Assembly (NCBI GenBank): GCA_017521605.1
Contig: JAFXCD010000020.1
Span: forward strand, 20,160 to 84,159
Length of the DNA: 64,000 bases
Direction of reading: 5' to 3'
Source of the DNA: Lachnospiraceae bacterium
GTDB lineage: Bacteria; Bacillota; Clostridia; Lachnospirales; Lachnospiraceae
This document shows, one piece after another, positions 1 through 64,000 of this stretch. The notes under the pieces were generated by a model. That model saw nothing but the letters and a program-made list of their open reading frames with translations, ran no database searches and had not been told where the DNA came from. The position numbers were made by a program, and so were the translations under genes. Each line of letters opens with the position of its first letter. The stretch's first letter is position 1.

Positions 1-16
1 CTAACTAAACACACAA

Positions 17-44
17 AATGCCCGAGTCATCTCACTCGGGCATT
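17..44 (-). terminator. Intrinsic terminator, 11-bp stem
   Basis: Arms 17-27 and 34-44 pair perfectly around a 6-nt loop. On the - strand the stem runs into a T-rich stretch, so it ends the Cys-rich gene at 58-354. T's also follow on the + strand, so it may be bidirectional. Confidence 0.85.
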
Positions 45-57
45 CTTTTGATTCCTA

Positions 58-354
58 CTATCTGCAGTTACAATCCCTTCTGTCGTTATCATTGTAATCC
101 TTATAAGGCGTCCACTTTTCTCTTACTCTTTCATCATCGGAGCAATCGCAGCTGTCGTGATCATAATCCTCACAATCACATTCTCTTTCTCGCCTTGCAT
201 TACATATACAGGATTCTCTCTCCCACATTCTTGGCAGGGTATTGTGATTATCACAATGTTCATGACAATCACATCCACAACCAATATTGTTGGCGGAAAC
301 ATTATTATTCTTTCCACAGCAACATAATAAAAGTAAAATAATCCAACAATTCAT
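58..354 (-). CDS. Small Cys-rich protein, possibly spore- or surface-associated
   Basis: 98 aa. I do not recognise a family. The N-terminus is hydrophobic and contains a CCC run (about residues 3-13), which could be a short membrane anchor or signal. The rest is very polar and carries 16 Cys in total, mostly as C-x-C pairs (GCGCDC, CICN, CDCE, CDCS, CNC), mixed with Asp, Arg and His. The start has a clear ribosome site (AAGAGG, 7 nt upstream) and a terminator follows, so the frame looks real despite its odd composition. CxC-rich short proteins are common among coat proteins and metal-binding proteins of spore formers, but either role here is inference. Confidence 0.6.
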   Translation of the reverse strand: MNCWIILLLLCCCGKNNNVSANNIGCGCDCHEHCDNHNTLPRMWERESCICNARRERECDCEDYDHDSCDCSDDERVREKWTPYKDYNDNDRRDCNCR

Positions 355-416
355 AACAAAACCTCTTAAGGTTATTTTACTCTTATACTATTCTAAACTT
401 ATTATCCTGTGCTTGT

Positions 417-2237
417 TTATTCTCCTATAAATACAACAATGCTTCTCTTTTCAATAGTATACACTGTATCAATAGCATTTTCTGTACTATCTGAATCAGA
501 ATATGCATTATTAGAGGTAACCAAAAGCTTTCTCCACTTTTTCTTTTTAGGTAATTTTGGCAAAGCAAATTCATGTTCTTCCCAATGCATATTCACTGCT
601 ACATAGTAATAAACACCTTCACAACCTATCGCATAGTCTCCACAAAGCATAAATCCTATATGTCTGCTGTAATGCTCCCATGATGGTTTCCATGCTTCAC
701 TACCATGGTAGGATATATCAGGACTTCCATAAGATTTGTAATCCATAATCATGCATTCCTTGGGCAAATGAAATACCCCTGTGCACTTGCGAAATAAAAT
801 CAGCTCTTTCACAAAAGTATAAAATTCCTGATTCTTATTGATATCCTTCCAATTCAACCAGGTAATCTCGTTATCTTGACAATATGGATTATTATTACCT
901 TTTTGCGAATTTCCAAATTCATCGCCCATAAAAATGAATGGCGTTCCCTGTGAAAGCATTAATAAGGTCATTGCATTCCGCATCTGCTTTCCTCTTAAGG
1001 CTAATATCTGTTTCTTTCTGGTACTCCCTTCCACACCACAATTCCAGCTAAAATTATAGTCTACTCCATCTTTATTATCTTCACCATTTGCTTCATTGTA
1101 TTTTCTGTCATAACTCACTAAATCTGCCAGCGTGAAACCATAATAATTTGTAATATAATTAATCACACCATTGGTGGCCGGATTGATACGCATATGCTTC
1201 ATTACCTCATAAAGCATACCTTCATCACCCTTTAAGAAGCGGCGCATATCATACATATATCCATCATTGTAAGTAGCTAATCTGCGATACTTTGGCTTTT
1301 CATGATTTACATACAATTCATTCACTGGGAATTGCTGATACCAAAGCTTACACTCACTTAAGAAAGCATCCTTAACCACCTCTTTTATCTGATGAATATC
1401 CCCAATCAAATGAAAACCATCCACATGATATTCAATATGCCAGAATTTAAGCACCTGAATTATATCACCTACCGGCATATCATTCATAAAATATACCTGC
1501 ATAATTACTTCCATATGATTTTTATGGAAAGCTTTTATCATATCCTTACATTCCACAGTTGCATCTGCATTATAAGAATACGCCTGCTTTGGTGCATAAT
1601 AATATGCTTCCTTATAACCCCAATAGTTTAACTTTGACTTTTCAAGCAACATCTGCTGTGACTGTATACTCTTTTGCATAGCCGGCTTTTCATTAAATTC
1701 ATAAATAGGTTGTAACTCTACTGTTGTAACTCCTAAATCTTTCAAATAAGGGATTTTTTCAACAACTCCGGCAAACGTTCCTTTCCCTTTTACTCCTGAA
1801 GAAGAATGCTTAGTAAATCCGCGAATATGCATACCATATACAACAGATTCATCATAAGAAAGACAGGGAAAACAATCATCTTCCCAATCATACTCATCAT
1901 CTGTCAAAACTGCTTTATATACCTCTGCCTCCTTAAGTACACCAAATTCATTATCCACCATATATGCTTTGGCATATTTATCTACAACCAGCTTCCCATC
2001 TTCATAAAACAAATAAGAAATCTCATGAGCATTCACATCGTTTACATTCATGTAAAATACATTTCCGATTTTCTGTTCCCTTGGAAAAGGAATTTTCTTT
2101 ATTTCTTTTCCGGAATTCTTATCATACAAAACGATCCCGCAATCTTCACTCTTTGAAACAAATGAAACCTGCAATTCCTTATCTATTCTATTTACACCGT
2201 AAGGATGTTGCAAAAAGCGCAACTTCTCATTATGCAT
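417..2237 (-). CDS. GH13 alpha-amylase/debranching-like protein, catalytic motifs lost (probable pseudoenzyme)
   Basis: 606 aa from the ATG at 2237; a GTG nine bases upstream is also possible, but GAGG sits 8 nt before this ATG. The N-terminal ~95 residues look like a CBM48-type beta-sandwich, followed by a GH13 barrel of the glycogen-debranching/isoamylase type. Scaffold motifs remain: VYGMHIRGFTKH, GFTLADLVSYDRKYNEANGE, SWNCGVEG and GTPFIFMGDEFGNSQKGNNN. The catalytic regions do not. Region I reads EVIMQVYFMND with no NH. Region II reads VDGFHLIGD, where active enzymes have GFRFD with the nucleophile Asp. Region IV reads NYITNYYGF, where active enzymes have HD. The stretch between regions I and II is only about 20 residues. 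I infer a non-catalytic glucan-binding or regulatory role. The frame is intact over its full length, so it is not a decaying gene. Confidence 0.8.
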   Translation of the reverse strand: MHNEKLRFLQHPYGVNRIDKELQVSFVSKSEDCGIVLYDKNSGKEIKKIPFPREQKIGNVFYMNVNDVNAHEISYLFYEDGKLVVDKYAKAYMVDNEFGVLKEAEVYKAVLTDDEYDWEDDCFPCLSYDESVVYGMHIRGFTKHSSSGVKGKGTFAGVVEKIPYLKDLGVTTVELQPIYEFNEKPAMQKSIQSQQMLLEKSKLNYWGYKEAYYYAPKQAYSYNADATVECKDMIKAFHKNHMEVIMQVYFMNDMPVGDIIQVLKFWHIEYHVDGFHLIGDIHQIKEVVKDAFLSECKLWYQQFPVNELYVNHEKPKYRRLATYNDGYMYDMRRFLKGDEGMLYEVMKHMRINPATNGVINYITNYYGFTLADLVSYDRKYNEANGEDNKDGVDYNFSWNCGVEGSTRKKQILALRGKQMRNAMTLLMLSQGTPFIFMGDEFGNSQKGNNNPYCQDNEITWLNWKDINKNQEFYTFVKELILFRKCTGVFHLPKECMIMDYKSYGSPDISYHGSEAWKPSWEHYSRHIGFMLCGDYAIGCEGVYYYVAVNMHWEEHEFALPKLPKKKKWRKLLVTSNNAYSDSDSTENAIDTVYTIEKRSIVVFIGE

Positions 2238-2272
2238 ATCATACACCTCACTTACGTTTTTTCTCTACTACT

Positions 2273-2301
2273 ATTCTACTTTATCTGTAATTCTAATGCA
2301 A
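2273..2301 (-). promoter_or_regulatory. sigma-A-like promoter of the GH13 gene
   Basis: Read on the - strand: TTGCAT (2296-2301), a 17-bp spacer, then TAGAAT (2273-2278), about 35 bases before the start codon at 2237. Confidence 0.5.
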
Positions 2302-2349
2302 GTTTCACTTGTAATTTCTTCCATACTTTATCTCAAACCCTTATACCAC

Positions 2350-2378
2350 TTGCAACAATTTCCAGAATAAGATATAAT
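2350..2378 (+). promoter_or_regulatory. sigma-A promoter of the DUF1292 gene
   Basis: TTGCAA (2350-2355), a 17-bp spacer, then a consensus TATAAT (2373-2378), 42 bases before the start of the gene at 2421. Confidence 0.7.
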
Positions 2379-2420
2379 TATTGAAAACATAGGGCAAAAA
2401 ACCTTAAAAAGGAGGAGATT

Positions 2421-2735
2421 ATGACAAAACAGGAACAATTTGATGAAGAAATGACTGTAGATATTACTTTAGAAAATGACGAAGTCGTAACCTGTGCAAT
2501 TATTACTATTTTAGAAGTAGAAGGCAAAGACTATATTGTATTACTTCCATTGGATGAAGATGGTAATAATGAGGATGGGGAAGTTTGGTTTTATGGATAT
2601 AGTGAGAATCCGGATGACCCTAACGAAGAGCCGGTTCTTGAGTATATTGAAGATGATGATGAATATGAAGCTGTTGCAGATGCCTTTGATGAGTATCTGG
2701 ATAATTGCGAATTTGATGAATTAGTCGAAGAATAA
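2421..2735 (+). CDS. DUF1292 (YrzB-like) acidic protein
   Basis: 104 aa, strongly acidic. The pattern ITLENDEVVTCAIITILEVEGKDYIVLLP followed by an E/D-rich GEVWFYGY segment is that of the DUF1292 family (YrzB in Bacillus). These are small cytosolic proteins of unknown function, widespread in Firmicutes. An AAGGAGGAG ribosome site precedes the ATG. The gene stands alone between its own promoter and a strong terminator. Function is unknown; family assignment is confident. Confidence 0.85.
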   Translation: MTKQEQFDEEMTVDITLENDEVVTCAIITILEVEGKDYIVLLPLDEDGNNEDGEVWFYGYSENPDDPNEEPVLEYIEDDDEYEAVADAFDEYLDNCEFDELVEE

Positions 2736-2757
2736 AAGGGACCTTACGGTCCCTTTT
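2734..2757. terminator. Bidirectional terminator
   Basis: A perfect 10-bp stem (2734-2743 with 2748-2757) around TTAC, flanked by A's and T's. It overlaps the stop codons of the two convergent genes at 2421-2735 and 2756-3409 and so serves both. Confidence 0.9.
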
Positions 2758-3409
2758 ATTGATGTAATCTTACATAATTTTCAAAAGCATTGGCTGTATC
2801 CACTATACAGACCAGTCGCAAAACACTTACAACAATCACTGCTATAAGTGCTACTATCATACCAATACCTCCCAGTATAGGAATAACCATAAATACTATC
2901 AAAGATACAAACAGAACTACCAGCCAAGTCATTAATAACCTCCAAAGCTCACTCCATTTCATAGATAGCGCATTATTAATTCCGCTTAAGGTCTCCGAAA
3001 AACCATACATTTCCTGACACATTGCCACAAATCCAACCACTATCATTACAACTGCCACAAAATATATAATTGTAACATTATAAGTAAAAACTGAGGCAAC
3101 TGTAACGATAGGTACTGCAATATTACAAATACCAGCAATCTTAAAGTGATTACTTTCTTTAGACATCACAAGTAATATGATACCATATGTCACTCCAACC
3201 AACACCGTTATAATCTGTATCATCCTATACATTCCTGTAGGTATACTAACATTACTCAAAATATTACAAACTATCTGTAATATGGAAAGAATAAATATAA
3301 TCCGAACTTTACCTTCCAAAAATCTGCTTCTTTCAACCCTTTCAACATCCTGTGCTTCTTCATGATAACCATAGCCTTCAGAATTCTGTCCAAAATATGT
3401 ATCCGCCAT
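2756..3409 (-). CDS. Membrane protein of unknown function, about 5 TM segments
   Basis: 217 aa from the ATG at 3409, chosen because GGAGGAG lies 4-6 nt upstream. The in-frame ATG at 3424 would place that site inside the gene. After a polar ~35-residue N-terminus come about five hydrophobic helices, the last two close together near the C-terminus (IVFMVIPILGGIGMIVALIAVIVV). No catalytic motif is visible. It is a single gene between a shared terminator and the helicase. I do not recognise the family. Confidence 0.7.
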   Translation of the reverse strand: MADTYFGQNSEGYGYHEEAQDVERVERSRFLEGKVRIIFILSILQIVCNILSNVSIPTGMYRMIQIITVLVGVTYGIILLVMSKESNHFKIAGICNIAVPIVTVASVFTYNVTIIYFVAVVMIVVGFVAMCQEMYGFSETLSGINNALSMKWSELWRLLMTWLVVLFVSLIVFMVIPILGGIGMIVALIAVIVVSVLRLVCIVDTANAFENYVRLHQ

Positions 3410-3513
3410 TTTGCTCCTCCTCATATATAAACCAGATAAGAATATAATATCTAATCACCCAACAATATTCAACACAAATTATACCACATTAAGTCAGATA
3501 ACGTGCAAATCTC

Positions 3514-5379
3514 TTAAGATAATCCGAGTTCCTCCAAAAAGCGGCTAATTAATCTGGGATTTTCTTTTGTTCCTGTGACATAATGTAATTCAATTTTTGT
3601 TTTTGCTCTGGTTATTGCCACATAAAAAAGTCTCCTTTCCTCTTCTATCAATTCTTCTGTAACCATTTCTCCCTTCTTTAATTTCGGTATCACACCGTCA
3701 TTAAGGTTCAATATATACACCTTATTAAATTCTAATCCTTTTGCTGCATGCATTGTCATCAAATGAATGCCTTTCGAATTTTCTTTGTTTTGATTTATAT
3801 GCTTGCACATAACTTCTTGTCCACACTCCATATGCTGTTTCCAACTTATAAAATCACTATACCCATCTACGTCTTCCTGCAGCCACTCCAGCACTTCTCT
3901 CCATTCATCCGGAAGCATAGCATGATTTCCGGCTTTAACATTCAAATACTTCTCGTAACCCATGGCATATAAAATATAAGTAATTCCCAGTTTGGGACGT
4001 AACTTACTCAACCATTGCAACTGTCGTTCCAGCTTCTCAATTTGTTCTACTATATCTTCTTTGTCGTAAATACTATTACCAAGACGACTTTTTAGTAGTT
4101 TGAAATCAATCGATTTTTCGGTTAATACTTCTCTTCCAATTGGTAATCTAAGTTTATGAAAAATTCTTAAGTATAGTGCTCTATCCTTACATCCCAAAGA
4201 CGCACTAAAGAAATCCAAAATATCACATACAATAAAATGCTCATAATAAGATTGTATTTTCTCTCTTAAAATATATGGAATTTGTTTTGCTGCCAATGCA
4301 TTTGCAAAACTTTGTAAAGAAGCATTTGTACGAAACAAAACCGCCTCCTTACATAAATTTTCTTTATCCTTATCTACAAATTCCCTAATCAGATTATTGT
4401 ACATTTCCTGTGAATTAACACTTCCTATCAAATACACTTCACCATTTATTTTTGCACTCACACCGGAAATAATCTTCTTTTCCAAACGTTCTTTATTCTT
4501 TGATATTAAATTTTGAGAAGCTCTGACAACAGAATCCGCACAACGATAATTCACATTAAGCTGTACTATTCTTGTATTTTTATAGTCATTTAGAAATTTT
4601 TGAAAACATTTACCCTCAGAACCTCTGAATCCATAAATAGCCTGGTCATCATCCCCTACAACAAACAGATTCTGTTTATCGCTTGTAATCATATGTATTA
4701 GTTCATATTGTATAGGATTAATATCCTGATATTCATCAATCAGTATATATTCATAACGTTCTCTACATTTAATTAACAGCTTGTTATCTATCTTTAATTC
4801 CTTTTTACATAAATACAACATATCGTCAAAATCCATACGCTTATATTGCTGCAACAATTTATGGTATTTATGAAATCCCTCTTTTAAATCATTTTCCCCC
4901 TCCTTTATTTTTCCTGTATTCTTATAAAAACTGACCTGTTCCAAAAATCTTCTAATTTCAAAATTTGAGACTTCTTCTGATGTTTCTTGCAAAATCATTG
5001 TTGCCAATCTAAATTTTTCCTGTGGAGTAATTAATTGATATTCTGAATATTTTTTGATATTTTTGATAATATGATAGAAATAAGAATGAAAGGTTCCAAA
5101 ACTCACATAACCTTGGTTATTATTTTGTTGAAACACAAATTGATTTTTCTGTTCATAGAATTTTTGTTGCATGGAAAGAGCAGCTTCTTTTGTATATGTG
5201 ATGACCAATATTTTGTCGGCAGGTACATTTCTTTCATAAATCAAATACAATAACCTGCGTATAATTGTTAGGGTTTTTCCGGAACCGGGACCTGCCACTA
5301 CCAGGGCAGGCCCTTCTCCGTGCTTCACAGCTTCACACTGTGCTTCATTTAACCCTTCAAACAAAGGAGAATTAAGCAT
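3514..5379 (-). CDS. UvrD/Rep-type superfamily 1 DNA helicase
   Basis: 621 aa. ATP-dependent 3'-5' DNA helicase of the UvrD/PcrA/Rep superfamily. Visible motifs: Walker A AGPGSGKT (residues 29-36), motif Ia VITYTKEAA, Walker B with IDEYQD (about 214-219), motif [15 protein letters not shown] (about 242-253), motif [10 protein letters not shown] and motif [11 protein letters not shown] near the C-terminus. PcrA is about 740 aa, so this is a short member lacking part of the C-terminal extension. The start overlaps the end of gltX by 8 bp, so the two are probably translationally coupled. It may act in repair or replication-fork rescue, but paralogs are common and I give no symbol. Confidence 0.88.
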
Positions 5380-6829
5380 TCTTTAAAAGCTCAATACCCT
5401 TGCGAATACGTGCAAGAGACTCTTCCTTTCCAAGAATTTCCATAATCTCTGTAGCACCGGCAGGGGTCATCTGCTTGCCGGATACTGCAGTACGGATGGG
5501 CCACATTACATAGCCGTTCTTACAGCCCTTCTCTTCTACATATTTTACAAGTGTCTGATACAGAGCATCATTACTATAATCATCCTGAGCCTCTAAAAGT
5601 GGAAGAATCTCTGTTAATACTTCCAATGAAGTCTCTGTATTGGTCTTCATCTTCTTATGAGTATACATTTCCACATCATACTCCGGTAAAGCTTCAAAGA
5701 AATCTACCTGTGCAGCAATATCATGGAAGGTTTCAATACGGGTCTTTACCATGGCCGCAATCTTCTTTAAATCAAAATTCTTGGTAAGTGCAGCCTTCAA
5801 ATAGCTTTCAGCCATATCATAGAACTTATCTCCATCCATAGCCTTCAAATACTCGCCATTCATCCAACGAAGCTTCACAATGTCGAATACAGCGGGAGAT
5901 TTACTGATACGCTTATAATCAAACTTCTCAATCAATTCCTGCAAACTGAAGATTTCATTATTATCCTCAGGACTCCAGCCCAGCAATGCAATATAGTTTA
6001 CGATAGCCTCCGTTAAGAAGCCCTGCTCCAGTAAATCTTCAAAAGATGAATGTCCACTTCTCTTGGACAATTTCTTATGATTTTCATCGGTAATCAATGG
6101 CAGATGCACATAAACCGGCACTTCCCAACCAAAGGCATCATACAAACGCACATACTTAGGTGACGAAGAAAGATACTCATTTCCTCTTACCACATGGGTA
6201 ATATTCATTGTATGGTCATCCACTACATTTGCAAAATTATAAGTAGGATATCCGTCTGACTTAATCAAAATCATGTCATCCAATTCACTGTTTTGTACAG
6301 TAATGGCACCATAGAGTTCATCATGGAAGGTTGTGGTACCCTCTGTAGGATTGTTCTGCCGGATAACAAACGGCTTTCCGGCATCTAAATTTTCCTTAAT
6401 TTCTTCCTGGGAAAGGCCCAAACAATGCTTATCATAAATGGTAATTTCCTTACCTTCTACTACTTCACTCTTTAAAGTAGCCAGTCTTTCCTTATCACAG
6501 AAGCAGTAATATGCTTCCCCCTTATCAATCAGCTCCTTGGCATACTTCATGTAAATACCGGTCTGCATACGCTCACTCTGTACATATGGACCGTATCCGC
6601 CATCCTTATCAGGGCCTTCATCATGAATCAGTCCCGTCTTCTCCATGGTACGGTAAATAATCTCTGTAGCACCTTCTACAAAACGCTCCTGGTCTGTATC
6701 CTCAATACGAAGCATAAAGCTTCCTCCAGCATGCTTTGCAATCAAAAACTCATACAATGCCGAGCGTAAATTACCTACATGCATTTTCCCTGTAGGGCTG
6801 GGTGCATATCTTGTTCTAATCTTTGTCAT
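5372..6829 (-). CDS. gltX: Glutamate--tRNA ligase
   Basis: 485 aa. Charges tRNA-Glu (and often tRNA-Gln in bacteria lacking GlnRS) with glutamate, in the cytosol. Class I signature [14 protein letters not shown] at the N-terminus (HVGN is the HIGH motif) and KLSKRSG near residue 245 (KMSKS motif); the C-terminal anticodon-binding domain is helical. The ATG at 6829 is chosen because GGAGG lies 8 nt upstream; an in-frame TTG at 6844 overlaps that site. It lies 18 nt after the hydrogenase gene and overlaps the helicase gene. Confidence 0.95.
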
Positions 6830-6847
6830 TTCTATTTCCTCCAAATT

Positions 6848-8350
6848 TTATTCTTCATTCATATCAGGCACTTTCTTTTCTGCCGCTTCTTTAAATCTGT
6901 TTACTTCCTTAACCGCCTGTGGCAAAGCAATATTGGTTCCCGCACCGGCAATACAGCCACCGGGACATGCCATACCCTCTATTAAGCAACCATTTTTCTT
7001 TCCTGCCTTAGCCAAAAGTAGCATTTTTTTACATTCTGCCAGACTTTCTGCATGCTCAATCTTAACTTCCGTTCCGGGATAGTATTTGTTAATGCATTCT
7101 TCAATGGCACTGGCCACACCACCTGCGACACCATAACCACGTCCGGCCGCGGTAGCATCTTTCATCTCGTCCATAGCCTGTATTTCGTCCAGCAGGATGC
7201 CCTTGGCTTCAAACATACCCGTAAGCTCTTCAAAGGTAATAACAAAATCCACATCCGAACGAACTGTTCTTCTGGAAGCTTCCAGTTTTTTGGAGGCACA
7301 TGGGCCAATAAATACAACATGGGCATCCGGATGTTCTTCCTTGATGATACGTGCTGTAGCAACCATAGGAGTTAATTCATTACTGATTTTATCAATGGTT
7401 TCCGGAAACAGATTCTTGGCCATTACTGACCATGACGGACAACAGGAGGTTAATGCAAATGCCTGCTTTCCGGAAGCCACTTCTTTCACATAATGCTCCG
7501 CTTCTGCAATACAACCCAAATCCGCACCTATAGCAGTTTCGTATACTTCTGCAAATCCAAGCTGCTTCAATGCAGTTTTAAAAACTTCCGGTGTTACCTT
7601 AGGTCCAAACTGTCCCACAAACGCCGGTGCAACCTGAGCAATAACTTTTTTCCCTGATTTCATAGCTTTAATCAGCTGGAAAATCTGTGACTTATCCGCA
7701 ATAGCACCAAAAGGACAGCTTACCATACACTGACCACAAGATACACACATATCATTATCAATAACTGCTCTTCCACGTTCATCAGATTTTATAGCTCCAA
7801 TACCACATGCGGCTTTACAAGGACGTTCCTTATGAGTAATTGCATCATAAGGACAAATAGCCTTACATTTGCCACATTTAATACACTTTTCCTGGTCTAT
7901 TACAGATTTACCATTTACAAAGGTGATGGCATCTTTAGGACAAACCTCCTGGCATGGGTGAGCAACACATCCCATGCAGGCATTGGTCACAAAATATTCA
8001 TTTTCCGGACAGGCATTGCATGCGGAAGGAATAACCTGCATTAAAGGTGGTTCATAATATTTCTCATCAATATTACTTTCCTCTACACCCTCTGTCAAAT
8101 GTCCGGGACGATTTCTGTTTTCAGGTCTTAAGCTCATACCCATAGCCAGACGGATACGCTCTCTGATAATAGCTCTATCACGATATACACTTTCCCAATA
8201 CTCTGATTCATCATAATCAACCAGTTTATATGGCAAAGCTTCCATATCATCCTTTAAATTAGTCGATTCATAGGCCAATTTAGAAACTTCTCGAAATACC
8301 ATTCTTCTCCTCTGACGAATGGGTGTATCGATTCCTCTCATATCGCTCAT
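6848..8350 (-). CDS. [FeFe] hydrogenase, group B-type
   Basis: 500 aa from the ATG at 8350 (GAGGAAAG upstream; a GTG 15 bases earlier is possible). Catalyses reversible H2 formation with ferredoxin-type electron carriers. A Cys-rich ferredoxin region (about residues 110-215) holds several CxxCxxCxxxC patterns. The H-cluster motifs are L1 TSCCPSW (about 301-307), L2 GPCASKKLE (about 349-357) and L3 EGMACPGGC (about 458-466), so the active site looks complete. The Cys layout and GPCASKK variant fit the poorly studied group B enzymes rather than the classic CpI type. No maturation genes (hydEFG) or NuoE/F-like partners are in the window. It is probably transcribed with gltX and the helicase. Confidence 0.88.
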   Translation of the reverse strand: MSDMRGIDTPIRQRRRMVFREVSKLAYESTNLKDDMEALPYKLVDYDESEYWESVYRDRAIIRERIRLAMGMSLRPENRNRPGHLTEGVEESNIDEKYYEPPLMQVIPSACNACPENEYFVTNACMGCVAHPCQEVCPKDAITFVNGKSVIDQEKCIKCGKCKAICPYDAITHKERPCKAACGIGAIKSDERGRAVIDNDMCVSCGQCMVSCPFGAIADKSQIFQLIKAMKSGKKVIAQVAPAFVGQFGPKVTPEVFKTALKQLGFAEVYETAIGADLGCIAEAEHYVKEVASGKQAFALTSCCPSWSVMAKNLFPETIDKISNELTPMVATARIIKEEHPDAHVVFIGPCASKKLEASRRTVRSDVDFVITFEELTGMFEAKGILLDEIQAMDEMKDATAAGRGYGVAGGVASAIEECINKYYPGTEVKIEHAESLAECKKMLLLAKAGKKNGCLIEGMACPGGCIAGAGTNIALPQAVKEVNRFKEAAEKKVPDMNEE

Positions 8351-8428
8351 AAAGACTTTCCTCACTTGTATTCCAAAGTTCTTACCAGCTTATTTTATCA
8401 TAATTCATCGTTTTGCACACTGGTTCTT

Positions 8429-8457
8429 ATAGTATAACATTAAATTGAATTTTTCAA
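8429..8457 (-). promoter_or_regulatory. Candidate sigma-A promoter of the hydrogenase-gltX operon
   Basis: On the - strand: TTGAAA (8452-8457), a 17-bp spacer, then TACTAT (8429-8434). An overlapping TATACT gives a 15-bp spacer. About 80 bases upstream of the start. Confidence 0.4.
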
Positions 8458-8542
8458 AAGATGGTTTTTGACAATTTTGTTAAAATATTCACTAATTTCA
8501 TTGCTCATTCTGACGATTCCCCTCACCAATCAACCGTTTTCA

Positions 8543-8550
8543 CATACAAT
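8543..8550 (+). promoter_or_regulatory. Candidate sigma-E/K -10 element of cotJ
   Basis: CATACAAT matches the -10 consensus of the mother-cell factors sigma-E (CATACANT) and, with the next base, sigma-K (CATAnnnTA). It lies 32 bases before cotJA. The -35 side (about 8521-8530) is weak, so the call rests on the -10 box and on the known mother-cell control of cotJ in Bacillus. Confidence 0.4.
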
Positions 8551-8581
8551 ATAATAAAACACCTTATATGAAAGGCAGTCT

Positions 8582-8758
8582 ATGTATCATTATTCTCTTG
8601 AAAAATCAATTGATAATTTTACCATAGCAATGGCTTATGTACCATGGCAGAATTTTCAGCAAATCTATGAAAATCTGGAAGAAGCCTACAAGGAAGGTAC
8701 CATTTTTCCGGAATTAATCAAACCTTTTATGGGAAGGAGATGTTTAAGTGGCAAATAA
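8582..8758 (+). CDS. cotJA: Spore coat associated protein CotJA
   Basis: 58 aa. The core ...IAMAYVPWQNFQQIYE... and the end ...GTIFPELIKPFMGRR are typical of the small CotJA family, whose first half carries the AYVPWQ motif. It begins the cotJABC operon, whose products go into the inner spore coat in Bacillus. Its last 11 bases overlap cotJB, whose ribosome site (GGAAGGAGA) is inside cotJA, so translation is coupled. The ATG at 8582 has only a modest upstream site (GAAAGG). Confidence 0.85.
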   Translation: MYHYSLEKSIDNFTIAMAYVPWQNFQQIYENLEEAYKEGTIFPELIKPFMGRRCLSGK

Positions 8759-9005
8759 CGATATGCAGTGTATGTTAAATGATATTGGTATCGTGGATTT
8801 TACTCTGGTAGACTTAATGCTCTATTTGGATACTCACCCTACCTGTAAAGAAGCCATGGAATACTACAATCATTACGTAAAGGTAAAAAATAAGATGATG
8901 AAAGAATTTTCCATGCTATACTTCCCTTTGACCAAAGAACACGCGGAATCAACAACCGAATGGAGATGGGGAAATGCCCCTCTGCCATGGGAAAGGAGCT
9001 GCTAA
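8748..9005 (+). CDS. cotJB: Spore coat protein CotJB
   Basis: 85 aa, starting with GTG at 8748. GGAAGGAGA lies 7 nt upstream, and no other start fits. CotJB features: the N-terminal helix with DFTLVDLMLYLDTHP, then EAMEYYNHY, and a C-terminal W-rich tail (EWRWGNAPLPWE). A coat component produced with CotJA and CotJC in the mother cell. It overlaps cotJA by 11 bases and is 3 bases from cotJC. Confidence 0.9.
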   Translation: MANNDMQCMLNDIGIVDFTLVDLMLYLDTHPTCKEAMEYYNHYVKVKNKMMKEFSMLYFPLTKEHAESTTEWRWGNAPLPWERSC

Positions 9006-9008
9006 CTT

Positions 9009-9641
9009 ATGTTTAATTATGAAAAGCGATTACAATTCCCCATAAATATAAAGGAAAATAATGCGAAGCTGGCTCAAGTGATTATTTCACAATTTGGTGG
9101 TCCTGATGGTGAACTGGCTGCTTCCATGCGTTATCTGTCACAACGTTTTGCTACTCCTTATAAAGAAGTTGCCGGTTTATTAACAGACATTGGTACAGAA
9201 GAACTTTCTCACTTGGAGATGGTTGGTAGCATTATCTATCAGTTGACCTGTGATTTACCTATGAGCGAAATTGAAAAGCATGGCTTTGATAAATATTATG
9301 TAGACCATACTTTAGGTATATGGCCTCAGGCAGCCGGCGGCGTACCCTTTAATGCCAACCAATTTCAGTCAAAGGGCGATATCATCACTGATTTATTTGA
9401 AGATATGGCTGCAGAACAAAAAGCTCGTACCACCTATGACAATATCCTTCGTTTGGTAAAGGATTACCCGGATGTATGCGCTCCCATTAAATTCTTAAGA
9501 GCACGCGAATTAGTTCATTTCCAACGATTTGGCGAAGCACTCCGTATCACGCAGGATCATCTTGATGATAGGAACTTCTATGCATTCAACCCAGGATTTG
9601 ATACCAATAATGACAGTCCTGCATGTGGCTGCAGCTGTTAA
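9009..9641 (+). CDS. cotJC: Spore coat protein CotJC, manganese-catalase family
   Basis: 210 aa. Member of the ferritin-like dimanganese catalase family found in spore coats. Metal-ligand helices are visible: GGPDGELAASMRYL, GTEELSHLEMVG, EDMAAEQKARTTYD and ARELVHFQRFGEAL, giving the paired E and ExxH ligands. The C-terminus ends CGCSC, an unusual Cys cap that could crosslink into the coat (inference). It is the last gene of the operon and is followed by a strong terminator at 9651-9674. Confidence 0.93.
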   Translation: MFNYEKRLQFPINIKENNAKLAQVIISQFGGPDGELAASMRYLSQRFATPYKEVAGLLTDIGTEELSHLEMVGSIIYQLTCDLPMSEIEKHGFDKYYVDHTLGIWPQAAGGVPFNANQFQSKGDIITDLFEDMAAEQKARTTYDNILRLVKDYPDVCAPIKFLRARELVHFQRFGEALRITQDHLDDRNFYAFNPGFDTNNDSPACGCSC

Positions 9642-9650
9642 TAGCAAAAA

Positions 9651-9674
9651 GAACCCCGACATTTGTCGGGGTTC
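9651..9674. terminator. Bidirectional terminator between cotJC and the purine permease
   Basis: A perfect 10-bp GC-rich stem (GAACCCCGAC with GTCGGGGTTC) with a 4-nt ATTT loop, flanked by A-rich and T-containing stretches. It serves the convergent genes on both sides. Confidence 0.9.
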
Positions 9675-9688
9675 AATAATTTAATCAT

Positions 9689-11119
9689 TTAAATTGCCAA
9701 AAAGAACTTCACAAGGAAAATTAATGACAATACATAAGTCAATACAGATACATCCTTTGCCTTTCCGGTAAACATCTTGATTACAGTGTAGGAAATCAAT
9801 CCCAAACCGATAGCATGTCCGATAGAACCGGAAACAGGCATTGCAATCAACATAATTGCAACGGGCAAACACTGTTCTATATCATCAAAATTAATATTCT
9901 TCAATCCTGTCAACATCAGCACACCCACATAGATTAAAGCTGCTGAAGTAGCTGCAGCAGGAATAATTGCGGCAATAGGAGCAATAAACATACAAGCAAG
10001 GAAAATAATGCCTGTTGTTAAAGCAGTCAAGCCTGTACGTCCGCCGGCTTCTACACCGGATGCAGATTCTACAAAGGTGGTTACCGTTGAAGTACCTGTA
10101 CTTGCACCAACAACAGTACCAATAGCATCAGAAAGTAATGCTTCCTTCATATTCGGCATTTTACCCTCTTTATCCAGCATACCTGCGCGACTTGCAGTAC
10201 CAACCAAAGTGCCAATGGTATCAAACATATCAATAATACAGAAGGAAACAAGCAACGTGATTACAGTAAACCATCCCATCTTCACAAATCCTTCAAAATT
10301 AAACTTAAATAATGTGGTTTCTACCATATCCTTGAAAGGAGGTACGAAAGAAGCTCCTGTTAAAGCTGCAAATGGATTGGTATCTAAGAAAACAGCTTGT
10401 CCTGCCCAGTAAATCAAACTGGCAACCAACATACCTACAATAACCGCAGCTTTTATACCCTTCTGCGCCAATGCAACAATCACAAACAAACCTACAAACA
10501 TAGTTACTACGGTAAGAACCATTGAAGCATAACCACTACCCATAGTATCACTTGCCTGTGATGCAGTTAATGCACCAAAGAAATCCTGCATTACATAAAA
10601 GGGACCAGCGGTTTCAGAGTAAATTCCCGCATTGGAACCAAGACCAATGTTCATAAGCATCATACCGATTGCCGGCGAAATACCAAGTCGTACGCCCAAA
10701 GGAATAGCATCTACAATCTTCTCTCGTACATTAAATACAGAAAGAATAATAAATAAAATACCTTCAATTAATATAATACAAAGAGCTGCCTGAAAAGATT
10801 CAACATAACCAAGGCCTGTAATACCTGCAATATTTGCTACTACTACGGCAAAGAAACTGTTAAGTCCCATACCGGGAGCCATGGCAAAAGGTTTATTTGC
10901 CATGAAAGCCATTGCAAACATACCGATGGCAGACGCAACACAGGTTGCCATAAATACACCATTCCAAAGTGCCTTTGTTCCGCTGGAACCAAAGTTTGTT
11001 AACAAGTTAGGATTCAACGCTATGATATAAGCCATGGTCATGAAGGTTGTCAAGCCTGCAATCACTTCTGTCTTAACCGTAGTTTTGTTCTCCTTAAGTT
11101 TGAAGATTTTTTCTAACAT
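9689..11119 (-). CDS. pbuG: NCS2 family purine permease (AzgA/PbuG-like)
   Basis: 476 aa, about 12 membrane helices. AzgA-like NCS2 proton symporters import guanine, hypoxanthine or adenine. Diagnostic parts: N-terminal ENKTTVKTEVIAGLTTFMTMAYI, the FAMAPGMGLNSFF segment, FCIIDMFDTIGTLVG, and GTSTVTTFVESASGVEAGGRTGLTAL. A ribosome site (AAGGAGG) is present. It is the last gene of nrdD-nrdG-dut-permease, 27 nt after dut, so purine import is tied to anaerobic dNTP supply. I looked for a purine riboswitch upstream; the gap is too short and none is present. The choice of PbuG over PbuO is not secure. Confidence 0.88.
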   Translation of the reverse strand: MLEKIFKLKENKTTVKTEVIAGLTTFMTMAYIIALNPNLLTNFGSSGTKALWNGVFMATCVASAIGMFAMAFMANKPFAMAPGMGLNSFFAVVVANIAGITGLGYVESFQAALCIILIEGILFIILSVFNVREKIVDAIPLGVRLGISPAIGMMLMNIGLGSNAGIYSETAGPFYVMQDFFGALTASQASDTMGSGYASMVLTVVTMFVGLFVIVALAQKGIKAAVIVGMLVASLIYWAGQAVFLDTNPFAALTGASFVPPFKDMVETTLFKFNFEGFVKMGWFTVITLLVSFCIIDMFDTIGTLVGTASRAGMLDKEGKMPNMKEALLSDAIGTVVGASTGTSTVTTFVESASGVEAGGRTGLTALTTGIIFLACMFIAPIAAIIPAAATSAALIYVGVLMLTGLKNINFDDIEQCLPVAIMLIAMPVSGSIGHAIGLGLISYTVIKMFTGKAKDVSVLTYVLSLIFLVKFFLAI

Positions 11120-11146
11120 TGATTTCCTCCTTAAATATTTGGTTAT

Positions 11147-11662
11147 TTATTTTGTGGTGCTGCCAAAGCCACCATTACGCACTCCCTGCGCATCATCATC
11201 TGTAGTGATACCATACTCTAAAAAGATGCCCTGTATAAAGCCCATACCGGCTGAAATCTCCACTGTTTTTCCTTCATTGGAATCATTGGTAATTTTAGCC
11301 ATAATATGTCCTTCATTGTCTGAATAGAAATAATCGCTGTCAATAATACCAACCGTATTATTCAACTGTAAACGATACTTAAAACCCAAACCACTTCGGG
11401 GATACAACTTTAATACCCAATCCTCTTCCATCTCGGCACGGATTCCAGTCGGCACTTTTACTGTAGAACCGGGCTCCATGGAAAAAGCAAAAGGTGAATA
11501 GAAGTCATATCCTGCACTTCCCTTTGTAGCTCTTTTAGGCAACTCAATACTTTCATATATATCCTTGATATCTGCTTCCGAATACTCCGGAAATTCATCC
11601 TTTACAGCGTTCATAAACTGCTCCAGACTCACCTTATGAAACTTTGCTATTCTTCTCATCAT
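11147..11662 (-). CDS. dut: dUTP diphosphatase
   Basis: 171 aa. Hydrolyses dUTP to dUMP and PPi, supplying the dTMP precursor and keeping uracil out of DNA. The trimeric dUTPase motifs are in order: AGYDFYSP (I), PRSGLGFKY (II), NTVGIIDSDYFYSDNEGHI (III, with an insertion relative to the usual IDSDYRGEI), GFIQGIF (IV) and the C-terminal flap RNGGFGSTTK (V). The N-terminal ~35 residues are an extension beyond the core. Tandem ATGs at the start leave a one-codon ambiguity. It sits 17 nt after nrdG, which fits coordinated dNTP metabolism. Confidence 0.88.
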   Translation of the reverse strand: MMRRIAKFHKVSLEQFMNAVKDEFPEYSEADIKDIYESIELPKRATKGSAGYDFYSPFAFSMEPGSTVKVPTGIRAEMEEDWVLKLYPRSGLGFKYRLQLNNTVGIIDSDYFYSDNEGHIMAKITNDSNEGKTVEISAGMGFIQGIFLEYGITTDDDAQGVRNGGFGSTTK

Positions 11663-11679
11663 GTGTACCTCTTATAAAT

Positions 11680-12195
11680 TTATGCATAATCTCTACAATG
11701 TAATACGGGCACAGACGGGTCCGTATTTTCCGGAGCCAGTGTTTTTCTCACATTGATAACTCTTTGGTTTTTACTTCCCTTCCAAAGCAGGGTGACATCC
11801 CTCTCTTCAATATGGAACTCTCCATCCACGACTACATCTACATACTGCATCATAGGATAATACATAATGTTTTCCCATGAATCACCGGTATACATCCAAA
11901 TAGTTTTATTTGGATACTTTTCCTTAATCTCTGCCATTAGGCTTCGCACAGTCAAACGATTGGCAGGATGTAGGGGATCCCCTCCGGAGAAAGTAATTCC
12001 GGAAATATAATCTTTATCCAGCTGTTCAAAAAGCTCCTGCTTTGCTGCTTCATCAAAAGGTAATCCACCATCCGGATCCCATGTAATAGGATTCTGACAT
12101 TCTTTACAGCAATGGGTGCATCCTGCAACCCAAAGCACAACACGCAGACCATCCCCATTTAACATATCATCTTTCGTAATATTATGGTAACGCAT
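11680..12195 (-). CDS. nrdG: Anaerobic ribonucleotide reductase activating protein
   Basis: 171 aa. Radical SAM enzyme that installs the glycyl radical on NrdD. The cluster-binding motif is GCTHCCKECQN (a CxxxCxxC arrangement near residue 30), and FSGGDPL is the SAM-binding GG motif. The product is the usual NrdG size. The ATG shares one base with the nrdD stop codon (TAATG), so translation is coupled to nrdD. Confidence 0.95.
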   Translation of the reverse strand: MRYHNITKDDMLNGDGLRVVLWVAGCTHCCKECQNPITWDPDGGLPFDEAAKQELFEQLDKDYISGITFSGGDPLHPANRLTVRSLMAEIKEKYPNKTIWMYTGDSWENIMYYPMMQYVDVVVDGEFHIEERDVTLLWKGSKNQRVINVRKTLAPENTDPSVPVLHCRDYA

Positions 12196-14375
12196 TACAT
12201 GCTTTTCCTTTCTGCAATCTCTGCCATTTTGGCATCGTTTAATCTGGTATCTCCATGTACTCTGGAGTAGGAAAGATACCCGTTCATACGGTCGATTTTT
12301 GTCAAATTCTTACTGCCACATTTCGGGCAAACATCCATTTCCAACTCCTGATGTCCGCAATCATCACAATATGCCAATGACAGATTCACGCCTTCATAGA
12401 ATCCCATATCCATAGCACGGCGAATCAAGGTCTTAACTGCCTCGATATTATAATCAATAGGATATTTTACATACTGGATTTTACCACCATTACTCAGATT
12501 CCAAAAACGCTCCTCCAGATTCTGCTTTTCAATTGGCGTGATGGTCTCTGATACATGACAATGGAAGCTGTTGCTTACATATTCTCTATCGGATACCCCT
12601 TCAATAATGCCGTATTTCTGACGGAACTGCTTCACCTGCAAACCACAAAGATTCTCTGCTGGTGTTCCGTAAATCGCATACAGATTACCATCTTCTTCTT
12701 TAAATTCTGCCACCCTTGCATTAATATGTTCCAAAACTTCGATAGCAAACTGACCATCTTCTACCAATGATTTACCATTATATAATTCCTGCAACTCATT
12801 CAATGCAGTGATACCGAAGCTGGCTGTTGCTGCCTTCAATAACGGTTTAATCTTGTCCGTAAGTTTCAGGTTACCACCTAAGAAACCACCCTCGCAATAA
12901 GCCAAAGGATTGGTAGAAGCACGCATTTCACCTAAATAAGCATAGGTTCTGATATGTAATTGACGAATCAAATTCAAATAATAATCTAAGGTCTCGTAGA
13001 AATCCGTACCTTCTTTTCTGGATTTTGCCAAAATCATTGGCAAATGCAGAGAAACTGCACCAATATTGAAACGTCCAACAAAAACAGGACTATCATTTTC
13101 ATCTGCAGGATGCATACCACCTCTGCGATACCAGGGAGACAGGAACGCTCTGCATCCCATAGGGGAGATAATTTCTCCATATTGTTTATAAATGCTTGCC
13201 ACATACCCCTTACCGGTGAGACTCAGCCAATCAGGATACATAGTCTTTGCTGAACACTGTACACCTGCTTCAAATACATCCTCCAAAGGCTTACCTGGTC
13301 CATGTAAATTCTCATCGTACAAAAATACAATCTTCGGAAAAAGAACAGGCTTCTTACACTCCTTCTTTCCCTGTCCTCTTCTACGTACATTCAGCATGGA
13401 AATGGTAGCCTGCTTAGCAAAACGACCGGTTCCCGTACCTGCTGTTACAGTAATAAACGGATAATCTCCACGGCTGCTTGCAACAGTATTAAACTTATAC
13501 TCCCAACCCTGAAAACCCTGTTCAAACTCTCTAACCACATCCGCATAGCCTTCTGCTTCTGCGGTATCTTTATCAATACCCAATCGAAGATATTTTTCTA
13601 CATTTCTCTTATATGACTTCTCTGCATAAGGTTCCAAAATCAAATCCACGCTGGGTACTGTAAAGCCACCATACTGCTGGCTGGCTGCACTTAATACAAT
13701 ATCCCCTATAACATCAAATGCCACATCCAGCGATTTGGGCTCATTGTACCAGATGTTGCCCATCTCAAAGCCGCCGGAAAGTACATTCTTTACATCAAAA
13801 AGACAACAATTCATGGTATCTCTGCGGGCAGACATATCATGTACATAAATATAACCATCCCTGCATGCCTGGATTTCTTCTGTAGTCATAAAAAACTTCT
13901 GATAAAGCTCCTTATTAAACTGATTAAAAATCAAGCTTCTCTTGGTGGAAACCAAAGCAGAGTCTGTATTGGCATTCTCTTTGTCACCGATATACATAAT
14001 GGACTGACTTTTCAAATACACATCATCCAGCATGCGCACAAAATCCTGCTTATAATTACGATAATCACGATAACTCTTTGCAACCACAGGCTTTACCTGT
14101 TCCAAGGCGCTTTCTACAATATTATGCATAATAGGAATGGGAATTTGCTGTTTGTTCAGCTCATTTACCTTATCCACAACATACTGGCAAATCTGCTGCT
14201 TCTCCTCATCCGTAAATTCCGTTAACGCTCTATAGGCACTTTTTCCCACAGCACTGATTACTTTTTGAACATTAAAAGCCTCTTTACTGCCATCCTTTTT
14301 AACTACAAACACCTTTTTCACCGGCACATAAGTTGCACTGTAATCAATACTTTCTGCGTTTTCCGTATTACTCAT
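12195..14375 (-). CDS. nrdD: Anaerobic (class III) ribonucleoside-triphosphate reductase
   Basis: 726 aa. Reduces ribonucleoside triphosphates to dNTPs without oxygen, using a glycyl radical. An N-terminal ATP-cone (KDGSKEAFNVQKVISAVGKSAY, about residues 27-120) gives allosteric control. Near the C-terminus, CDDCG...CPKCG is the zinc site. The glycyl radical loop is RMNGYLS (Gly about residue 699) in place of the more usual RxCGYLG. An AGAAGGA site precedes the ATG. An NrdR box and a sigma-A promoter lie upstream. No aerobic reductase is in the window. Confidence 0.95.
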   Translation of the reverse strand: MSNTENAESIDYSATYVPVKKVFVVKKDGSKEAFNVQKVISAVGKSAYRALTEFTDEEKQQICQYVVDKVNELNKQQIPIPIMHNIVESALEQVKPVVAKSYRDYRNYKQDFVRMLDDVYLKSQSIMYIGDKENANTDSALVSTKRSLIFNQFNKELYQKFFMTTEEIQACRDGYIYVHDMSARRDTMNCCLFDVKNVLSGGFEMGNIWYNEPKSLDVAFDVIGDIVLSAASQQYGGFTVPSVDLILEPYAEKSYKRNVEKYLRLGIDKDTAEAEGYADVVREFEQGFQGWEYKFNTVASSRGDYPFITVTAGTGTGRFAKQATISMLNVRRRGQGKKECKKPVLFPKIVFLYDENLHGPGKPLEDVFEAGVQCSAKTMYPDWLSLTGKGYVASIYKQYGEIISPMGCRAFLSPWYRRGGMHPADENDSPVFVGRFNIGAVSLHLPMILAKSRKEGTDFYETLDYYLNLIRQLHIRTYAYLGEMRASTNPLAYCEGGFLGGNLKLTDKIKPLLKAATASFGITALNELQELYNGKSLVEDGQFAIEVLEHINARVAEFKEEDGNLYAIYGTPAENLCGLQVKQFRQKYGIIEGVSDREYVSNSFHCHVSETITPIEKQNLEERFWNLSNGGKIQYVKYPIDYNIEAVKTLIRRAMDMGFYEGVNLSLAYCDDCGHQELEMDVCPKCGSKNLTKIDRMNGYLSYSRVHGDTRLNDAKMAEIAERKSM

Positions 14376-14402
14376 ACTCCATTCCTTCTTTCGTCATTCT
14401 TT

Positions 14403-14418
14403 ATACTATATATAGTGT
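14403..14418. promoter_or_regulatory. NrdR box
   Basis: ATACTATATATAGTGT, a near-perfect 16-bp palindrome matching the NrdR operator consensus acaCwAtATaTwGtgt. It lies 28 bases upstream of nrdD and about 40 bases downstream of the promoter -10. NrdR is the ATP/dATP-sensing repressor of ribonucleotide reductase genes. Boxes usually come in pairs; the expected second site one turn further upstream is weak. Confidence 0.85.
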
Positions 14419-14458
14419 GCTTCTTTTCACACGCCTTCAACATTTTGTATGCTCTTTT

Positions 14459-14487
14459 AGTATAAAAAAGTCAGAAGGAAAAGTCAA
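14459..14487 (-). promoter_or_regulatory. sigma-A promoter of nrdD-nrdG-dut-permease
   Basis: On the - strand: TTGACT (14482-14487), a 17-bp spacer, then TATACT (14459-14464). Transcription should begin near 14452, leaving a leader of about 75 nt that contains the NrdR box. Confidence 0.75.
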
Positions 14488-14552
14488 CGGTTAATAAATT
14501 AACAATACAGAAACGTCAATATTTACCAAAATTTATATATTATTTTTGTAAA

Positions 14553-15530
14553 TTATTCCTTTAACAAATCCGTTAACCATTCTTTATATTCCTGACACAC
14601 CTTTTCCGGTCCTGCTATCTTTAATTCCTTACCCACTCCTGCAACCCAGGCAAAAAACTGAGTGCTTGTCATAACCTTCACTCGGACACGTAAACCTTCT
14701 TTCTGTGGTCTTATACTCACTTCCTTACCAAATCTGTCAATAATCACTCCTACCAATTGCTCCGGGAAAGTCAGTATTACATCTTCTTCCCTGGCTCCAA
14801 ACATACCAAAGGCCTTATTTACATAATCTACCGGATTTAAATCTTTATATAATTCCTGACCAAGCCGTATGTCATCTAATATATCCACATCACTTAACTT
14901 GTCCACCCTATAATGTCTGAGTGCTTTACTGTTGTGGTCATAGGCAACCAGATAATATTTTTCCTCCTGCCACATTAAAATCCATGGACTAACCAGATAT
15001 TTTTCTTCTTTACGTGGAACCAATTCCTTTTTGGCATTCCACTCCATATAAACAAACTGTATCTGTTTATTCTCTGCTATGGCTTTCTGTATAGCATCCA
15101 CCTGATAATAAATACCTTCGTTATCCGTTTTCACTCTGCCTGCCACATATACCTGTCTGTGCAACTGCTTGGAATCATACTTATTTATCAGTTTTTCCAA
15201 CTTCCCTATTAATTGTCTTGACTTCTTTTCTGTCACAAATCGAGAGGATTGTACCGCATCCACCAAAAGCTTCAACTCCACCAGTTCAAAATCCCTGCTT
15301 GCTAAATAATATCCTCCACCACTTCGATTATCCTTTTGGATGATATCGTATCCAAATTCCTGTAATCTTGCCACATCATCATAAATACTTTTACGCTCTG
15401 CAGTCACATCATACAAAGCTAACTTTTCTATCAACTCTTTTGTTGTAATAGGATGGTTTTCATCTGTATATTCTTCTAAAATCTTTACAATATACAATAA
15501 TTTTAACTTCTGTCCGGAATTCTTTGCCAT
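14553..15530 (-). CDS. HTH/WYL-domain transcriptional regulator
   Basis: 325 aa from the ATG at 15530 (AGGGGG about 8 nt upstream; a GTG nine bases earlier is also open). N-terminal winged helix-turn-helix (KLKLLYIVKILEEYTDENHPITTKELIEKL..., about residues 8-70). A central WYL ligand-binding domain follows (VSPWILMWQEEKYYLVAYDHNSKALRHYRVDKL, about 190-225), then a WCX-type C-terminal domain ending in QEYKEWLTDLL. WYL proteins are often single-strand nucleic-acid or nucleotide sensors. Its targets are unknown. It lies directly after a truncated HAD gene. Confidence 0.88.
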   Translation of the reverse strand: MAKNSGQKLKLLYIVKILEEYTDENHPITTKELIEKLALYDVTAERKSIYDDVARLQEFGYDIIQKDNRSGGGYYLASRDFELVELKLLVDAVQSSRFVTEKKSRQLIGKLEKLINKYDSKQLHRQVYVAGRVKTDNEGIYYQVDAIQKAIAENKQIQFVYMEWNAKKELVPRKEEKYLVSPWILMWQEEKYYLVAYDHNSKALRHYRVDKLSDVDILDDIRLGQELYKDLNPVDYVNKAFGMFGAREEDVILTFPEQLVGVIIDRFGKEVSIRPQKEGLRVRVKVMTSTQFFAWVAGVGKELKIAGPEKVCQEYKEWLTDLLKE

Positions 15531-15559
15531 ACAGTACACCCCCTAACCTCAAAACATGT

Positions 15560-15640
15560 CTAATAATTCCTCATGGAATAATCAAAATCCAGCAATGTAT
15601 TATCAACATCCCAGAGTATTATAGTTATCTTCTCCCCCAT
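15560..15640 (-). pseudogene. Remnant of a HAD-family phosphatase N-terminus
   Basis: A 26-codon frame with a good ribosome site (AGGAG, 8 nt upstream) encodes a start that includes ILWDVDNTLLDFDYS. This is the DxDxT/V catalytic motif and following segment of YjjG/YfnB-like HAD phosphatases. It stops at TAG after 26 residues, and no homologous continuation is visible before the WYL gene 30 bases on. I read it as the stub of a gene whose body was deleted. Confidence 0.7.
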
Positions 15641-15671
15641 AGTCCAACTCCTATTTAAACCTAAACAAATC

Positions 15672-15708
15672 AAAAAGGCTGATGTACCAAAAATACAACA
15701 GCCTTTTT
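15672..15708 (-). terminator. Terminator after the small membrane protein gene
   Basis: AAAAAGGCTG pairs with CAGCCTTTTT around an imperfectly paired middle (GTA/TAC), with T's following on the - strand just after the gene at 15710. Confidence 0.75.
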
Positions 15709-15709
15709 A

Positions 15710-15856
15710 TTATTCCTTTTCTTCTGCTTCTACAACAGCTTTCTGGTTCTTTTTCTTTCTCAAAAACGATCCCACTGCAAAACCACAAGCCGCTACCACC
15801 AATATAATTGCCATTAAAACGATATATGATAAAAACGTATTAATAAATGCTACCAT
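15710..15856 (-). CDS. Small single-pass membrane protein
   Basis: 48 aa. One hydrophobic segment (about residues 10-32, containing SYIVLMAIILVVAACGFAVG) is followed by a basic stop-transfer RKKKNQK and an acidic tail EAEEKE. The layout suggests N-out/C-in insertion. Ribosome spacing to this ATG is long (AAGGA about 12 nt away), so an upstream TTG start is possible. Codon use and the terminator just after the stop support a real gene. Similar tiny membrane proteins occur in other Lachnospiraceae; function unknown. Confidence 0.6.
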   Translation of the reverse strand: MVAFINTFLSYIVLMAIILVVAACGFAVGSFLRKKKNQKAVVEAEEKE

Positions 15857-15996
15857 GTATCTTACCAATCCTTCCAATATGTTATTATTCCGAACTCTCT
15901 TGTCCGTTTCATATTATAGCAACTAAAACCTATTTTAGTCAAGTATGTTTCCCTAATAACCAACTAAGAAATACATTACATGACTATCTTTTTCAA

Positions 15997-17673
15997 CTAA
16001 AAAAGTTCCCAGCTTCCTTGCTTCAGAAAAACATCAGCCTGTTTTCTGGCTTTATCAATAATCTCCGATTTATATCCCATTATTTCCAAAAGCTTTATAG
16101 CATTTCTGGTGGTCGCTTTTCCCGATTGCAGCAGATAATTAAATAAAACATCTCCATCCTTAATCTCTTCTTCAAAATGATAATTATCATAAGGACCTTC
16201 CAAAAGACCGGTCAGTTCAATGTCATGGGTCGCTGCAAAGCACCGAATATTGTCACCTGTCATACTTAACAATATTTGAGTGGATGCTGCAATTCGTTCC
16301 ACAGTATTGGTACCTCTAAGAACCTCATCCACAAAACATAACACTTTGCCGTTAGTATTTTGCATACTATCCAAAATACGCTTGATCGATTTGATTTCCA
16401 CAATATAATAACTTTCTCCACTATCCAAATCATCCCTAAGAGACATAGAGGAATATAAATGGTAAATAGGTGCTTCGTATTTATCTGCTGTTACTGTATA
16501 AATGGTCTGTGCCAGTAAAGAGGACAACGCCATGGTCTTTAAGAACGTGGACTTACCTGAAGCATTTGACCCTGTAAGGAGCACATTTTTACCTGTACAA
16601 ATAGAATTCTTGACAGGATTCTCAATCAGGGGATGATACCCTTGTTCCACATTCATCTCACCATCTCTAAATATCGGTATACACCAACCCTTGTCCAAAG
16701 ATGACCTGTAAAGAGCAACGGAAATTGCAGCCTCGATAGTTCCCATAGAGGATACCATAGCATCTACTTGTTCCTTATGGGTCATCAATTCTTTCAGCAT
16801 ATGGTTAAAATAAATCAAATCCACATGAAATATCATTCGAAAATAATCAAAAACTACATCCAATGGGGAACCGGTTTTATAGATATTACCAAATATCCAA
16901 AAACAACCTTTCTTTGCCGGCTTTAATTCCTTTGCTGCTGCGAGAATCTCTTCCTTCTCTTTCTTACAAACGCTTGGCAGATTTTTACTAACTGCCTCAC
17001 CTACTTCTATCATTCGCATAATATATGACAAACTGGTTAAATAGGGCTCATTATCACTTTTAATTTTGAAATATCCAAACATTTGATAAACGGACCATAC
17101 AAGCAATCCGGCAACTCCCACTGATAAATCAAAGCAGGCTACTGCAATTAACACCGGCAGGATACAAACACTGATTATTTCTTTTTTGTTACTACGTTTT
17201 TCCAGTCTTTCCAAATAATACAGATAGTCATATAGTGAATATTTCCCTGTAGAACCCAGCTTTCTCATAAAACGCTGATACTGCACACGTTCTTCATCAT
17301 TCTTTTGATAAAAATCTGCCAGCTTATGAAAATGTTCCAGTTCATCCTGCTCCATACAGGGAGTTCTCAACATATGATACAACACTTCATCCCCTGTAGA
17401 AGAAATGCTGTAATTGATTCTGCAAAACACATCATCCATCCCTAAGTCATTCCAGGTAATGTCATCAATTTGAAACCCTTTCTGATGCTTTTCAAAATAT
17501 CCGGGAATACGTACAAAACGTTCAATTTTATATTCTTTCTCCGGCAATTTCCCCTTATCCTCACGAAGCTTTTGCAAGAATAAGCGTAATTCCTTTTTCT
17601 CTTCAAGCTTTCCCTGAATAAAAATAAATAATATTATTGCAACTGTAACAACACTAAAAATCAAGTATTCCAT
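15997..17673 (-). CDS. Membrane-anchored MutS-like ATPase
   Basis: 558 aa. The C-terminal half is the MutS ATPase/domain V: Walker A LTGSNASGKSTFLKT (about 365-380), Walker B CFVDEVLRGTNT (about 448-459) and the conserved ATHD. The N-terminal mismatch-recognition domain of MutS is absent. Instead there is an N-terminal membrane helix (residues 2-20) and a helix pair near 165-200, so the protein is probably membrane-bound. Such MutS-related proteins are common in Clostridia, and their role is unknown. The start codon lies 2 nt after the stop of the upstream amidohydrolase, so the gene belongs to the same operon. Confidence 0.85.
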   Translation of the reverse strand: MEYLIFSVVTVAIILFIFIQGKLEEKKELRLFLQKLREDKGKLPEKEYKIERFVRIPGYFEKHQKGFQIDDITWNDLGMDDVFCRINYSISSTGDEVLYHMLRTPCMEQDELEHFHKLADFYQKNDEERVQYQRFMRKLGSTGKYSLYDYLYYLERLEKRSNKKEIISVCILPVLIAVACFDLSVGVAGLLVWSVYQMFGYFKIKSDNEPYLTSLSYIMRMIEVGEAVSKNLPSVCKKEKEEILAAAKELKPAKKGCFWIFGNIYKTGSPLDVVFDYFRMIFHVDLIYFNHMLKELMTHKEQVDAMVSSMGTIEAAISVALYRSSLDKGWCIPIFRDGEMNVEQGYHPLIENPVKNSICTGKNVLLTGSNASGKSTFLKTMALSSLLAQTIYTVTADKYEAPIYHLYSSMSLRDDLDSGESYYIVEIKSIKRILDSMQNTNGKVLCFVDEVLRGTNTVERIAASTQILLSMTGDNIRCFAATHDIELTGLLEGPYDNYHFEEEIKDGDVLFNYLLQSGKATTRNAIKLLEIMGYKSEIIDKARKQADVFLKQGSWELF

Positions 17674-17675
17674 TA

Positions 17676-18986
17676 CTATTCTCTTGCCTCAAAAATCCTT
17701 CTTGCTATCATTTCGCAGGTTTTATAAATATCACTTGGTTTTTCACCCACAAAATATTCACCATTTTTATATAATATCTTACCATTAATTATGGTCATTT
17801 TTATATTAGATTTACTTCCACTATACACAATGTTCTTATCCATATTATGAATAGGCTGCATATTGGGTTGCTGTAAATCAATCATGATAATATCTGCCAG
17901 CTTGCCTTTAGCAAGCACATCAGCCTTAGAAAGTCCCATAGCTTTAGCACCGTTTACAGTAGCCATTCTGAGGATTTCCATAGCATCCACACTGGCTGCA
18001 TCCATTTCACGTAAATTACTCAATCCTGCCACAAGGAACATTTCCCTGAACATATCCAGACAATTATTGCTTGCTGCTCCATCGGTTCCCAATGCCACCG
18101 GTATTTTCTTATCCAGAAAATCCTTGATAGGTGCCACACCGCTGGCCAGCTTGGCATTGGATCCGGGATTGGTAATCACATGCAGGCGTCTTCTACGGAA
18201 TACATCCATATCTTCATTGGTAAAATGTACACAATGATATGCCCCACCGCCAAAATCAAACATTCCTAAGGAATCCATAAAAACTGCCGGAGTCATACCA
18301 TATTTATTCACACAATCCCTAACTTCCTTGGATGTTTCTGACATATGCATATATACCGGTGCACGATACTTATGAGCCAATCCTGACAGCTTTATCAATA
18401 GCTCTCTGCTACAGGTATACTCCGCATGACACCCTAATTTATAACTGATAAGAGACTTCTTTTGGTTCCACTTAACAAATTCCTCTTCTGTCTGTTCTAT
18501 AGAAGAAGTAAAATCATTCAAACCACTAACCAATACACAGCGCATCCCCATCTCCTGACAGGCCATTGCTGTTGCTTCGGGCACCAGATACATATCAAAT
18601 ATGGAGGTAATACCAGAGCTTAAATACTCCAATATGGCAAGCTTTACAAATTGATAAATATCTTCCGGTGTTAATTTAGCCTCAGCCGGAAAAATCTTCT
18701 CATTAAGCCATTTATCCAATGGCATATCATCCGCAAGAGAACGCATTAAGGTCATAGCCGAATGCGTATGCGCATTCTTAAACCCCGGCATCAGAAGATT
18801 TCCCTCACAATCAATCTCCTTATCCCAATGAAGCTCTGGCAATCCCTCTCCCTTCATTTCATGAGCCAATTCCTCTTCATCAGGCACATATACTATTTTT
18901 TCATCTTTAATCCATACCTCACCTCTAAAAATATTCCTTCCTTTTTCCATTGTAAGAATATGGGCATTATACAATCTGATATTCAT
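17676..18986 (-). CDS. Amidohydrolase, MTA/SAH deaminase-like
   Basis: 436 aa. Zn-dependent amidohydrolase of the MtaD/SsnA/chlorohydrolase group. Visible metal and substrate residues: NAHTHSAM (HxH), GCHAEYTCS, MHMSET (His), HCVHFT (His) and ALGTDGAASNN (catalytic Asp). The sequence resembles 5-methylthioadenosine/S-adenosylhomocysteine deaminases, which deaminate the adenine base. Guanine deaminase or another purine deaminase is possible. Its position after punA and cdd (11 nt from cdd) supports purine or SAM by-product salvage. Confidence 0.82.
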   Translation of the reverse strand: MNIRLYNAHILTMEKGRNIFRGEVWIKDEKIVYVPDEEELAHEMKGEGLPELHWDKEIDCEGNLLMPGFKNAHTHSAMTLMRSLADDMPLDKWLNEKIFPAEAKLTPEDIYQFVKLAILEYLSSGITSIFDMYLVPEATAMACQEMGMRCVLVSGLNDFTSSIEQTEEEFVKWNQKKSLISYKLGCHAEYTCSRELLIKLSGLAHKYRAPVYMHMSETSKEVRDCVNKYGMTPAVFMDSLGMFDFGGGAYHCVHFTNEDMDVFRRRRLHVITNPGSNAKLASGVAPIKDFLDKKIPVALGTDGAASNNCLDMFREMFLVAGLSNLREMDAASVDAMEILRMATVNGAKAMGLSKADVLAKGKLADIIMIDLQQPNMQPIHNMDKNIVYSGSKSNIKMTIINGKILYKNGEYFVGEKPSDIYKTCEMIARRIFEARE

Positions 18987-18997
18987 GTTAAACCTTT

Positions 18998-19423
18998 CTA
19001 GTGGAGCCCTCCAAAGCCAAAGGGCAATAATTCCTGTAATGTATATTTCTTATAATCCTCAGTAGATTTTGCTACAATAATACAAAAATCCTTCGTGCAA
19101 AATTCCTGCATTACCTGTCTGCAGATACCACAAGGATAAGCATAATCCGAAAAAGTATTCTCGGCGGCTTCATCTGCAGGAGCGCCAACTATAGCAATAG
19201 CTTCAAAATCCTTTATACCTTCACTGACTGCCTTGAAAAAGGCGGTTCTTTCTGCACAGTTGGTAGCCCCGTAAGAAGCATTTTCTATATTACACCCTGT
19301 AAAGATACGACCATCCTTAGTAAGTAATGCCGCACCTACATGGTACCCGGAATAAGGAGCATAGGACAGTTTAGTCATTTCCATAGCCTTTTGAATCAAT
19401 TCTTTTTCCAATTGCTTATTCAT
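18998..19423 (-). CDS. cdd: Cytidine deaminase
   Basis: 141 aa from the ATG at 19423, preceded by GAGG 5 nt away; an ATG at 19438 overlapping the punA stop is the alternative. Deaminates cytidine and deoxycytidine to uridine forms. Motifs: SYAPYSGYHVGAAL, the Zn and catalytic segment NCAERTAFFKAVSEG, and PCGICRQVMQEF, whose two Cys complete the zinc site. Cytosolic tetramer in the family. Part of the punA-cdd-deaminase salvage operon. Confidence 0.93.
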   Translation of the reverse strand: MNKQLEKELIQKAMEMTKLSYAPYSGYHVGAALLTKDGRIFTGCNIENASYGATNCAERTAFFKAVSEGIKDFEAIAIVGAPADEAAENTFSDYAYPCGICRQVMQEFCTKDFCIIVAKSTEDYKKYTLQELLPFGFGGLH

Positions 19424-19437
19424 AATAACCTCACTCA

Positions 19438-20262
19438 TTAAACAAACTTTTTGACTGACTCAGTCACCAGTTTCTGGAAAGACGCTGCTGTTCTGTCCGC
19501 CGTTTCCTGTACCTCCTTGTGATCCAATGGAGCACTGCTCATACCGGCCGCCAGATTGGTTACACAGGAAATACCACAAATCTTAAAACCACAATGGTTG
19601 GCCGCAATTGCTTCCGGCACAGTACTCATACCTACCGCATCCGTACCAAAAACCCGTAATGCTCTGATATCCGCAGGGCTTTCATAAGATGGTCCTGTTA
19701 AATAGGTGTAAACACCCTCCTGCAGGCTGATTTTGTACTCCTTAGCCGTAGAACGGATAATCTCCTGCAAATCCTCATCATATACGTGGCTCATATCAGG
19801 GAATCGGGTTCCCAGTTCATCTACATTGGCTCCAAGCAAAGGATTAGGTGCAAATAACGCAATATGATCCCGAATCATCATTAAGTCCCCGGCCTTGAAG
19901 TTTAAATTCACACCGCCGGCCGCATTGGTTAAAAAGAGTATTTCTGCTCCTAAAAGCTTCATTAAGCGTATGGGCAATACAACATCCGAAATAGGATAGC
20001 CCTCATAATAATGCACTCTACCCTTCATACACACAACCGGTACATCACCAATATAACCAAAAATAAACTTTCCTGCATGTCCCGGTACGGTAGACACGGG
20101 AAATCCATCAATATCACTATAAGAAAGCTCTGCCTCCACCTTTATTTTTTCCGCATAATCTCCAAGTCCTGATCCCAATACAATGGCTACCTTGGGCACA
20201 AAGCTAATCTTTTCTCTCACACAGTTGTAACAATTCATCAGTTTTTTGTAAACAGTTTTCAT
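19438..20262 (-). CDS. punA: Purine-nucleoside phosphorylase
   Basis: 274 aa from the ATG at 20262 (AGGGTGG 8 nt upstream; a GTG 12 bases earlier is open). Phosphorolysis of (deoxy)inosine and guanosine. Trimeric PNP motifs: VLGSGLGDYAE, PGHAGKFIFG, the conserved TNAAGGVN, and GPSYESPADIRALR followed by DAVGMSTVPEAIAA. First gene of the salvage operon with cdd and the deaminase. Confidence 0.93.
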   Translation of the reverse strand: MKTVYKKLMNCYNCVREKISFVPKVAIVLGSGLGDYAEKIKVEAELSYSDIDGFPVSTVPGHAGKFIFGYIGDVPVVCMKGRVHYYEGYPISDVVLPIRLMKLLGAEILFLTNAAGGVNLNFKAGDLMMIRDHIALFAPNPLLGANVDELGTRFPDMSHVYDEDLQEIIRSTAKEYKISLQEGVYTYLTGPSYESPADIRALRVFGTDAVGMSTVPEAIAANHCGFKICGISCVTNLAAGMSSAPLDHKEVQETADRTAASFQKLVTESVKKFV

Positions 20263-20342
20263 ATATATTACCACCCTTTCCTAATCATACATTTATTATA
20301 CAAAACCAATTACTAAAATGCAATAAATCTCCTTCTGTCTCA

Positions 20343-21368
20343 TTATACCTCATTCATTGCAAAGCCTGTCCAATCATTTGATACAATCTCATCTCTGACT
20401 CTTTGAGAAATATAAATGATGGATTCAAATTTGTTGCATCTAAAAATATCGTACTTACTACATTCTTCTCTATCCAACACAATTTCATGAGGCAAAAAAG
20501 TGTACAAATCAAACTTTTCATAATATGTATATTTACTTTTCTCCATATCATAGGCTTCGATAAAATTTCTAATATGCATAAATACATAATCATCATTTAT
20601 GGTGCCTGTTTCCTTATCTATCAGTTTTATTGGATAATATTTTATTCCACTTACGCCGATTTCAACCAATCTATTCATAACTCTTTTATGTATAACAGGC
20701 CAGTCATCCACATTATACAAATAATCCAATCCATAATCAGCTTTGTTTGAATCAAAATAAAATATTACTTCTGGCCATTCGATAAAATCCACATCTACCA
20801 ATGGGCAAGTGTGAAATCTCGTCTTTCTAAATCCTTCACATTCTATTTCATCAATATTGGTTTCATATACAGTAATTACATTTTCCTTTTTACGTATAAT
20901 TCTTTCATATAGTTTCGCATCAAAACTTAATTTATAGAATTTCTTGGGTCGCGTGTGTTGTGATTGTAGCTGTTGACTTGTTCTCAAAACACCTATTTCG
21001 TCTGATTTATATAAAACTGTAATATTACCATCTACAAATCCAACTGCCACAGCCTTATACCATTTTAACCGTTCTGCCAGCTTCCCGTTTTCAAGATACT
21101 GTCTAATATAGCCTGTAAAAATCTCTTCTACTTCTTCCCAACTCCCCTTATATCTGATAGTAAAAGGATCATCTCTGGTAGTAAACACTTCATCACAAGC
21201 CCAATCCTCATCCTCTTCGTCAAAACTTCCGGCACCAACCAACTCAATCGACCATACATTTCCCACATCCTCATATAGATTAAAGTTAATGGCTTCCACT
21301 TTTTCCGGCAAATCCACACTTAATATTGTATTCAACCAATTTTGAAAACTATTATATCTGCTATCCAT
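20343..21368 (-). CDS. Immunity-like protein, C-terminal Imm11/DUF1629-like domain
   Basis: 341 aa from the ATG at 21368, with GAGGGGG just upstream. Two parts are visible. An acidic N-terminal domain (about 1-130) has WSIELVGAGSFDEEDEDWACDEVF and YKAVAVGFVDGNITVLY. A C-terminal domain (about 165-341) reads VIHKRVMNRLVEIGVSG...YPIKL, then a Y..MHIRN..EAYD block, ending SQRVRDEIVSNDWTGF. The second pattern resembles Imm11 (DUF1629) immunity proteins of polymorphic toxin systems. No toxin gene is adjacent. It is the last gene of a - strand array of similar orphans. The family match is by eye. Confidence 0.55.
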   Translation of the reverse strand: MDSRYNSFQNWLNTILSVDLPEKVEAINFNLYEDVGNVWSIELVGAGSFDEEDEDWACDEVFTTRDDPFTIRYKGSWEEVEEIFTGYIRQYLENGKLAERLKWYKAVAVGFVDGNITVLYKSDEIGVLRTSQQLQSQHTRPKKFYKLSFDAKLYERIIRKKENVITVYETNIDEIECEGFRKTRFHTCPLVDVDFIEWPEVIFYFDSNKADYGLDYLYNVDDWPVIHKRVMNRLVEIGVSGIKYYPIKLIDKETGTINDDYVFMHIRNFIEAYDMEKSKYTYYEKFDLYTFLPHEIVLDREECSKYDIFRCNKFESIIYISQRVRDEIVSNDWTGFAMNEV

Positions 21369-21428
21369 TTTGCCCCCTCTTATGATTTTAAACATCATAA
21401 TGATACGGATTCCAACATTATCTGATTC

Positions 21429-22553
21429 CTATCTGTGCTCCACCAGCTTCAAATACTTATTCCCATCAATCTCAAATATTTGCTTCCTGTCATCATACTC
21501 ATAAGCCAGCTGGAAGTACTTTTTCGCCTCATTTACATTGCCCAGCTCGCAGTAGCACTTACCCAACATATAAAGCACGAAAGGATTCTCATCTCCCTCC
21601 ACAGCCTGAAACGCAGCCTGAAAATAAGAAAGTGCTGTCTCAAAATCATTCTCTGTTGCATAAGTATCACCAATAGCCGTATATAACCAAGTAGCATTAT
21701 AATCTGCAGACTTAGGCTCCGGCACCAGTTCCAACGCCTCCAGATACTTTTCTCTTGCCTTCTGTATTTCATCATCCTCCAAAAGCTCATTGCCTTCTTC
21801 AATTAGTTCAATGATTTCAGCCTCTGCATCATCCTCACTGGAATCATCCAGCCAAAGTGCAGGATTCATGAACACCATAACCAGCTCACAAATCTCTCCA
21901 TCAGCATCCAGTCCCCAGTAGTCACAATAGAAGCCATCTCCAATACCGGACGCAAACATAGGTATCTGCGAACCATCCAGTGGATTTGTCCACAGCAACA
22001 AGTCTCCACCTTCACGCTGCACATCAGGATTATCCTCATAGCTCTTTGCGAAAAGCTCCGCAAAATAATCATCATAGATATTTCCATCCTCATGCTCACC
22101 ATACCAGCCCGCCAGGAATTTCCAATAACTCTGCGCCGCCTGCACATCACAGAAGCAAGCCATGCCACACTCTACCGGAATCCCTGAAAGTCCTGCTTCC
22201 TTACCATCCTTTTCACACTTTGCCAACTCATAGCTTACAGCCTGTGTGTTACGTATCTTTAAGCGTGCACCTACGATTCGAAGCCCTGCAATACTTTCCT
22301 CCATAACAGCCACCTGTACAGAATAAGTACCGGGCGCAATTGCTTTAAATTTAGGCATCACATCCTCAGGATTCTGCAAATAGCACAGCGGGTCTGCAGT
22401 AATAATCTTGCCTGATTTAAAGTCACACTCACCCATTACAAACTGGGTCAAATCTCCATCCTCATCAAAAATATCCTGCACGAAATCCACGTCCAGCTCC
22501 GCCTCGCTAATGAACTTTATATTTGCCCGAAAGGCCTCCTGTATATCCAACAT
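21429..22553 (-). CDS. DUF4241 protein with C-terminal TPR repeats
   Basis: 374 aa from the ATG at 22553 (AGAGGAG 9 nt upstream). A frame upstream to a GTG at 22679 is open but has no ribosome site and overlaps the previous gene. Residues about 15-245 match the DUF4241 pattern (GKIITADPLCYL, PGTYSVQVAV, CGMACFCDVQAAQSYW, FASGIGDGFYCDYWG). An acidic linker and two to three TPR-like helical repeats follow (DEIQKAREKYLEALELVPE, TALSYFQAAFQAVEGDE, NVNEAKKYFQLAYEYD). DUF4241 often occurs among toxin-immunity genes. Role inferred, not shown. Confidence 0.65.
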   Translation of the reverse strand: MLDIQEAFRANIKFISEAELDVDFVQDIFDEDGDLTQFVMGECDFKSGKIITADPLCYLQNPEDVMPKFKAIAPGTYSVQVAVMEESIAGLRIVGARLKIRNTQAVSYELAKCEKDGKEAGLSGIPVECGMACFCDVQAAQSYWKFLAGWYGEHEDGNIYDDYFAELFAKSYEDNPDVQREGGDLLLWTNPLDGSQIPMFASGIGDGFYCDYWGLDADGEICELVMVFMNPALWLDDSSEDDAEAEIIELIEEGNELLEDDEIQKAREKYLEALELVPEPKSADYNATWLYTAIGDTYATENDFETALSYFQAAFQAVEGDENPFVLYMLGKCYCELGNVNEAKKYFQLAYEYDDRKQIFEIDGNKYLKLVEHR

Positions 22554-22641
22554 ATGTAAATTCTCCTCTCTTAAATTCTCTACTTCGTAACATTGTGTCC
22601 TTGTTTCAAAGTTCCTTTTACCATTAATATTTAGTTCTTCC

Positions 22642-24111
22642 TCAACATTTTTGATAGTATTCAATCTGCCCCTTATCACTTAACACCAGCAGACCATCCT
22701 CGTAGAAGCCTATCCACTTGGGACCGGCTGCTCCTTTTTTCTTCTTTGCCACCTCTTCACCGGTAAATCTATCCAAACCGTAAATATAGCCCTTTTCTGT
22801 AGCAAACCACAGTATATCACCTTCAATAGTCGCAGCTGTAGATACCTTAGAATCTGCCAGCAATCGGAACCTGTCCACCAGTTGATTATCCTCGGTTATC
22901 TCCAAACAATACATCTCTCCTGCATCATTACCTATGTAAACCAGATTGTCTATCATAGTAAATTCATTATAGATAGGCTCATCTGTAGTAAACGAAGATA
23001 CCACCTCTCCGGATTTCTTATCCAACAACAATATCTTACCAAAGGATCCCACAAATGCCACCAGTAAAAAGTCTTTGCCATAAGTGGTCATAGCTCTGGG
23101 ATACAGCTTCTTCCCATAGCTCCACACAAGCTCTTCAGTGCTCATATTCTTACAATAAACCGCACCGTCACTATAGCCATGATACAAAAGCTCCCCTTCT
23201 ACAATTAGCGGACTGCCACCACGCTTCAATTCATCACTTGCCTCCCGGACGATACTTCCATTTTTCTTGTCCAAGCAATAAACCCTGTCATTACACATGT
23301 AAATATGCTTCTCATCAACAGTGATATCCCAGCCAGCATTTCCCTTTCCTACCTTCGTTTCCCAGATAAGCTTTCCGGTCTGTTCCTCCAAACAATATAC
23401 CTTTCCGGACATGGATGTAAAATATCTCCTGCCATTCTCACAAACTCCAATACTTCTTATCACATGTCTCTCAGTGAACAGCACCTCCGGAGTTTTCCCC
23501 TTCAAGTCAAATCGAATCAGCTGACTCTCAAAAAATCCCTCTTTATTATACTCCAAAAAGTAAGTCAGCATATCCTCCTTAATTTCTCCGGTAACAGACA
23601 TCAATGTACCACGCAGTCCTTCATGCTTGTAATTCCACAGTTTCTTCAGGTTTATCAGCTTCCCTGTTTTTTTTGCTGCAGGCATCGCCTTAGGTTCCAG
23701 CTCCCGCCGAACCTCCTCAATCCACTTATCCACCATATGTGAAGGAAGAAGTCCACTTCCCATAGGCTTATCTATATAAATAGCCTCCTTTGTATCTTCC
23801 AACACATCATATATGATTTTCACAGCCTCCGGACGATTTTCTCCATACTCCTTACACAGCTCCTTCAGCTGACTGATTTCCTCAAAGGCTATGTCAAAAA
23901 AATCTGTATCCCCAATCCCTAAATGACCTCTGCCTCTCACTTTCCCTGCACAAATCGTGAAAAATTCAAAGGATGTCTCCACACGCTCCGAGCAGCAATA
24001 TATGTAAAGCTTGTCCACTGCACTCATCTTCTCGCCTATCACCTGCTTACACAAATCTATCAGCCTCTCCTCGAAGTCTGCTCTTTTTTCTACAAATTCC
24101 CTGTTTGTCAT
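22642..24111 (-). CDS. DUF600-like N-terminal domain fused to a PQQ-type beta-propeller
   Basis: 489 aa. The N-terminal ~120 residues (DKLYIYCCSERVETSFEFFTICAGK...) resemble the YezG/DUF600 immunity family. From about residue 165 the protein is a repeated beta-propeller, with blades marked by GKVYCLEEQTGKLIWE, DRVYCLDKKNGSIVRE, GAVYCKNMSTEELVW, GKILLLDKKSGEVVSS, GEMYCLEITEDN and GYIYGLDRFTGEEV. There is no signal peptide, so it is cytosolic. I infer an immunity or scaffold protein rather than a PQQ enzyme. The ribosome site is GGGAGTAAGAG. Confidence 0.65.
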   Translation of the reverse strand: MTNREFVEKRADFEERLIDLCKQVIGEKMSAVDKLYIYCCSERVETSFEFFTICAGKVRGRGHLGIGDTDFFDIAFEEISQLKELCKEYGENRPEAVKIIYDVLEDTKEAIYIDKPMGSGLLPSHMVDKWIEEVRRELEPKAMPAAKKTGKLINLKKLWNYKHEGLRGTLMSVTGEIKEDMLTYFLEYNKEGFFESQLIRFDLKGKTPEVLFTERHVIRSIGVCENGRRYFTSMSGKVYCLEEQTGKLIWETKVGKGNAGWDITVDEKHIYMCNDRVYCLDKKNGSIVREASDELKRGGSPLIVEGELLYHGYSDGAVYCKNMSTEELVWSYGKKLYPRAMTTYGKDFLLVAFVGSFGKILLLDKKSGEVVSSFTTDEPIYNEFTMIDNLVYIGNDAGEMYCLEITEDNQLVDRFRLLADSKVSTAATIEGDILWFATEKGYIYGLDRFTGEEVAKKKKGAAGPKWIGFYEDGLLVLSDKGQIEYYQKC

Positions 24112-24205
24112 TTTACTCTTACTCCCATCTATTGTAACTTTTTAATCATTTTTCTTATTCAAAACCATTCATTATCCACCAATCCGCAAACTAATGTATA
24201 TTTTG

Positions 24206-24589
24206 CTAAGTACTTTCCCGGCTCACCATAAGTATTTCTATCATTGAGTCAATATCCAGCAGACTTAAATAACATGGTAACATAGGAACATCGATTGGTT
24301 GATACTTTTCATAAAATTCTATCACCTTATAACCATCACTACTTACTACTTCCTTTCTCATATCCTTTTCCACCAGCATCTCCACACCGCTTGCACCATA
24401 ATAAATCATCAATGCAGTAGCAAGCTTACAATGCTTATTCTTTAAAGCAATACTAGGAATTTCAAATCTATCATCCCAATTATAATTACACATGTAAGCA
24501 TACAAAGTCTCTTCATTATCAATTGACATAACCTGTTTCTCGACCTATTCACATTCATATTTTAAATATGTTATCAACTCCTTGTTCAT
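24206..24589 (-). pseudogene. DUF4274 immunity-like gene interrupted by an in-frame TAG
   Basis: A frame starts at the ATG at 24589 behind a good ribosome site (GAGAGGATAAA), reads 14 codons (MNKELITYLKYECE), hits TAG at 24545-24547, and continues in the same frame to 24206. The remainder carries the DUF4274 core (LYAYMCNYNWDDRFEIPSIAL, NKHCKLATALMIYYGASGVE). The internal ATG at 24529 has almost no ribosome site. This looks like a nonsense mutation in a short immunity-like gene, leaving at best a 107-aa restart product. A sequencing error or readthrough cannot be excluded. Confidence 0.7.
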
Positions 24590-24622
24590 TTTATCCTCTC
24601 AAAATTGTTCTGATTTTTTATA

Positions 24623-25039
24623 CTATTTAGAATGAAATTTTCTAAAAACATCCTCTTCAATAAAACGATATAGTATAAACTCGTCAAACAACCATTGCTC
24701 TAATACTTCAATGATTTCTTGTTTACTCCGTGATGAAAACTCCAACAAGGGGGATTGCCAATTATCGTTTAGCAAAGCCACCAAACGAAAATTCCCTGTA
24801 GGCTCACTGTCCGGATACCAGCCTAAGTCAATGGCAAGTGTTTGTTCCTCTATTTGCTTGTTACGTTTCCTTTTCTGCTTTGTATGCATATATAGGATAT
24901 CTTCTGTAAATGCCCCCAACCATCGTTCGTCATCCACATCCAGCTCCTCTGGCTCAATATTTTCCAGCTTATTAATTACTATAGTCCACCCTGGTGGAAT
25001 CCTTAATGGTTGTAAATCTTCCCAACTTTTCTTACTCAT
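24623..25039 (-). CDS. Hypothetical protein, immunity-like context
   Basis: 138 aa. I do not recognise a named family. The opening WEDLQPLRIPPGWTIVINK is a compact beta-type start. The middle is basic (KQKRKRNKQ), then comes DLGWYPDSEPTGNFRLVALLN, and the acidic helical end is EVLEQWLFDEFILYRFIEED. GGGGAGG lies 7 nt upstream of the ATG. It sits 2 nt after a broken gene and before the DUF4274 pseudogene, so it belongs to the same orphan array. Confidence 0.6.
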   Translation of the reverse strand: MSKKSWEDLQPLRIPPGWTIVINKLENIEPEELDVDDERWLGAFTEDILYMHTKQKRKRNKQIEEQTLAIDLGWYPDSEPTGNFRLVALLNDNWQSPLLEFSSRSKQEIIEVLEQWLFDEFILYRFIEEDVFRKFHSK

Positions 25040-25041
25040 TT

Positions 25042-25521
25042 CTATGCCTCCCCAAATCCAAATTGCTTCAATACCGCTTTCAAAGCCTCCTTATGCTTAG
25101 GATTACGAATATCACAACGCATATAGTACAAATCCCTATTCCAATATGGTGAGTTATCACCGGCTTCTATACAATCCTTTAGGATATTTGCATCTATATG
25201 AATCTGCCACCCCATACCATTATTCCGAAAGTCTCCCGGAATAAGCTTATTATTTTCCAGTGGCAATTCCCTATAAATATCACCTCATTGAAACATAATT
25301 TTATTTCTATCAATGTAGGAAATACTTTGTCCATACATAATAGGATAGTCTGGTATATTAGGCAGCGGACCTTGTCCAATAATCTGATACTCTCCATAAT
25401 ATAATGCATTATCCATCAGATATTGGGAGGGGATTGTAGGTAAATCCGCCAACTCGTTAGGCATTAGATTCCCATCCTCGGTTAAAACATGAAAAACCTC
25501 TATAATAACAGGTCTTCCCAT
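25042..25521 (-). pseudogene. Immunity-like gene interrupted by an in-frame TGA
   Basis: Two frames, 25285-25521 (78 aa) and 25042-25284, lie in the same reading frame and are separated only by TGA at 25285-25287. Joined, they give a protein of about 159 residues: MGRPVIIEVFHVLTEDGNL..., LYYGEYQIIGQGPL, RNKIMFQ-stop-GDIYRELPLEN, GMGWQIHIDANILKDC, and a basic C-terminus. A Trp codon (TGG) at the stop would restore a natural-looking ...FQWGDIY... segment. The second half has only a TTG and no ribosome site of its own. I read it as a nonsense-inactivated gene. The 246 bases upstream hold no gene. Confidence 0.65.
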
Positions 25522-25650
25522 TAAAATATTCCAATCCTTAATCCCCTTTTATCCTAGAAGCTTCTACTTCCAAACCATTTTACCAATGCACTTAACTAAA
25601 GTATAACACAACTCCCTGTCATTTTCATCACCCTTTCATTAAAAACAGAA

Positions 25651-25681
25651 AAAAGAAGCCTGCATTTGCAGAACTTCTTTT
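25651..25681 (-). terminator. Terminator in the 25522-25767 gap, after spoIVA
   Basis: On the - strand, AAAGAAG and CTGC pair with GCAG and CTTCTTT around AAAT (one bulge each side), followed by T's. It lies about 85 bases beyond the spoIVA stop. The rest of this 246-base gap shows no frame or other structure. Confidence 0.65.
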
Positions 25682-25767
25682 CTTTATTAATAGTTTCTTT
25701 CCTGACTTTCACCCTTCCGATCTAATTAACGATTCAGAGGCATTATGCGCAAAACTGCTGCTTCGTT

Positions 25768-27255
25768 TTAGATAATAATACACACCATACCACCATTACT
25801 ATCATTCACAACCTTCTGCATGGTATCCTGTAGCTTCACCTGACACTCCTCGCCGATAGATGCTGTCTTAGCAGCAATTCCGTCATTTACCAGCTGTTCC
25901 ACGGTTTTTCCAAAAATATTGGTTTCCCAAATACCATTTTCTGCCTGTGCACTTTCTCCAATATATTTAATCAAATCCTCTGCCTGTTGCTGGGTACCTA
26001 CAATAGGTGCAATCTCTGTTTCAATATTTGCCTTAATCATATGCACGGAGGGGCTGATTGCTTTAATCTTCACACCGTATTTATTTCCATGGCGTATAAC
26101 CTCAGGCTGATTCAGTTCGATTTCATCCCGATTGGGCTTCACAATGCCATAACCACGGTATCTTACATCCTGCATGGCCTCCAACACCTTAGCATACTCA
26201 TTTTTCATGGAGGCATATTCCTTCAATTTGCTTAGTAGCTGGTACTCATCCATTACCTTTTCACCTAGCATACCGGAAAGCATATCATAGTAATAAGCAT
26301 CATCCATATCCATCCTAATTTTGACACAACCATCTGCCAGATTCATCTGGTCCATTTTTACCTTATCCACAAATTCGCTATCCATCCGGAACGGATTTTC
26401 CATACAATCCCTTAAGGTACTATAGGTATTCATCTTTGCCTTCAGTTGTCCAAGCAATTCCTGTTTCATGGAATGATTATCAGCAAGCATTTCCACCCAT
26501 TTCGGCATATAGAATTCCATAACCGATACAGGAAATTCATACAACACATTCTGTAATATATGATGGATATCTTCCTTTTTCAGCTGGGCACAATTCACCG
26601 GAAGTACATTAACTTCATACTTTTTCTTTAATTCTTCTGCAAGCTTAATGGTTTCGTCCGAATAGGGTTTCTGACTATTTAATAATACCAGAAAAGGTTT
26701 ATGTAATCTTTTTAGTGTTGCAATGGTTTTTTCCTCTGCAACCACATAATTGCCTCGTGGAATCTCACCAAAGCTCCCGTCCGTAAATACCACCAGTCCG
26801 ATGGTAGAATGATCATTCATTACCTTATCCGTACCAATCTCTGCCGCTTGCGTAAAAGGAATAGCCTCCTCAAACCAGGGAGTTTTCACCATCCGCTCCA
26901 CATCCTCTTCCATATGTCCACTGGCACCTTCTACCATATAACCTACACAATCAATCAGACGCAACTTTACATCAATACCATCTTCCACTTTAATTTCAGC
27001 TGCTTCCTTGGGAATAAACTTGGGTTCCGTAGTTGTGATGGTTTTCCCACCTGCACTTTGAGGAAGCTCATCCATAGCCCTCTGTCTGGCATGTGCATCC
27101 TCCATATAGGGAAGTACACAAACATCCATAAATCGCTTGATAAACGTAGACTTGCCGGTTCTCACCGGACCCACTACGCCCATATAAATCTCCCCACCAC
27201 ATCTTTCCTGTATATCGTGATAGAGATCATATGTATTACTATTATTATTCTCCAT
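25768..27255 (-). CDS. spoIVA: Stage IV sporulation protein A
   Basis: 495 aa from the ATG at 27255 (GGAGG 7 nt upstream), close to the 492 aa of Bacillus SpoIVA. This ATPase polymerises on the forespore outer membrane as the base layer of the coat. Walker A is GPVRTGKS (29-36). Also visible are the conserved QSAGGKTITTTEPKFIP, the RLIDCVGYMVEGA segment, GSFGEIPR and LNSQKPYS. The C-terminus is hydrophobic (MVCIII), as in the family. It lies 57 bases after tyrS, with a terminator-like hairpin and a candidate sigma-E promoter in between. Confidence 0.96.
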   Translation of the reverse strand: MENNNSNTYDLYHDIQERCGGEIYMGVVGPVRTGKSTFIKRFMDVCVLPYMEDAHARQRAMDELPQSAGGKTITTTEPKFIPKEAAEIKVEDGIDVKLRLIDCVGYMVEGASGHMEEDVERMVKTPWFEEAIPFTQAAEIGTDKVMNDHSTIGLVVFTDGSFGEIPRGNYVVAEEKTIATLKRLHKPFLVLLNSQKPYSDETIKLAEELKKKYEVNVLPVNCAQLKKEDIHHILQNVLYEFPVSVMEFYMPKWVEMLADNHSMKQELLGQLKAKMNTYSTLRDCMENPFRMDSEFVDKVKMDQMNLADGCVKIRMDMDDAYYYDMLSGMLGEKVMDEYQLLSKLKEYASMKNEYAKVLEAMQDVRYRGYGIVKPNRDEIELNQPEVIRHGNKYGVKIKAISPSVHMIKANIETEIAPIVGTQQQAEDLIKYIGESAQAENGIWETNIFGKTVEQLVNDGIAAKTASIGEECQVKLQDTMQKVVNDSNGGMVCIII

Positions 27256-27262
27256 AAAAAGA

Positions 27263-27298
27263 CCTCCTGCATTACCTATTCCAAGTATATGCAAGAGG
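27263..27298 (-). terminator. tyrS terminator-like hairpin whose 3' arm holds the spoIVA ribosome site
   Basis: On the - strand CCTCTTGCAT (27289-27298) pairs with ATGCAGGAGG (27263-27272), 10 bp with one G-U pair and a 16-nt loop, followed by TCTTTTT. The AGGAGG in the 3' arm is the ribosome site of spoIVA. Read-through transcripts from tyrS would therefore both terminate and hide the spoIVA site, while a transcript starting within the loop would not form it. Confidence 0.6.
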
Positions 27299-27309
27299 TT
27301 TTTTTATCA
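27284..27309 (-). promoter_or_regulatory. Candidate sigma-E promoter of spoIVA
   Basis: On the - strand: TGATA (27305-27309), 13 bases, then CATATACT (27284-27291), near the sigma-E pattern (-35 GHATA, -10 CATACAHT). It lies inside the hairpin at 27263-27298. spoIVA is sigma-E dependent in Bacillus. Confidence 0.4.
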
Positions 27310-27312
27310 TTC

Positions 27313-28536
27313 CTAGTTAAATACTACTTTTTTGAAGCTCTTCTTACCACGCTTAATTACCTTACCATCGCCGGCGAAATCATCCTTGGTGTAAACAGTC
27401 TTAATATCAGTCACCTTTTCACCATCCACTGTAACACCACCTTGTTCTACAGCACGTCTTGCCTCAGAACGGGAAGCACATAAACCTGCAGATGCTACCA
27501 CACCGATAATATCGATAGTTCCGTCACGGAAATCTTCTTCCTTTAATTCGTAGGTAGGCATATTATCTGCATTACCTGCACTGAAGAGTGCTTTAGAAGC
27601 TTCCTTTGCCTTAGTTGCTTCTTCTTCACCATGAACCAGCTTAGTAAGTTCAAATGCTAAGATTTCCTTTGCTTCGTTTAACTGGCTACCTTCCCAAGCA
27701 TCCATCTTTTCAATCTCTTCCAAAGGAAGGAAGGTCAGCATACGGATACACTTAAGCACATCCGCATCTGCTACATTTCTCCAGTACTGGAAGAACTCAA
27801 AAGGAGTAGTCTTGTTAGGATCAAGCCATACGGCACCCTTCTGGGTCTTACCCATCTTCTTACCTTCAGAGTTGAGAAGCAAGGTAATGGTCATGGCGTA
27901 AGCATCCTTGCCTAATTTACGGCGAATCAGTTCTGTACCACCTAACATATTGGACCACTGGTCATCACCACCAAACTGCATATTACAACCGTAATCCTGG
28001 AACAGCTTGTAGAAGTCGTAAGACTGCATGATCATGTAGTTAAACTCAAGGAAGCTTAAGCCTTTCTCCATACGCTGCTTGTAGCATTCTGCAGTAAGCA
28101 TACGGTTTACTGAGAAATGTGCACCAACTTCACGAAGTACTTCTACGTAGTTTAAATCTAACAACCAGTCAGCATTGTTTACCAAAAGTGCTTTACCTTC
28201 AGAGAAATCAATAAATTTACTCATCTGCTCTTTAAAGCATGCTACATTGTGGTCTATCGTTTCTCTGGTCATCATGGAACGCATATCAGTACGACCGGAA
28301 GGGTCACCAATCATTGCAGTACCACCACCAATTAAAGCGATGGGCTTATTGCCTGCCATCTGCAGTCTCTTCATCAGGCAAAGTGCCATGAAATGTCCTA
28401 CATGCAAACTGTCTGCGGTAGGGTCAAAGCCAATATAGAAGGTTGCCTTACCATTGTTAATCATTTCTTTGATTTCTTCTTCGTCAGTCAACTGTGCAAG
28501 AAGTCCTCTTGCTTTTAACTCATCAAAAATTGTCAT
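27313..28536 (-). CDS. tyrS: Tyrosine--tRNA ligase
   Basis: 407 aa. Charges tRNA-Tyr. Class I motifs: the HIGH-equivalent HVGH ([17 protein letters not shown]) near residue 45, QMSKF helices, [11 protein letters not shown] in the tyrosine site, and [13 protein letters not shown] as the KMSKS loop. The C-terminal S4-like RNA-binding domain has [20 protein letters not shown]. It is controlled by the T-box leader at 28726-29012. The long form with an S4 domain is the usual bacterial TyrS. Confidence 0.96.
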
Positions 28537-28629
28537 GTCTTTTTCTCCTTTTTACGTAAAATACTCGTAGCATGGCTACTCGTTGATGCGACATTCGCCA
28601 AATGCTTCTGCTAACGCAGACGCATTACC

Positions 28630-28683
28630 CATGAATCAAATTATTATGCTTGTGTGCAAGCACCCGCATAAAATTTGTTCATG
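28630..28683. repeat. Long imperfect palindrome in the tyrS leader, downstream of the T-box
   Basis: CATGAATCAAATTATTATGC...(loop around GTGTGCAAGCAC)...GCATAAAATTTGTTCATG. The two arms match over about 24 positions with single-base bulges. It lies in the about 190 untranslated bases between the T-box terminator and tyrS, flanked by further GC-rich hairpins (for example GTAGCATGGCTAC near 28569). A comparable palindrome is at 43144-43201. Confidence 0.6.
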
Positions 28684-28725
28684 GTTTACGCGCATGCAAG
28701 CACGCGCTTGGCTCATTGTTAACGC

Positions 28726-29012
28726 AAAAAAAGCTCGCCCCTTTCAAAAGGACGAGCTATAACTCGTGTTACCACCTCTAGTTCCCATGTTGCTCACGCT
28801 TCATGGCTTAGTAAGTATCAAACAATACTCCGGCAAATATCGGTGCCTACCGGCAATTTCTACTTGGCGTCTGCCACACCGTTCAAAATCACTGCTCCGA
28901 GATGTACTTCCCACTATCTGTTTCTGCGCCTCTCACCAGCCGGCAACTCTCTGTGGAAACCTTGATAAAGGTACTCTTCTCTTCAACGCGTCTTAATATT
29001 TTGTTGCAACTT
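28726..29012 (-). promoter_or_regulatory. Tyrosine T-box riboswitch (leader and terminator)
   Basis: The leader has the T-box sequence AGGTGGTAACACGAG (28763-28777 region), which can pair with uncharged tRNA acceptor ends. A strong terminator follows (AGCTCGTCC with GGGGCGAGCT, then seven T's; 28726-28758). Stem I contains AGAGTACC-type and CTGGTGAGAGG elements. The specifier codon is TAC (28904-28906), followed by A, i.e. tyrosine, agreeing with tyrS downstream. Uncharged tRNA-Tyr should favour the antiterminator and so tyrS expression. Confidence 0.93.
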
Positions 29013-29018
29013 ATCTGC

Positions 29019-29047
29019 ATTATACATATTGATTATTTATTTGTCAA
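29019..29047 (-). promoter_or_regulatory. Consensus sigma-A promoter of the T-box/tyrS transcript
   Basis: TTGACA (29042-29047), a 17-bp spacer, then TATAAT (29019-29024) on the - strand: a perfect consensus. Start expected near 29012. Confidence 0.9.
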
Positions 29048-29163
29048 CTATAAATTTCCTGCATTTTCTTATAAAACATCTCTTCTGACATATTAGCGCT
29101 CTTGGCCGCCTCCTCCAACTTCAACACTCCATCAATTACCGGACTACACAGGATAACCAATAT
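29044..29163 (-). pseudogene. C-terminal remnant of an unidentified gene
   Basis: About 39 codons without a start read ...CSPVIDGVLKLEEAAKSANMSEEMF... and end at TGA (29044-29046), inside the -35 of the tyrS promoter. An ATG-led piece in another frame just upstream (MDVLIGKSIKYIGYPV) could be the preceding part, joined by a frameshift. The KLEEAAKxAxMS segment is like short helix-turn-helix tails, but I cannot name the parent gene. The rest of the gap to 29230 shows nothing else. Confidence 0.4.
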
Positions 29164-29229
29164 ACTTTATGCTTTTCCCTATCAACACATCCATCTTCCC
29201 GCAGACTAGTCTCATAATTCTTTATTGAT

Positions 29230-30486
29230 TTATTTATATTTATTATCCCACTCTATATCCATTAATAAAGCTGATAAAATATCATTACTTCTATTCACTT
29301 CTATGGGATTATGTATCTCTTTTGTTGTTACAAAATATTCTTTTATAGAATTTGTATCCAATGCACACATCAAATAACCACAATCCTCTCCATACCCAAA
29401 AATAAAATACCCTAATTCTTCCACTCCGGTTTCCTTGGTCATTCTCATAGCATCCTCTATAGAATATATCTCCAAATATGGAACAACAATCTTTCGATAT
29501 TCACTATATAGTTCATGTAATTTCTTAGGAACTGTTCTTAACATGTTATTATCATATGTACTTATTTCAACCTGTACCTCATCTCCATAGCATTTTACAG
29601 ATTTTTCCACATAACTTTCTACAGTAACACCAATATCAAAATCAGTCATTTCATTACTTAATGTAATTCTTCCATTATCTAAATTATAGATTTTCTTATC
29701 AGCACCTAAGACGCTTTTTCCTTCTCGAATAAAAAGCGAAGAAAAACCACTTCTTACTGCCTCAAATTCAAACCTGTCAATAACCACCCCATCACTTGCT
29801 CTAAAACTAATAATGGCTTCCGGGGCAATACCATAAATAGTATCCTTCACCTCATCATAACTTAGTTTTAAAAAGTGCAATATTCCTGATGGAAAATTCT
29901 CCCATAACAAAGAACCCTTATAATCGTATGCATATAATCCACTACCAACCAAAGAAATAACTACATTTGTTTTGGTAGCTATTGATATAAGACAAGCTTT
30001 ATGTATCTGAATGTTAATATCTCCCAGTTTCACTGTTTTTCCATTCAATATGATATCTTCCCCATAAACATTCTCAAATATCTTATTTCCACATATAAAT
30101 TTTATTGTTTCACCTGTTTCAACCGAAATATAGTAAATACTCCCATAATCTGTACATACTATAATAGATGAATTATCTTTTGAAAATGCAAGTCTCTGTA
30201 TCTTTGTATAATCTTTATTGGTCCATACCTTCTTACCCGTTGAAATATCATATAGTATCATACCCTTTCGCTTGTTAAAGGTACATCCAACCAAATATTT
30301 TCCGTCACCGGAAATTGCACAACGAGTGCCACCAATACCATAAGGAACCTTTTTAATAGTATTTATTATCGAAAAGCCTTCTGTATTATACACAGTAATA
30401 TCTGTTATATCCTTGTCTGTATCTATATTATTCAATGCAGCTAAGTACTTACTGTTGTTTGATGGAAATACTTCTCTATATACCAT
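29230..30486 (-). CDS. Cytosolic beta-propeller protein of unknown function
   Basis: 418 aa from the ATG at 30486 (GAGGG 9 nt upstream). WD/PQQ-like repeats are visible: DITVYNTEGFSIINTIKK, GMILYDISTGKKVWTN, GSIYYISVETGETIKF, SGLYAYDYKGSLLWE and EAIISFRASDGVVIDRFE. The C-terminal ~130 residues are a separate alpha/beta domain (LHELYSEYRKIVVPYLEIYSIEDAMRMT...). No signal peptide. The make-up is similar to the propeller protein at 22642-24111, which suggests the same class of orphan immunity or accessory proteins. It is a single gene with no obvious partner. Confidence 0.6.
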   Translation of the reverse strand: MVYREVFPSNNSKYLAALNNIDTDKDITDITVYNTEGFSIINTIKKVPYGIGGTRCAISGDGKYLVGCTFNKRKGMILYDISTGKKVWTNKDYTKIQRLAFSKDNSSIIVCTDYGSIYYISVETGETIKFICGNKIFENVYGEDIILNGKTVKLGDINIQIHKACLISIATKTNVVISLVGSGLYAYDYKGSLLWENFPSGILHFLKLSYDEVKDTIYGIAPEAIISFRASDGVVIDRFEFEAVRSGFSSLFIREGKSVLGADKKIYNLDNGRITLSNEMTDFDIGVTVESYVEKSVKCYGDEVQVEISTYDNNMLRTVPKKLHELYSEYRKIVVPYLEIYSIEDAMRMTKETGVEELGYFIFGYGEDCGYLMCALDTNSIKEYFVTTKEIHNPIEVNRSNDILSALLMDIEWDNKYK

Positions 30487-30543
30487 ATAACAATCCCTCA
30501 CTTTATTATATTTTGTAAATACTAATACTCGTTAATAGTGCAA

Positions 30544-31746
30544 TTACTTATTCACCATTAACTTCACCATAGCCTGATTTAGTCCATCTACAGTCAGCTT
30601 ATACATTGGGAACAATTCCTTAATGGCCGTTTCTGCCTCTCTCCAAGGTGCTCGTCCGGGAGCCATTTTAGGATTTAACCAAACCACTTTTTTATACTTG
30701 CGCTTGACCAACTGAAGCCAATCCCAGCCGGACAGGCCACCGTTAGGTCCACGATAATTGCCGGTGGTGGAATACAGCTCTTCCGGCGCCATGGCAGCAT
30801 CTCCTACGATGATGACCTTGTAGTCGCTGTCGATATTACGGAACACCCACTCCGTATCCACCCAGTCACCGTTTTCGCACTCCGGTGTTTTGTACAGCTT
30901 ACTGTAGATACAGTTGTGGAAATAATAAGTCTTTACATCCTTATAATGGTTGGATTTATGCACGGCCTGGAACAAATCATTCAGGAGATTACTAAAGGGA
31001 ATCATGGTGCCACCGGAATCCATGAGAAGTAACAGCTTCACAGCATTCTTACGTGGCTTCTTCATCACAATCTGCAGACATCCCCCATTGTTACAGGTTT
31101 TGTCCACGGTACCGTCGATATCCAACTCACTTTCCGGGATATCTAATCTGGAAGAAAACTGACGTAGCTTACGAAAAGCCATCTGGAACTGACGGTTATC
31201 CAACACTCTGTCGTCTCTGAAATCCCTATATTTACGTGCCCCTACCACCGCAAAGGCAGACTGGTAGCCGGTCTTTCCGCCTACACGGACACCGCCCACA
31301 TTACCGCCCATATTACCAAAAGAAGTCTTACCCATGGTACCAATCCAGAAACTACCACCATTGTGTTCACTATCCTGGTCCTTCAGACGCTGGCGGAATT
31401 TCTCCTCTACGTCCTCTTTGTCCACCATGATTTCTTCCACCTGGTTTAAGTGGGAACGAGCTTCCTCATGGGCCATTTCCATCATCTCAGACTTATCCAG
31501 CCATCGAAGCATTTCTGCTCCTACTTCCGTCTCTCTCTGGGCTGCCTTAAAGGTTTCTTCAAAAGCCATATCAAATTTATCAAAATCGGTTTCGCTCTTC
31601 ACCAAAATCATACGTGCCACATAGTAAAACTGTGTCAACGAACTACCACACAGGTCCTTATCTAAAGCCTCCTGCAGGGTCAGCCATTCTCCCAAGGTTA
31701 CTCTAAGCCCCTTAGCTCGAAGAGCATGAAAAAACTTAATGAACAT
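30544..31746 (-). CDS. VWA-domain (CoxE-like) protein, MoxR partner
   Basis: 400 aa from the ATG at 31746 (AAGGGG upstream). The N-terminus (FIKFFHALRAKGLRVTLGEWLTL) is typical of CoxE-like VWA proteins. The VWA core has LLLLMDSGGTM in place of the usual DxSxS metal site, so the third position is changed. Further on are NCIYSKLY and VIIVGDAAMAPEEL (the MIDAS Asp). VWA/MoxR pairs act together as metal- or cofactor-insertion or complex-assembly chaperones. It lies about 78 bases after the moxR-like gene, with two hairpins between. The target of the pair is not evident. Confidence 0.8.
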   Translation of the reverse strand: MFIKFFHALRAKGLRVTLGEWLTLQEALDKDLCGSSLTQFYYVARMILVKSETDFDKFDMAFEETFKAAQRETEVGAEMLRWLDKSEMMEMAHEEARSHLNQVEEIMVDKEDVEEKFRQRLKDQDSEHNGGSFWIGTMGKTSFGNMGGNVGGVRVGGKTGYQSAFAVVGARKYRDFRDDRVLDNRQFQMAFRKLRQFSSRLDIPESELDIDGTVDKTCNNGGCLQIVMKKPRKNAVKLLLLMDSGGTMIPFSNLLNDLFQAVHKSNHYKDVKTYYFHNCIYSKLYKTPECENGDWVDTEWVFRNIDSDYKVIIVGDAAMAPEELYSTTGNYRGPNGGLSGWDWLQLVKRKYKKVVWLNPKMAPGRAPWREAETAIKELFPMYKLTVDGLNQAMVKLMVNK

Positions 31747-31761
31747 ATACACCCCTTGCAT

Positions 31762-31821
31762 AACGCAAGTCATACTTGCGTTACTGCCTTAATAGAAAGT
31801 GAAAAATTTTTGATTTTTCAC
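31762..31821 (-). other. Two tandem hairpins between the MoxR and VWA genes
   Basis: Stem 1: AACGCAAGT (31762-31770) with ACTTGCGTT (31774-31782), a 3-nt loop, 15 nt before the VWA start. Stem 2: GTGAAAAAT with TTTTTCAC (31799-31821), right after the MoxR stop. They could protect mRNA ends or tune expression of the VWA gene relative to the MoxR gene. Confidence 0.55.
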
Positions 31822-31823
31822 AA

Positions 31824-32639
31824 TTATAATTGTCCCTTCGAATTTCTTACGATTTCCAAATCTTCATCCTTCTTAACTACCACTCCGATAAAAGGCAGTG
31901 CAGACTTAATCGTATTAGTCGGAATACCACCTATCTGCAGAGCATTGACCCAGTCAATCAATTCAGATGTGCTGGGTTTCTTACGAATATCTCGAATGGC
32001 ACGGATATTGTAAAACACTTCCATGGCATTCTTTAAAAGATGCTCTTCCACATCCGGGAAATGTACCTTTACGATTTCTTCCATTAGTTCCTCATTGGGG
32101 AAATCAATATAGTGGAAAATACATCTTCGAAGGAATGCATCGGGTAACTCCTTTTCTGCGTTAGAGGTAATAATCACAATAGGTCTGTGCTTCGCTCTTA
32201 TAGTTTCCTTGGTTTCGTTAATATAAAATTCCATCTGGTCCAGCTCCCACAAAAGGTCATTGGGGAATTCTAAATCCGCCTTGTCAATTTCATCAATCAA
32301 AAGTACTACCTGCTCCTCGCTGGCAAAGGCCTCTCCCAGCTTACCCAGCTTAATATAGCGTGCAATATCGTCCACGCCTTCTTCCCCAAATTGACCATCA
32401 TAGAGTCTCTGAATGGTATCATATACATACAAGCCTTCCTGCGCCTTGGTGGTAGACTTAATATTCCAGATTAACAATCTTTTGCCCAAAGCTTTTGCTA
32501 CCGCTTCTGCCAGCATGGTTTTACCGGTACCCGGCTCTCCCTTAATCAAAAGAGGCTTTTTAAGTGCAATGGCTATATTCACACTGGCCATCAATTCCTC
32601 ACTTGCTACATATTCTTTCGTTCCCTTAAAGTCGCTCAT
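31824..32639 (-). CDS. MoxR-like AAA+ ATPase
   Basis: 271 aa. Walker A GEPGTGKT (34-41), Walker B VVLLIDEIDKAD (about 115-126), sensor 1 region VIITSNAEKELPDAFLRRC (with arginine finger) and a helical C-terminal lid. This is the MoxR family. It remodels or activates a target protein with the VWA protein encoded next. Its start overlaps the end of the upstream membrane-protein gene by 4 bases (ATGA), so the three genes form an operon. Confidence 0.9.
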   Translation of the reverse strand: MSDFKGTKEYVASEELMASVNIAIALKKPLLIKGEPGTGKTMLAEAVAKALGKRLLIWNIKSTTKAQEGLYVYDTIQRLYDGQFGEEGVDDIARYIKLGKLGEAFASEEQVVLLIDEIDKADLEFPNDLLWELDQMEFYINETKETIRAKHRPIVIITSNAEKELPDAFLRRCIFHYIDFPNEELMEEIVKVHFPDVEEHLLKNAMEVFYNIRAIRDIRKKPSTSELIDWVNALQIGGIPTNTIKSALPFIGVVVKKDEDLEIVRNSKGQL

Positions 32640-33085
32640 ATTTCCTCACCTTCCGTTGATTTAACTGCATCAACTTTTATATCATTTTTTATCGAACATA
32701 TTAATAATATAATCAAAAGAAAAATTCCATTTACAATTAATATTTTACCATGCCATATTAGCTGGAATCCCCACCAACTATATTCACTGCCATGATGCAA
32801 AAGATTAATGATAAGCCATTCCGTTGATAAATAACAAATTAGTGCATCTAAAATACTGACCGGTATAAATATCCATATTCTCTCACGCAAAAATTTTATC
32901 TTTTCAATTCCAAGGATACCTATAATCGGCAGTGCGAAGCCTGCTAAAAATACACCAAGTAATTCAAATAATAGAAGCGTTGCCCCCGTTACTGCAACCC
33001 CTAGTACAGCTGTTCCGTATGATAATAAGGTCATTAAAACTATATATTTCAGTACTTTCATCACATTATTACCATTACTTTTCAT
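32636..33085 (-). CDS. Small multi-pass membrane protein upstream of moxR
   Basis: 149 aa with about four hydrophobic helices (YIVLMTLLSYGTAVLGVAV, LLLFELLGVFLAGFALPIIGI, IWIFIPVSILDALICYL, ILIVNGIFLLIILLIC). No motif recognised. Its coupling to moxR (4-base overlap) suggests the membrane component or regulator of the MoxR/VWA unit. The ribosome site (GGGAGAG) is about 11 nt from the ATG, so the start is a little uncertain. Confidence 0.6.
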   Translation of the reverse strand: MKSNGNNVMKVLKYIVLMTLLSYGTAVLGVAVTGATLLLFELLGVFLAGFALPIIGILGIEKIKFLRERIWIFIPVSILDALICYLSTEWLIINLLHHGSEYSWWGFQLIWHGKILIVNGIFLLIILLICSIKNDIKVDAVKSTEGEEI

Positions 33086-33112
33086 GTTCTTTAATCTCTC
33101 CCAATAATTCCC

Positions 33113-33141
33113 TTGAAATTTACCTCTTTACATGTTACGAT
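33113..33141 (+). promoter_or_regulatory. Candidate promoter of metF
   Basis: TTGAAA (33113-33118), a 17-bp spacer, then TACGAT (33136-33141), 53 bases before the metF start. No SAM riboswitch fits in the gap. Confidence 0.4.
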
Positions 33142-33193
33142 ATTTCCTAGCGAAAAGCAAGTTTTTCAAGTAATTTACATAGGGGGATTTTCT

Positions 33194-34048
33194 ATGATTC
33201 AATCATATTTCAAAAAAGAACCTACCCTTTCTTTTGAGGTATTCCCTCCCAAGAAGGATGGTGAGTTAGAACAAGCATTCAGTATCTTAGATGAATTAGC
33301 TACCTTAAAGCCTGATTTTATCAGTGTTACCTATGGAGCCGGCGGAAGCAAGTCTAAAAAAACCGTGGAATTGGCTTCCTACATACAGAACACTTTAAAG
33401 ATTCAGGCTTTAGCACATCTTACCTGTGTAGGCAATACTGCAGCTCAGGTAGAATCCGTAATCAACGAGTTAAAAGAACATAATGTAGACCATGTACTGG
33501 CACTTCGCGGTGACCGTCCCAAGGATATGACCGACGAACAGTTTAATAGTCGTGAATTTTTACATGCCAGTGATATGATTCATTACTTAAAAGATCGTAC
33601 CGATTTCCATATTGCCGGTGCCTGCTATCCTGAAAAGCATTTTGAATCCTTCAGCATGGAATCTGATTTAAATCACTTAAAATTAAAGCAAGATGCAGGA
33701 GCAGAATTTTTCATAACCCAGCTATTCTTTGATAATGATTATTTCTATAATTTCAGGGAAAAAGCTGCAAAAAAGGGCATTAACATTCCTATTTGTACCG
33801 GTATCATGCCTATTACCACCGCCAAGCAGATTGGAACCACAGTTTCTCTGTCCGGCTCCAGTGTGCCCAAGGCAATGGCTGATATGATTGCCAAGTATTC
33901 CGAATCCCCCGAGGATTTGTATAAGGCCGGAATTGATTATGCAATCCGTCAGATTCTGGACTTAAAGGAAAACAATGTGGACGGTATTCATATTTACACT
34001 ATGAATAAACCGGCTATTGCTGCTGAGATTGTAGCTGCTATCAGGTAG
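33194..34048 (+). CDS. metF: Methylenetetrahydrofolate reductase
   Basis: 284 aa from the ATG at 33194 (GGGGGA upstream; the frame is open further upstream but has no ribosome site). FAD-dependent TIM barrel that makes 5-methyl-THF for methionine synthesis. Motifs: LSFEVFPPKKDGE at the N-terminus, DFISVTYGAGGS, HLTCVG, LALRGDRP, HIAGACYPEKH and EFFITQLFFDND. No metV, metH or Wood-Ljungdahl genes are adjacent, so the ordinary methionine/folate role is preferred. Followed by a strong terminator. Confidence 0.94.
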   Translation: MIQSYFKKEPTLSFEVFPPKKDGELEQAFSILDELATLKPDFISVTYGAGGSKSKKTVELASYIQNTLKIQALAHLTCVGNTAAQVESVINELKEHNVDHVLALRGDRPKDMTDEQFNSREFLHASDMIHYLKDRTDFHIAGACYPEKHFESFSMESDLNHLKLKQDAGAEFFITQLFFDNDYFYNFREKAAKKGINIPICTGIMPITTAKQIGTTVSLSGSSVPKAMADMIAKYSESPEDLYKAGIDYAIRQILDLKENNVDGIHIYTMNKPAIAAEIVAAIR

Positions 34049-34078
34049 TTCGGGCTTTTCAGAATTGATTGCAATACT

Positions 34079-34119
34079 AAAGGGCGAATAACTTATGGTC
34101 ACATAGTTATTCACCCTTT
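34079..34119. terminator. Terminator between metF and the solute-binding-like gene
   Basis: AAGGGCGAATAACT pairs with AGTTATTCACCCTT (one mismatch), with T's after. The genes converge, so it probably serves both. Confidence 0.85.
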
Positions 34120-34149
34120 TCAGTTACTTAGTATAATACTCTTTCCACT

Positions 34150-35979
34150 TTAATTTGCCGCATTGATTTTTTCTTTGTATGTATCTCTTACTCCATCCAA
34201 AATTTCGCTAACATCAACTCCATCAGGGTTGAATTCCCACAAGAAACCTTTACCCATATCTAATCCCGGCACCATACTATGATATGTTATCATACCATTC
34301 TTCATCATAGATGGTATTGTTTCACTTATAGCTCTTGCATCAAAATTACCATCTGAATATCCTGTAATATCTGCATATCCTTCATATCCGGGAATATCAG
34401 CGGTATAAACATCCCACGCAAAAGCAATTTTCCATGCTTTATCTTCATCATAACATGCCGGAATCACAAGTGCATTGTTAGTCCAACAGTTTGTATAGCT
34501 TGATGCTTGTGGTCCCTTAGGGAACTGTACAAAACCAATTTCATCATCCATATTTTCATAAGGCATATTCTTTTGAGCCATGTATGCTTCATCCGGGCTA
34601 AATGCAACCTCTCCGTTTAAAAATGCTTGTTTATAATAATCCCACTGAGCATCAGAAGGTCTATCTATTGCATAATTATCCAACACATCTGAAAACCATT
34701 CAAGTGCCTCTATGGTTGCCGGGTCCTCAAATTTATATGTATAATTTCCCGATGCATCAAGGCCAACAAATTCCGAATTATTAGAATATACTGCCTGCTG
34801 AACAGGGATTCCGTAGTTAGCATCAAAACCATAAACATCAATAGTACCATCGTTATCAATATCACGTTGTACTTTTTCCATCATATCCGTCCATGCATCC
34901 CAGGTCCATGTACCGTTTGCCTGCATATCATAGATACTATCAGGGTCAATTCCTGCTTCTTTTAACAATCTCTTATTAAAGAACATTCCACAACGAGGCT
35001 CCGAGTAACCGGCTGCCACTGCATTAATCCTACCATCCTTAGAATACTGCTGATATAATTTATTCATCTGGAATTTAGACTCAGTGAAATCTAAAATATC
35101 TAATGTACTTAAATCATACATATATTCGTTTTTGATAGCCACCTGAGTCATCGGGTCATCACGCAATGTGAAAATATAATTACTCTCATCCCCACCTGCA
35201 ACTACATAATCCACAAAATCCTGTGGTGCAGATGCCCAATCAGAAATAGCAATCTCGTTGATGGTAAAATTATAGGTATCCTGTGCCCATTCAAGATATT
35301 CCTTCTTTGCCATCTCATAAGCATTATTAGGATCAAAGGATAAACCTGAAGACCACCAGTTACGGATAACAATTTCCATGCCACCTAAATCATATACGTT
35401 ACCATTTTCATCCTTAAGTACTTCATACTTTTCAGCTGGTTTCTCAACCACCGGAGGTGCTACAACAGGTGGTTTCTTAGCCTCTTCAATCTGTTTCTTT
35501 TCTTCCTGATATACCTTAGAAGCTTCCTTACGTTCTTCCTTTACACCAAATTCCTGATAATGATTAATAATAGCTGTAAAATCATCACCAAAAGCTTCTT
35601 CTATATCTGTATAGCTTTCCACATAAGCGATAGGATCAAAGTCCGTACCATTATCTCTCTTTTCCTTGATACCATACTCAATATAGTGCTGTACATATGC
35701 ATCCCAGTTATCTCCAAAAGTATTATCCAAATCTTGATAGTTATCACGATATTTTACAATATCAATAACCGGATTCATTACACGACCTTCTTTTAAGCCA
35801 TACTGCAAAAAGTGGCGGTATAACAGGGTCTCATTATAGCCAAATTCATTATACAAATCAGGATACTGATCTGCATAATATTTGGCATTAAATACATCCT
35901 TTAATCCAGCCGCCTCTGCACTCAACCCACTGCTAAGTGTAATACCACAAATTAAACTTAGTGCCAATAGTTTTTTCAT
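34150..35979 (-). CDS. Secreted solute-binding-like protein with three N-terminal ~43-residue repeats
   Basis: 609 aa. Signal peptide 1-23 ends AEA/AG (type I cleavage). The Cys at 11 is not in a lipobox, so it is not a lipoprotein. Three repeats follow (about 28-70, 71-113, 114-156), each with an aromatic [YF]xxxYxDLxxxFG core ending HYxxYGxKExR. Next come a charged linker and a Pro/Val segment (PPVVAPPVVEKP), then a type 1 extracellular solute-binding fold from about 195 (NEIAISDWASAPQD, WTWDAWTDMMEKVQRD, QAFLNGEVAFSPDEAYMAQKN). No ABC permease genes are near. The repeats may attach the protein to the wall, making it a tethered binder or sensor (inference). Confidence 0.75.
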   Translation of the reverse strand: MKKLLALSLICGITLSSGLSAEAAGLKDVFNAKYYADQYPDLYNEFGYNETLLYRHFLQYGLKEGRVMNPVIDIVKYRDNYQDLDNTFGDNWDAYVQHYIEYGIKEKRDNGTDFDPIAYVESYTDIEEAFGDDFTAIINHYQEFGVKEERKEASKVYQEEKKQIEEAKKPPVVAPPVVEKPAEKYEVLKDENGNVYDLGGMEIVIRNWWSSGLSFDPNNAYEMAKKEYLEWAQDTYNFTINEIAISDWASAPQDFVDYVVAGGDESNYIFTLRDDPMTQVAIKNEYMYDLSTLDILDFTESKFQMNKLYQQYSKDGRINAVAAGYSEPRCGMFFNKRLLKEAGIDPDSIYDMQANGTWTWDAWTDMMEKVQRDIDNDGTIDVYGFDANYGIPVQQAVYSNNSEFVGLDASGNYTYKFEDPATIEALEWFSDVLDNYAIDRPSDAQWDYYKQAFLNGEVAFSPDEAYMAQKNMPYENMDDEIGFVQFPKGPQASSYTNCWTNNALVIPACYDEDKAWKIAFAWDVYTADIPGYEGYADITGYSDGNFDARAISETIPSMMKNGMITYHSMVPGLDMGKGFLWEFNPDGVDVSEILDGVRDTYKEKINAAN

Positions 35980-36085
35980 TATTTTGCCTCCACCCTTATA
36001 TAATATGTATATTTATACACTTAACATAAAGTGTAGCACATTTTTACAAAAACGTCAATTTTTGTCAGTTTTTTATAACATAAAA

Positions 36086-36117
36086 GAACCATCTGATGAT
36101 TGTAAATCAGATGGTTC
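36086..36117 (-). terminator. Terminator of the EAL gene
   Basis: A perfect 12-bp stem GAACCATCTGAT (36086-36097) with ATCAGATGGTTC (36106-36117), with T's following on the - strand. It lies 18 bases after the EAL gene stop. Confidence 0.9.
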
Positions 36118-36134
36118 CTTTATTGATGTATTCT

Positions 36135-38546
36135 TTACTCATTTATCCTAATATTCCTCTTAGAGTCAACCACTTCCAAGCGACCATTCTTACTACCGAT
36201 ATCCAAAATATCTTTAGCCAGTATGGTCATATTTAAATTTGCATCATGTATACTTACATTGCCGCTACCATTCATATCACCGATACCAACTACCGAATTT
36301 CCTTCACAATAGAATATGGTGTTAGAATTTTTCACAATACAATCCAACGAACCATAATCCGAACCAAGACAAATAATATTTTTACCACGAATATCACATT
36401 CAATAGTCCCTCCGGAAGCCATAATACTTCCTTCACCATTACTTAAGACTCCAATACCACAAAGATTATTACCGGACTCTGTAATGTTCAGGCTGTAATT
36501 ATGCAATTCCACTCGGGTATTTCCCTTCAATGCACCTATTCCAACTGCATTAGCACAGGACATCTTCAACTCCAAGTCAGCATTTTTAATTTCGATATTG
36601 CTATTTCCGTCAAAGCTTCCAACGCCTATACTGTTTCCTCCCGCGCATTCTATACGAACACCACTTCGGATAATGGAAATCTTAGAATCTACTGCATTCT
36701 TACCTCCACCGATACCAACACAGTTTTCACCATTTGTATCGATAATCAGCTGTGGTAAATATTCAATGGTGATATTTCCATATGTACTTTCCTTATCTCC
36801 ACCTATTGCATATGAATTCAACATTTCACAATGTATATGCAGGCTTCCCTTTCCTGTCAAATTTAATTCTGACCCTTGCGGTACGCGAATCCCTCTATTA
36901 ATAATATCATTTACACCTTCCATCTGAAGCGTAATTTTACTTCCCAGGCCAATATCAATTAATGGCACTTCTTTTTCAGTAGTAATACTCACGTTCCTCA
37001 ATATAATATTTGTTTGTACTCCATCCTTCACTGCAATACTACAACTAATTGGGGTTCCCTTAATACCTTCTATCACCACATTTTTCTTATCGATTAAGAT
37101 AGAATTATAATGCTGAGTAGCAAGCTGTGACAGATTTACCGTTTCATTCTCACCGGGAGAATACACTTTTACGATAAATTCTGACCTCATAATATTCAGT
37201 GCTACTATTTCATCCCTAGATTTTTTATCAATCTCTTTCAAAAGCACAGCATCTGGTCTTGCAACATAAAAGCCTTGTATATAATCCGTTCCCAATCCTA
37301 TCATAGTCTTAAGCTCTTCATAGTTTTCCACACCTTCTGCCAGTGCAGAGTACCCATTTTCATGAATAAACTCTATAATGCCTGCTACAAGCTTCTGAAT
37401 CTTCGGTTTCTCCTGAATATCCTGTACTAAAGCCCTATCAATCTTTACATAATCCGGACTATAGCGTATCAGATTAGACAGATTTGAGAAACCGGTTCCA
37501 TAATCATCTATTGCCAAGGAAATATGATGCTTCTTCAATCGATTTCTAAATCTGGCCAAATGTTCATCATTCATTTCCGTTTGTTCTGTCATCTCAACCA
37601 CCAGCTTATCCATCAACTGACCATATTTTCCAACCAACGCCTCCCAATCCAAGGTATTAAGCATATATGCCGGAATAGAATTAATAAACAGTTTTTTGTC
37701 TTCAAACAAAGTGTAATTCTGCGATAAATATTCCATCATATTGTTCATGGTAGCCATTTCAATATCATATAACTTCCCCAGATTGGTTGCCACTTCTATG
37801 ACTTCTATGGGTTTCATATTAATCACCGGTGCAGTACGCATTAGTGCTTCATATCCAAATACCTTTCCTTCCTGAGCATCCACAATGGGCTGAAAATGGT
37901 AATGGAACAGATTTTTTTCAATTAACAGATTAAACACTTCCTGATGTTTCCATAATACTGTATGTGAGCTGTTTGAAATACTTAAATCCTTTTGCAAGCG
38001 ATTCAATAACAATTCACTATTTGCCAGCTTTAAAAGGCCTTCAAATCTATCATCCCAGCCAGGTTCTCTGGTTATATATCCATAATCCAATTCTATGTAG
38101 TAAGGTTTGCCGGATCTGGTATTGTACTTATCAAGCTCTCTCTGAAGCATTTTATGGTCTGTTTTCAATATGTCCGAAATATTATCAGGAGATTCCGTTT
38201 CTGTATACGATGCCATCACAACAAATCGTTCATCTGAAATATGCCCAATATAAGCCTTATCCCCCAAAATCTGTTTCAATATATCCGCTACAGTTATAAG
38301 CATATCGTCAACTGCCTCAACCCCATAGTTCTCTAAAACATGGATATACTTGGTGATTTCATAAACCGACACCGATAAATACTTTTGCGAGTTTTCATTT
38401 ATATAGGTTCCTTTAAACCATTCAAATACTGCTCGTAATGTTGGTAGCTTTGTCACAGCATTACTATCGTATATATTGTCCCCCTTCTCCACACACAATT
38501 CAAACTTTTCTCTCCCTTTTTCCATACACTTTCGCATCCTAAACAT
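36135..38546 (-). CDS. EAL c-di-GMP phosphodiesterase with degenerate GGDEF and C-terminal predicted beta-helix
   Basis: 803 aa; the start is uncertain (several early ATGs, no strong ribosome site). Residues about 30-195 form a degenerate GGDEF domain (ISDERF where GGDEF is expected). The EAL domain (about 205-450) keeps its catalytic set: GYEALMR (231-237), N289, E318 in VVEMTEQT, DDYGTGFS (347-354), K368 in VKID, AEGVE (403-407) and QGFY. It should hydrolyse c-di-GMP. The last ~340 residues are repetitive, with rungs such as NAVGIGALKG and NSVVGIGDMNGSG followed by beta-strands, as in a right-handed beta-helix. No signal peptide or membrane segment, so cytosolic. Confidence 0.8.
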   Translation of the reverse strand: MFRMRKCMEKGREKFELCVEKGDNIYDSNAVTKLPTLRAVFEWFKGTYINENSQKYLSVSVYEITKYIHVLENYGVEAVDDMLITVADILKQILGDKAYIGHISDERFVVMASYTETESPDNISDILKTDHKMLQRELDKYNTRSGKPYYIELDYGYITREPGWDDRFEGLLKLANSELLLNRLQKDLSISNSSHTVLWKHQEVFNLLIEKNLFHYHFQPIVDAQEGKVFGYEALMRTAPVINMKPIEVIEVATNLGKLYDIEMATMNNMMEYLSQNYTLFEDKKLFINSIPAYMLNTLDWEALVGKYGQLMDKLVVEMTEQTEMNDEHLARFRNRLKKHHISLAIDDYGTGFSNLSNLIRYSPDYVKIDRALVQDIQEKPKIQKLVAGIIEFIHENGYSALAEGVENYEELKTMIGLGTDYIQGFYVARPDAVLLKEIDKKSRDEIVALNIMRSEFIVKVYSPGENETVNLSQLATQHYNSILIDKKNVVIEGIKGTPISCSIAVKDGVQTNIILRNVSITTEKEVPLIDIGLGSKITLQMEGVNDIINRGIRVPQGSELNLTGKGSLHIHCEMLNSYAIGGDKESTYGNITIEYLPQLIIDTNGENCVGIGGGKNAVDSKISIIRSGVRIECAGGNSIGVGSFDGNSNIEIKNADLELKMSCANAVGIGALKGNTRVELHNYSLNITESGNNLCGIGVLSNGEGSIMASGGTIECDIRGKNIICLGSDYGSLDCIVKNSNTIFYCEGNSVVGIGDMNGSGNVSIHDANLNMTILAKDILDIGSKNGRLEVVDSKRNIRINE

Positions 38547-38630
38547 TAATTGTATTTACAGTTTCATATATTTATTACACCATCTTTATCATAATATGTC
38601 AAGAAATCCTTATATGGCAATTTCACCAAA

Positions 38631-38664
38631 AAAATCCCGGCATGTTAGCCATGCCAGGATTTTT
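38631..38664 (-). terminator. Terminator of the gpsA operon
   Basis: AATCCCGGCATG and CATGCCAGGATT form a stem with one mismatch and a short loop, with T's on the - strand, just after the gpsA stop. Confidence 0.85.
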
Positions 38665-38671
38665 ATTACTT

Positions 38672-39685
38672 CTATTCCTCTTCCCATGGGGCGTCAGAAA
38701 CTTCAATTTTTTTGTCACGAAGCATTAAATCCTTCACTGCTTCTGCTGCAGGTTTTCCTTCAAAGAGTACCAAATTTACCTGCTCAATAATGGGAAGCTG
38801 TACATTATACTTCTTAGCCAGCTGCATTGCTGCTTTTGCAGAATATACACCTTCTACCACCATCTTTACTTCTGACATAGCTTCTTCCATGGATTTGCCC
38901 TGTCCGATTAAAATACCGGCTCTACGATTTCTGGAATGCATACTGGCACAAGTTACAATCAAATCACCGATTCCGGTAAGTCCGGAGAAGGTTTCATAAC
39001 GACCACCCATGGCCATACCCAGGCGTCCGATTTCTGTAATACCTCTGGTAATCAGTGCTGCTTTTGTGTTATCTCCGTATCCCAAACCATCCGCAATACC
39101 TGCTGCTAGCGCAACCACATTCTTTAAGGAACCGCCCAGTTCAATGCCCAGTACATCAGGACTGATATACACACGGAACACTTCATTCATAAACAGACTT
39201 CTGATATATTCAGCAGTAGATTTCTTCTTAGCACCTACTACAATGGTAGTAGGCACACCTCTTCCCACTTCTTCTGCATGAGAAGGTCCGGATAATACTG
39301 CTACTGTTGCTTGGGGAATCTCCTGCTCAATAATCTCTGTCAGAGTCATAACAGTATCTTCTTCAATCCCCTTTGCCACATTAACAATAATCTGACCGGG
39401 TGCCACAAATTCCTTAAAACGCTTTGCAGTCTCTCTGGTATAGGAGCTTGCCACTGCCATAACCAGCATATCCTTATCCTTCACTGCCTCTGCTTCATCA
39501 GTAGTAAAAATCATATCTTCTGCCAGCTTCACTCCGGGAAGCATCTTATGCTCATGCTCTGTAGAAAGCATTTCGATTTCTTTCTCCAACGCGGACCATA
39601 TGGTAATTTCATGACCATTCTTATGTAACAATACTGACAATGCAATACCCCAGCTACCACCACCTAAAACAGCTACCTTTGCCAT
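38672..39685 (-). CDS. gpsA: Glycerol-3-phosphate dehydrogenase [NAD(P)+]
   Basis: 337 aa. Makes sn-glycerol-3-phosphate from dihydroxyacetone phosphate for phospholipids. N-terminal dinucleotide fold VAVLGGGSWGIALS, then AKGIEEDT, the catalytic-Lys segment GGSLKNVVALAAGIADGLGYGDNTKAALITRG, and GLTGIGDLIVTC with SRNR. Coupled with plsY (the next lipid step) and der: gap 14 nt, and plsY overlaps der by 1 base. Confidence 0.96.
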   Translation of the reverse strand: MAKVAVLGGGSWGIALSVLLHKNGHEITIWSALEKEIEMLSTEHEHKMLPGVKLAEDMIFTTDEAEAVKDKDMLVMAVASSYTRETAKRFKEFVAPGQIIVNVAKGIEEDTVMTLTEIIEQEIPQATVAVLSGPSHAEEVGRGVPTTIVVGAKKKSTAEYIRSLFMNEVFRVYISPDVLGIELGGSLKNVVALAAGIADGLGYGDNTKAALITRGITEIGRLGMAMGGRYETFSGLTGIGDLIVTCASMHSRNRRAGILIGQGKSMEEAMSEVKMVVEGVYSAKAAMQLAKKYNVQLPIIEQVNLVLFEGKPAAEAVKDLMLRDKKIEVSDAPWEEE

Positions 39686-39699
39686 GATATTTCCTCCTA

Positions 39700-40347
39700 T
39701 TATACCTTATTTTTTTTGGTTAAATAAGTCTTCCTTTCTTCACCATGAATGAGTCTTACAATATTTTGTCTATGCTTCCAGTATGCCATAACTGCCAGTA
39801 AAAATGCAATAATATACATTTCTATCAACAACTTCTGTTCCATACCAAAAAGCCCCATCTGTCCACTGATAATAATCTGAATTACAAACCCCAGATATAC
39901 CAGCAGAGAACCCAAAGATACATAATGTGTAATAAAAAATGCACCAAAAAACAACACTACACCTACCGGAATAAAGGATGGATGAAATGACAAAATCAGA
40001 CCGGCTGTTGCTGCAATTCCTTTACCACCCTTAAAGCCCATATAGAAAGGAAAATTGTGTCCAAGTATGGCTCCTGCAGCCGTATAAATGCAAAGCAGAT
40101 AAATCATATCTGCATGACTATCACCATAAATCAGGCGGCATACGCACACTGCCAATATACACTTTAAACAATCACCCAAAAGTACAATCAATCCAGCCTT
40201 GGTGCCTAATACACGTAACGCATTGGTAGTTCCTGAATTACCGCTGCCATGCTCACGAATATCAATACCATGTGCTTTTCCATAAAAAAATGCTGTCTGG
40301 AATAAGCCAAAGACATATCCCATAATCAAACAAACTAAACGACTCAT
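39700..40347 (-). CDS. plsY: Acyl-phosphate:glycerol-3-phosphate acyltransferase
   Basis: 215 aa membrane protein with about five TM helices. Acylates glycerol-3-phosphate using acyl-phosphate from PlsX. Motifs: the N-terminal loop with REHGSGNSGTTNALRVLG, GDCLKC, and HNFPFYMGFKGGKGIAATAG. The start codon shares one base with the der stop (TAATG). Directly upstream of gpsA, which makes its substrate. Confidence 0.95.
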   Translation of the reverse strand: MSRLVCLIMGYVFGLFQTAFFYGKAHGIDIREHGSGNSGTTNALRVLGTKAGLIVLLGDCLKCILAVCVCRLIYGDSHADMIYLLCIYTAAGAILGHNFPFYMGFKGGKGIAATAGLILSFHPSFIPVGVVLFFGAFFITHYVSLGSLLVYLGFVIQIIISGQMGLFGMEQKLLIEMYIIAFLLAVMAYWKHRQNIVRLIHGEERKTYLTKKNKV

Positions 40348-41687
40348 TACTGATCTTTTTCCTTTCGTTCACGTATAATAAAGTGAAGCGGGGTACCCTT
40401 GAAGCCAAAAGTATCTCGAATCTGATTTTCAATATAACGGGTATATGAAAAATGCATCAATTCCTTGTCATTTACAAAAATAACAAATGTAGGAGGCTTT
40501 ACTGCCACCTGTGTAATATAATACAGACGAAGTCTCTTGCCCTTATCGGAAGGAGGCTGCTGCATAGCCACCGCTTCTGCCATAATTTCATTCAATACAC
40601 CGGTTGCCACTCGCATAGCATGATTTTCACTTACCATATCAATGGTTTCATATAACTTAGGCAAACGCTGGCCTGTCTTTGCGGAAATAAACAGCATTTC
40701 TGCATAAGGCATATAGGATAAGGTATTTCGTACCTTCTCCGTAAAGCGATAAATGGTCTTGTCGTCCTTTTCAATAGCATCCCATTTGTTTACGGCAATA
40801 ATCACCGCTTTACCTCTGTCATGAGCAATTCCTGCAATTTTAGCATCCTGCTCAGTAACACCTTCGGAAGCATCAATTACCATAACCACCACATCTGCAC
40901 GCTCTACCGCACTAACTGTACGAACAATCATGAAATGCTCCAGCTCTTCTTTAATCTTATTCTTTCTGCGAAGTCCCGCTGTATCAATAAACACATATTC
41001 CTTACCATTATAAGTAATCTCTGTATCCACTGCATCACGAGTAGTTCCGGCTATATCCGAAACAATCAAACGGTTTTCACCCAGCAATTTGTTGATAATA
41101 GAGGATTTACCTACATTAGGCTTTCCCACGATAGCCACACGGATACGGTCATCTTCCTCTTCTTCCTCTTCCGTCTCCGGAAAATACTCACTTACCACAT
41201 CCAGCATATCACCGATACCAAGACGGTTTGCTGCGGAGATGGGATGAGGGTCACCAATACCCAGATTATAGAATTCATAAACATCAGCCATATATTTTTC
41301 AAAGCTGTCCACTTTGTTTACCACCAAAACCACAGGCTTATGGCAACGACGCAGCATATCTGCCACCTTTGCATCTGCATCCTGAAGTCCCTGCTTTACA
41401 TCTACCAGGAAAATAATCACATCTGCAGTTTCCATGGCAATCTCTGCCTGCTCACGCATCTGGGAAAGGATAATATCCTTGCTGTCCGGTTCAATACCAC
41501 CGGTATCAATCAGGGTAAAGGATTTATCCAACCAGGTAATATCCGCATAAATACGGTCTCTGGTAATACCCGGTGTATCTTTTACAATAGATATATTTTC
41601 ACCTGCCAACACATTAAACAGGGTGGACTTTCCTACATTGGGACGTCCCACCACTGCTACGATGGGCTTGGATTTTCTCTTGCTCAT
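40347..41687 (-). CDS. der: Ribosome-associated GTPase Der (EngA)
   Basis: 446 aa. Two tandem GTPase domains, G1 GRPNVGKST (about 12-20) and G1' GKPNVGKSS (about 188-196), each with DTxG and NKxD motifs (NKVD, NKWD), then the KH-like C-terminal domain ([18 protein letters not shown]). Needed for 50S maturation. GGAGG lies before the ATG. An open + strand frame over this gene (40821-41747) is a shadow. Confidence 0.96.
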
Positions 41688-41721
41688 TTCTTCCTCCTTG
41701 TAACTCTACGAGGTCAGTTAC

Positions 41722-43053
41722 TTACTCTTTTCCTAACACTGCATTAATAAAGTCATATCCGCTTGATTTTACAATATTAACGGGGACTTGTAAAGACTTT
41801 TCCAAGTCTGACCTGGTAAAATCATCCAAAAATACTTCTTCACCACTACGCAGCACATTCTGAGGAAGCAGGAGTCTGGTACCCAGTGCTTTCCCCTTTA
41901 ATTGCTTTTCAATATCCTGTCCGGTAAGAAGTCCTGAAACCGTAATATACTCCCCAAAAAATTCATTTACAATGGGATACACATGAATTTTCAACTCAGG
42001 AAAGCTTTCCTCCATAGTATTGGCCATTCTTTGAATATATGGATATGCCAAAAGGCCTGTTGCCATGGAAATTTCTTCCACAAAATTTTCATCCGGAAGT
42101 TTCTGTTCTTCTGCCAGTTTATTCATACCGTCCTTGAATTCTTCCATTAATAAACGGGTCATGCCCACACCATTTTCCAGCTGCAGATAGCCATCGTATC
42201 GCTCTTCTTCAGGCATTTCCCTTTCTGCCAAAATATACCACTCATCACTGGCATGGATAAAATGGGTTCCATGCTCTGCATAAAGTTTTTTCTGCCAGCC
42301 TTCAATCATATCAATCACCTTACAGGCATCCTCTTTCGTAAAAGTCTCTAAAGGATACAATCCTTCACGATACTTGGACAAGCCTACAGGCACCACGGAT
42401 ACACTTTCCAGATTGGGCAAATATTTGGTCAGCTCACGAATACTGAATTCCAGTTCTTCGCCGTCATTCACACCCTTACAAAGCACTATCTGACCATTCA
42501 TGGTGATTCCCGCCTCATACAAGGTATCCACTTTTCTCAAAGCCTCTCCTGCAAAACGGTTATTCAGCATTTTACAACGAAGTTCCGGATTCATGGTCTG
42601 GAAGGAAATATTAATGGGTGATAAATGATACCTGATAATCCTTTCAATATCATGGTCAGACATATTGGTTAAGGTTACATAATTGCCTTGCAAGAAGGAC
42701 AATCTGGAATCATCATCCTTAAAATACAAGGTTTCACGCATACCCTTAGGCATCTGGTCAATAAAGCAAAAGATACACTTATTATGGCAATGACGATATT
42801 CATCCATGAGACCATTTTCGAACTCTATTCCTAAATCTTCATCAAAATCCTTGTCCACTTCTAAAAGCCATTGTTCACCATCCGGCTTTTGAATAAGGAC
42901 CTCAATATAGGTATCCTGCACCAGAAACTGATAGTCAAAAATATCCTCAATCTCTGTATTATCTATGGACAGTAGGATGTCTCCTGCTTCAATTTCTAAT
43001 TCCTCCGCAATACTTCCGGGAAGGACGCGGCTAATAATGTGTTGTTTTTTCAT
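41722..43053 (-). CDS. DUF512 radical SAM-like protein with N-terminal PDZ domain
   Basis: 443 aa. The N-terminal ~75 residues are PDZ-like (SRVLPGSIAEELEIEAGDILLSIDNTEIED). Next comes a radical-SAM type cluster CHNKCIFCFID (CxxxCxxC, about residue 89), followed by DDDSRLSFLQGNYVTLTN, a QTMNPELRCKMLNNR stretch, and the DUF512 C-terminus. Conserved in Clostridia, often next to der. Substrate unknown. The ribosome site AAGGAA is about 10 nt from the ATG. Confidence 0.9.
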   Translation of the reverse strand: MKKQHIISRVLPGSIAEELEIEAGDILLSIDNTEIEDIFDYQFLVQDTYIEVLIQKPDGEQWLLEVDKDFDEDLGIEFENGLMDEYRHCHNKCIFCFIDQMPKGMRETLYFKDDDSRLSFLQGNYVTLTNMSDHDIERIIRYHLSPINISFQTMNPELRCKMLNNRFAGEALRKVDTLYEAGITMNGQIVLCKGVNDGEELEFSIRELTKYLPNLESVSVVPVGLSKYREGLYPLETFTKEDACKVIDMIEGWQKKLYAEHGTHFIHASDEWYILAEREMPEEERYDGYLQLENGVGMTRLLMEEFKDGMNKLAEEQKLPDENFVEEISMATGLLAYPYIQRMANTMEESFPELKIHVYPIVNEFFGEYITVSGLLTGQDIEKQLKGKALGTRLLLPQNVLRSGEEVFLDDFTRSDLEKSLQVPVNIVKSSGYDFINAVLGKE

Positions 43054-43143
43054 AATGTAAAAGTTCCTTTTTATAATTGTTCAGGCAGACTCGCAAGGGC
43101 GCACTTACGTGCTCACTCGTGCTACCGCACTGCCTTGCTCGTT

Positions 43144-43201
43144 AAACATGTAGGTAAAATTAAATGTCGCTTCGCGCCGCTTAATTTTCTACCACATGTT
43201 T
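43144..43201. repeat. Imperfect palindrome between DUF512 and prs
   Basis: AAACATGTAGGTAAAATTAA ... TTAATTTTCTACCACATGTTT, arms of about 20 nt with one bulge, around a GC-rich centre (GCTTCGCGCCGC). It is preceded by further GC-rich hairpins at about 43092-43140 (GCACTTACGTGC; CGCAAGG with CCTTGCTCG). Architecture like the element at 28630-28683. The rest of the 250-base gap holds the prs promoter. Confidence 0.6.
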
Positions 43202-43218
43202 ATCATACAAGAAAAATC

Positions 43219-43247
43219 TTGACGTGTCACTACCAGAATGTTATAAA
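43219..43247 (+). promoter_or_regulatory. sigma-A promoter of prs
   Basis: TTGACG (43219-43224), a 17-bp spacer, then TATAAA (43242-43247), about 70 bases upstream of the start. No PurR-like box recognised. Confidence 0.7.
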
Positions 43248-43317
43248 TTAATTATTGTTGTATGAATTATTTATTAAATTATGTACCAACGAATAAAAAA
43301 TACACTTGGAGGTTCTC

Positions 43318-44505
43318 ATGGCGAACTTAAAAGAACTGGAAAACACGATGCCTGTGGCACCCTTAAAGATTATCCCTTTATCTTCCATGGCTGAAATGGG
43401 CAAACGTATTAATGATTATATGGTAATTTACCGTGATTATATTAATAATGACCCTGTTAAAAATGACCCTGCTTTTCATGGATATCTGGAGGACAGTTAT
43501 CTGGTAGATGTTGAATGCCCCCGTTTTGGTACTGGCGAAGGAAAAGCAATTTTCCACGAATCCATCCGTGGAAAGGACTTGTTCATCCTTGTAGACGTGA
43601 CCAATCACAGTATCACCTACAGAGCCAACAATTATATTAACCACATGTCTCCCGACGACCATTATCAGGATTTAAAGCGTGTGATTGCAGCCTGTCACGG
43701 CAAAGCAAGACGTATCAATGTCATTATGCCTTTCTTATATGAAGGCAGACAGCATAAACGTTCCGGTCGCGAATCCCTTGACTGCGCATATGCTTTGACT
43801 GAACTGAAAAATATGGGTGTCAGCAATATTATCACCTTTGATGCTCATGACCCTCGTGTACAGAATGCTACTCCATTAAGCGGTTTTGACAATATTACTA
43901 CTCCTTATCAATTTATCAAGGCTTTATTAAACTCTGAGGATGATTTGATTGTGGACAAGGACCACCTAATTGTTATCAGTCCCGATGAAGGTGCCTTGGA
44001 CCGTGCAATTTATTTCGCTACTGTTTTAGGTGTGGATACCGGTATGTTCTACAAACGTCGTGATTACTCTGTGATTATAAATGGCAAGAACCCCATTGTT
44101 GCTCATGAATTTTTAGGAGACAATATAGAAGGCAAAGACATCATCATCATGGACGATATGATTTCCTCCGGCGGCAGTATGCTGGATACTGCCAAGCAGT
44201 TAAAAGAAATGAAAGCCCGTCGTGTATATATTTGTTGTACCTTCGGTCTTTTCACAGAAGGATTTGATGCTTTCGATGCCGCCTATGAAAGAGGTCATTT
44301 TGACAAGGTTATCACCACCAACCTGACCTATCTTCCACCGGAAATCTACAAAAAGCCTTATTTCATCGAAGCCGACATGAGTAAGCTTATTACCTCTATC
44401 ATCGACTTTATGAATCATGATGTATCACTGGCTTGCGTAAATGATGTAACGGAAAAAATACATCATTTTGTGAACGAATACAATAGTCGTTCGAAATCTA
44501 TCTAA
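43318..44505 (+). CDS. prs: Ribose-phosphate pyrophosphokinase (long form)
   Basis: 395 aa from the ATG at 43318 (GGAGG 5 nt upstream), against about 315 for the classic bacterial enzyme. Makes PRPP from ribose-5-phosphate and ATP for nucleotide, His and Trp synthesis. Motifs: LFILVDVTNHSITYRANNYINHM, EGRQHKRSGRESLDCA, FDAHDPRVQNA (His/Asp site), the catalytic stretch YKRRDYS, and the PRPP loop IIIMDDMISSGGSMLDTA in place of DDMIDTAGTI. An N-terminal ~80-residue extension accounts for the length. Single gene with its own promoter and terminator. Confidence 0.9.
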   Translation: MANLKELENTMPVAPLKIIPLSSMAEMGKRINDYMVIYRDYINNDPVKNDPAFHGYLEDSYLVDVECPRFGTGEGKAIFHESIRGKDLFILVDVTNHSITYRANNYINHMSPDDHYQDLKRVIAACHGKARRINVIMPFLYEGRQHKRSGRESLDCAYALTELKNMGVSNIITFDAHDPRVQNATPLSGFDNITTPYQFIKALLNSEDDLIVDKDHLIVISPDEGALDRAIYFATVLGVDTGMFYKRRDYSVIINGKNPIVAHEFLGDNIEGKDIIIMDDMISSGGSMLDTAKQLKEMKARRVYICCTFGLFTEGFDAFDAAYERGHFDKVITTNLTYLPPEIYKKPYFIEADMSKLITSIIDFMNHDVSLACVNDVTEKIHHFVNEYNSRSKSI

Positions 44506-44513
44506 CAACACAA

Positions 44514-44537
44514 AGCACCCGGTTTATTCCGGGTGCT
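44514..44537. terminator. Terminator after prs
   Basis: AGCACCCGG with CCGGGTGCT around TTTATT, followed by TTTTT. It also lies at the end of the convergent gene at 44546. Confidence 0.9.
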
Positions 44538-44545
44538 TTTTAGTA

Positions 44546-45082
44546 CTATAACACTACTTTACACATATCCATTATTGCTTCAATTGTTTCATAATCTCTC
44601 TTAGCACGTGCTTGATATCTTTCTTCCACAGAATCAATATTGATAAGACTTAAAACTTTTCTACAGAGCATAACTACTTCTTTTTTCATACCTAAATCAT
44701 ATGCCCAAAAAATCATACCACTTCTTTCAGACAATATCTTTCTGCCCATAATCGTCTCTGCTATACAGAGTGCTGTTTTTGTATCCTCAATATTTATCTT
44801 ATCAATCAATCCCATCAAAAGGCATAGTGTGTTTCTATCATTAAAACATTCACACAACTCACAAATGCTATTAAACAAATCGACATCACCACTTTTTTCG
44901 AATTGCTTTACCTGGCCGTCAATCATTTCCTTCTTCCATTTTCTTTCCGTCATTGAGGAAATATTTAATTTCCGGTATAAATCATAATTAAGTTTGTCCT
45001 CTCTCGCCATCACAAACAAAGAACATTTGTTATTCATATAAACTCTTTTTGCTTCTTCTAAGGTCATTTTAGCTTTAAACAT
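44546..45082 (-). CDS. Hypothetical helical protein, second orphan array
   Basis: 178 aa, mostly helical and Cys-containing (ALCIAETIMGRKIL, ICELCECFNDRNTLCLL). A clear ribosome site (AGGAGGAAACGCT). No family recognised. The layout (alpha-helical, acidic/basic, single gene in a run of unrelated small - strand genes) resembles immunity or TPR-like accessory proteins. The upstream gap (45083-45153) holds nothing. Confidence 0.55.
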   Translation of the reverse strand: MFKAKMTLEEAKRVYMNNKCSLFVMAREDKLNYDLYRKLNISSMTERKWKKEMIDGQVKQFEKSGDVDLFNSICELCECFNDRNTLCLLMGLIDKINIEDTKTALCIAETIMGRKILSERSGMIFWAYDLGMKKEVVMLCRKVLSLINIDSVEERYQARAKRDYETIEAIMDMCKVVL

Positions 45083-45153
45083 AGCGTTTCCTCCTATTCA
45101 TTCCCCTAAGCCTGCGTATAAAATTATCTAATGCATCCTCTTCATTATCATAT

Positions 45154-45663
45154 TTAATTACTCACCATATGATTATTTCTATCTATATATTTCTCAGATG
45201 CATTCAAACATCTTTCGTACCATCCGTGCAAAGGATAAAACCCTACACCATACACCATAAACCCACCTTCTCTAATTGAATATAAGAATCCTCGTTCTAT
45301 TAATTGAATTAAAGGTTCATATATTTGTAAGTATTGTTCTAACTCCTTATCTCCTTCTGCATAATCTACAAGTTGTAAATAGCAATTTAAATTATATGCC
45401 GGTATAGAATAACCCACTAATGCATTTTGGACCTCCACACTACAATAATCAATATATTTTTTATCCGAACAATATCCCATTCCAAAAGCAACATTGATTA
45501 ATAGTGGCTTTAGCCTCTTTCGGTTTAGATTTTGTTTATCTATAAATTTTGCTATTCTCTTCAAGTATTCGTAACCCAGATACATTTCATCTTTTCCTGT
45601 TACTTTTCCTACTCTCTTCCAGTCTATTTTGTTAATTCTATTTATGGCTTCTTCTAATTTCAT
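45154..45663 (-). CDS. Hypothetical protein, second orphan array
   Basis: 169 aa from the ATG at 45663 (AAGGAG 4-5 nt upstream; an ATG at 45678 would overlap that site). Helical N-terminus (KLEEAINRINKIDWKRVGKV), then aromatic-rich SIPAYNLNCYLQLVDYAEGDKEL and VYGVGFYPLHGWYERCLNASEKYID. No family recognised. Its last 11 codons (TAATTACTCACCATATGATT on the + strand) reappear as a near-identical copy at 45979-46014, a trace of duplication. Confidence 0.6.
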   Translation of the reverse strand: MKLEEAINRINKIDWKRVGKVTGKDEMYLGYEYLKRIAKFIDKQNLNRKRLKPLLINVAFGMGYCSDKKYIDYCSVEVQNALVGYSIPAYNLNCYLQLVDYAEGDKELEQYLQIYEPLIQLIERGFLYSIREGGFMVYGVGFYPLHGWYERCLNASEKYIDRNNHMVSN

Positions 45664-45712
45664 AAGACTCCTTTCCATTAACCAAGACTCTAATACTTAA
45701 TAGTCATTAGAA

Positions 45713-45952
45713 TCAAACCCTCGTTTTCTTATTTGTTATTAATGGAGATGTAGGATCATTTTCAAAAAATCTCAATAGCTCTTCTATCTCATCGGCTTTC
45801 AGCGGATACTCTTTCACATATACTTCACATGCTACCCTTATACATTCCATAAACATCTTAAAATCAATTTTTTGTTCTTCATTCTCATCTAAGTAAAGCA
45901 TTACTCCATCATCATCATATGGAAATCTATTCTTAAACTCTTCACATACCAT
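45713..45952 (-). CDS. Small acidic hypothetical protein
   Basis: 79 aa from the ATG at 45952 (AGAGG 6-7 nt upstream). Reads MVCEEFKNRFPYDDDGVMLYLDENEEQ, then helices EYPLKADEIEELLRFFENDP. The first half resembles the small Imm/DUF families with a DDDG...YLDENE turn, but I cannot name it. It sits 35 bases upstream of the 169-aa gene and 27 bases after a duplicated tail. Confidence 0.5.
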   Translation of the reverse strand: MVCEEFKNRFPYDDDGVMLYLDENEEQKIDFKMFMECIRVACEVYVKEYPLKADEIEELLRFFENDPTSPLITNKKTRV

Positions 45953-45978
45953 TATTATACCTCTGTCTAAAATAAACA

Positions 45979-46014
45979 CTAATTACACACCATATGATTT
46001 TTTCTATCTATAGT
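45979..46014 (-). pseudogene. Duplicated 3' end of the 45154-45663 gene
   Basis: Encodes TIDRKNHMVCN-stop, matching the end of the 169-aa protein (YIDRNNHMVSN-stop). About 31 of 33 bases are identical (45156-45188 vs 45981-46013 region). It has no start of its own. It marks a former second copy or a recombination join in the array. Confidence 0.65.
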
Positions 46015-46032
46015 TCAAACCAATAAAACATA

Positions 46033-46506
46033 TCAACTCACCCCTAAAGGTGTCCAACTCTCTTCAAGTAATGCATCTATATCATATGCGTGTTCTTTAC
46101 ATACAAAACAGTTATCATCAATGTTTATGCCTCTCGAAATCAAACCATCCGTATTAATTTTTTCATCGATAACGACATAATTCTCATAATCTGTTATATT
46201 CAAATATGCCATTTCACCATCATTATCATAAAAAAACATATATTCAATTCCAGACGAATCAATATCATAATTAAAACTCAACAACATTTTGATACTTTGT
46301 TCATTAACTTTAATTGTATACATTAATAACTCCGAATTAGAAATTTCCGTTACCTCAACTACATTTTTAATCTTATCATTGCTATGTGTAACTATGATTT
46401 CTATTTTTGTTCCTCTTTCCTTAAGATAATCAAGAAAAACTTTCCAATTGTGTGAAGTATATCTTCCTGTTTTGTCATAACAGCCAATATATAAAACTTG
46501 TTTCAT
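46033..46506 (-). CDS. Hypothetical protein directly after a structured RNA
   Basis: 157 aa. Beta-rich and acidic (YIGCYDKTGRYTSHNW, FFYDNDGEMAYLNITDYENYVVI, SWTPLGV end). No family recognised. AGGAGGAAAA sits right at the ATG and only about 17 bases after the terminator of the RNA at 46523-46722. The gene can therefore be expressed only by read-through of that terminator or from an unseen promoter. It may be an immunity-like gene controlled by the leader. Confidence 0.6.
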   Translation of the reverse strand: MKQVLYIGCYDKTGRYTSHNWKVFLDYLKERGTKIEIIVTHSNDKIKNVVEVTEISNSELLMYTIKVNEQSIKMLLSFNYDIDSSGIEYMFFYDNDGEMAYLNITDYENYVVIDEKINTDGLISRGINIDDNCFVCKEHAYDIDALLEESWTPLGVS

Positions 46507-46522
46507 TTTTCCTCCTAGTCAC

Positions 46523-46722
46523 AAAAAGGTTGCCCTTTCGGACAACCTTTTCCACTTCTACTTATGCTGATTTTTCTGTTGTCTGCCAACTGTCCGCCCT
46601 TCAATATGCGGATTAAATGTGGAGTTTTTCTGTTGCTCCCCAACCTGCCAGCCTACGAACTGGCTTAATTGTCAGATTTTTAAGGTGTCAGCACACCCCG
46701 ATAGACGCATCTATCTTTGTAC
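46523..46722 (-). ncRNA. Unidentified structured RNA with consensus promoter and intrinsic terminator
   Basis: About 200 nt with no credible frame. Predicted helices in order: GATAGA-TGC-GTCTATC; GGTGTGCTGACACC; GCCAG-TTCGTAGG-CTGGC; GGAG-CAACAGAAAAA-CTCC; CCGC-ATATTGAAGG-GCGG; then the terminator AAAGGTTG...CAACCTTT with T's (46523-46551). The motif CAACAGAAAAA occurs twice, once in a loop and once about 55 nt on (ACAACAGAAAAATC). I compared it by eye with T-box, TPP, SAM, purine, 6S, SRP, tmRNA and RNase P patterns and saw no match. It could be a free sRNA or a leader/attenuator for the gene at 46033. Confidence 0.6.
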
Positions 46723-46726
46723 TATT

Positions 46727-46755
46727 ATTATATTAATTTACAAATTTAATGTCAA
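46727..46755 (-). promoter_or_regulatory. Perfect sigma-A promoter of the structured RNA
   Basis: TTGACA (46750-46755), a 17-bp spacer, then TATAAT (46727-46732) on the - strand. One of only two perfect consensus promoters I found in the window; the other drives the tyrS T-box. Confidence 0.9.
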
Positions 46756-46804
46756 GAGTACTGAATATTTTATGGAAATTTTATACTAAAAAAATCACGG
46801 CATT

Positions 46805-46924
46805 TTATTTACCATTTGGGGCATTCACATAGATATCTAATCCTGTTCCAGCATTTCTAACTTTATGATTACGCTTCACATATACATCATCGATTCCACT
46901 GTTACACTTAAGTTTTGACTCAAG
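46805..46924 (-). pseudogene. C-terminal remnant of an unidentified protein
   Basis: An open frame with no start reads about 40 residues, including CNSGIDDVYVKRNHKVRNAG and DIYVNAPNGK-stop. It overlaps the end of the DUF434 gene in another frame. The tail has the look of the end of a secreted or toxin-type protein, but I cannot identify it. The rest of 46756-46919 holds nothing else. Confidence 0.45.
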
Positions 46925-47639
46925 TTGCTATATCTCCAAAATCCACATACGGATAGTCCTTATTAATTTCTTCCACCAGCTTAGCATTCAGATTAATCCA
47001 ACTAACACATTTATCCAAAATAATGGCATCACCGGTTATTACATTTTCCAGCTTTTCCAAAACCGAATCTACGTTATTAATCACTTCCACTTCTACTTCA
47101 AAGGTAAACTGACTTAACAACTCTATGATCCGTTGCTTCAGCCTTCCCGAATTAGATACCGGTGCATCCAGATAAAATACAGCTTTACTGATTTTACTTT
47201 TCTCTAAAGCATTTCCAATCAGCATAATCGCCTTATCCGTCTTATCAATCAATCGATAAGTCCCCCTAAGCGCAGCCAAATCCCGAATGGTTCCATCCAT
47301 GCACTTAAGTAATAAAGAATCTGATAAAGCCACTTCTAAGGTAATGATGGTATTAAATCCATCAATGTTCACTACACATCCCTGTGGAATGTTTTTCACT
47401 TCCTTGCTTGCTCGTAGCTTTATATTTTCATCAGTTGAGATAGCTCTTACCAATGCTAATCGTTGTCTCTCTGATAACAAATAATGATTCCCCACAAAGG
47501 TGGAAGCACCTTTTATGTGATATCCATGATTTATCAAATATAGCAAGTCCTGCCCTGCCTTACGCAGTATCTCGATGGACTCAGCACTAAATTCTTTTTC
47601 ATCCTCCGGAACATATCCTCTTTTTACGATTGTACTCAT
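46920..47639 (-). CDS. DUF434 family protein
   Basis: 239 aa from the ATG at 47639 (GGGTG about 6 nt upstream; GTG and ATG codons just before are alternatives). The N-terminus (AGQDLLYLINHGYHIKGASTFVGNHYLLSERQRLALVRA) matches DUF434. The C-terminal part (LRGTYRLIDKTDKAIMLIGNAL, KAVFYLDAPVSNSGRLKQRI, DAIILDKCVSWINL) looks like a PIN/Toprim-style alpha/beta domain that accompanies DUF434. Function unknown; probably cytosolic. It lies between the degraded gene tail and the 106-aa gene. Confidence 0.75.
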   Translation of the reverse strand: MSTIVKRGYVPEDEKEFSAESIEILRKAGQDLLYLINHGYHIKGASTFVGNHYLLSERQRLALVRAISTDENIKLRASKEVKNIPQGCVVNIDGFNTIITLEVALSDSLLLKCMDGTIRDLAALRGTYRLIDKTDKAIMLIGNALEKSKISKAVFYLDAPVSNSGRLKQRIIELLSQFTFEVEVEVINNVDSVLEKLENVITGDAIILDKCVSWINLNAKLVEEINKDYPYVDFGDIAT

Positions 47640-47675
47640 GCGCATCACCCTATGCTTATTTATTATAATACAAAA

Positions 47676-47996
47676 TTAATAATTCAACCTCTTTGATATC
47701 TTGATTAAAGTTTTTAGTTCCTCATCAGAAAAACCGCACTCATTCAAATTCAAGGCCTTTGCTTTAGAAATAGTGGTTTCCAGACTTTTTTTGAATTGCT
47801 CTGGTATTGTTTTACCACATCTTGCATACCTGGTAGCAATTGTAATGTTCAGAATGATTTCTTCAATCTCTTCCAAACCAGAATTGTAATAAAAACTCTG
47901 CTCTACTGCAATATCGTATTCACTTCCTTGATCAATCCAACCATAAAATATCTCTAAGGCTTGACACTTCTTTTGATAAAAATTAATTTTTTTCAC
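47676..47996 (-). CDS. Imm3-like hypothetical protein
   Basis: 106 aa, starting with GTG (AAGGAT about 9 nt upstream). All-helical: YQKKCQALEIFYGWIDQGSEYDIAVEQSFYYN..., IIILN-type core, and a C-terminal SDEELKTLIKISKRL. The arrangement of an acidic first helix, Y-rich turn and long second helix resembles Imm3-type immunity proteins, but the match is weak. Last small gene of the second orphan array, before the conserved pgeF operon. Confidence 0.5.
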   Translation of the reverse strand: MKKINFYQKKCQALEIFYGWIDQGSEYDIAVEQSFYYNSGLEEIEEIILNITIATRYARCGKTIPEQFKKSLETTISKAKALNLNECGFSDEELKTLIKISKRLNY

Positions 47997-48030
47997 TATT
48001 TTAATATCCTTATTTCGTCTAAACTCTCTT

Positions 48031-48948
48031 TTATTTCATCACCAAAAACGCCGCTAGATTCCCTCTCTTCCCGCCACTGGCTCTGTGAGAGAATAAATAC
48101 TCCGGGTTACAATTGGTACAGATATCTGTCACTTCTATATTTTCAAGCAGTACGCCTGCACTTCTGAGCACGATTATATTAGCCAACCATAAATCCAGTT
48201 GATATTTACCCGCTTCCTTACCCGGTACTAATAATTTACCTGTAGGATGGATTCCGGTTTCAAATGTTTCACTGCAATATCCTGCAATCTTTTCTTCTTC
48301 CCAGAATCCTTGCCTAAACTGCACGGCCACTTCTTCGCTGATTTCATAGCAGTCCTGGCAAATAGAAGGCCCAATAGCCGCAATGATATTGGCCGGTTCA
48401 CAACCAAATTCCTGTTCCATACATTCCACCATCCGAGTCCCTATACCGGCTACAGTTCCACGCCATCCGGAGTGCGCCACACCTATAACCTGTTTCACCG
48501 GATCCACAAAATAAATTGGCACACAGTCTGCCGTAAAGCAGGACAACACCAGACCTTTCTCTGCTGTAATCAGTCCGTCAATATCCGTATAGTCTCTGGT
48601 ACAAGTCACGCCTTTCCCCGCATCCTCTTTTGTAACCACGCGGATATTGGTGGTATGGGTCTGATCCGTTGCCACAAAAGCACCTTTTTCTACGCCTAAT
48701 ATCTCTCCCATACGAGCATAATTTTCCAGTACCGCTTCGGGGTCATCCCCTCTGGTGAAACTGAAATTCAAGGTGGCACAATCGCCCTTGCTGACACCAC
48801 CCAGCCTGGTAGTAAACATATGCTCTATTCCTTCTATAGCAGACAGCTTGGGAAATGTTAAAAACTCAACCCTATCTCCACAAGTTAAACTCTTGCATTT
48901 CTGCACCAATGTTTCTTTTCTATTTTTTACACGTATTACCGGATACAT
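48031..48948 (-). CDS. pgeF: Peptidoglycan editing factor / laccase-domain nucleoside hydrolase-like
   Basis: 305 aa from the ATG at 48948 (GAGGAG 7 nt upstream; an in-frame start at 48984 would overlap yraN). PgeF/YfiH (DUF152) family. It removes or prevents mis-incorporated residues in peptidoglycan precursors, and related proteins show adenosine deaminase/phosphorylase activity. Zn ligands in THTTNIR, CFTADCVPI, VAHSGWRGT and CxxCYEIS. Last gene of the - strand rpsP-to-pgeF run. Confidence 0.9.
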   Translation of the reverse strand: MYPVIRVKNRKETLVQKCKSLTCGDRVEFLTFPKLSAIEGIEHMFTTRLGGVSKGDCATLNFSFTRGDDPEAVLENYARMGEILGVEKGAFVATDQTHTTNIRVVTKEDAGKGVTCTRDYTDIDGLITAEKGLVLSCFTADCVPIYFVDPVKQVIGVAHSGWRGTVAGIGTRMVECMEQEFGCEPANIIAAIGPSICQDCYEISEEVAVQFRQGFWEEEKIAGYCSETFETGIHPTGKLLVPGKEAGKYQLDLWLANIIVLRSAGVLLENIEVTDICTNCNPEYLFSHRASGGKRGNLAAFLVMK

Positions 48949-48961
48949 CCCTATCTCCTCA

Positions 48962-49315
48962 TCATCCAATATGTTCAAAGGCATTCTGGTACCAGCGTAT
49001 CTCAGTACCCTCTATGGCCACCACATCATAGCGGATGGGCATATTTAAGGACACTTTATGTAAACACCTATAAAAAGATGCCACCTGACAAATCTGCCTT
49101 TGCTTATAAAAATTCACTGCAGCCTCCGGACTTCCACTCCGATTGCTGCTTCGATATTTCACCTCAAAAAACACCAAATAACCGCCATGATAACCGATAA
49201 TATCAATCTCCCCATGACGGTTTCTGAAGTTCCTCTCTACAATCCGAACACCCTTCTCCGACAAATATACGTAAGCCCGCGATTCTGCAGCCATACCTGT
49301 TCTTCGTTTATTCAA
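48962..49315 (-). CDS. yraN: YraN/UPF0102 family endonuclease-like protein
   Basis: 117 aa. PD-(D/E)xK-like fold: GMAAESRAYVYLSEKG, RNFRNRHGEIDIIGYHGGYLVFFEVKYRSSN (the E..D..E-K catalytic pattern). Small nucleases of this family often sit near rnhB and replication or translation genes. AAGGAG lies before the ATG; 11 nt after ylqH. Confidence 0.92.
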   Translation of the reverse strand: MNKRRTGMAAESRAYVYLSEKGVRIVERNFRNRHGEIDIIGYHGGYLVFFEVKYRSSNRSGSPEAAVNFYKQRQICQVASFYRCLHKVSLNMPIRYDVVAIEGTEIRWYQNAFEHIG

Positions 49316-49326
49316 ATCGTACTCCT

Positions 49327-49617
49327 TTACTTATTAATCTTTCCCCGTAGCTTATCCATGGCATCCACAAACACCAGAATCTCCGCTACCACCTCGTATA
49401 GCTCCGGCGGTATCATATCACCGATTTCCAATCGTGACAAAGTATCTGCCAGCTTATCGTCCCTATGAATGGGCACATCATGCTCTTTTGCCTTTTCTAT
49501 AATCTTCTCTGCAAGCTGCCCTCTACCACTGGCAATAACTTTAGGTGCATCTTCCTCCGGGTCATAGCTCAAGGCAATGGCCTGCTTGTTTTTTTCTTTT
49601 TGTAATCTGGTATCCAT
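49327..49617 (-). CDS. ylqH: FlhB C-terminal-like protein YlqH
   Basis: 96 aa. Resembles the C-terminal domain of FlhB/YscU export switch proteins (AIALSYDPEEDAPKVIASGRGQLAEKIIEKAKEHDVPIHRDD). There is no NPTH autocleavage motif or membrane part. In Bacillus, ylqH lies beside ylqG in the same rnhB neighbourhood. Function unknown. Confidence 0.85.
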   Translation of the reverse strand: MDTRLQKEKNKQAIALSYDPEEDAPKVIASGRGQLAEKIIEKAKEHDVPIHRDDKLADTLSRLEIGDMIPPELYEVVAEILVFVDAMDKLRGKINK

Positions 49618-49632
49618 TCCCTCGCATCCCTC

Positions 49633-51246
49633 CTAACACCGTACATCAAAGGAATAATTCACCAATGTGGGAATATTGGAATTCTCCTGCAATAGCTCCT
49701 TAAATGTACTGTTTCCTGTACCATCCTGCTCTCCCTTAACCGTTAGGTGATAGGACATACGATATCCTCTTTTCGCAAGACGCTCCGTCAGCATATCCAT
49801 ATGCTCATATAGGAAATCCAGCATTTCCTCATCTGCTATATAAAAGTTGGTACTTACATTGCTTTCCTTCATGCGCACATATACATCCACCGGCCCCAAA
49901 TGCTCCATATCCAGATGTAGTAGAGCTGTTACTTCCCCATCATTACCCGCCAGATGCTTTTTGTTGGAATACACATACAATTCTCCATGGGCATTGCTTT
50001 CCGCCAGCTTTAAGGGGAGCTGGATATAGGCATACATTTGATTCATCTGGTTTAAAAACTGTACATTCTGATTCAGATTCTGGACAGTCTTGCCTAAGGC
50101 ACTTTGCTCCTGGCCTACCTGCTGTAAAGCATCTGAGACCACCTGTAACTGTTTATTCAGCTTCTGGTAAAGCTCCTGCACACCATCCTTGTCTGATTCC
50201 GCAGGACTTAACAACAATTGTTTTTGAAACCATTCCTTAATCCCTGCCTGAAAATCTTCTCTTTGCAGAAGTTTCACAAGATTTTCTTTCTGGCCACCAC
50301 TGGCTTCCCACTGTGTCAAAAGTTCTTTTAACAATTGCTCACCGGTCATATTGCGGATATCCTTTAAGGCTTCTGAATTAACAGCTTCCGGCTGGTTCCC
50401 CCGTAGCTGCACATTTTCCGTAAGTTTCTGATTAACCACAGTACTCTCCTGCATCACACCTTCATTCGCTTGTAGATTAACTGCCACATCCTCAGTCAAA
50501 ACCGTTTTGGCGGCTATTTCAGGCACATTTGATGCAGCAGACTGTATTTCACTGTTTTGACCCAAAACAGCCCTTAATAAGGCTTCTGCGTTCTTTCCCT
50601 GCCCATTCTGAACGATATCCTGTAATAAATCTATAAATTCCTGACTCATTTGCTCCACACCACCCACCAATTGATGGGTCATAGCCTTGTAGGAATGTAT
50701 CTGATTCAGGTTCTCCGGTGTTACCGGCAACTCCAACTTATACAAATCAATAATATCCATAATCTCCGCATCCTGATTGGATACTACATGATGATACATT
50801 TCCTGCAGGGTATTTTTATCTATGGAAATTCCCTCCTGCATCATTCGTGCTGTCAGCTCCATAGTGGTTTCATTCACAGGAAGGGATGCTGTTTCCAATG
50901 CCTTCAGTGCATTTTGCTCCATGCCCATATTCTCAAACAAAGGACTTAATGAAAGTACAGAACCATTATTCTTCACCTGAAAAAGCAGACTGCGTCCCAC
51001 ATTTAGCATCATACTTTGCTCAAGACGGGCCTGCAAAGGTACATTTTCCCCATTCATATTCACCAACAGCTTAATGGTATCTCCCAGCTTTTCCACCACT
51101 TCACCCTGTAGAATCTGTCCCGGAGCCAGTGCACGAATCTGTGCCGCAATCTGGTTGGGAAGCTGCTGCAATGTGGTAGTCCCGCCGTTCTTTACGGATG
51201 CACTGCTTTGGTTGATGTAGTTGTTCAGCATTTCATTCAGACGCAT
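49633..51246 (-). CDS. ylqG: FliK-like hook-length control protein YlqG
   Basis: 537 aa. Long polar, Gln/Asn-rich middle (LQQLPNQIAAQ..., many Q-L repeats) and a C-terminal FliK-like segment (TALLHLDMEHLGPVDVYVRMKESNVSTNFYI). GGAGGAATACGG precedes the ATG. Paired with ylqH, this is a FliK/FlhB-like duo outside any flagellar operon; no flagellar genes are in the window. Role unknown. Confidence 0.75.
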   Translation of the reverse strand: MRLNEMLNNYINQSSASVKNGGTTTLQQLPNQIAAQIRALAPGQILQGEVVEKLGDTIKLLVNMNGENVPLQARLEQSMMLNVGRSLLFQVKNNGSVLSLSPLFENMGMEQNALKALETASLPVNETTMELTARMMQEGISIDKNTLQEMYHHVVSNQDAEIMDIIDLYKLELPVTPENLNQIHSYKAMTHQLVGGVEQMSQEFIDLLQDIVQNGQGKNAEALLRAVLGQNSEIQSAASNVPEIAAKTVLTEDVAVNLQANEGVMQESTVVNQKLTENVQLRGNQPEAVNSEALKDIRNMTGEQLLKELLTQWEASGGQKENLVKLLQREDFQAGIKEWFQKQLLLSPAESDKDGVQELYQKLNKQLQVVSDALQQVGQEQSALGKTVQNLNQNVQFLNQMNQMYAYIQLPLKLAESNAHGELYVYSNKKHLAGNDGEVTALLHLDMEHLGPVDVYVRMKESNVSTNFYIADEEMLDFLYEHMDMLTERLAKRGYRMSYHLTVKGEQDGTGNSTFKELLQENSNIPTLVNYSFDVRC

Positions 51247-51301
51247 CCGTATTCCTCCGTTAGTAAATAGTCCTGTATAAGCCAGCTTGCTAGTCCACTT
51301 T

Positions 51302-52102
51302 TCATAAATTTGTATGGCTCTGAATAGTTACAAAGTTCTTTATAAAGCTTTTTCTATGTATGGGTGTAGGTCCTAGTTTCTTCAATGCTTCGATATGCGA
51401 CGTACTACCATATCCTTTGTTTCCTGCAAAATCATATCCCGGGAACACTTTATCATATTCTACCATCAGTCTGTCCCTGGTTACCTTGGCTATAATACTG
51501 GCCGCACCGATGGATATACTCTTAGCATCCCCTTTAATAATGGGTACCTGCAGGATCCCTTTGTCCACTCCCGGAATGGTTACTGCATCATTGAGAAGTA
51601 CCTGCGGAACCACTCCCAAATCTGCGATTGCCAGTTTCATGGCTTCATAAGTCGCCTGCAAAATATTGATTTCATCAATCCGCTCCGGCGAAGCATAGCC
51701 GATACCACAGGCAACGGCCTTCTCCATGATAATCTCATAGAGCTCTTCTCTCTTTTTTTCGGTTAATTTCTTTGAATCATTAATATACAAAATATCACAA
51801 TCCTTGGGTAAAATCACGGCCCCTGCCACGACCGGACCTGCCAGGGGACCTCTGCCCACCTCATCAATGCCGCAGATCAATTCATATTCACTATATTTAC
51901 GTTCAAATTCCTGTAGCTTATAAATTCGCTCTTTTTCCTTTTCCAAGTCTTGCAACTGCTTAATAGCTGCATTTACCAGTCTCTTCACACCGGCACGTTC
52001 GTCTTTTGTATAACACTCAATAAATTCAGGCAGCTCATCTACTGACGCTGCCTGATACTGTTCTTTTATTTCGCTGATACTTGTACCTATCACAAATCCC
52101 AT
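51302..52102 (-). CDS. rnhB: Ribonuclease HII
   Basis: 266 aa. Cleaves RNA in RNA-DNA hybrids and single ribonucleotides in DNA. Catalytic motifs: ICGIDEVGRGPLAGPVVAGAVIL (DE of DEDD), NDSKKL, and KGDAKSISIGAASIIAKVTRD. An N-terminal ~70-residue extension is found in many Firmicute RnhB. AAGGAG before the ATG. Confidence 0.95.
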   Translation of the reverse strand: MGFVIGTSISEIKEQYQAASVDELPEFIECYTKDERAGVKRLVNAAIKQLQDLEKEKERIYKLQEFERKYSEYELICGIDEVGRGPLAGPVVAGAVILPKDCDILYINDSKKLTEKKREELYEIIMEKAVACGIGYASPERIDEINILQATYEAMKLAIADLGVVPQVLLNDAVTIPGVDKGILQVPIIKGDAKSISIGAASIIAKVTRDRLMVEYDKVFPGYDFAGNKGYGSTSHIEALKKLGPTPIHRKSFIKNFVTIQSHTNL

Positions 52103-52117
52103 ATCCTTTGTCTCCTT

Positions 52118-52663
52118 TTATTGATGAGTAATCATTTCAATATCTTGAAAAGGCCAAATGCGCACCCATGCACGACCTATAATCTGCTCCCGCTTAATAT
52201 TACCCACTTCCGGCAAACGACTGTCTGAGCTGTTGTTGCGGTTATCTCCCATAACAAAATACTCGTCCTCACCCAAGGTAATGGGCTCTGCAGCTATACC
52301 ACGATGTTCCTCTTGAATAACTTCCCTGCCATAAGACTCCTGCAATACCTCTCCGTTAATATATATCCTCCCCTCTTCATCAATTTGTACTGTTTCTCCC
52401 GGAAGACCAATGATTCGCTTGATATAGTAGGTACTTTCCTTATAAACAAAAGGGAAAACAATAATATCAAAACGCTCAGGATCTCTGAACCGATAGGATA
52501 TTTTATCCACAATCAGATTATCCCCATCATTTAATGTAGGCTGCATACTATTACCATTCACTTCCGTGCGCTGCCCCACATAAGCAATAATCAAATAGGT
52601 AATAGCCAATACCACCAATAAATATACACCTGTGCTAAGTATTTCTTTTAAAACCTTGTTCAT
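52118..52663 (-). CDS. lepB: Signal peptidase I (first copy)
   Basis: 181 aa. One N-terminal TM helix (TGVYLLVVLAITYLIIAYVG), catalytic Ser in GNSMQPTLNDGD, catalytic Lys in YYIKRIIGLPGE, and the MGDNRNNSSDSR box. Cleaves signal peptides at the outer membrane face. A second, longer copy is at 53579-54169. 28 nt after rbgA. Confidence 0.93.
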   Translation of the reverse strand: MNKVLKEILSTGVYLLVVLAITYLIIAYVGQRTEVNGNSMQPTLNDGDNLIVDKISYRFRDPERFDIIVFPFVYKESTYYIKRIIGLPGETVQIDEEGRIYINGEVLQESYGREVIQEEHRGIAAEPITLGEDEYFVMGDNRNNSSDSRLPEVGNIKREQIIGRAWVRIWPFQDIEMITHQ

Positions 52664-52690
52664 GTTCTTTCATTCCTCATATTTACGTAT

Positions 52691-53530
52691 TTATGGCCTC
52701 TCCATGGTAACTCTTCCCAGTTTACCACTTCTGAAATCATCCACCAGCAGATTGGAAGCCTTTAATAGATCCAGCTCCTCACCCTTGGCATAGCATTTTC
52801 GGCTTTCTGCAATTCCCCTTAAAACATCAATAGACTGTCCCAACTGCTCCAGTCCATAACGTTCCTTCAAAGCTTGTGGATAAAGTGCAGTTAACTCCTG
52901 AATCAAATCACAGGCCAGCTCCTCCATAATAATGATTTCATCATTCATGGAACCGATAAAAGCCAAGTGTTTACCCACTTCCTGGTCTTCAAATTTGGGC
53001 CATAAAATACCGGGCGTATCCAAAAGCTCAAGACCTTTATTCAGCTTAATCCACTGCTTTCCCTTGGTGACACCGGGTTTATTCCCTGTTTTGGCACATG
53101 CCTTTCCCGCAAAGGAATTAATAAAAGTGGACTTTCCCACATTGGGAATCCCCACTACCATGGCACGTACAGGACGATTTACAATCCCACGCTTTCTGTC
53201 TCTTTCAATCTTCTCTTTGCAGGCCTCCTGTACCAGTCCCTGAATGGATTTCACACCAGCACCGGATTTGGAATTAATCTCCAATACATGAGCACCCTTT
53301 TCCTGAAAATAAGCAGTCCATTGTTTATTAAAATGAGGATCTGCCAAGTCCGACTTATTCAGCAAAACTATACGCGATTTATTCCCTGCCAGTTCATCAA
53401 TATCCGGATTACGGCTGCTTAAAGGGATTCTGGCATCCACCAGCTCAATCACCAAATCAATTAATTTAATATTCTCCTGCATCATACGCTTCGCCTTTGT
53501 CATATGACCGGGATACCATTGATAATTCAT
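52691..53530 (-). CDS. rbgA: Ribosome biogenesis GTPase RbgA (YlqF)
   Basis: 279 aa from the ATG at 53530 (GGAGGTTTAAG upstream; an in-frame start at 53554 is less likely). Circularly permuted GTPase: G4 NKSD (residues about 60) precedes G1 GIPNVGKST and G3 DTPG. Opens with YQWYPGHMTKAKRMM. Acts in late 50S assembly. Lies between two lepB copies. Confidence 0.95.
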   Translation of the reverse strand: MNYQWYPGHMTKAKRMMQENIKLIDLVIELVDARIPLSSRNPDIDELAGNKSRIVLLNKSDLADPHFNKQWTAYFQEKGAHVLEINSKSGAGVKSIQGLVQEACKEKIERDRKRGIVNRPVRAMVVGIPNVGKSTFINSFAGKACAKTGNKPGVTKGKQWIKLNKGLELLDTPGILWPKFEDQEVGKHLAFIGSMNDEIIIMEELACDLIQELTALYPQALKERYGLEQLGQSIDVLRGIAESRKCYAKGEELDLLKASNLLVDDFRSGKLGRVTMERP

Positions 53531-53578
53531 CTTAAACCTCCATAGTATATGCAAGAAAAATTACACATACTGTATTAT

Positions 53579-54169
53579 TTATTTTATAAAACCAATTTTC
53601 TCTGTTTCACTTTTCCCATGAAACCACGCTTTCCCCACAATATCCTTCAGCTTCACCGGACCAATATTGGCCGAACGACTGTCCTCGCTATTATTTACAT
53701 TGTCACCCATACAGAAAAACTCGCCATTCTCCAAAGTCAACTCCACTTCAGCAATTCCACCATCCAAAACCTTTTCTGTCACATAGGGGCTCTTTTTGCC
53801 ATTCACATAACACACACCATCTTCAATCAAAATGGTATCACCTGAGCCGGCAATCACTCTTTTTACATAATAATGAGAATTCTGATTCCCTTTGGGTAAG
53901 AATACCACTACATCTCCAGGCTCCGGATTCGTCAGTGTATAAGCAAAACGATTCATATATATGGTCTGTCCATTGGAAAGAGTGGGTTCCATGGACACAC
54001 CTATAACATTGGTGGACAACCCAAAGGTATAAGTAAGGATTCCTGCCAGAAAAACTGCAAAAATTGCAATGTAAACATAAGAAAACACTTCCTTAATCGC
54101 AGACATATTCAATTTATTCTTTCGTTGATAAAAGGTTAATCCCTTATATTTTCGTTTACGTCGTGCCAT
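53579..54169 (-). CDS. Signal peptidase I (second copy)
   Basis: 196 aa. A basic start (MARRKRKYKGLTFYQRKNK), then TM helix VYIAIFAVFLAGILTYTFGL, catalytic Ser in GVSMEPTLSNGQ, catalytic Lys in YYVKRVIAGSGD, and MGDNVNNSEDSR. Differs from the 181-aa copy in length, in its N-terminal basic extension and in sequence, so the two may have different substrates. GAGGAAG before the ATG. Confidence 0.9.
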   Translation of the reverse strand: MARRKRKYKGLTFYQRKNKLNMSAIKEVFSYVYIAIFAVFLAGILTYTFGLSTNVIGVSMEPTLSNGQTIYMNRFAYTLTNPEPGDVVVFLPKGNQNSHYYVKRVIAGSGDTILIEDGVCYVNGKKSPYVTEKVLDGGIAEVELTLENGEFFCMGDNVNNSEDSRSANIGPVKLKDIVGKAWFHGKSETEKIGFIK

Positions 54170-54235
54170 GTTACTTCCTCTGCTTCACTAACAAATACTC
54201 ACACGTGTCTATTTTAACACACTTTTTGAAATTAG

Positions 54236-54267
54236 AAAAGGACAACTACCAAAAAGTAATTGTCCTC
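54236..54267 (-). terminator. Terminator after rplS
   Basis: AGGACAA and TTGTCCT arms (with a weaker TAC/GTA extension) around a short loop, then T's on the - strand. It separates rplS from the lepB copy. Confidence 0.8.
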
Positions 54268-54278
54268 TCGTCGTAAAA

Positions 54279-54626
54279 TTATTTTACTAATTCTTTTACC
54301 TTTGCCTTCTTACCTACGCGGTCTCTTAAGTAGTTCAATTTAGCACGTCTTACTTTACCTTTTCTAACTACTTCAATCTTCTCTACGTTAGGAGAATGTA
54401 AAGGCCAGGTCTTCTCAACACCTACACCGTTAGAACTCTTTCTAACAGTAAAGGTTTCTCTGTTGCTTCCACCCTGTCTCTTTAATACAACGCCTTCAAA
54501 AACCTGAATTCTTTCACGGTTTCCTTCCTTGATCTTACCGTAAACCTTAACGGTATCACCAACTGCAAATTCAGCGATGTCTGATTTTAACTGTTCTGCT
54601 TCGATTTCCTTGATAATATTGCTCAT
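54279..54626 (-). CDS. rplS: 50S ribosomal protein L19
   Basis: 115 aa, the normal L19 length. Opens [14 protein letters not shown]; conserved [58 protein letters not shown] and the basic end [27 protein letters not shown] before the ATG. trmD, its usual neighbour, is 7 kb away (see findings). Confidence 0.98.
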
Positions 54627-54639
54627 TTTAAGCCTCCTT

Positions 54640-54715
54640 AATAAACTGGATGTTCTTAATACACTTTGTAACAGAGGACCATCTCATTTTCACAACATTC
54701 AGAGTTTAACATATT
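54640..54715 (-). promoter_or_regulatory. Candidate L19 mRNA leader
   Basis: About 75 untranslated bases upstream of rplS, with a possible base pairing GAATGTT...AACATCC and an inner arm around TGGTCCTCTGTTACA. Firmicute rplS genes often carry an autoregulatory leader here. The match is by position and rough pairing only. Confidence 0.35.
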
Positions 54716-54829
54716 CAAGCCAATAATGCAAGTACTTTTTTATGGTTTTACACAAAATCATTCAGTGTATAGAATCCTTTCTTTTTTCTAATACTATTTA
54801 TACAATAAATACAAGATATGGAGGTTTAT

Positions 54830-55129
54830 ATGGATTCTGACAAAAAAGAACGTGGTGCGGAATTGGCCTATGCAGCTTTGGACGAAGTACCGCAGCCCAA
54901 ATCCGATGCAAAAGAAATTACCGGGTTATTAAAAACCGGTGGTAAAATCACAGGATATCAGTTGTCTGATGGTGCTACTGTTTCCAAAGAGGAAGGCGTA
55001 GCAATGGCCAAAGCCGGTGAAATTCGTGGCGTAGGTGTAGCACACAGAAAAGATACAGAATATCTAAAATCTCTGCCAGATGCTGATGAAAGTAACAATT
55101 TAGGCAGTCTGCCAACCGTACGTGGGTGA
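54830..55129 (+). CDS. DUF3892 family protein
   Basis: 99 aa from the ATG at 54830 (GGAGG 5 nt upstream; an ATG at 54818 contains that site). Reads DAKEITGLLKTGGKITGYQLSDGATVSKEEGVAMAKAGEIRGVGVAHRKDTEYLKSLPD, the DUF3892 core. Small, charged, function unknown. It is a lone + strand gene between rplS and the TIM-barrel gene. Confidence 0.75.
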   Translation: MDSDKKERGAELAYAALDEVPQPKSDAKEITGLLKTGGKITGYQLSDGATVSKEEGVAMAKAGEIRGVGVAHRKDTEYLKSLPDADESNNLGSLPTVRG

Positions 55130-55144
55130 GGAACTTCCTCACCC
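55124..55144. terminator. Terminator at the convergent end
   Basis: GGGTGAGGA (55124-55132) pairs with TCCTCACCC (55136-55144) around ACT, followed by CTTTT. It overlaps the DUF3892 stop and lies just before the stop of the TIM-barrel gene at 55148, so it serves both. Confidence 0.85.
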
Positions 55145-55147
55145 CTT

Positions 55148-55972
55148 TTACTTTTCCAGATAATTTCTTATTTTTCTAAACTGATCATTCAACATATCTA
55201 TATCTACTGCGCCCATTTCATCAAAAGCTGTCGCCTCTACGGTATAGGTTCCATCATAACCAATCTCACCAATATATTCAAAAAACCTTGCAAAATCAAT
55301 ATGTCCCTTTCCGATAGGCAGGGTGCGTAAATTGGTCCAGTCCATATGCCCTCCGCCATAATCATTTACATGATAATGCCGGATATGCCCCTCTTTCCAT
55401 AACCAGGCATATTCAGGCTCATACAGTTTTTTCAGCTGACTGTGAAAAGCTGCCATCTTGGTATCAAATACAAAATGAATATCAGGATACTTTTTAACCA
55501 ACTCACACATATGAGTCAAGGGATCCTTCTGATTGCAAACCACATTCTCCACCAACAAATCCACTTCATACTTTTCTGCAATATTTCGCAGTACCGGATA
55601 AGCCTTTACATTATTGAAAAATTGCTGGTCTGACGGTCTGCCATCCCACAAATGCATTACCAGCTTGAGCGCACCAATATCTTTTGCCAGCATGCAATTT
55701 AGCTCAAAATGTCTGTAGGCCTCTGCAAAATTCTCCTCGCCACCGATACTGATTTTCTCACCAATGCCTTTTTGGGCATGAACCACCGGAATATGCAGTC
55801 CCAATCCTTTGATATACTCTGTCAATTCTTCGATTTTCTCATACCAGGTACTGTACATCATAAACTCAAACCCGTCACAATGTAGCTGGCTTGCATATTT
55901 TCCCAATAATCTATAATCTCTTCCATTGGGCCGCCCAATCATGGTACCCGTGGAACATAAAATCTCTGCCAT
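55148..55972 (-). CDS. Sugar phosphate isomerase/epimerase-like TIM-barrel protein (copy 1)
   Basis: 274 aa. AP-endonuclease-2/xylose isomerase-like TIM barrel with EILCSTGTMIGRPNGRDYRLL, DGFEFMMYSTWY, LVMHLWDG, LLVENVVCNQKDPLTHMCEL, VFDTKMAAFHS, HIRHYHVNDYGGGHMDW and TVEATAFDEM, giving the Glu/His/Asp metal-binding set. AGGAGATGAGTT before the ATG. Nearly the same sequence as copy 2 at 59735-60556. Substrate unknown. Confidence 0.8.
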   Translation of the reverse strand: MAEILCSTGTMIGRPNGRDYRLLGKYASQLHCDGFEFMMYSTWYEKIEELTEYIKGLGLHIPVVHAQKGIGEKISIGGEENFAEAYRHFELNCMLAKDIGALKLVMHLWDGRPSDQQFFNNVKAYPVLRNIAEKYEVDLLVENVVCNQKDPLTHMCELVKKYPDIHFVFDTKMAAFHSQLKKLYEPEYAWLWKEGHIRHYHVNDYGGGHMDWTNLRTLPIGKGHIDFARFFEYIGEIGYDGTYTVEATAFDEMGAVDIDMLNDQFRKIRNYLEK

Positions 55973-56023
55973 AAACTCATCTCCTTTATAAGAAATTGTG
56001 CGAAAACAGTAGTGTACACTTGG

Positions 56024-56071
56024 GAGAATTGTAAAGCAATTCTCGTAATAGGACGCCGCCGGTGTCCTATT
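56024..56071 (-). terminator. Two hairpins after the ABC exporter genes
   Basis: AATAGGAC with GTCCTATT (56047-56071), immediately after the exporter stop, and GAGAATTG with CAATTCTC (56024-56044). No T run follows, so they may stabilise mRNA or weaken read-through into TIM-barrel copy 1. Confidence 0.5.
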
Positions 56072-56072
56072 C

Positions 56073-57899
56073 TTATACCGCTATATATGCTCCGGCTTGT
56101 ACCTTCCACATCTGAGCATACTTACCATCCTGGCTAAGGAGCTCTTCATGAGTACCCTGCTCTACGATTTGTCCGTTTTCCAGCATAATAATGCGATCTG
56201 CAATACGTGTGGTAGACAATCTGTGAGAGATAAATATAACCGTTTTATCCTTTGTTGCAGAAAGCATGGCGTGATTCAGCTGGTATTCTGCAATAGGGTC
56301 TAAAGCACTGGAAGGTTCGTCCAGTATCATCAGACCTGCCTCCTTATAAAATACTCGGGCAATGGCCAGCTTCTGGCTTTCTCCGCCGGATAAATTTATA
56401 CCATCCTGGGAGAATTCAGTGGTAAGTTCTGTATCAAGCCCTGCCTTCATGCCCTGCACTCTCTTCATCAGTCCGCTATCCGTAAGTGCCTGTGTAATAC
56501 GACCTTCATCACAATCTGTATCCACGTTCAGCAGCACGTTTTCCTTTACATTTCCTGCAAAAATCTTGAAATCCTGAAATACTGTACCGATGGTGTCGCG
56601 ATATTTTGCCACATCATATTTACGAATATCCTTGCCGTCTGTCAAAATCGCACCACTGTCCACATCATATAAACGCATGAGTAGCTTTACAAGGGTAGTC
56701 TTACCGGCTCCGTTATAGCCTACAAGGGCTATCTTTTCGCCCGGCTTAATATGTAAATTAATATCCTTCAATAAATCTTCCGTCTTATTACCATATGCAA
56801 AGGATACATTTTGAAGCTCCATTTCCTTTGCTTCTTTGGTTGGAACCAGACCTTCCAGTGATACAATTTCCGGTTTATAAGCCAGAAACTTCCTGATTTT
56901 GTTTACATACAAGCTTGTTTCACAGGCAAAAGGATATACATCTGTAAAAATTCGTAAACCATTTTTCATTCTTCCGAAAGAAGCATACAGGATGGCCACC
57001 GTACTAAAGGACAATGTACCTCGAACCGACGCCATATAAACCAGATAAGAGATATACAGCACATCACTGAACATGGCATTACTTACGTATCTGCTCATAA
57101 ATCCCAGAAAGAATTTGCGCTTGGTATACTTCTTCTCCACTGCATACACTTCATCATTTGCTTCTTCGAAATTGCGAAGCAGAATATTTGACACATCCGG
57201 ATTCAGTCGAATTTCCTTGGCATAATCACTTAAATAATAAATACGCTTGGTATAATCCCTCTTTCTGGTGAATGGATTCCCCTCCACTCGTACCAGATAA
57301 TTTAATTTGTTGTACATCTGGTTAAATGCAAATGCCATAGCAAAAGAAACCACTGCAAAAAGAATGGATACCTTATCCTTCATAAAAAAGTAAATACCTG
57401 TGGATACAAACACGGTAATACCTGACAGAGTATTCTGTATAAACTGAATACCACGGTCAATCTGTCTATCCACCTCGGAAATGGCAAGTACCTGCTCATT
57501 ATAAAACTCCGGATTGTCGTAACAAGCCAGGTCCATATCCTTGGCCTTATCATACAGCATCATTTTAATTTTTTCACGAATCTTGGGTCTTTCCTTTTCC
57601 CCCAGATAATCTCCTACAAATACAGTAAAAACCATACCTAGGGTAATAGCTCCCGCCAGTATCAAAATCACGGTTGCTACCCTTTTGAAAGGATAATTAA
57701 ACTCTGCCGCTTCCAGAACATAACCGATACCAACGGTATGTTCGAAGAAGATGGACAGCTGCCCTCTTATAGCTTCCAACGCCATAAAAATAACATATAC
57801 CGGCGATGCTGTAAACATTAATTTCAAGAGAAATAGGTTGTTACTGAAGACTTCCTTTACGGATTGCTTTGTCTTCTCTTTTTCATTCTTCTTTGTCAC
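56073..57899 (-). CDS. ABC exporter subunit (half-transporter 1)
   Basis: 608 aa. Membrane domain with about six TM helices (residues about 30-300), then an ATPase domain: Walker A GYNGAGKTT, Q-loop in TVFQDFKIF, signature LSGGESQKLAIARVF, Walker B LMILDEPSSALDP and the H-loop His in ISHRLS. All catalytic residues look intact. Its ATG overlaps the upstream half-transporter by 4 bases (ATGA), so the two most likely form a heterodimer. Confidence 0.9.
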   Translation of the reverse strand: MTKKNEKEKTKQSVKEVFSNNLFLLKLMFTASPVYVIFMALEAIRGQLSIFFEHTVGIGYVLEAAEFNYPFKRVATVILILAGAITLGMVFTVFVGDYLGEKERPKIREKIKMMLYDKAKDMDLACYDNPEFYNEQVLAISEVDRQIDRGIQFIQNTLSGITVFVSTGIYFFMKDKVSILFAVVSFAMAFAFNQMYNKLNYLVRVEGNPFTRKRDYTKRIYYLSDYAKEIRLNPDVSNILLRNFEEANDEVYAVEKKYTKRKFFLGFMSRYVSNAMFSDVLYISYLVYMASVRGTLSFSTVAILYASFGRMKNGLRIFTDVYPFACETSLYVNKIRKFLAYKPEIVSLEGLVPTKEAKEMELQNVSFAYGNKTEDLLKDINLHIKPGEKIALVGYNGAGKTTLVKLLMRLYDVDSGAILTDGKDIRKYDVAKYRDTIGTVFQDFKIFAGNVKENVLLNVDTDCDEGRITQALTDSGLMKRVQGMKAGLDTELTTEFSQDGINLSGGESQKLAIARVFYKEAGLMILDEPSSALDPIAEYQLNHAMLSATKDKTVIFISHRLSTTRIADRIIMLENGQIVEQGTHEELLSQDGKYAQMWKVQAGAYIAV

Positions 57900-59728
57900 A
57901 GTATCACCTCCTCTTCGTTTTCGATGGCAAGATAATTCATAGCCTGCTTCTTATACATCTGTGCATAGCTGCCATCTGCCGCAAGAAGCTCTGCATGGGT
58001 GCCTTCCTCAATTAACCGGCCCTTTTCCAACATAAATACCTTGTCACAGTTTTTCACAGAAGATAATCTATGGGAAATAAACAGCATGGTATGGTCGCTT
58101 CCTTCATTCATTATATTTTGGAAAAGCTCATACTCTGCAATAGGATCCAATGCACTGGAGGGTTCATCAAAAATCTTCATGGGAGCTTCCTTTACAAAGG
58201 TTCTGGCTACTGCCAGCTTCTGGCTTTCGCCACCGGATAGTACTGCACCTTCCTCATCAAACTCCTTGGTCATGATGGCGTCCAGTCCACCCTTCAGCGT
58301 CATGACCTTATCATACACACCGGCCTTTTTCAATGCCTCTACTACTAAAGCCTCCTCATTTTCATAGTGACGTCCCATGAGCACATTTTCCTTCACTGTC
58401 ATACCAAACATCTGGAAATCCTGAAAGGTAGTTGCAAACAACTCACGATAGGCCTTTAAATTATACTCTCTGATATCCTTACCATTGTAATAAATGGTAC
58501 CGGATGTAGGGTCATATAATCTTAATAACAGCTTGATAATGGTGGTTTTTCCCGCACCGTTATGTCCTACAAGTGCTGCTGTCTGCCCCTTATTAATCAC
58601 AAAGGACAAATTCTTAATGGTCTCTTCCTCCTTATAGGAAAAAGAAACATTACGGAGTTCCAGACTGCCAAACTCTCTATCCGGCATATCACCGTCCTGG
58701 TCTTCAGGAATTTCTTCTTTATAATCCAGGAAGTTACGCAGGTTATTTACAAACATACCATGCTTTAATATTTCCAAAATATTTTCAAAAACACGTATAA
58801 GAATCCATGTCATGGCCACCATCAAACTAGTCATAATAGTCAATTGGGCCAGTGTTATGGAACCTGTCACCTGATTTCGATATATGGCATAAATTAACAC
58901 ACCCTCAAAAATAACTGTAAAGGTGAAGGTGATTCTCCAGAAATTGTAATTGGCAATGGTAAAGGCATATTTCTTCGCCACCTTAATATTGTTCTGTGTC
59001 GCTTCATGATACTGCTTTTTAAATAGTTCAAATACTTTAGAAAGTCTTATTTCCTTTGCTCCATCCGGCAAATACATCATTCGGCTCACGTAATTCAGCA
59101 CCTTTTCATTGGGTGCCTGTTCCTGGTATCGCTTAAAAGTGTATTTGTTCATCAAATTACCAAACAGGAAGTTACCCACCAATGGGGAAATAATAAACAG
59201 AATAGCATAATGGTCTATTTCGTACATAAACCAAAACACCACACCTGCACTGACAGAACCAATTACCGTACCTAATACTCCACGAATAATGGCAGTAATT
59301 TTCTCCTCTGCCCCATCCATAGCCATGGTGTAACGATTATAAAAGTCAGCATCCTCATAGCATTTTAACTCTACATTTTTGGCCTTCTCATATAACTTCC
59401 TATAAATCCCTCCAAACAGACGATTGGTCTCCAGGGGATATACTACATTTTCCACATAGTTGGTATAAATAGAGCAACCACAGAAAAAGCAGCCACTTAT
59501 AATTATAAATCGGAATATAGGCTGAAATCCTGCGCCTGAATCCAATGCTTCTACTATTTTTCTCATAAATATTCCATCAAAAAACACCCATTCTGCGTAG
59601 CCTATGAGCCATAAAAAGAAGGAATGTATAACAATACTTTTACTGATAGTGGTACCAAAACTCACCGCATACCAGGCATTGTTAATTGTCTGCAATAGAG
59701 ACAATTTTTGTTCATCTTTTGTTTTCAT
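57896..59728 (-). CDS. ABC exporter subunit (half-transporter 2)
   Basis: 610 aa. Same layout as its partner: six TM helices, Walker A GHNGAGKTT, Q-loop TTFQDFQMF, signature LSGGESQKLAVARTF, Walker B PMKIFDEPSSALDP, H-loop ISHRLS. Both ATP sites look competent. GAGG lies 9 nt before the ATG, and the gene lies 6 bases after TIM-barrel copy 2, so all four genes are co-transcribed. Confidence 0.9.
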   Translation of the reverse strand: MKTKDEQKLSLLQTINNAWYAVSFGTTISKSIVIHSFFLWLIGYAEWVFFDGIFMRKIVEALDSGAGFQPIFRFIIISGCFFCGCSIYTNYVENVVYPLETNRLFGGIYRKLYEKAKNVELKCYEDADFYNRYTMAMDGAEEKITAIIRGVLGTVIGSVSAGVVFWFMYEIDHYAILFIISPLVGNFLFGNLMNKYTFKRYQEQAPNEKVLNYVSRMMYLPDGAKEIRLSKVFELFKKQYHEATQNNIKVAKKYAFTIANYNFWRITFTFTVIFEGVLIYAIYRNQVTGSITLAQLTIMTSLMVAMTWILIRVFENILEILKHGMFVNNLRNFLDYKEEIPEDQDGDMPDREFGSLELRNVSFSYKEEETIKNLSFVINKGQTAALVGHNGAGKTTIIKLLLRLYDPTSGTIYYNGKDIREYNLKAYRELFATTFQDFQMFGMTVKENVLMGRHYENEEALVVEALKKAGVYDKVMTLKGGLDAIMTKEFDEEGAVLSGGESQKLAVARTFVKEAPMKIFDEPSSALDPIAEYELFQNIMNEGSDHTMLFISHRLSSVKNCDKVFMLEKGRLIEEGTHAELLAADGSYAQMYKKQAMNYLAIENEEEVIL

Positions 59729-59734
59729 AGTTTG

Positions 59735-60556
59735 TCACCTCAAATACTCACGAATTCTCTGAAATTGTCTGTTCAACTTCTCCACATTCACATTACCATC
59801 CGAAAAATAAGCCGAGGCCTCTGTGGTAAACGTACCATCATATCCAGTTTCTCTTACCAGATGAAAAAACTTCTTAAAATCAATCTTACCATCTCCAATG
59901 ACCAGTGTAGTCAAATTGGGCCAATCCATATATCCACCGGCATAGTCATTGATATGATAGTGCCTAATATGTCCTTCCTGCCATAGCCAGCTATATTCCG
60001 GCTCATATATCTTCTCCTGTTGGCTGTGAAAGGCCGCCATTTTAGTATCCACTACAAAACCAATTCCCGGATAAATATGTGCCAGTTCACATATATGTGT
60101 CAAAGGATCCTGCTTATTACAAACCACATTTTCTACCAGTAATTCCAGCCCATAATACTCTGCCCTCTCTTTTAACACAGCATATGTATTAATATTATTT
60201 TCAAAGCGACTGTCAGAGGTTCTTCCTCCCCATAGATGTATCACCAGTTTCTTTGACCTTATGGCTTTAGCCAGCTTACAATTGATTTCGAAAAGTCGAA
60301 GAACCTCTGATAGATTCTCCTTTCCACCTAAACTTATCTTTTCACCAATACTTTTCTCACAATGCATTACGGGCATATATAGTTGTATATCTTTCAAATA
60401 TGCAGTCAAATCCCCCATCTCATCATACCAGGGTTTCTCCATCATAAACTCATAACCGTCACAATCAAGTTGTTTCGCCAACTCCTCTAGCTTTCTGTAA
60501 TTCCTGCCATTTGGCTTACTGATAATGGCTCCTATAGAGCATAAGATTTCTGCCAT
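59735..60556 (-). CDS. Sugar phosphate isomerase/epimerase-like TIM-barrel protein (copy 2)
   Basis: 273 aa from the ATG at 60556 (a GTG 12 bases upstream is possible). EILCSIGAIISKPNGRNYRKL, DGYEFMMEKPWY, LVIHLWGG, LLVENVVCNKQDPLTHICEL, VVDTKMAAFHS, HIRHYHINDYAGGYMDW and FTTEASAYFS mirror copy 1 motif for motif. Roughly half of residues match by eye. The two copies flank the exporter pair, which argues for one substrate class. Confidence 0.8.
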   Translation of the reverse strand: MAEILCSIGAIISKPNGRNYRKLEELAKQLDCDGYEFMMEKPWYDEMGDLTAYLKDIQLYMPVMHCEKSIGEKISLGGKENLSEVLRLFEINCKLAKAIRSKKLVIHLWGGRTSDSRFENNINTYAVLKERAEYYGLELLVENVVCNKQDPLTHICELAHIYPGIGFVVDTKMAAFHSQQEKIYEPEYSWLWQEGHIRHYHINDYAGGYMDWPNLTTLVIGDGKIDFKKFFHLVRETGYDGTFTTEASAYFSDGNVNVEKLNRQFQRIREYLR

Positions 60557-60580
60557 ATTGTCTAACACCTGCCTCGATTA

Positions 60581-61672
60581 CTAAAACTCTATCTTCAAAC
60601 TCTCGCCATCTACTGCACTACCTTTACTTCTGCTAATCGGAAGCTTCTGGTCAGCGGTAAAACCGATAGTCTCACCATCCTTTAATACCACATTTTCTGT
60701 GACGATATAGCTACATATATTCAATAGGAAATTCACCACTTCCCCCATGGATGCTTTTGAATCCAAAATCTCTATTTCATCATACCCCAAGCTTTCCATA
60801 CCACAGGTGTAGGCACTGACACCACCATTTTTACCACCATATAAGGAAAACCATACCAGATTCATCAAAGGGAACATATCATCCTTCATCATCTGTGCAC
60901 ATGCTTCATAAAATTCAGGCTGGTAAACAGTCTCATTTGCATAGATTCCCAGTACTCCCACCTGCTTACAGCAGGTGGCTACCATCTTTACCAACAACTG
61001 TGAAGCATTCATCACACCCACTGCATGTCCCAACACAGAAACCATCAACTGGGCTGTGTGCTTTTTGGTGGTTTGCACAGCATCCCGCCAACGATAATTA
61101 TTCTGCGCATAATACTCTGCTTCTTTGTTAGGAACAGGCATTGACATCATGGAAACCGCACCGATTGCGCCTTTATAATTTATCAGGCAGATGTCCGGCC
61201 GTTCTTCTGCCCTTTCTTCTTCAGGAGTTTCATCCACTATTCCCCATTCCTCCTGTAAAAGCTTTATAAACTCAGCCTTGTCCCATTTTGCTTCCTTTAA
61301 TAACACAAAGTTTACAAATGTCCCCGGACTTTGTTTTCTCTCCTCTGCCTTCTTTGCCTGCTCTAATATTAACGCATGTACATGCTCCACTAAAACTACA
61401 GCATCCTTTTGTGCACTTTCCGCACTATATTCCTGCATTTCACTATAGGTATGTCCACAGTTTTCCAGTGATTCATCTTCATAACCACCGGCAACTCCCA
61501 AAAGCCACTTACCAAATAGCTCTTTCTTATACTTGAAAATATAGTAATGCATCTCATATAAGTCAAACTCACCTGCACATTCTATTATGGTGGGAGCTTT
61601 ACCCAACTCTGCCGGATGTGATAACCATCCTATCATTTCATTCTTTGCTACATTCATTTGTTCCTGATTCAT
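60581..61672 (-). CDS. DUF4261-type protein, first gene of the MerR-type operon
   Basis: 363 aa. The C-terminal half (GVMNASQLLVKMVATCCKQVGVLGIYANETVYQPEFYEACAQ, WFSLYGGKNGGVSAYTCGMESLGYDEIEILDSKA) fits DUF4261. The N-terminal half is poorly conserved (TIIECAGEFDLYEMHYYIFKYKKEL). Ribosome site GGGGGATGAAAG. Function unknown; DUF4261 proteins occur with toxin-immunity and accessory genes. The MerR-type promoter is about 20 bases upstream. Confidence 0.7.
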   Translation of the reverse strand: MNQEQMNVAKNEMIGWLSHPAELGKAPTIIECAGEFDLYEMHYYIFKYKKELFGKWLLGVAGGYEDESLENCGHTYSEMQEYSAESAQKDAVVLVEHVHALILEQAKKAEERKQSPGTFVNFVLLKEAKWDKAEFIKLLQEEWGIVDETPEEERAEERPDICLINYKGAIGAVSMMSMPVPNKEAEYYAQNNYRWRDAVQTTKKHTAQLMVSVLGHAVGVMNASQLLVKMVATCCKQVGVLGIYANETVYQPEFYEACAQMMKDDMFPLMNLVWFSLYGGKNGGVSAYTCGMESLGYDEIEILDSKASMGEVVNFLLNICSYIVTENVVLKDGETIGFTADQKLPISRSKGSAVDGESLKIEF

Positions 61673-61692
61673 CTTTCATCCCCCATCATAAG

Positions 61693-61723
61693 AAAATACA
61701 CCCTCCCCTTAGGAGAAGGTCAA
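61693..61723 (-). promoter_or_regulatory. MerR-family-type promoter with 19-bp spacer and dyad
   Basis: On the - strand: TTGACC (61718-61723), 19 bp containing CTTCTCCTAAGGGGAGGG, then TATTTT (61693-61698). The spacer is 19 bp rather than 17 and the dyad ACCTTCTCC / GGGGAGGGT is centred in it. This is the hallmark of promoters that MerR-type activators untwist. No MerR gene is in the window. Confidence 0.7.
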
Positions 61724-61750
61724 GTATTTTTGTTCTCTTTTGTTCTCTTT

Positions 61751-63115
61751 TTACCAGATCCACCATAAAGGAGTATCTGCTACATATAATCCAAGTTTTT
61801 CCTGCAAAGCCATGGATTTTTCATTGCCCTCAATAATATGACAATAAGGTGTAAAACCATTACTAATCTGTAAATTTATCAAATAGCTTTCCAAAGACGC
61901 GCCGATACCCTTCTTACGATACTCTTCCTCTACAAAGAGCATGCCCATGCTGCCTTCGCTATGCATGCCTATAAAACCAATAATTCTATCTTCATCAAAA
62001 GCTCCGTACATAACACCGGCATTCAAACATTCTTTCATATGCTCCTCTGAAGAAGTGTAATGTTCCAAAATATATTCCAAATATGTAATATCCAACTGTC
62101 GTATATCTTTATATCGTACCGTCAAAGCCTCCTTGCGGGTGCAAACAGCCTGTGAGCACTTACAGAAGCCTGTTTTACCAAATTCCTTTTCCAGCAAATC
62201 CCTGACAAATTCCTGAGTTGTAATCACCATCGCTCCTGTCGGCACCTTCATCAGTAGTTCTCTGGCACTTACAACATCTTCTGCATGTAGCATATATAAA
62301 TTCTCAAACTTAAGCACTATATCCATGCCCTTATCATAGACCACTTCTCCCAAGCCTCTATGAAGCAGCTCCATCATATGTATATTCTGACGTTTCTTTT
62401 TGGACAGACGCTTAATAATCTCCTGTTTCTGCTCATATTTCGCATACAAATCCGGACGATGAAGTTTGGTTTTCTCGATTGACTGTTCCAGTCGCCACTC
62501 ATTAATTTTCTTGCTGTTACCGGAAAGCAGAACCTCCGGCACCTTCTTGCCCTGCCACTCTTCAGGTCTGGTGTACTGGGGATACTCCAGCAGGTCATTG
62601 TGGAAGGTTTCCGTTTCAGCGGATACATCATTGTGCAGTACTCCCGGAATCAGTCTTGCAATAGCATCTATCATCACCATTACCGGCAGTTCACCACCGG
62701 TCAACACATAATCCCCGATGGAAACATAATCTGTTACGATTTTCTCCAGTACACGTTCATCAATTCCCTCATAATGGCCACATACAAAAACCAGCTCTTT
62801 TTCCTTAGCCAGCTCTGCCGCCATTTTCTGGTCAAAGGTACGTCCTTGAGGTGTCAGGTAAATAGTTCTGGGCTTTTGTTCAAAAGAGGCTGTAATCGCC
62901 TGATAGGCATCATAAACAGGCTGTGCCCGTATTAACATTCCTGCACCGCCACCATAAGGGTAATCATCCACCTTACCATGCTTATCCAAAGTATAATCCC
63001 GTATATTCACTGCCTCATAAGAAATTACTCCCTTTTCGGCCGCTCTCCCCAGGATACTGGTTCCCAAACCATTCTCAATCATCTCCGGAAAAAGTGTCAT
63101 CACATGAAATTTCAT
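61751..63115 (-). CDS. trmD: tRNA (guanine37-N1)-methyltransferase TrmD fused to a GNAT acetyltransferase domain
   Basis: 454 aa from the ATG at 63115 (GGAGG 8 nt upstream; longer in-frame starts have no site). The first ~235 residues are TrmD (MKFHVMTLFPEMI, YPYGGGAGM, VCGHYEGIDERV, YVSIGDYVLTGGELP). A linker region follows, then a C-terminal GNAT fold with the acetyl-CoA loop RKKGIGASLE and the segments IIGFIGMHSEGSMGMLFVEEE and HIIEGNEKSMALQEKLG. Typical TrmD is about 240 aa, so the extra ~215 residues are a clear fusion. 2 nt after rimM. Confidence 0.9.
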   Translation of the reverse strand: MKFHVMTLFPEMIENGLGTSILGRAAEKGVISYEAVNIRDYTLDKHGKVDDYPYGGGAGMLIRAQPVYDAYQAITASFEQKPRTIYLTPQGRTFDQKMAAELAKEKELVFVCGHYEGIDERVLEKIVTDYVSIGDYVLTGGELPVMVMIDAIARLIPGVLHNDVSAETETFHNDLLEYPQYTRPEEWQGKKVPEVLLSGNSKKINEWRLEQSIEKTKLHRPDLYAKYEQKQEIIKRLSKKKRQNIHMMELLHRGLGEVVYDKGMDIVLKFENLYMLHAEDVVSARELLMKVPTGAMVITTQEFVRDLLEKEFGKTGFCKCSQAVCTRKEALTVRYKDIRQLDITYLEYILEHYTSSEEHMKECLNAGVMYGAFDEDRIIGFIGMHSEGSMGMLFVEEEYRKKGIGASLESYLINLQISNGFTPYCHIIEGNEKSMALQEKLGLYVADTPLWWIW

Positions 63116-63117
63116 GC

Positions 63118-63630
63118 CTAATCCTCCAAAAGTCCCTCCAACACATGCACCTGCATGCGTTCTTCCGGCACGTCTACTTCTAAAATACATTGCTTAATGG
63201 CCGGCAAAAGAAGCTCCCTACCATCCAGCATCTTTATTACATAAACATCATTGGCACCGGTGACCATTACATCCTCCAGCACACCCAATTCCTTATTTTC
63301 CTCATCAAATACTTTGATACCGATTAAATCTGCGATAAAATACTCATCCTTGCGAAGTCTTACTGCATTGGCTCTGGTGACATAGAGACTCTTTTGACGG
63401 AATCTCTCTACATCATTCATATTATCCAGTCCTTTAAACTTCAAAATCACCATCTGCTTAAAGAACTTCACCCCTTCAATTTCCAAGGGAAGCTTCTCTT
63501 TACCGTTATCCAGTATAATATCCTTTAACTTCTTAAAACGCTTTACATCATCTGTGGTAGGATATACCTTTACCTCTCCACGTACTCCGTGAGTGGAGGT
63601 AATAATTCCCACCTGCAATAATTCATCCAT
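63118..63630 (-). CDS. rimM: Ribosome maturation factor RimM
   Basis: 170 aa from the ATG at 63630 (AAGGAAGG 7 nt upstream). MDELLQVGIITSTHGVRGEVKVYPTTDDVKRF, then the PRC-barrel C-terminus (DEYFIADLIGIKVFDEENKELGVLEDVMVTGANDVYVIK). Assists 30S head assembly. Stop codon is 2 nt from the trmD start. Confidence 0.95.
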   Translation of the reverse strand: MDELLQVGIITSTHGVRGEVKVYPTTDDVKRFKKLKDIILDNGKEKLPLEIEGVKFFKQMVILKFKGLDNMNDVERFRQKSLYVTRANAVRLRKDEYFIADLIGIKVFDEENKELGVLEDVMVTGANDVYVIKMLDGRELLLPAIKQCILEVDVPEERMQVHVLEGLLED

Positions 63631-63657
63631 TTCTATACCTTCCTTGCCATATAAAAG

Positions 63658-63689
63658 AAGGCGAAACACACCACCGCATGCTTCGCCTC
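63658..63689 (-). terminator. Hairpin between khpA and rimM
   Basis: AAGGCGAA and TTCGCCT arms around CACACCACCGCATGC, with T's on the - strand. A partial terminator or attenuator inside the rpsP-khpA-rimM-trmD operon. Confidence 0.6.
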
Positions 63690-63693
63690 ATGA

Positions 63694-63921
63694 TTAGATA
63701 ATTTCTACATCTACAATTGTATTGTCCTTGGAAGATGCTGCCTTTACTACGGAACGGATTGCTTTCGCAATTCTTCCCTGCTTTCCAATGACCTTACCCA
63801 TATCGGACTGAGCTACATGAAGTTCCACAACGATATTCTTGCCTTCGGTCTTCTCTGTCACTACTACCTCATCAGGGTTATCTACAAGTGCTTTTGCAAT
63901 CACTTCTACTAAATCCTTCAT
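63694..63921 (-). CDS. khpA: KH-domain RNA-binding protein KhpA (YlqC)
   Basis: 75 aa from the ATG at 63921 (AGGAGG 7 nt upstream; a TTG is just before it). KH fold with the GKVIGKQGRIAKAIRS loop (GxxG). Forms a complex with KhpB in Firmicutes and affects cell division and sRNA networks. Between rpsP and rimM, the canonical place. Confidence 0.95.
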   Translation of the reverse strand: MKDLVEVIAKALVDNPDEVVVTEKTEGKNIVVELHVAQSDMGKVIGKQGRIAKAIRSVVKAASSKDNTIVDVEII

Positions 63922-63948
63922 CAATACACCTCCTATGATGAGTCAGTG

Positions 63949-64000
63949 TTATTTTACGATACCAGCTACCTTGAAAAGCTTGTTAACTACTTCAGTAGGC
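63949..64000 (-). CDS. rpsP: 30S ribosomal protein S16 (partial, C-terminus)
   Basis: The last 16 codons, PTEVVNKLFKVAGIVK-stop, match the S16 end (...QPTExVxxLFxxAGI). The start lies beyond the window. Upstream in the same operon as khpA. Confidence 0.85.
   Translation of the reverse strand, partial: PTEVVNKLFKVAGIVK

What the first reader, a model, noticed from the sequence alone, without database searches (positions are those of the whole stretch)
46523..46755. Unidentified structured RNA, possibly a new riboswitch/attenuator or sRNA
A perfect TTGACA-17-TATAAT promoter drives about 200 nt of compact helices with a repeated CAACAGAAAAA motif and a strong terminator. The terminator ends just before the ribosome site of the 157-aa gene. 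Strong promoter plus terminator plus gene is the layout of a conditional leader; a free abundant RNA is the alternative. No known class was recognised.
Basis: partly seen in the sequence, partly recalled or inferred. Interest (0 to 1): 0.78.

Follow-up and report, generated by a model that had tools for sequence, protein, structure and literature searches.

The report
Orphan interlocked-pseudoknot RNA antitoxin
This stretch makes a small RNA of a widespread bacterial family that normally sits in front of a predicted RNA-cutting toxin and very likely neutralises it; here the toxin gene is missing, so the RNA looks like an antidote kept without its poison.

Summary
The minus-strand RNA (about 46720 to 46523) belongs to a conserved family with no match in Rfam 15. 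Of 82 well-aligned arrays with enough downstream sequence, 64 are followed by a PBECR4 gene (PF18813, predicted BECR-fold RNase): 46 intact, 18 broken or truncated. The order promoter, tandem pseudoknot RNA, terminator, toxin is that of type III toxin-antitoxin systems, but the toxin shows no sequence relation to ToxN. The RNA has three hairpin-plus-pseudoknot units. The middle unit closes on itself; the first and last exchange tails. Over 104 RNAs these helices covary strongly (95.6% of cells paired; 26 of 35 pairs change on both sides); complete self-pairing of the first or last unit occurs in 0 of 104. In the window PBECR4 is absent. The 157-aa gene in its place is probably an RHS-toxin immunity protein, found beside the RNA in no other fetched locus. 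Best reading: a solitary RNA antitoxin of a new type III-like system; new variant of a known kind. Toxicity and inhibition are inferred, not shown.

The parts
46750..46755 (-). -35 hexamer TTGACA
   Evidence: best promoter score of 10 or more in 12 of 21 orphan loci, 26 of 50 loci with intact PBECR4, 13 of 300 shuffles
46727..46732 (-). -10 hexamer TATAAT; start of transcription inferred near 46720
46700..46715 (-). H0, 5' hairpin GAUAGA-UGCG-UCUAUC
   Evidence: stem of 5 or more in 62 of 104 rows, 13 of 104 shuffles
46684..46697 (-). unit P0: GGUG-UGCUGA-CACC hairpin; the loop UGCUGA pairs with the P2 tail
46673..46683 (-). P0 A-rich linker UUAAAAA and tail UCUG; the tail pairs with the P2 loop CAGA
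46647..46664 (-). H1 hairpin
46621..46644 (-). unit P1: GUUG-GGGAG-CAAC, linker AGAAAAA, tail CUCC; self-contained H-type pseudoknot (GGAG with CUCC)
46593..46612 (-). H2 hairpin
46571..46590 (-). unit P2: GUUG-GCAGA-CAAC and linker AGAAAAA; loop CAGA pairs with the P0 tail
46565..46570 (-). P2 tail UCAGCA, pairs with the P0 loop
46523..46551 (-). Rho-independent terminator
   Evidence: terminator-like hairpin in 92 of 101 A1 loci with enough sequence, 13 of 101 shuffles
46033..46506 (-). 157-aa ORF with AGGAGG at 46511-46516; stands where PBECR4 stands in relatives; probable RHS-type immunity gene, probably not part of the RNA's system

Best explanation
The RNA is the antitoxin half of a type III-like toxin-antitoxin module whose toxin is a PBECR4-family RNase; at this locus the toxin gene is absent (orphan antitoxin). 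A strong promoter makes about 200 nt that end at a terminator. The RNA folds into three hairpin-plus-pseudoknot units with A-rich linkers; the middle unit is self-contained and the first and last lock together by exchanging tails. In complete loci the terminator would keep RNA in excess over read-through toxin mRNA, and the RNA would bind and block PBECR4. Alone, it would be a standing antidote against PBECR4 modules that arrive on plasmids and phages, or a recent relic. Shown: family, structure by covariation, gene linkage, repeated toxin absence. Inferred: RNase activity, binding, inhibition, the protective role.
For: Linkage: loci found by the RNA motif alone carry PBECR4 or a remnant just downstream in 64 of 82 assessable A1 arrays; the 46 proteins aligned (of 60 distinct ones) all match PF18813. 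Reverse direction: of 27 loci found by PF18813, 24 could be judged and 12 of these have two canonical units upstream. Structure: P0 loop/P2 tail fully paired in 86 of 104 rows with 24 sequence types, P0 tail/P2 loop 102 of 104 with 8, P1 loop/P1 tail 96 of 104 with 18; complete self-pairing of P0 or P2 in 0 of 104. 0 of 500 shuffles reach any of five measures; slid versions pair 25-50%. The swap can also be written for four loci that the motif did not find, three with GGUG/CACC stems (elements chosen by eye). Terminator in 92 of 101. Orphan state: no PBECR4 trace in the window; orphan label scattered on the RNA tree, 19 changes, at least 8 forced by starred branches; orphan RNAs keep the tail-loop helices (98.3% paired, n 21, against 97.6%, n 51, with intact toxin).
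Confidence: 0.78

Rival explanations
1. Riboswitch or attenuator that controls the 157-aa gene in cis.
For: The terminator lies just before the ribosome site of the 157-aa gene.
Against: The recurrent downstream gene is PBECR4. The 157-aa family was detected in 2 of 99 and 2 of 397 genomes, the own genome included each time, and its two relatives have no such RNA. Similarity to the nearest orphan RNA stops right after the terminator. No Rfam class.
Confidence: 0.04
2. The 157-aa protein is a replacement toxin now held by this RNA.
For: It stands where PBECR4 stands in relatives, and many CptN and TenpN toxins tabulated in PMC6315513 have 140-162 aa (passage seen).
Against: No match to any toxin family; profile comparison with PBECR4 gives probability 0.4%. 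Its G718 relative sits between two RHS cores (TIGR03696) and the G436 relative follows an ORF with a weak, sub-cut-off SMI1/KNR4 match, which suggests immunity genes.
Confidence: 0.07
3. The RNA is an activating cofactor or guide of PBECR4 rather than its inhibitor.
For: Linkage and structure alone do not tell inhibitor from cofactor.
Against: Broken, truncated or absent PBECR4 beside an intact RNA is common (36 of 82), as expected for a toxin whose antidote is harmless; promoter-RNA-terminator-RNase is the known antitoxin layout (PMC5086642, passages).
Confidence: 0.1
4. The solitary copies are non-functional relics of recent toxin loss, without a protective role.
For: Broken and truncated PBECR4 beside 18 of 82 arrays; the orphan state is scattered over the tree, no more clustered than shuffles.
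Against: Orphans keep promoter and helices as well as complete loci do; the nearest relative, at 93% RNA identity, is also toxin-free and has other neighbours, so toxin-free cassettes persist.
Confidence: 0.35

Closest known systems
CptIN type III toxin-antitoxin (Eubacterium rectale)
   Same: Two genetic repeats of 45 nt upstream of a toxin gene; each an H-type pseudoknot with a one-base L1 and A-minor twists in a longer L2 (passages of PMC4627078). The window's P1 unit resembles this.
   Different: CptN belongs to the toxins homologous to ToxN (PMC12373285 passages); the PBECR4 profile matched no such chain in the PDB. In CptI the unit is self-contained; here the first and last units exchange tails.
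ToxIN / AbiQ and TenpIN
   Same: Same gene order with terminator between RNA repeats and toxin (PMC5086642 passages); TenpIN repeats of about 50 nt, 2.1 copies (PMC12373285 passages).
   Different: Toxins homologous to ToxN; ToxI units are self-contained pseudoknots; no PBECR4.
AbiF-RCd22 (Clostridioides difficile)
   Same: RNA with two repeated motifs upstream of a toxic RNase gene that it neutralises in trans (passages of PMC12373285).
   Different: The toxin is a HEPN (Abi_2) protein; the proteins here match PF18813.
PBECR domains (Iyer et al. 2017)
   Same: Predicted BECR-fold RNases of phages and conjugative elements, including solo forms (passages of PMC5512222).
   Different: In the held text of that paper the words PBECR4 and noncoding RNA have 0 hits; no RNA partner seen in the passages.

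Membership tests
Type III toxin-antitoxin (ToxIN/CptIN/TenpIN) | promoter followed by tandem RNA repeats | tested here: met
Type III toxin-antitoxin (ToxIN/CptIN/TenpIN) | Rho-independent terminator between repeats and toxin gene | tested here: met
   window; 92 of 101 loci, 13 of 101 shuffles
Type III toxin-antitoxin (ToxIN/CptIN/TenpIN) | toxin gene directly downstream | tested here: not met
   met in the family (64 of 82 with gene or remnant) but not in the window: orphan
Type III toxin-antitoxin (ToxIN/CptIN/TenpIN) | toxin homologous to ToxN by sequence | tested here: not met
   46 of 46 match PF18813 and none a ToxN-type family in Pfam or NCBIfam; profile search of the PDB gave two unrelated weak hits only
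Type III toxin-antitoxin (ToxIN/CptIN/TenpIN) | toxin with the ToxN fold | tested here: inconclusive
   AlphaFold model good; second-look alignment lists only weak matches; the Foldseek search itself was never accepted
Type III toxin-antitoxin (ToxIN/CptIN/TenpIN) | each repeat a self-contained H-type pseudoknot | tested here: not met
   all pairs formed: P1 96 of 104, P0 and P2 0 of 104; these two swap tails
Type III toxin-antitoxin (ToxIN/CptIN/TenpIN) | RNA processed by the toxin and inhibiting it | not testable with these tools
   needs toxicity, cleavage and binding assays
Riboswitch or attenuator (Rfam classes) | match to a known class | tested here: not met
   14 related loci, 0 matches
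Riboswitch or attenuator (Rfam classes) | constant regulated gene downstream of the leader | tested here: not met
   157-aa gene behind the RNA only in the window; PBECR4, remnants or other genes elsewhere
AbiF-type RNA/HEPN system | Abi_2 (HEPN) protein partner | tested here: not met

The most novel reading that the evidence does not exclude
A new kind of RNA antitoxin: one transcript with three pseudoknot units, of which the first and last are interlocked by exchanged tails, that acts as an intact clamp on an RNase unrelated to ToxN; solitary copies are kept by bacteria as RNA immunity genes against incoming PBECR4 modules, here placed directly beside protein immunity genes.
Probability: 0.4. 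Interest if true: 0.87.

Novelty: new variant of a known kind. Interest (0 to 1): 0.74.

Why it matters
Type III systems are described as three families whose toxins share the ToxN-like fold (PMC5086642, passages). Here a nuclease family without sequence relation to ToxN has the same layout and its own pseudoknot RNA, so control of an RNase toxin by RNA may have arisen more than once. The tail-swapped topology is supported by covariation and can be probed directly. The family gives PBECR4, a domain named in no paper of the open-access library held, a likely role, and makes testable whether toxin-free RNA antitoxins protect their hosts.

Tried and rejected
Riboswitch or attenuator: rejected for lack of an Rfam match and of a constant gene. 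157-aa gene as partner: rejected on its relatives' contexts. Other pairings (all four pairs formed): chained, P0 tail with P1 loop 54 of 104 and P1 tail with P2 loop 12 of 104; self, P0 and P2 0 of 104 each (72% and 66% of single cells still pair); P0 loop with P1 tail 0 and P1 loop with P2 tail 9 of 104. A PBECR4 remnant in the window: best E 1.8. 157-aa relatives in viral contigs or plasmids: none. ToxN or CptN relation of PBECR4: no sequence match; ToxN-type folds are absent from the second-look list, which excludes nothing. The one-unit pattern is not specific: it hit 15 of 392 genomes, and its backwards control hit 8 of them by my count; single-unit loci such as L004-L006, L013, L017, L018 and L025 look like chance. 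One of the six viral two-unit hits, L265, also looks like chance. Phage search with one PBECR4 gave one record; plasmid search with another gave 89 records, 56 predicted conjugative; of the four regions read from these three have the RNA and one has not. Prior description: searches listed no PBECR4-RNA system, but subscription papers and preprints are not held and most hits were seen as listings only.

Rows dropped: of 140 loci with the two-unit motif (many are copies of one another), 114 distinct RNAs were extracted; 11 arrays were skipped for contig edges or no GTTG; 10 of the 114 (L166, L180, L183, two of L184, L199, L203, L226, L239, L267) were left out of A1 for odd unit lengths or likely non-membership. 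A2 holds 46 of 60 distinct PBECR4 proteins. Counting all 105 assessable arrays, likely chance matches and one duplicate included, PBECR4 or a remnant follows in 76.

Full report
WHAT IS THERE. The feature lies on the minus strand. A consensus promoter (46755-46727, 12 of 12, spacing 17) is followed by about 200 nt, a terminator (46551-46523), AGGAGG and the ATG of a 157-aa ORF at 46506. The stretch folds better than all 200 shuffles (z -3.9). Rfam gives nothing for it at gathering score, noise at E up to 10, and nothing for 14 related loci.

A RECURRENT FAMILY. A DNA search in 61 genomes gave the window and two short partial matches, L002 and L003. Reading them showed the unit: GUUG, five bases, CAAC, AGAAAAA, preceded by a hairpin. 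The single unit as a pattern hit 15 of 392 genomes of the order, six of them with two copies 51-54 nt apart; its backwards control hit 8 genomes by my count, so single copies prove little. The 80 record titles listed are mainly Lachnospiraceae and other Clostridia, with Listeria, Enterococcus and Lactobacillus among them.

STRUCTURE. P1 is an H-type pseudoknot: its loop pairs with its own tail. P0 and P2 do not close on themselves (all four pairs in 0 of 104 rows each). The P0 loop pairs with the P2 tail (all six pairs in 86 of 104 rows, 24 sequence types) and the P0 tail with the P2 loop (all four in 102 of 104, 8 types); P1 loop with P1 tail in 96 of 104, 18 types. The chained alternative fits 54 and 12 of 104 rows. 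Counted with controls, 95.6% of cells pair against 80.9% shuffled and 25-50% when slid; 26 of 35 pairs change on both sides. The P1 and P2 stems never vary in A1 because the pattern fixed them. In three loci that the pattern did not find (Enterococcus faecium plasmid, Avibacterium plasmid, Streptococcus phage Javan100) they are GGUG/CACC, and the swap can be written there and upstream of the own genome's divergent PBECR4 (elements chosen by eye; regions). In the E. faecium case the P0 loop could also pair with its own tail (4 of 4). A fourth region, on a Ligilactobacillus plasmid, has PBECR4 right behind another ORF and no unit upstream.

THE WINDOW IS AN ORPHAN. No PBECR4 trace lies in the window (best E 1.8). 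The one PBECR4 detected in this assembly (92.9% complete, 6.0% contaminated) is on another contig with its own divergent RNA. The 157-aa protein has no family and no profile similarity to PBECR4. Relatives were found in 2 of 99 and 2 of 397 genomes, the own one included; one lies between two RHS cores, the other after an ORF with a weak SMI1/KNR4 match; neither has the RNA units. It is most likely an immunity gene that happens to follow the terminator. DNA similarity between the window and its nearest RNA relative, also orphan, spans 46516-46805 only, so promoter, RNA and terminator behave as one cassette. On a quick RNA tree the orphan label needs 19 changes, at least 8 forced by starred branches, no more clustered than shuffles. 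Orphans keep the tail-loop helices (98.3% paired, n 21, window included) as well as loci with intact toxin (97.6%, n 51).

MECHANISM. By analogy with type III systems (PMC5086642 and PMC4627078, passages) the terminator keeps RNA in excess and the pseudoknot RNA blocks the RNase. The tail swap suggests that the RNA works as one interlocked piece, or that its units pair between molecules in the complex; cleavage by the toxin is open. A solitary RNA could act in trans against matching PBECR4 toxins on plasmids (89 records in one search, 56 predicted conjugative) and phages, or be a relic. Inhibition, RNase activity and protection are inferred.

PLACEMENT. It works like a type III antitoxin but is not filed in ToxIN, CptIN or TenpIN: toxin homology by sequence and self-contained repeats were tested and not met. 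Text searches listed no prior report of a PBECR4-RNA system, within an open-access library only.

Noticed in passing
L268 (own genome, contig C122, about 83300-84200): The one PBECR4 detected in this assembly is divergent and has its own RNA upstream with a single canonical unit and swapped tail-loop complementarity, so two RNA specificities may coexist (contamination not excluded).
   Followed up: partly
L284, L288, L286, L289, L273, L276, L287, upstream of PBECR4: Divergent PBECR4 genes have other promoter-RNA-terminator leaders (for example two GGUC-type pseudoknot-like repeats in L284), suggesting several RNA classes for one toxin family. By eye only.
   Followed up: no
L003 1440-1590 (G031, same genus): A shortened copy with P0 and one unit only and no PBECR4 seen beside it; looks like a deletion between units.
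   Followed up: no
terminator loops of many relatives (L009, L011, L016, L181): The terminator loop repeatedly carries a CURCGGY-like motif that termination should not need; absent in the window. By eye only.
   Followed up: no
window 44546-46506 and 47676-47996, minus strand: Small unassigned ORFs, some with weak, sub-cut-off immunity-like matches (Imm3 E 0.015, CdiI_4 E 0.029): possible orphan-immunity island.
   Followed up: partly
L014 downstream of the RNA: Another orphan RNA is followed, at the PBECR4 position, by an ORF that looks like a GNAT acetyltransferase (by eye).
   Followed up: no
L296 (Enterococcus faecium plasmid pEfm741160-vanA) and L297 (Avibacterium paragallinarum plasmid): RNA plus PBECR4 modules on plasmids, the second in a gammaproteobacterium.
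   Followed up: partly
L295 (Ligilactobacillus salivarius plasmid): A PBECR4 gene 4 nt behind another ORF with no RNA unit upstream: some PBECR4 genes may have a protein partner instead.
   Followed up: no
window 28745-28995, minus strand: T-box leader (RF00230, 102.9 bits).
   Followed up: no
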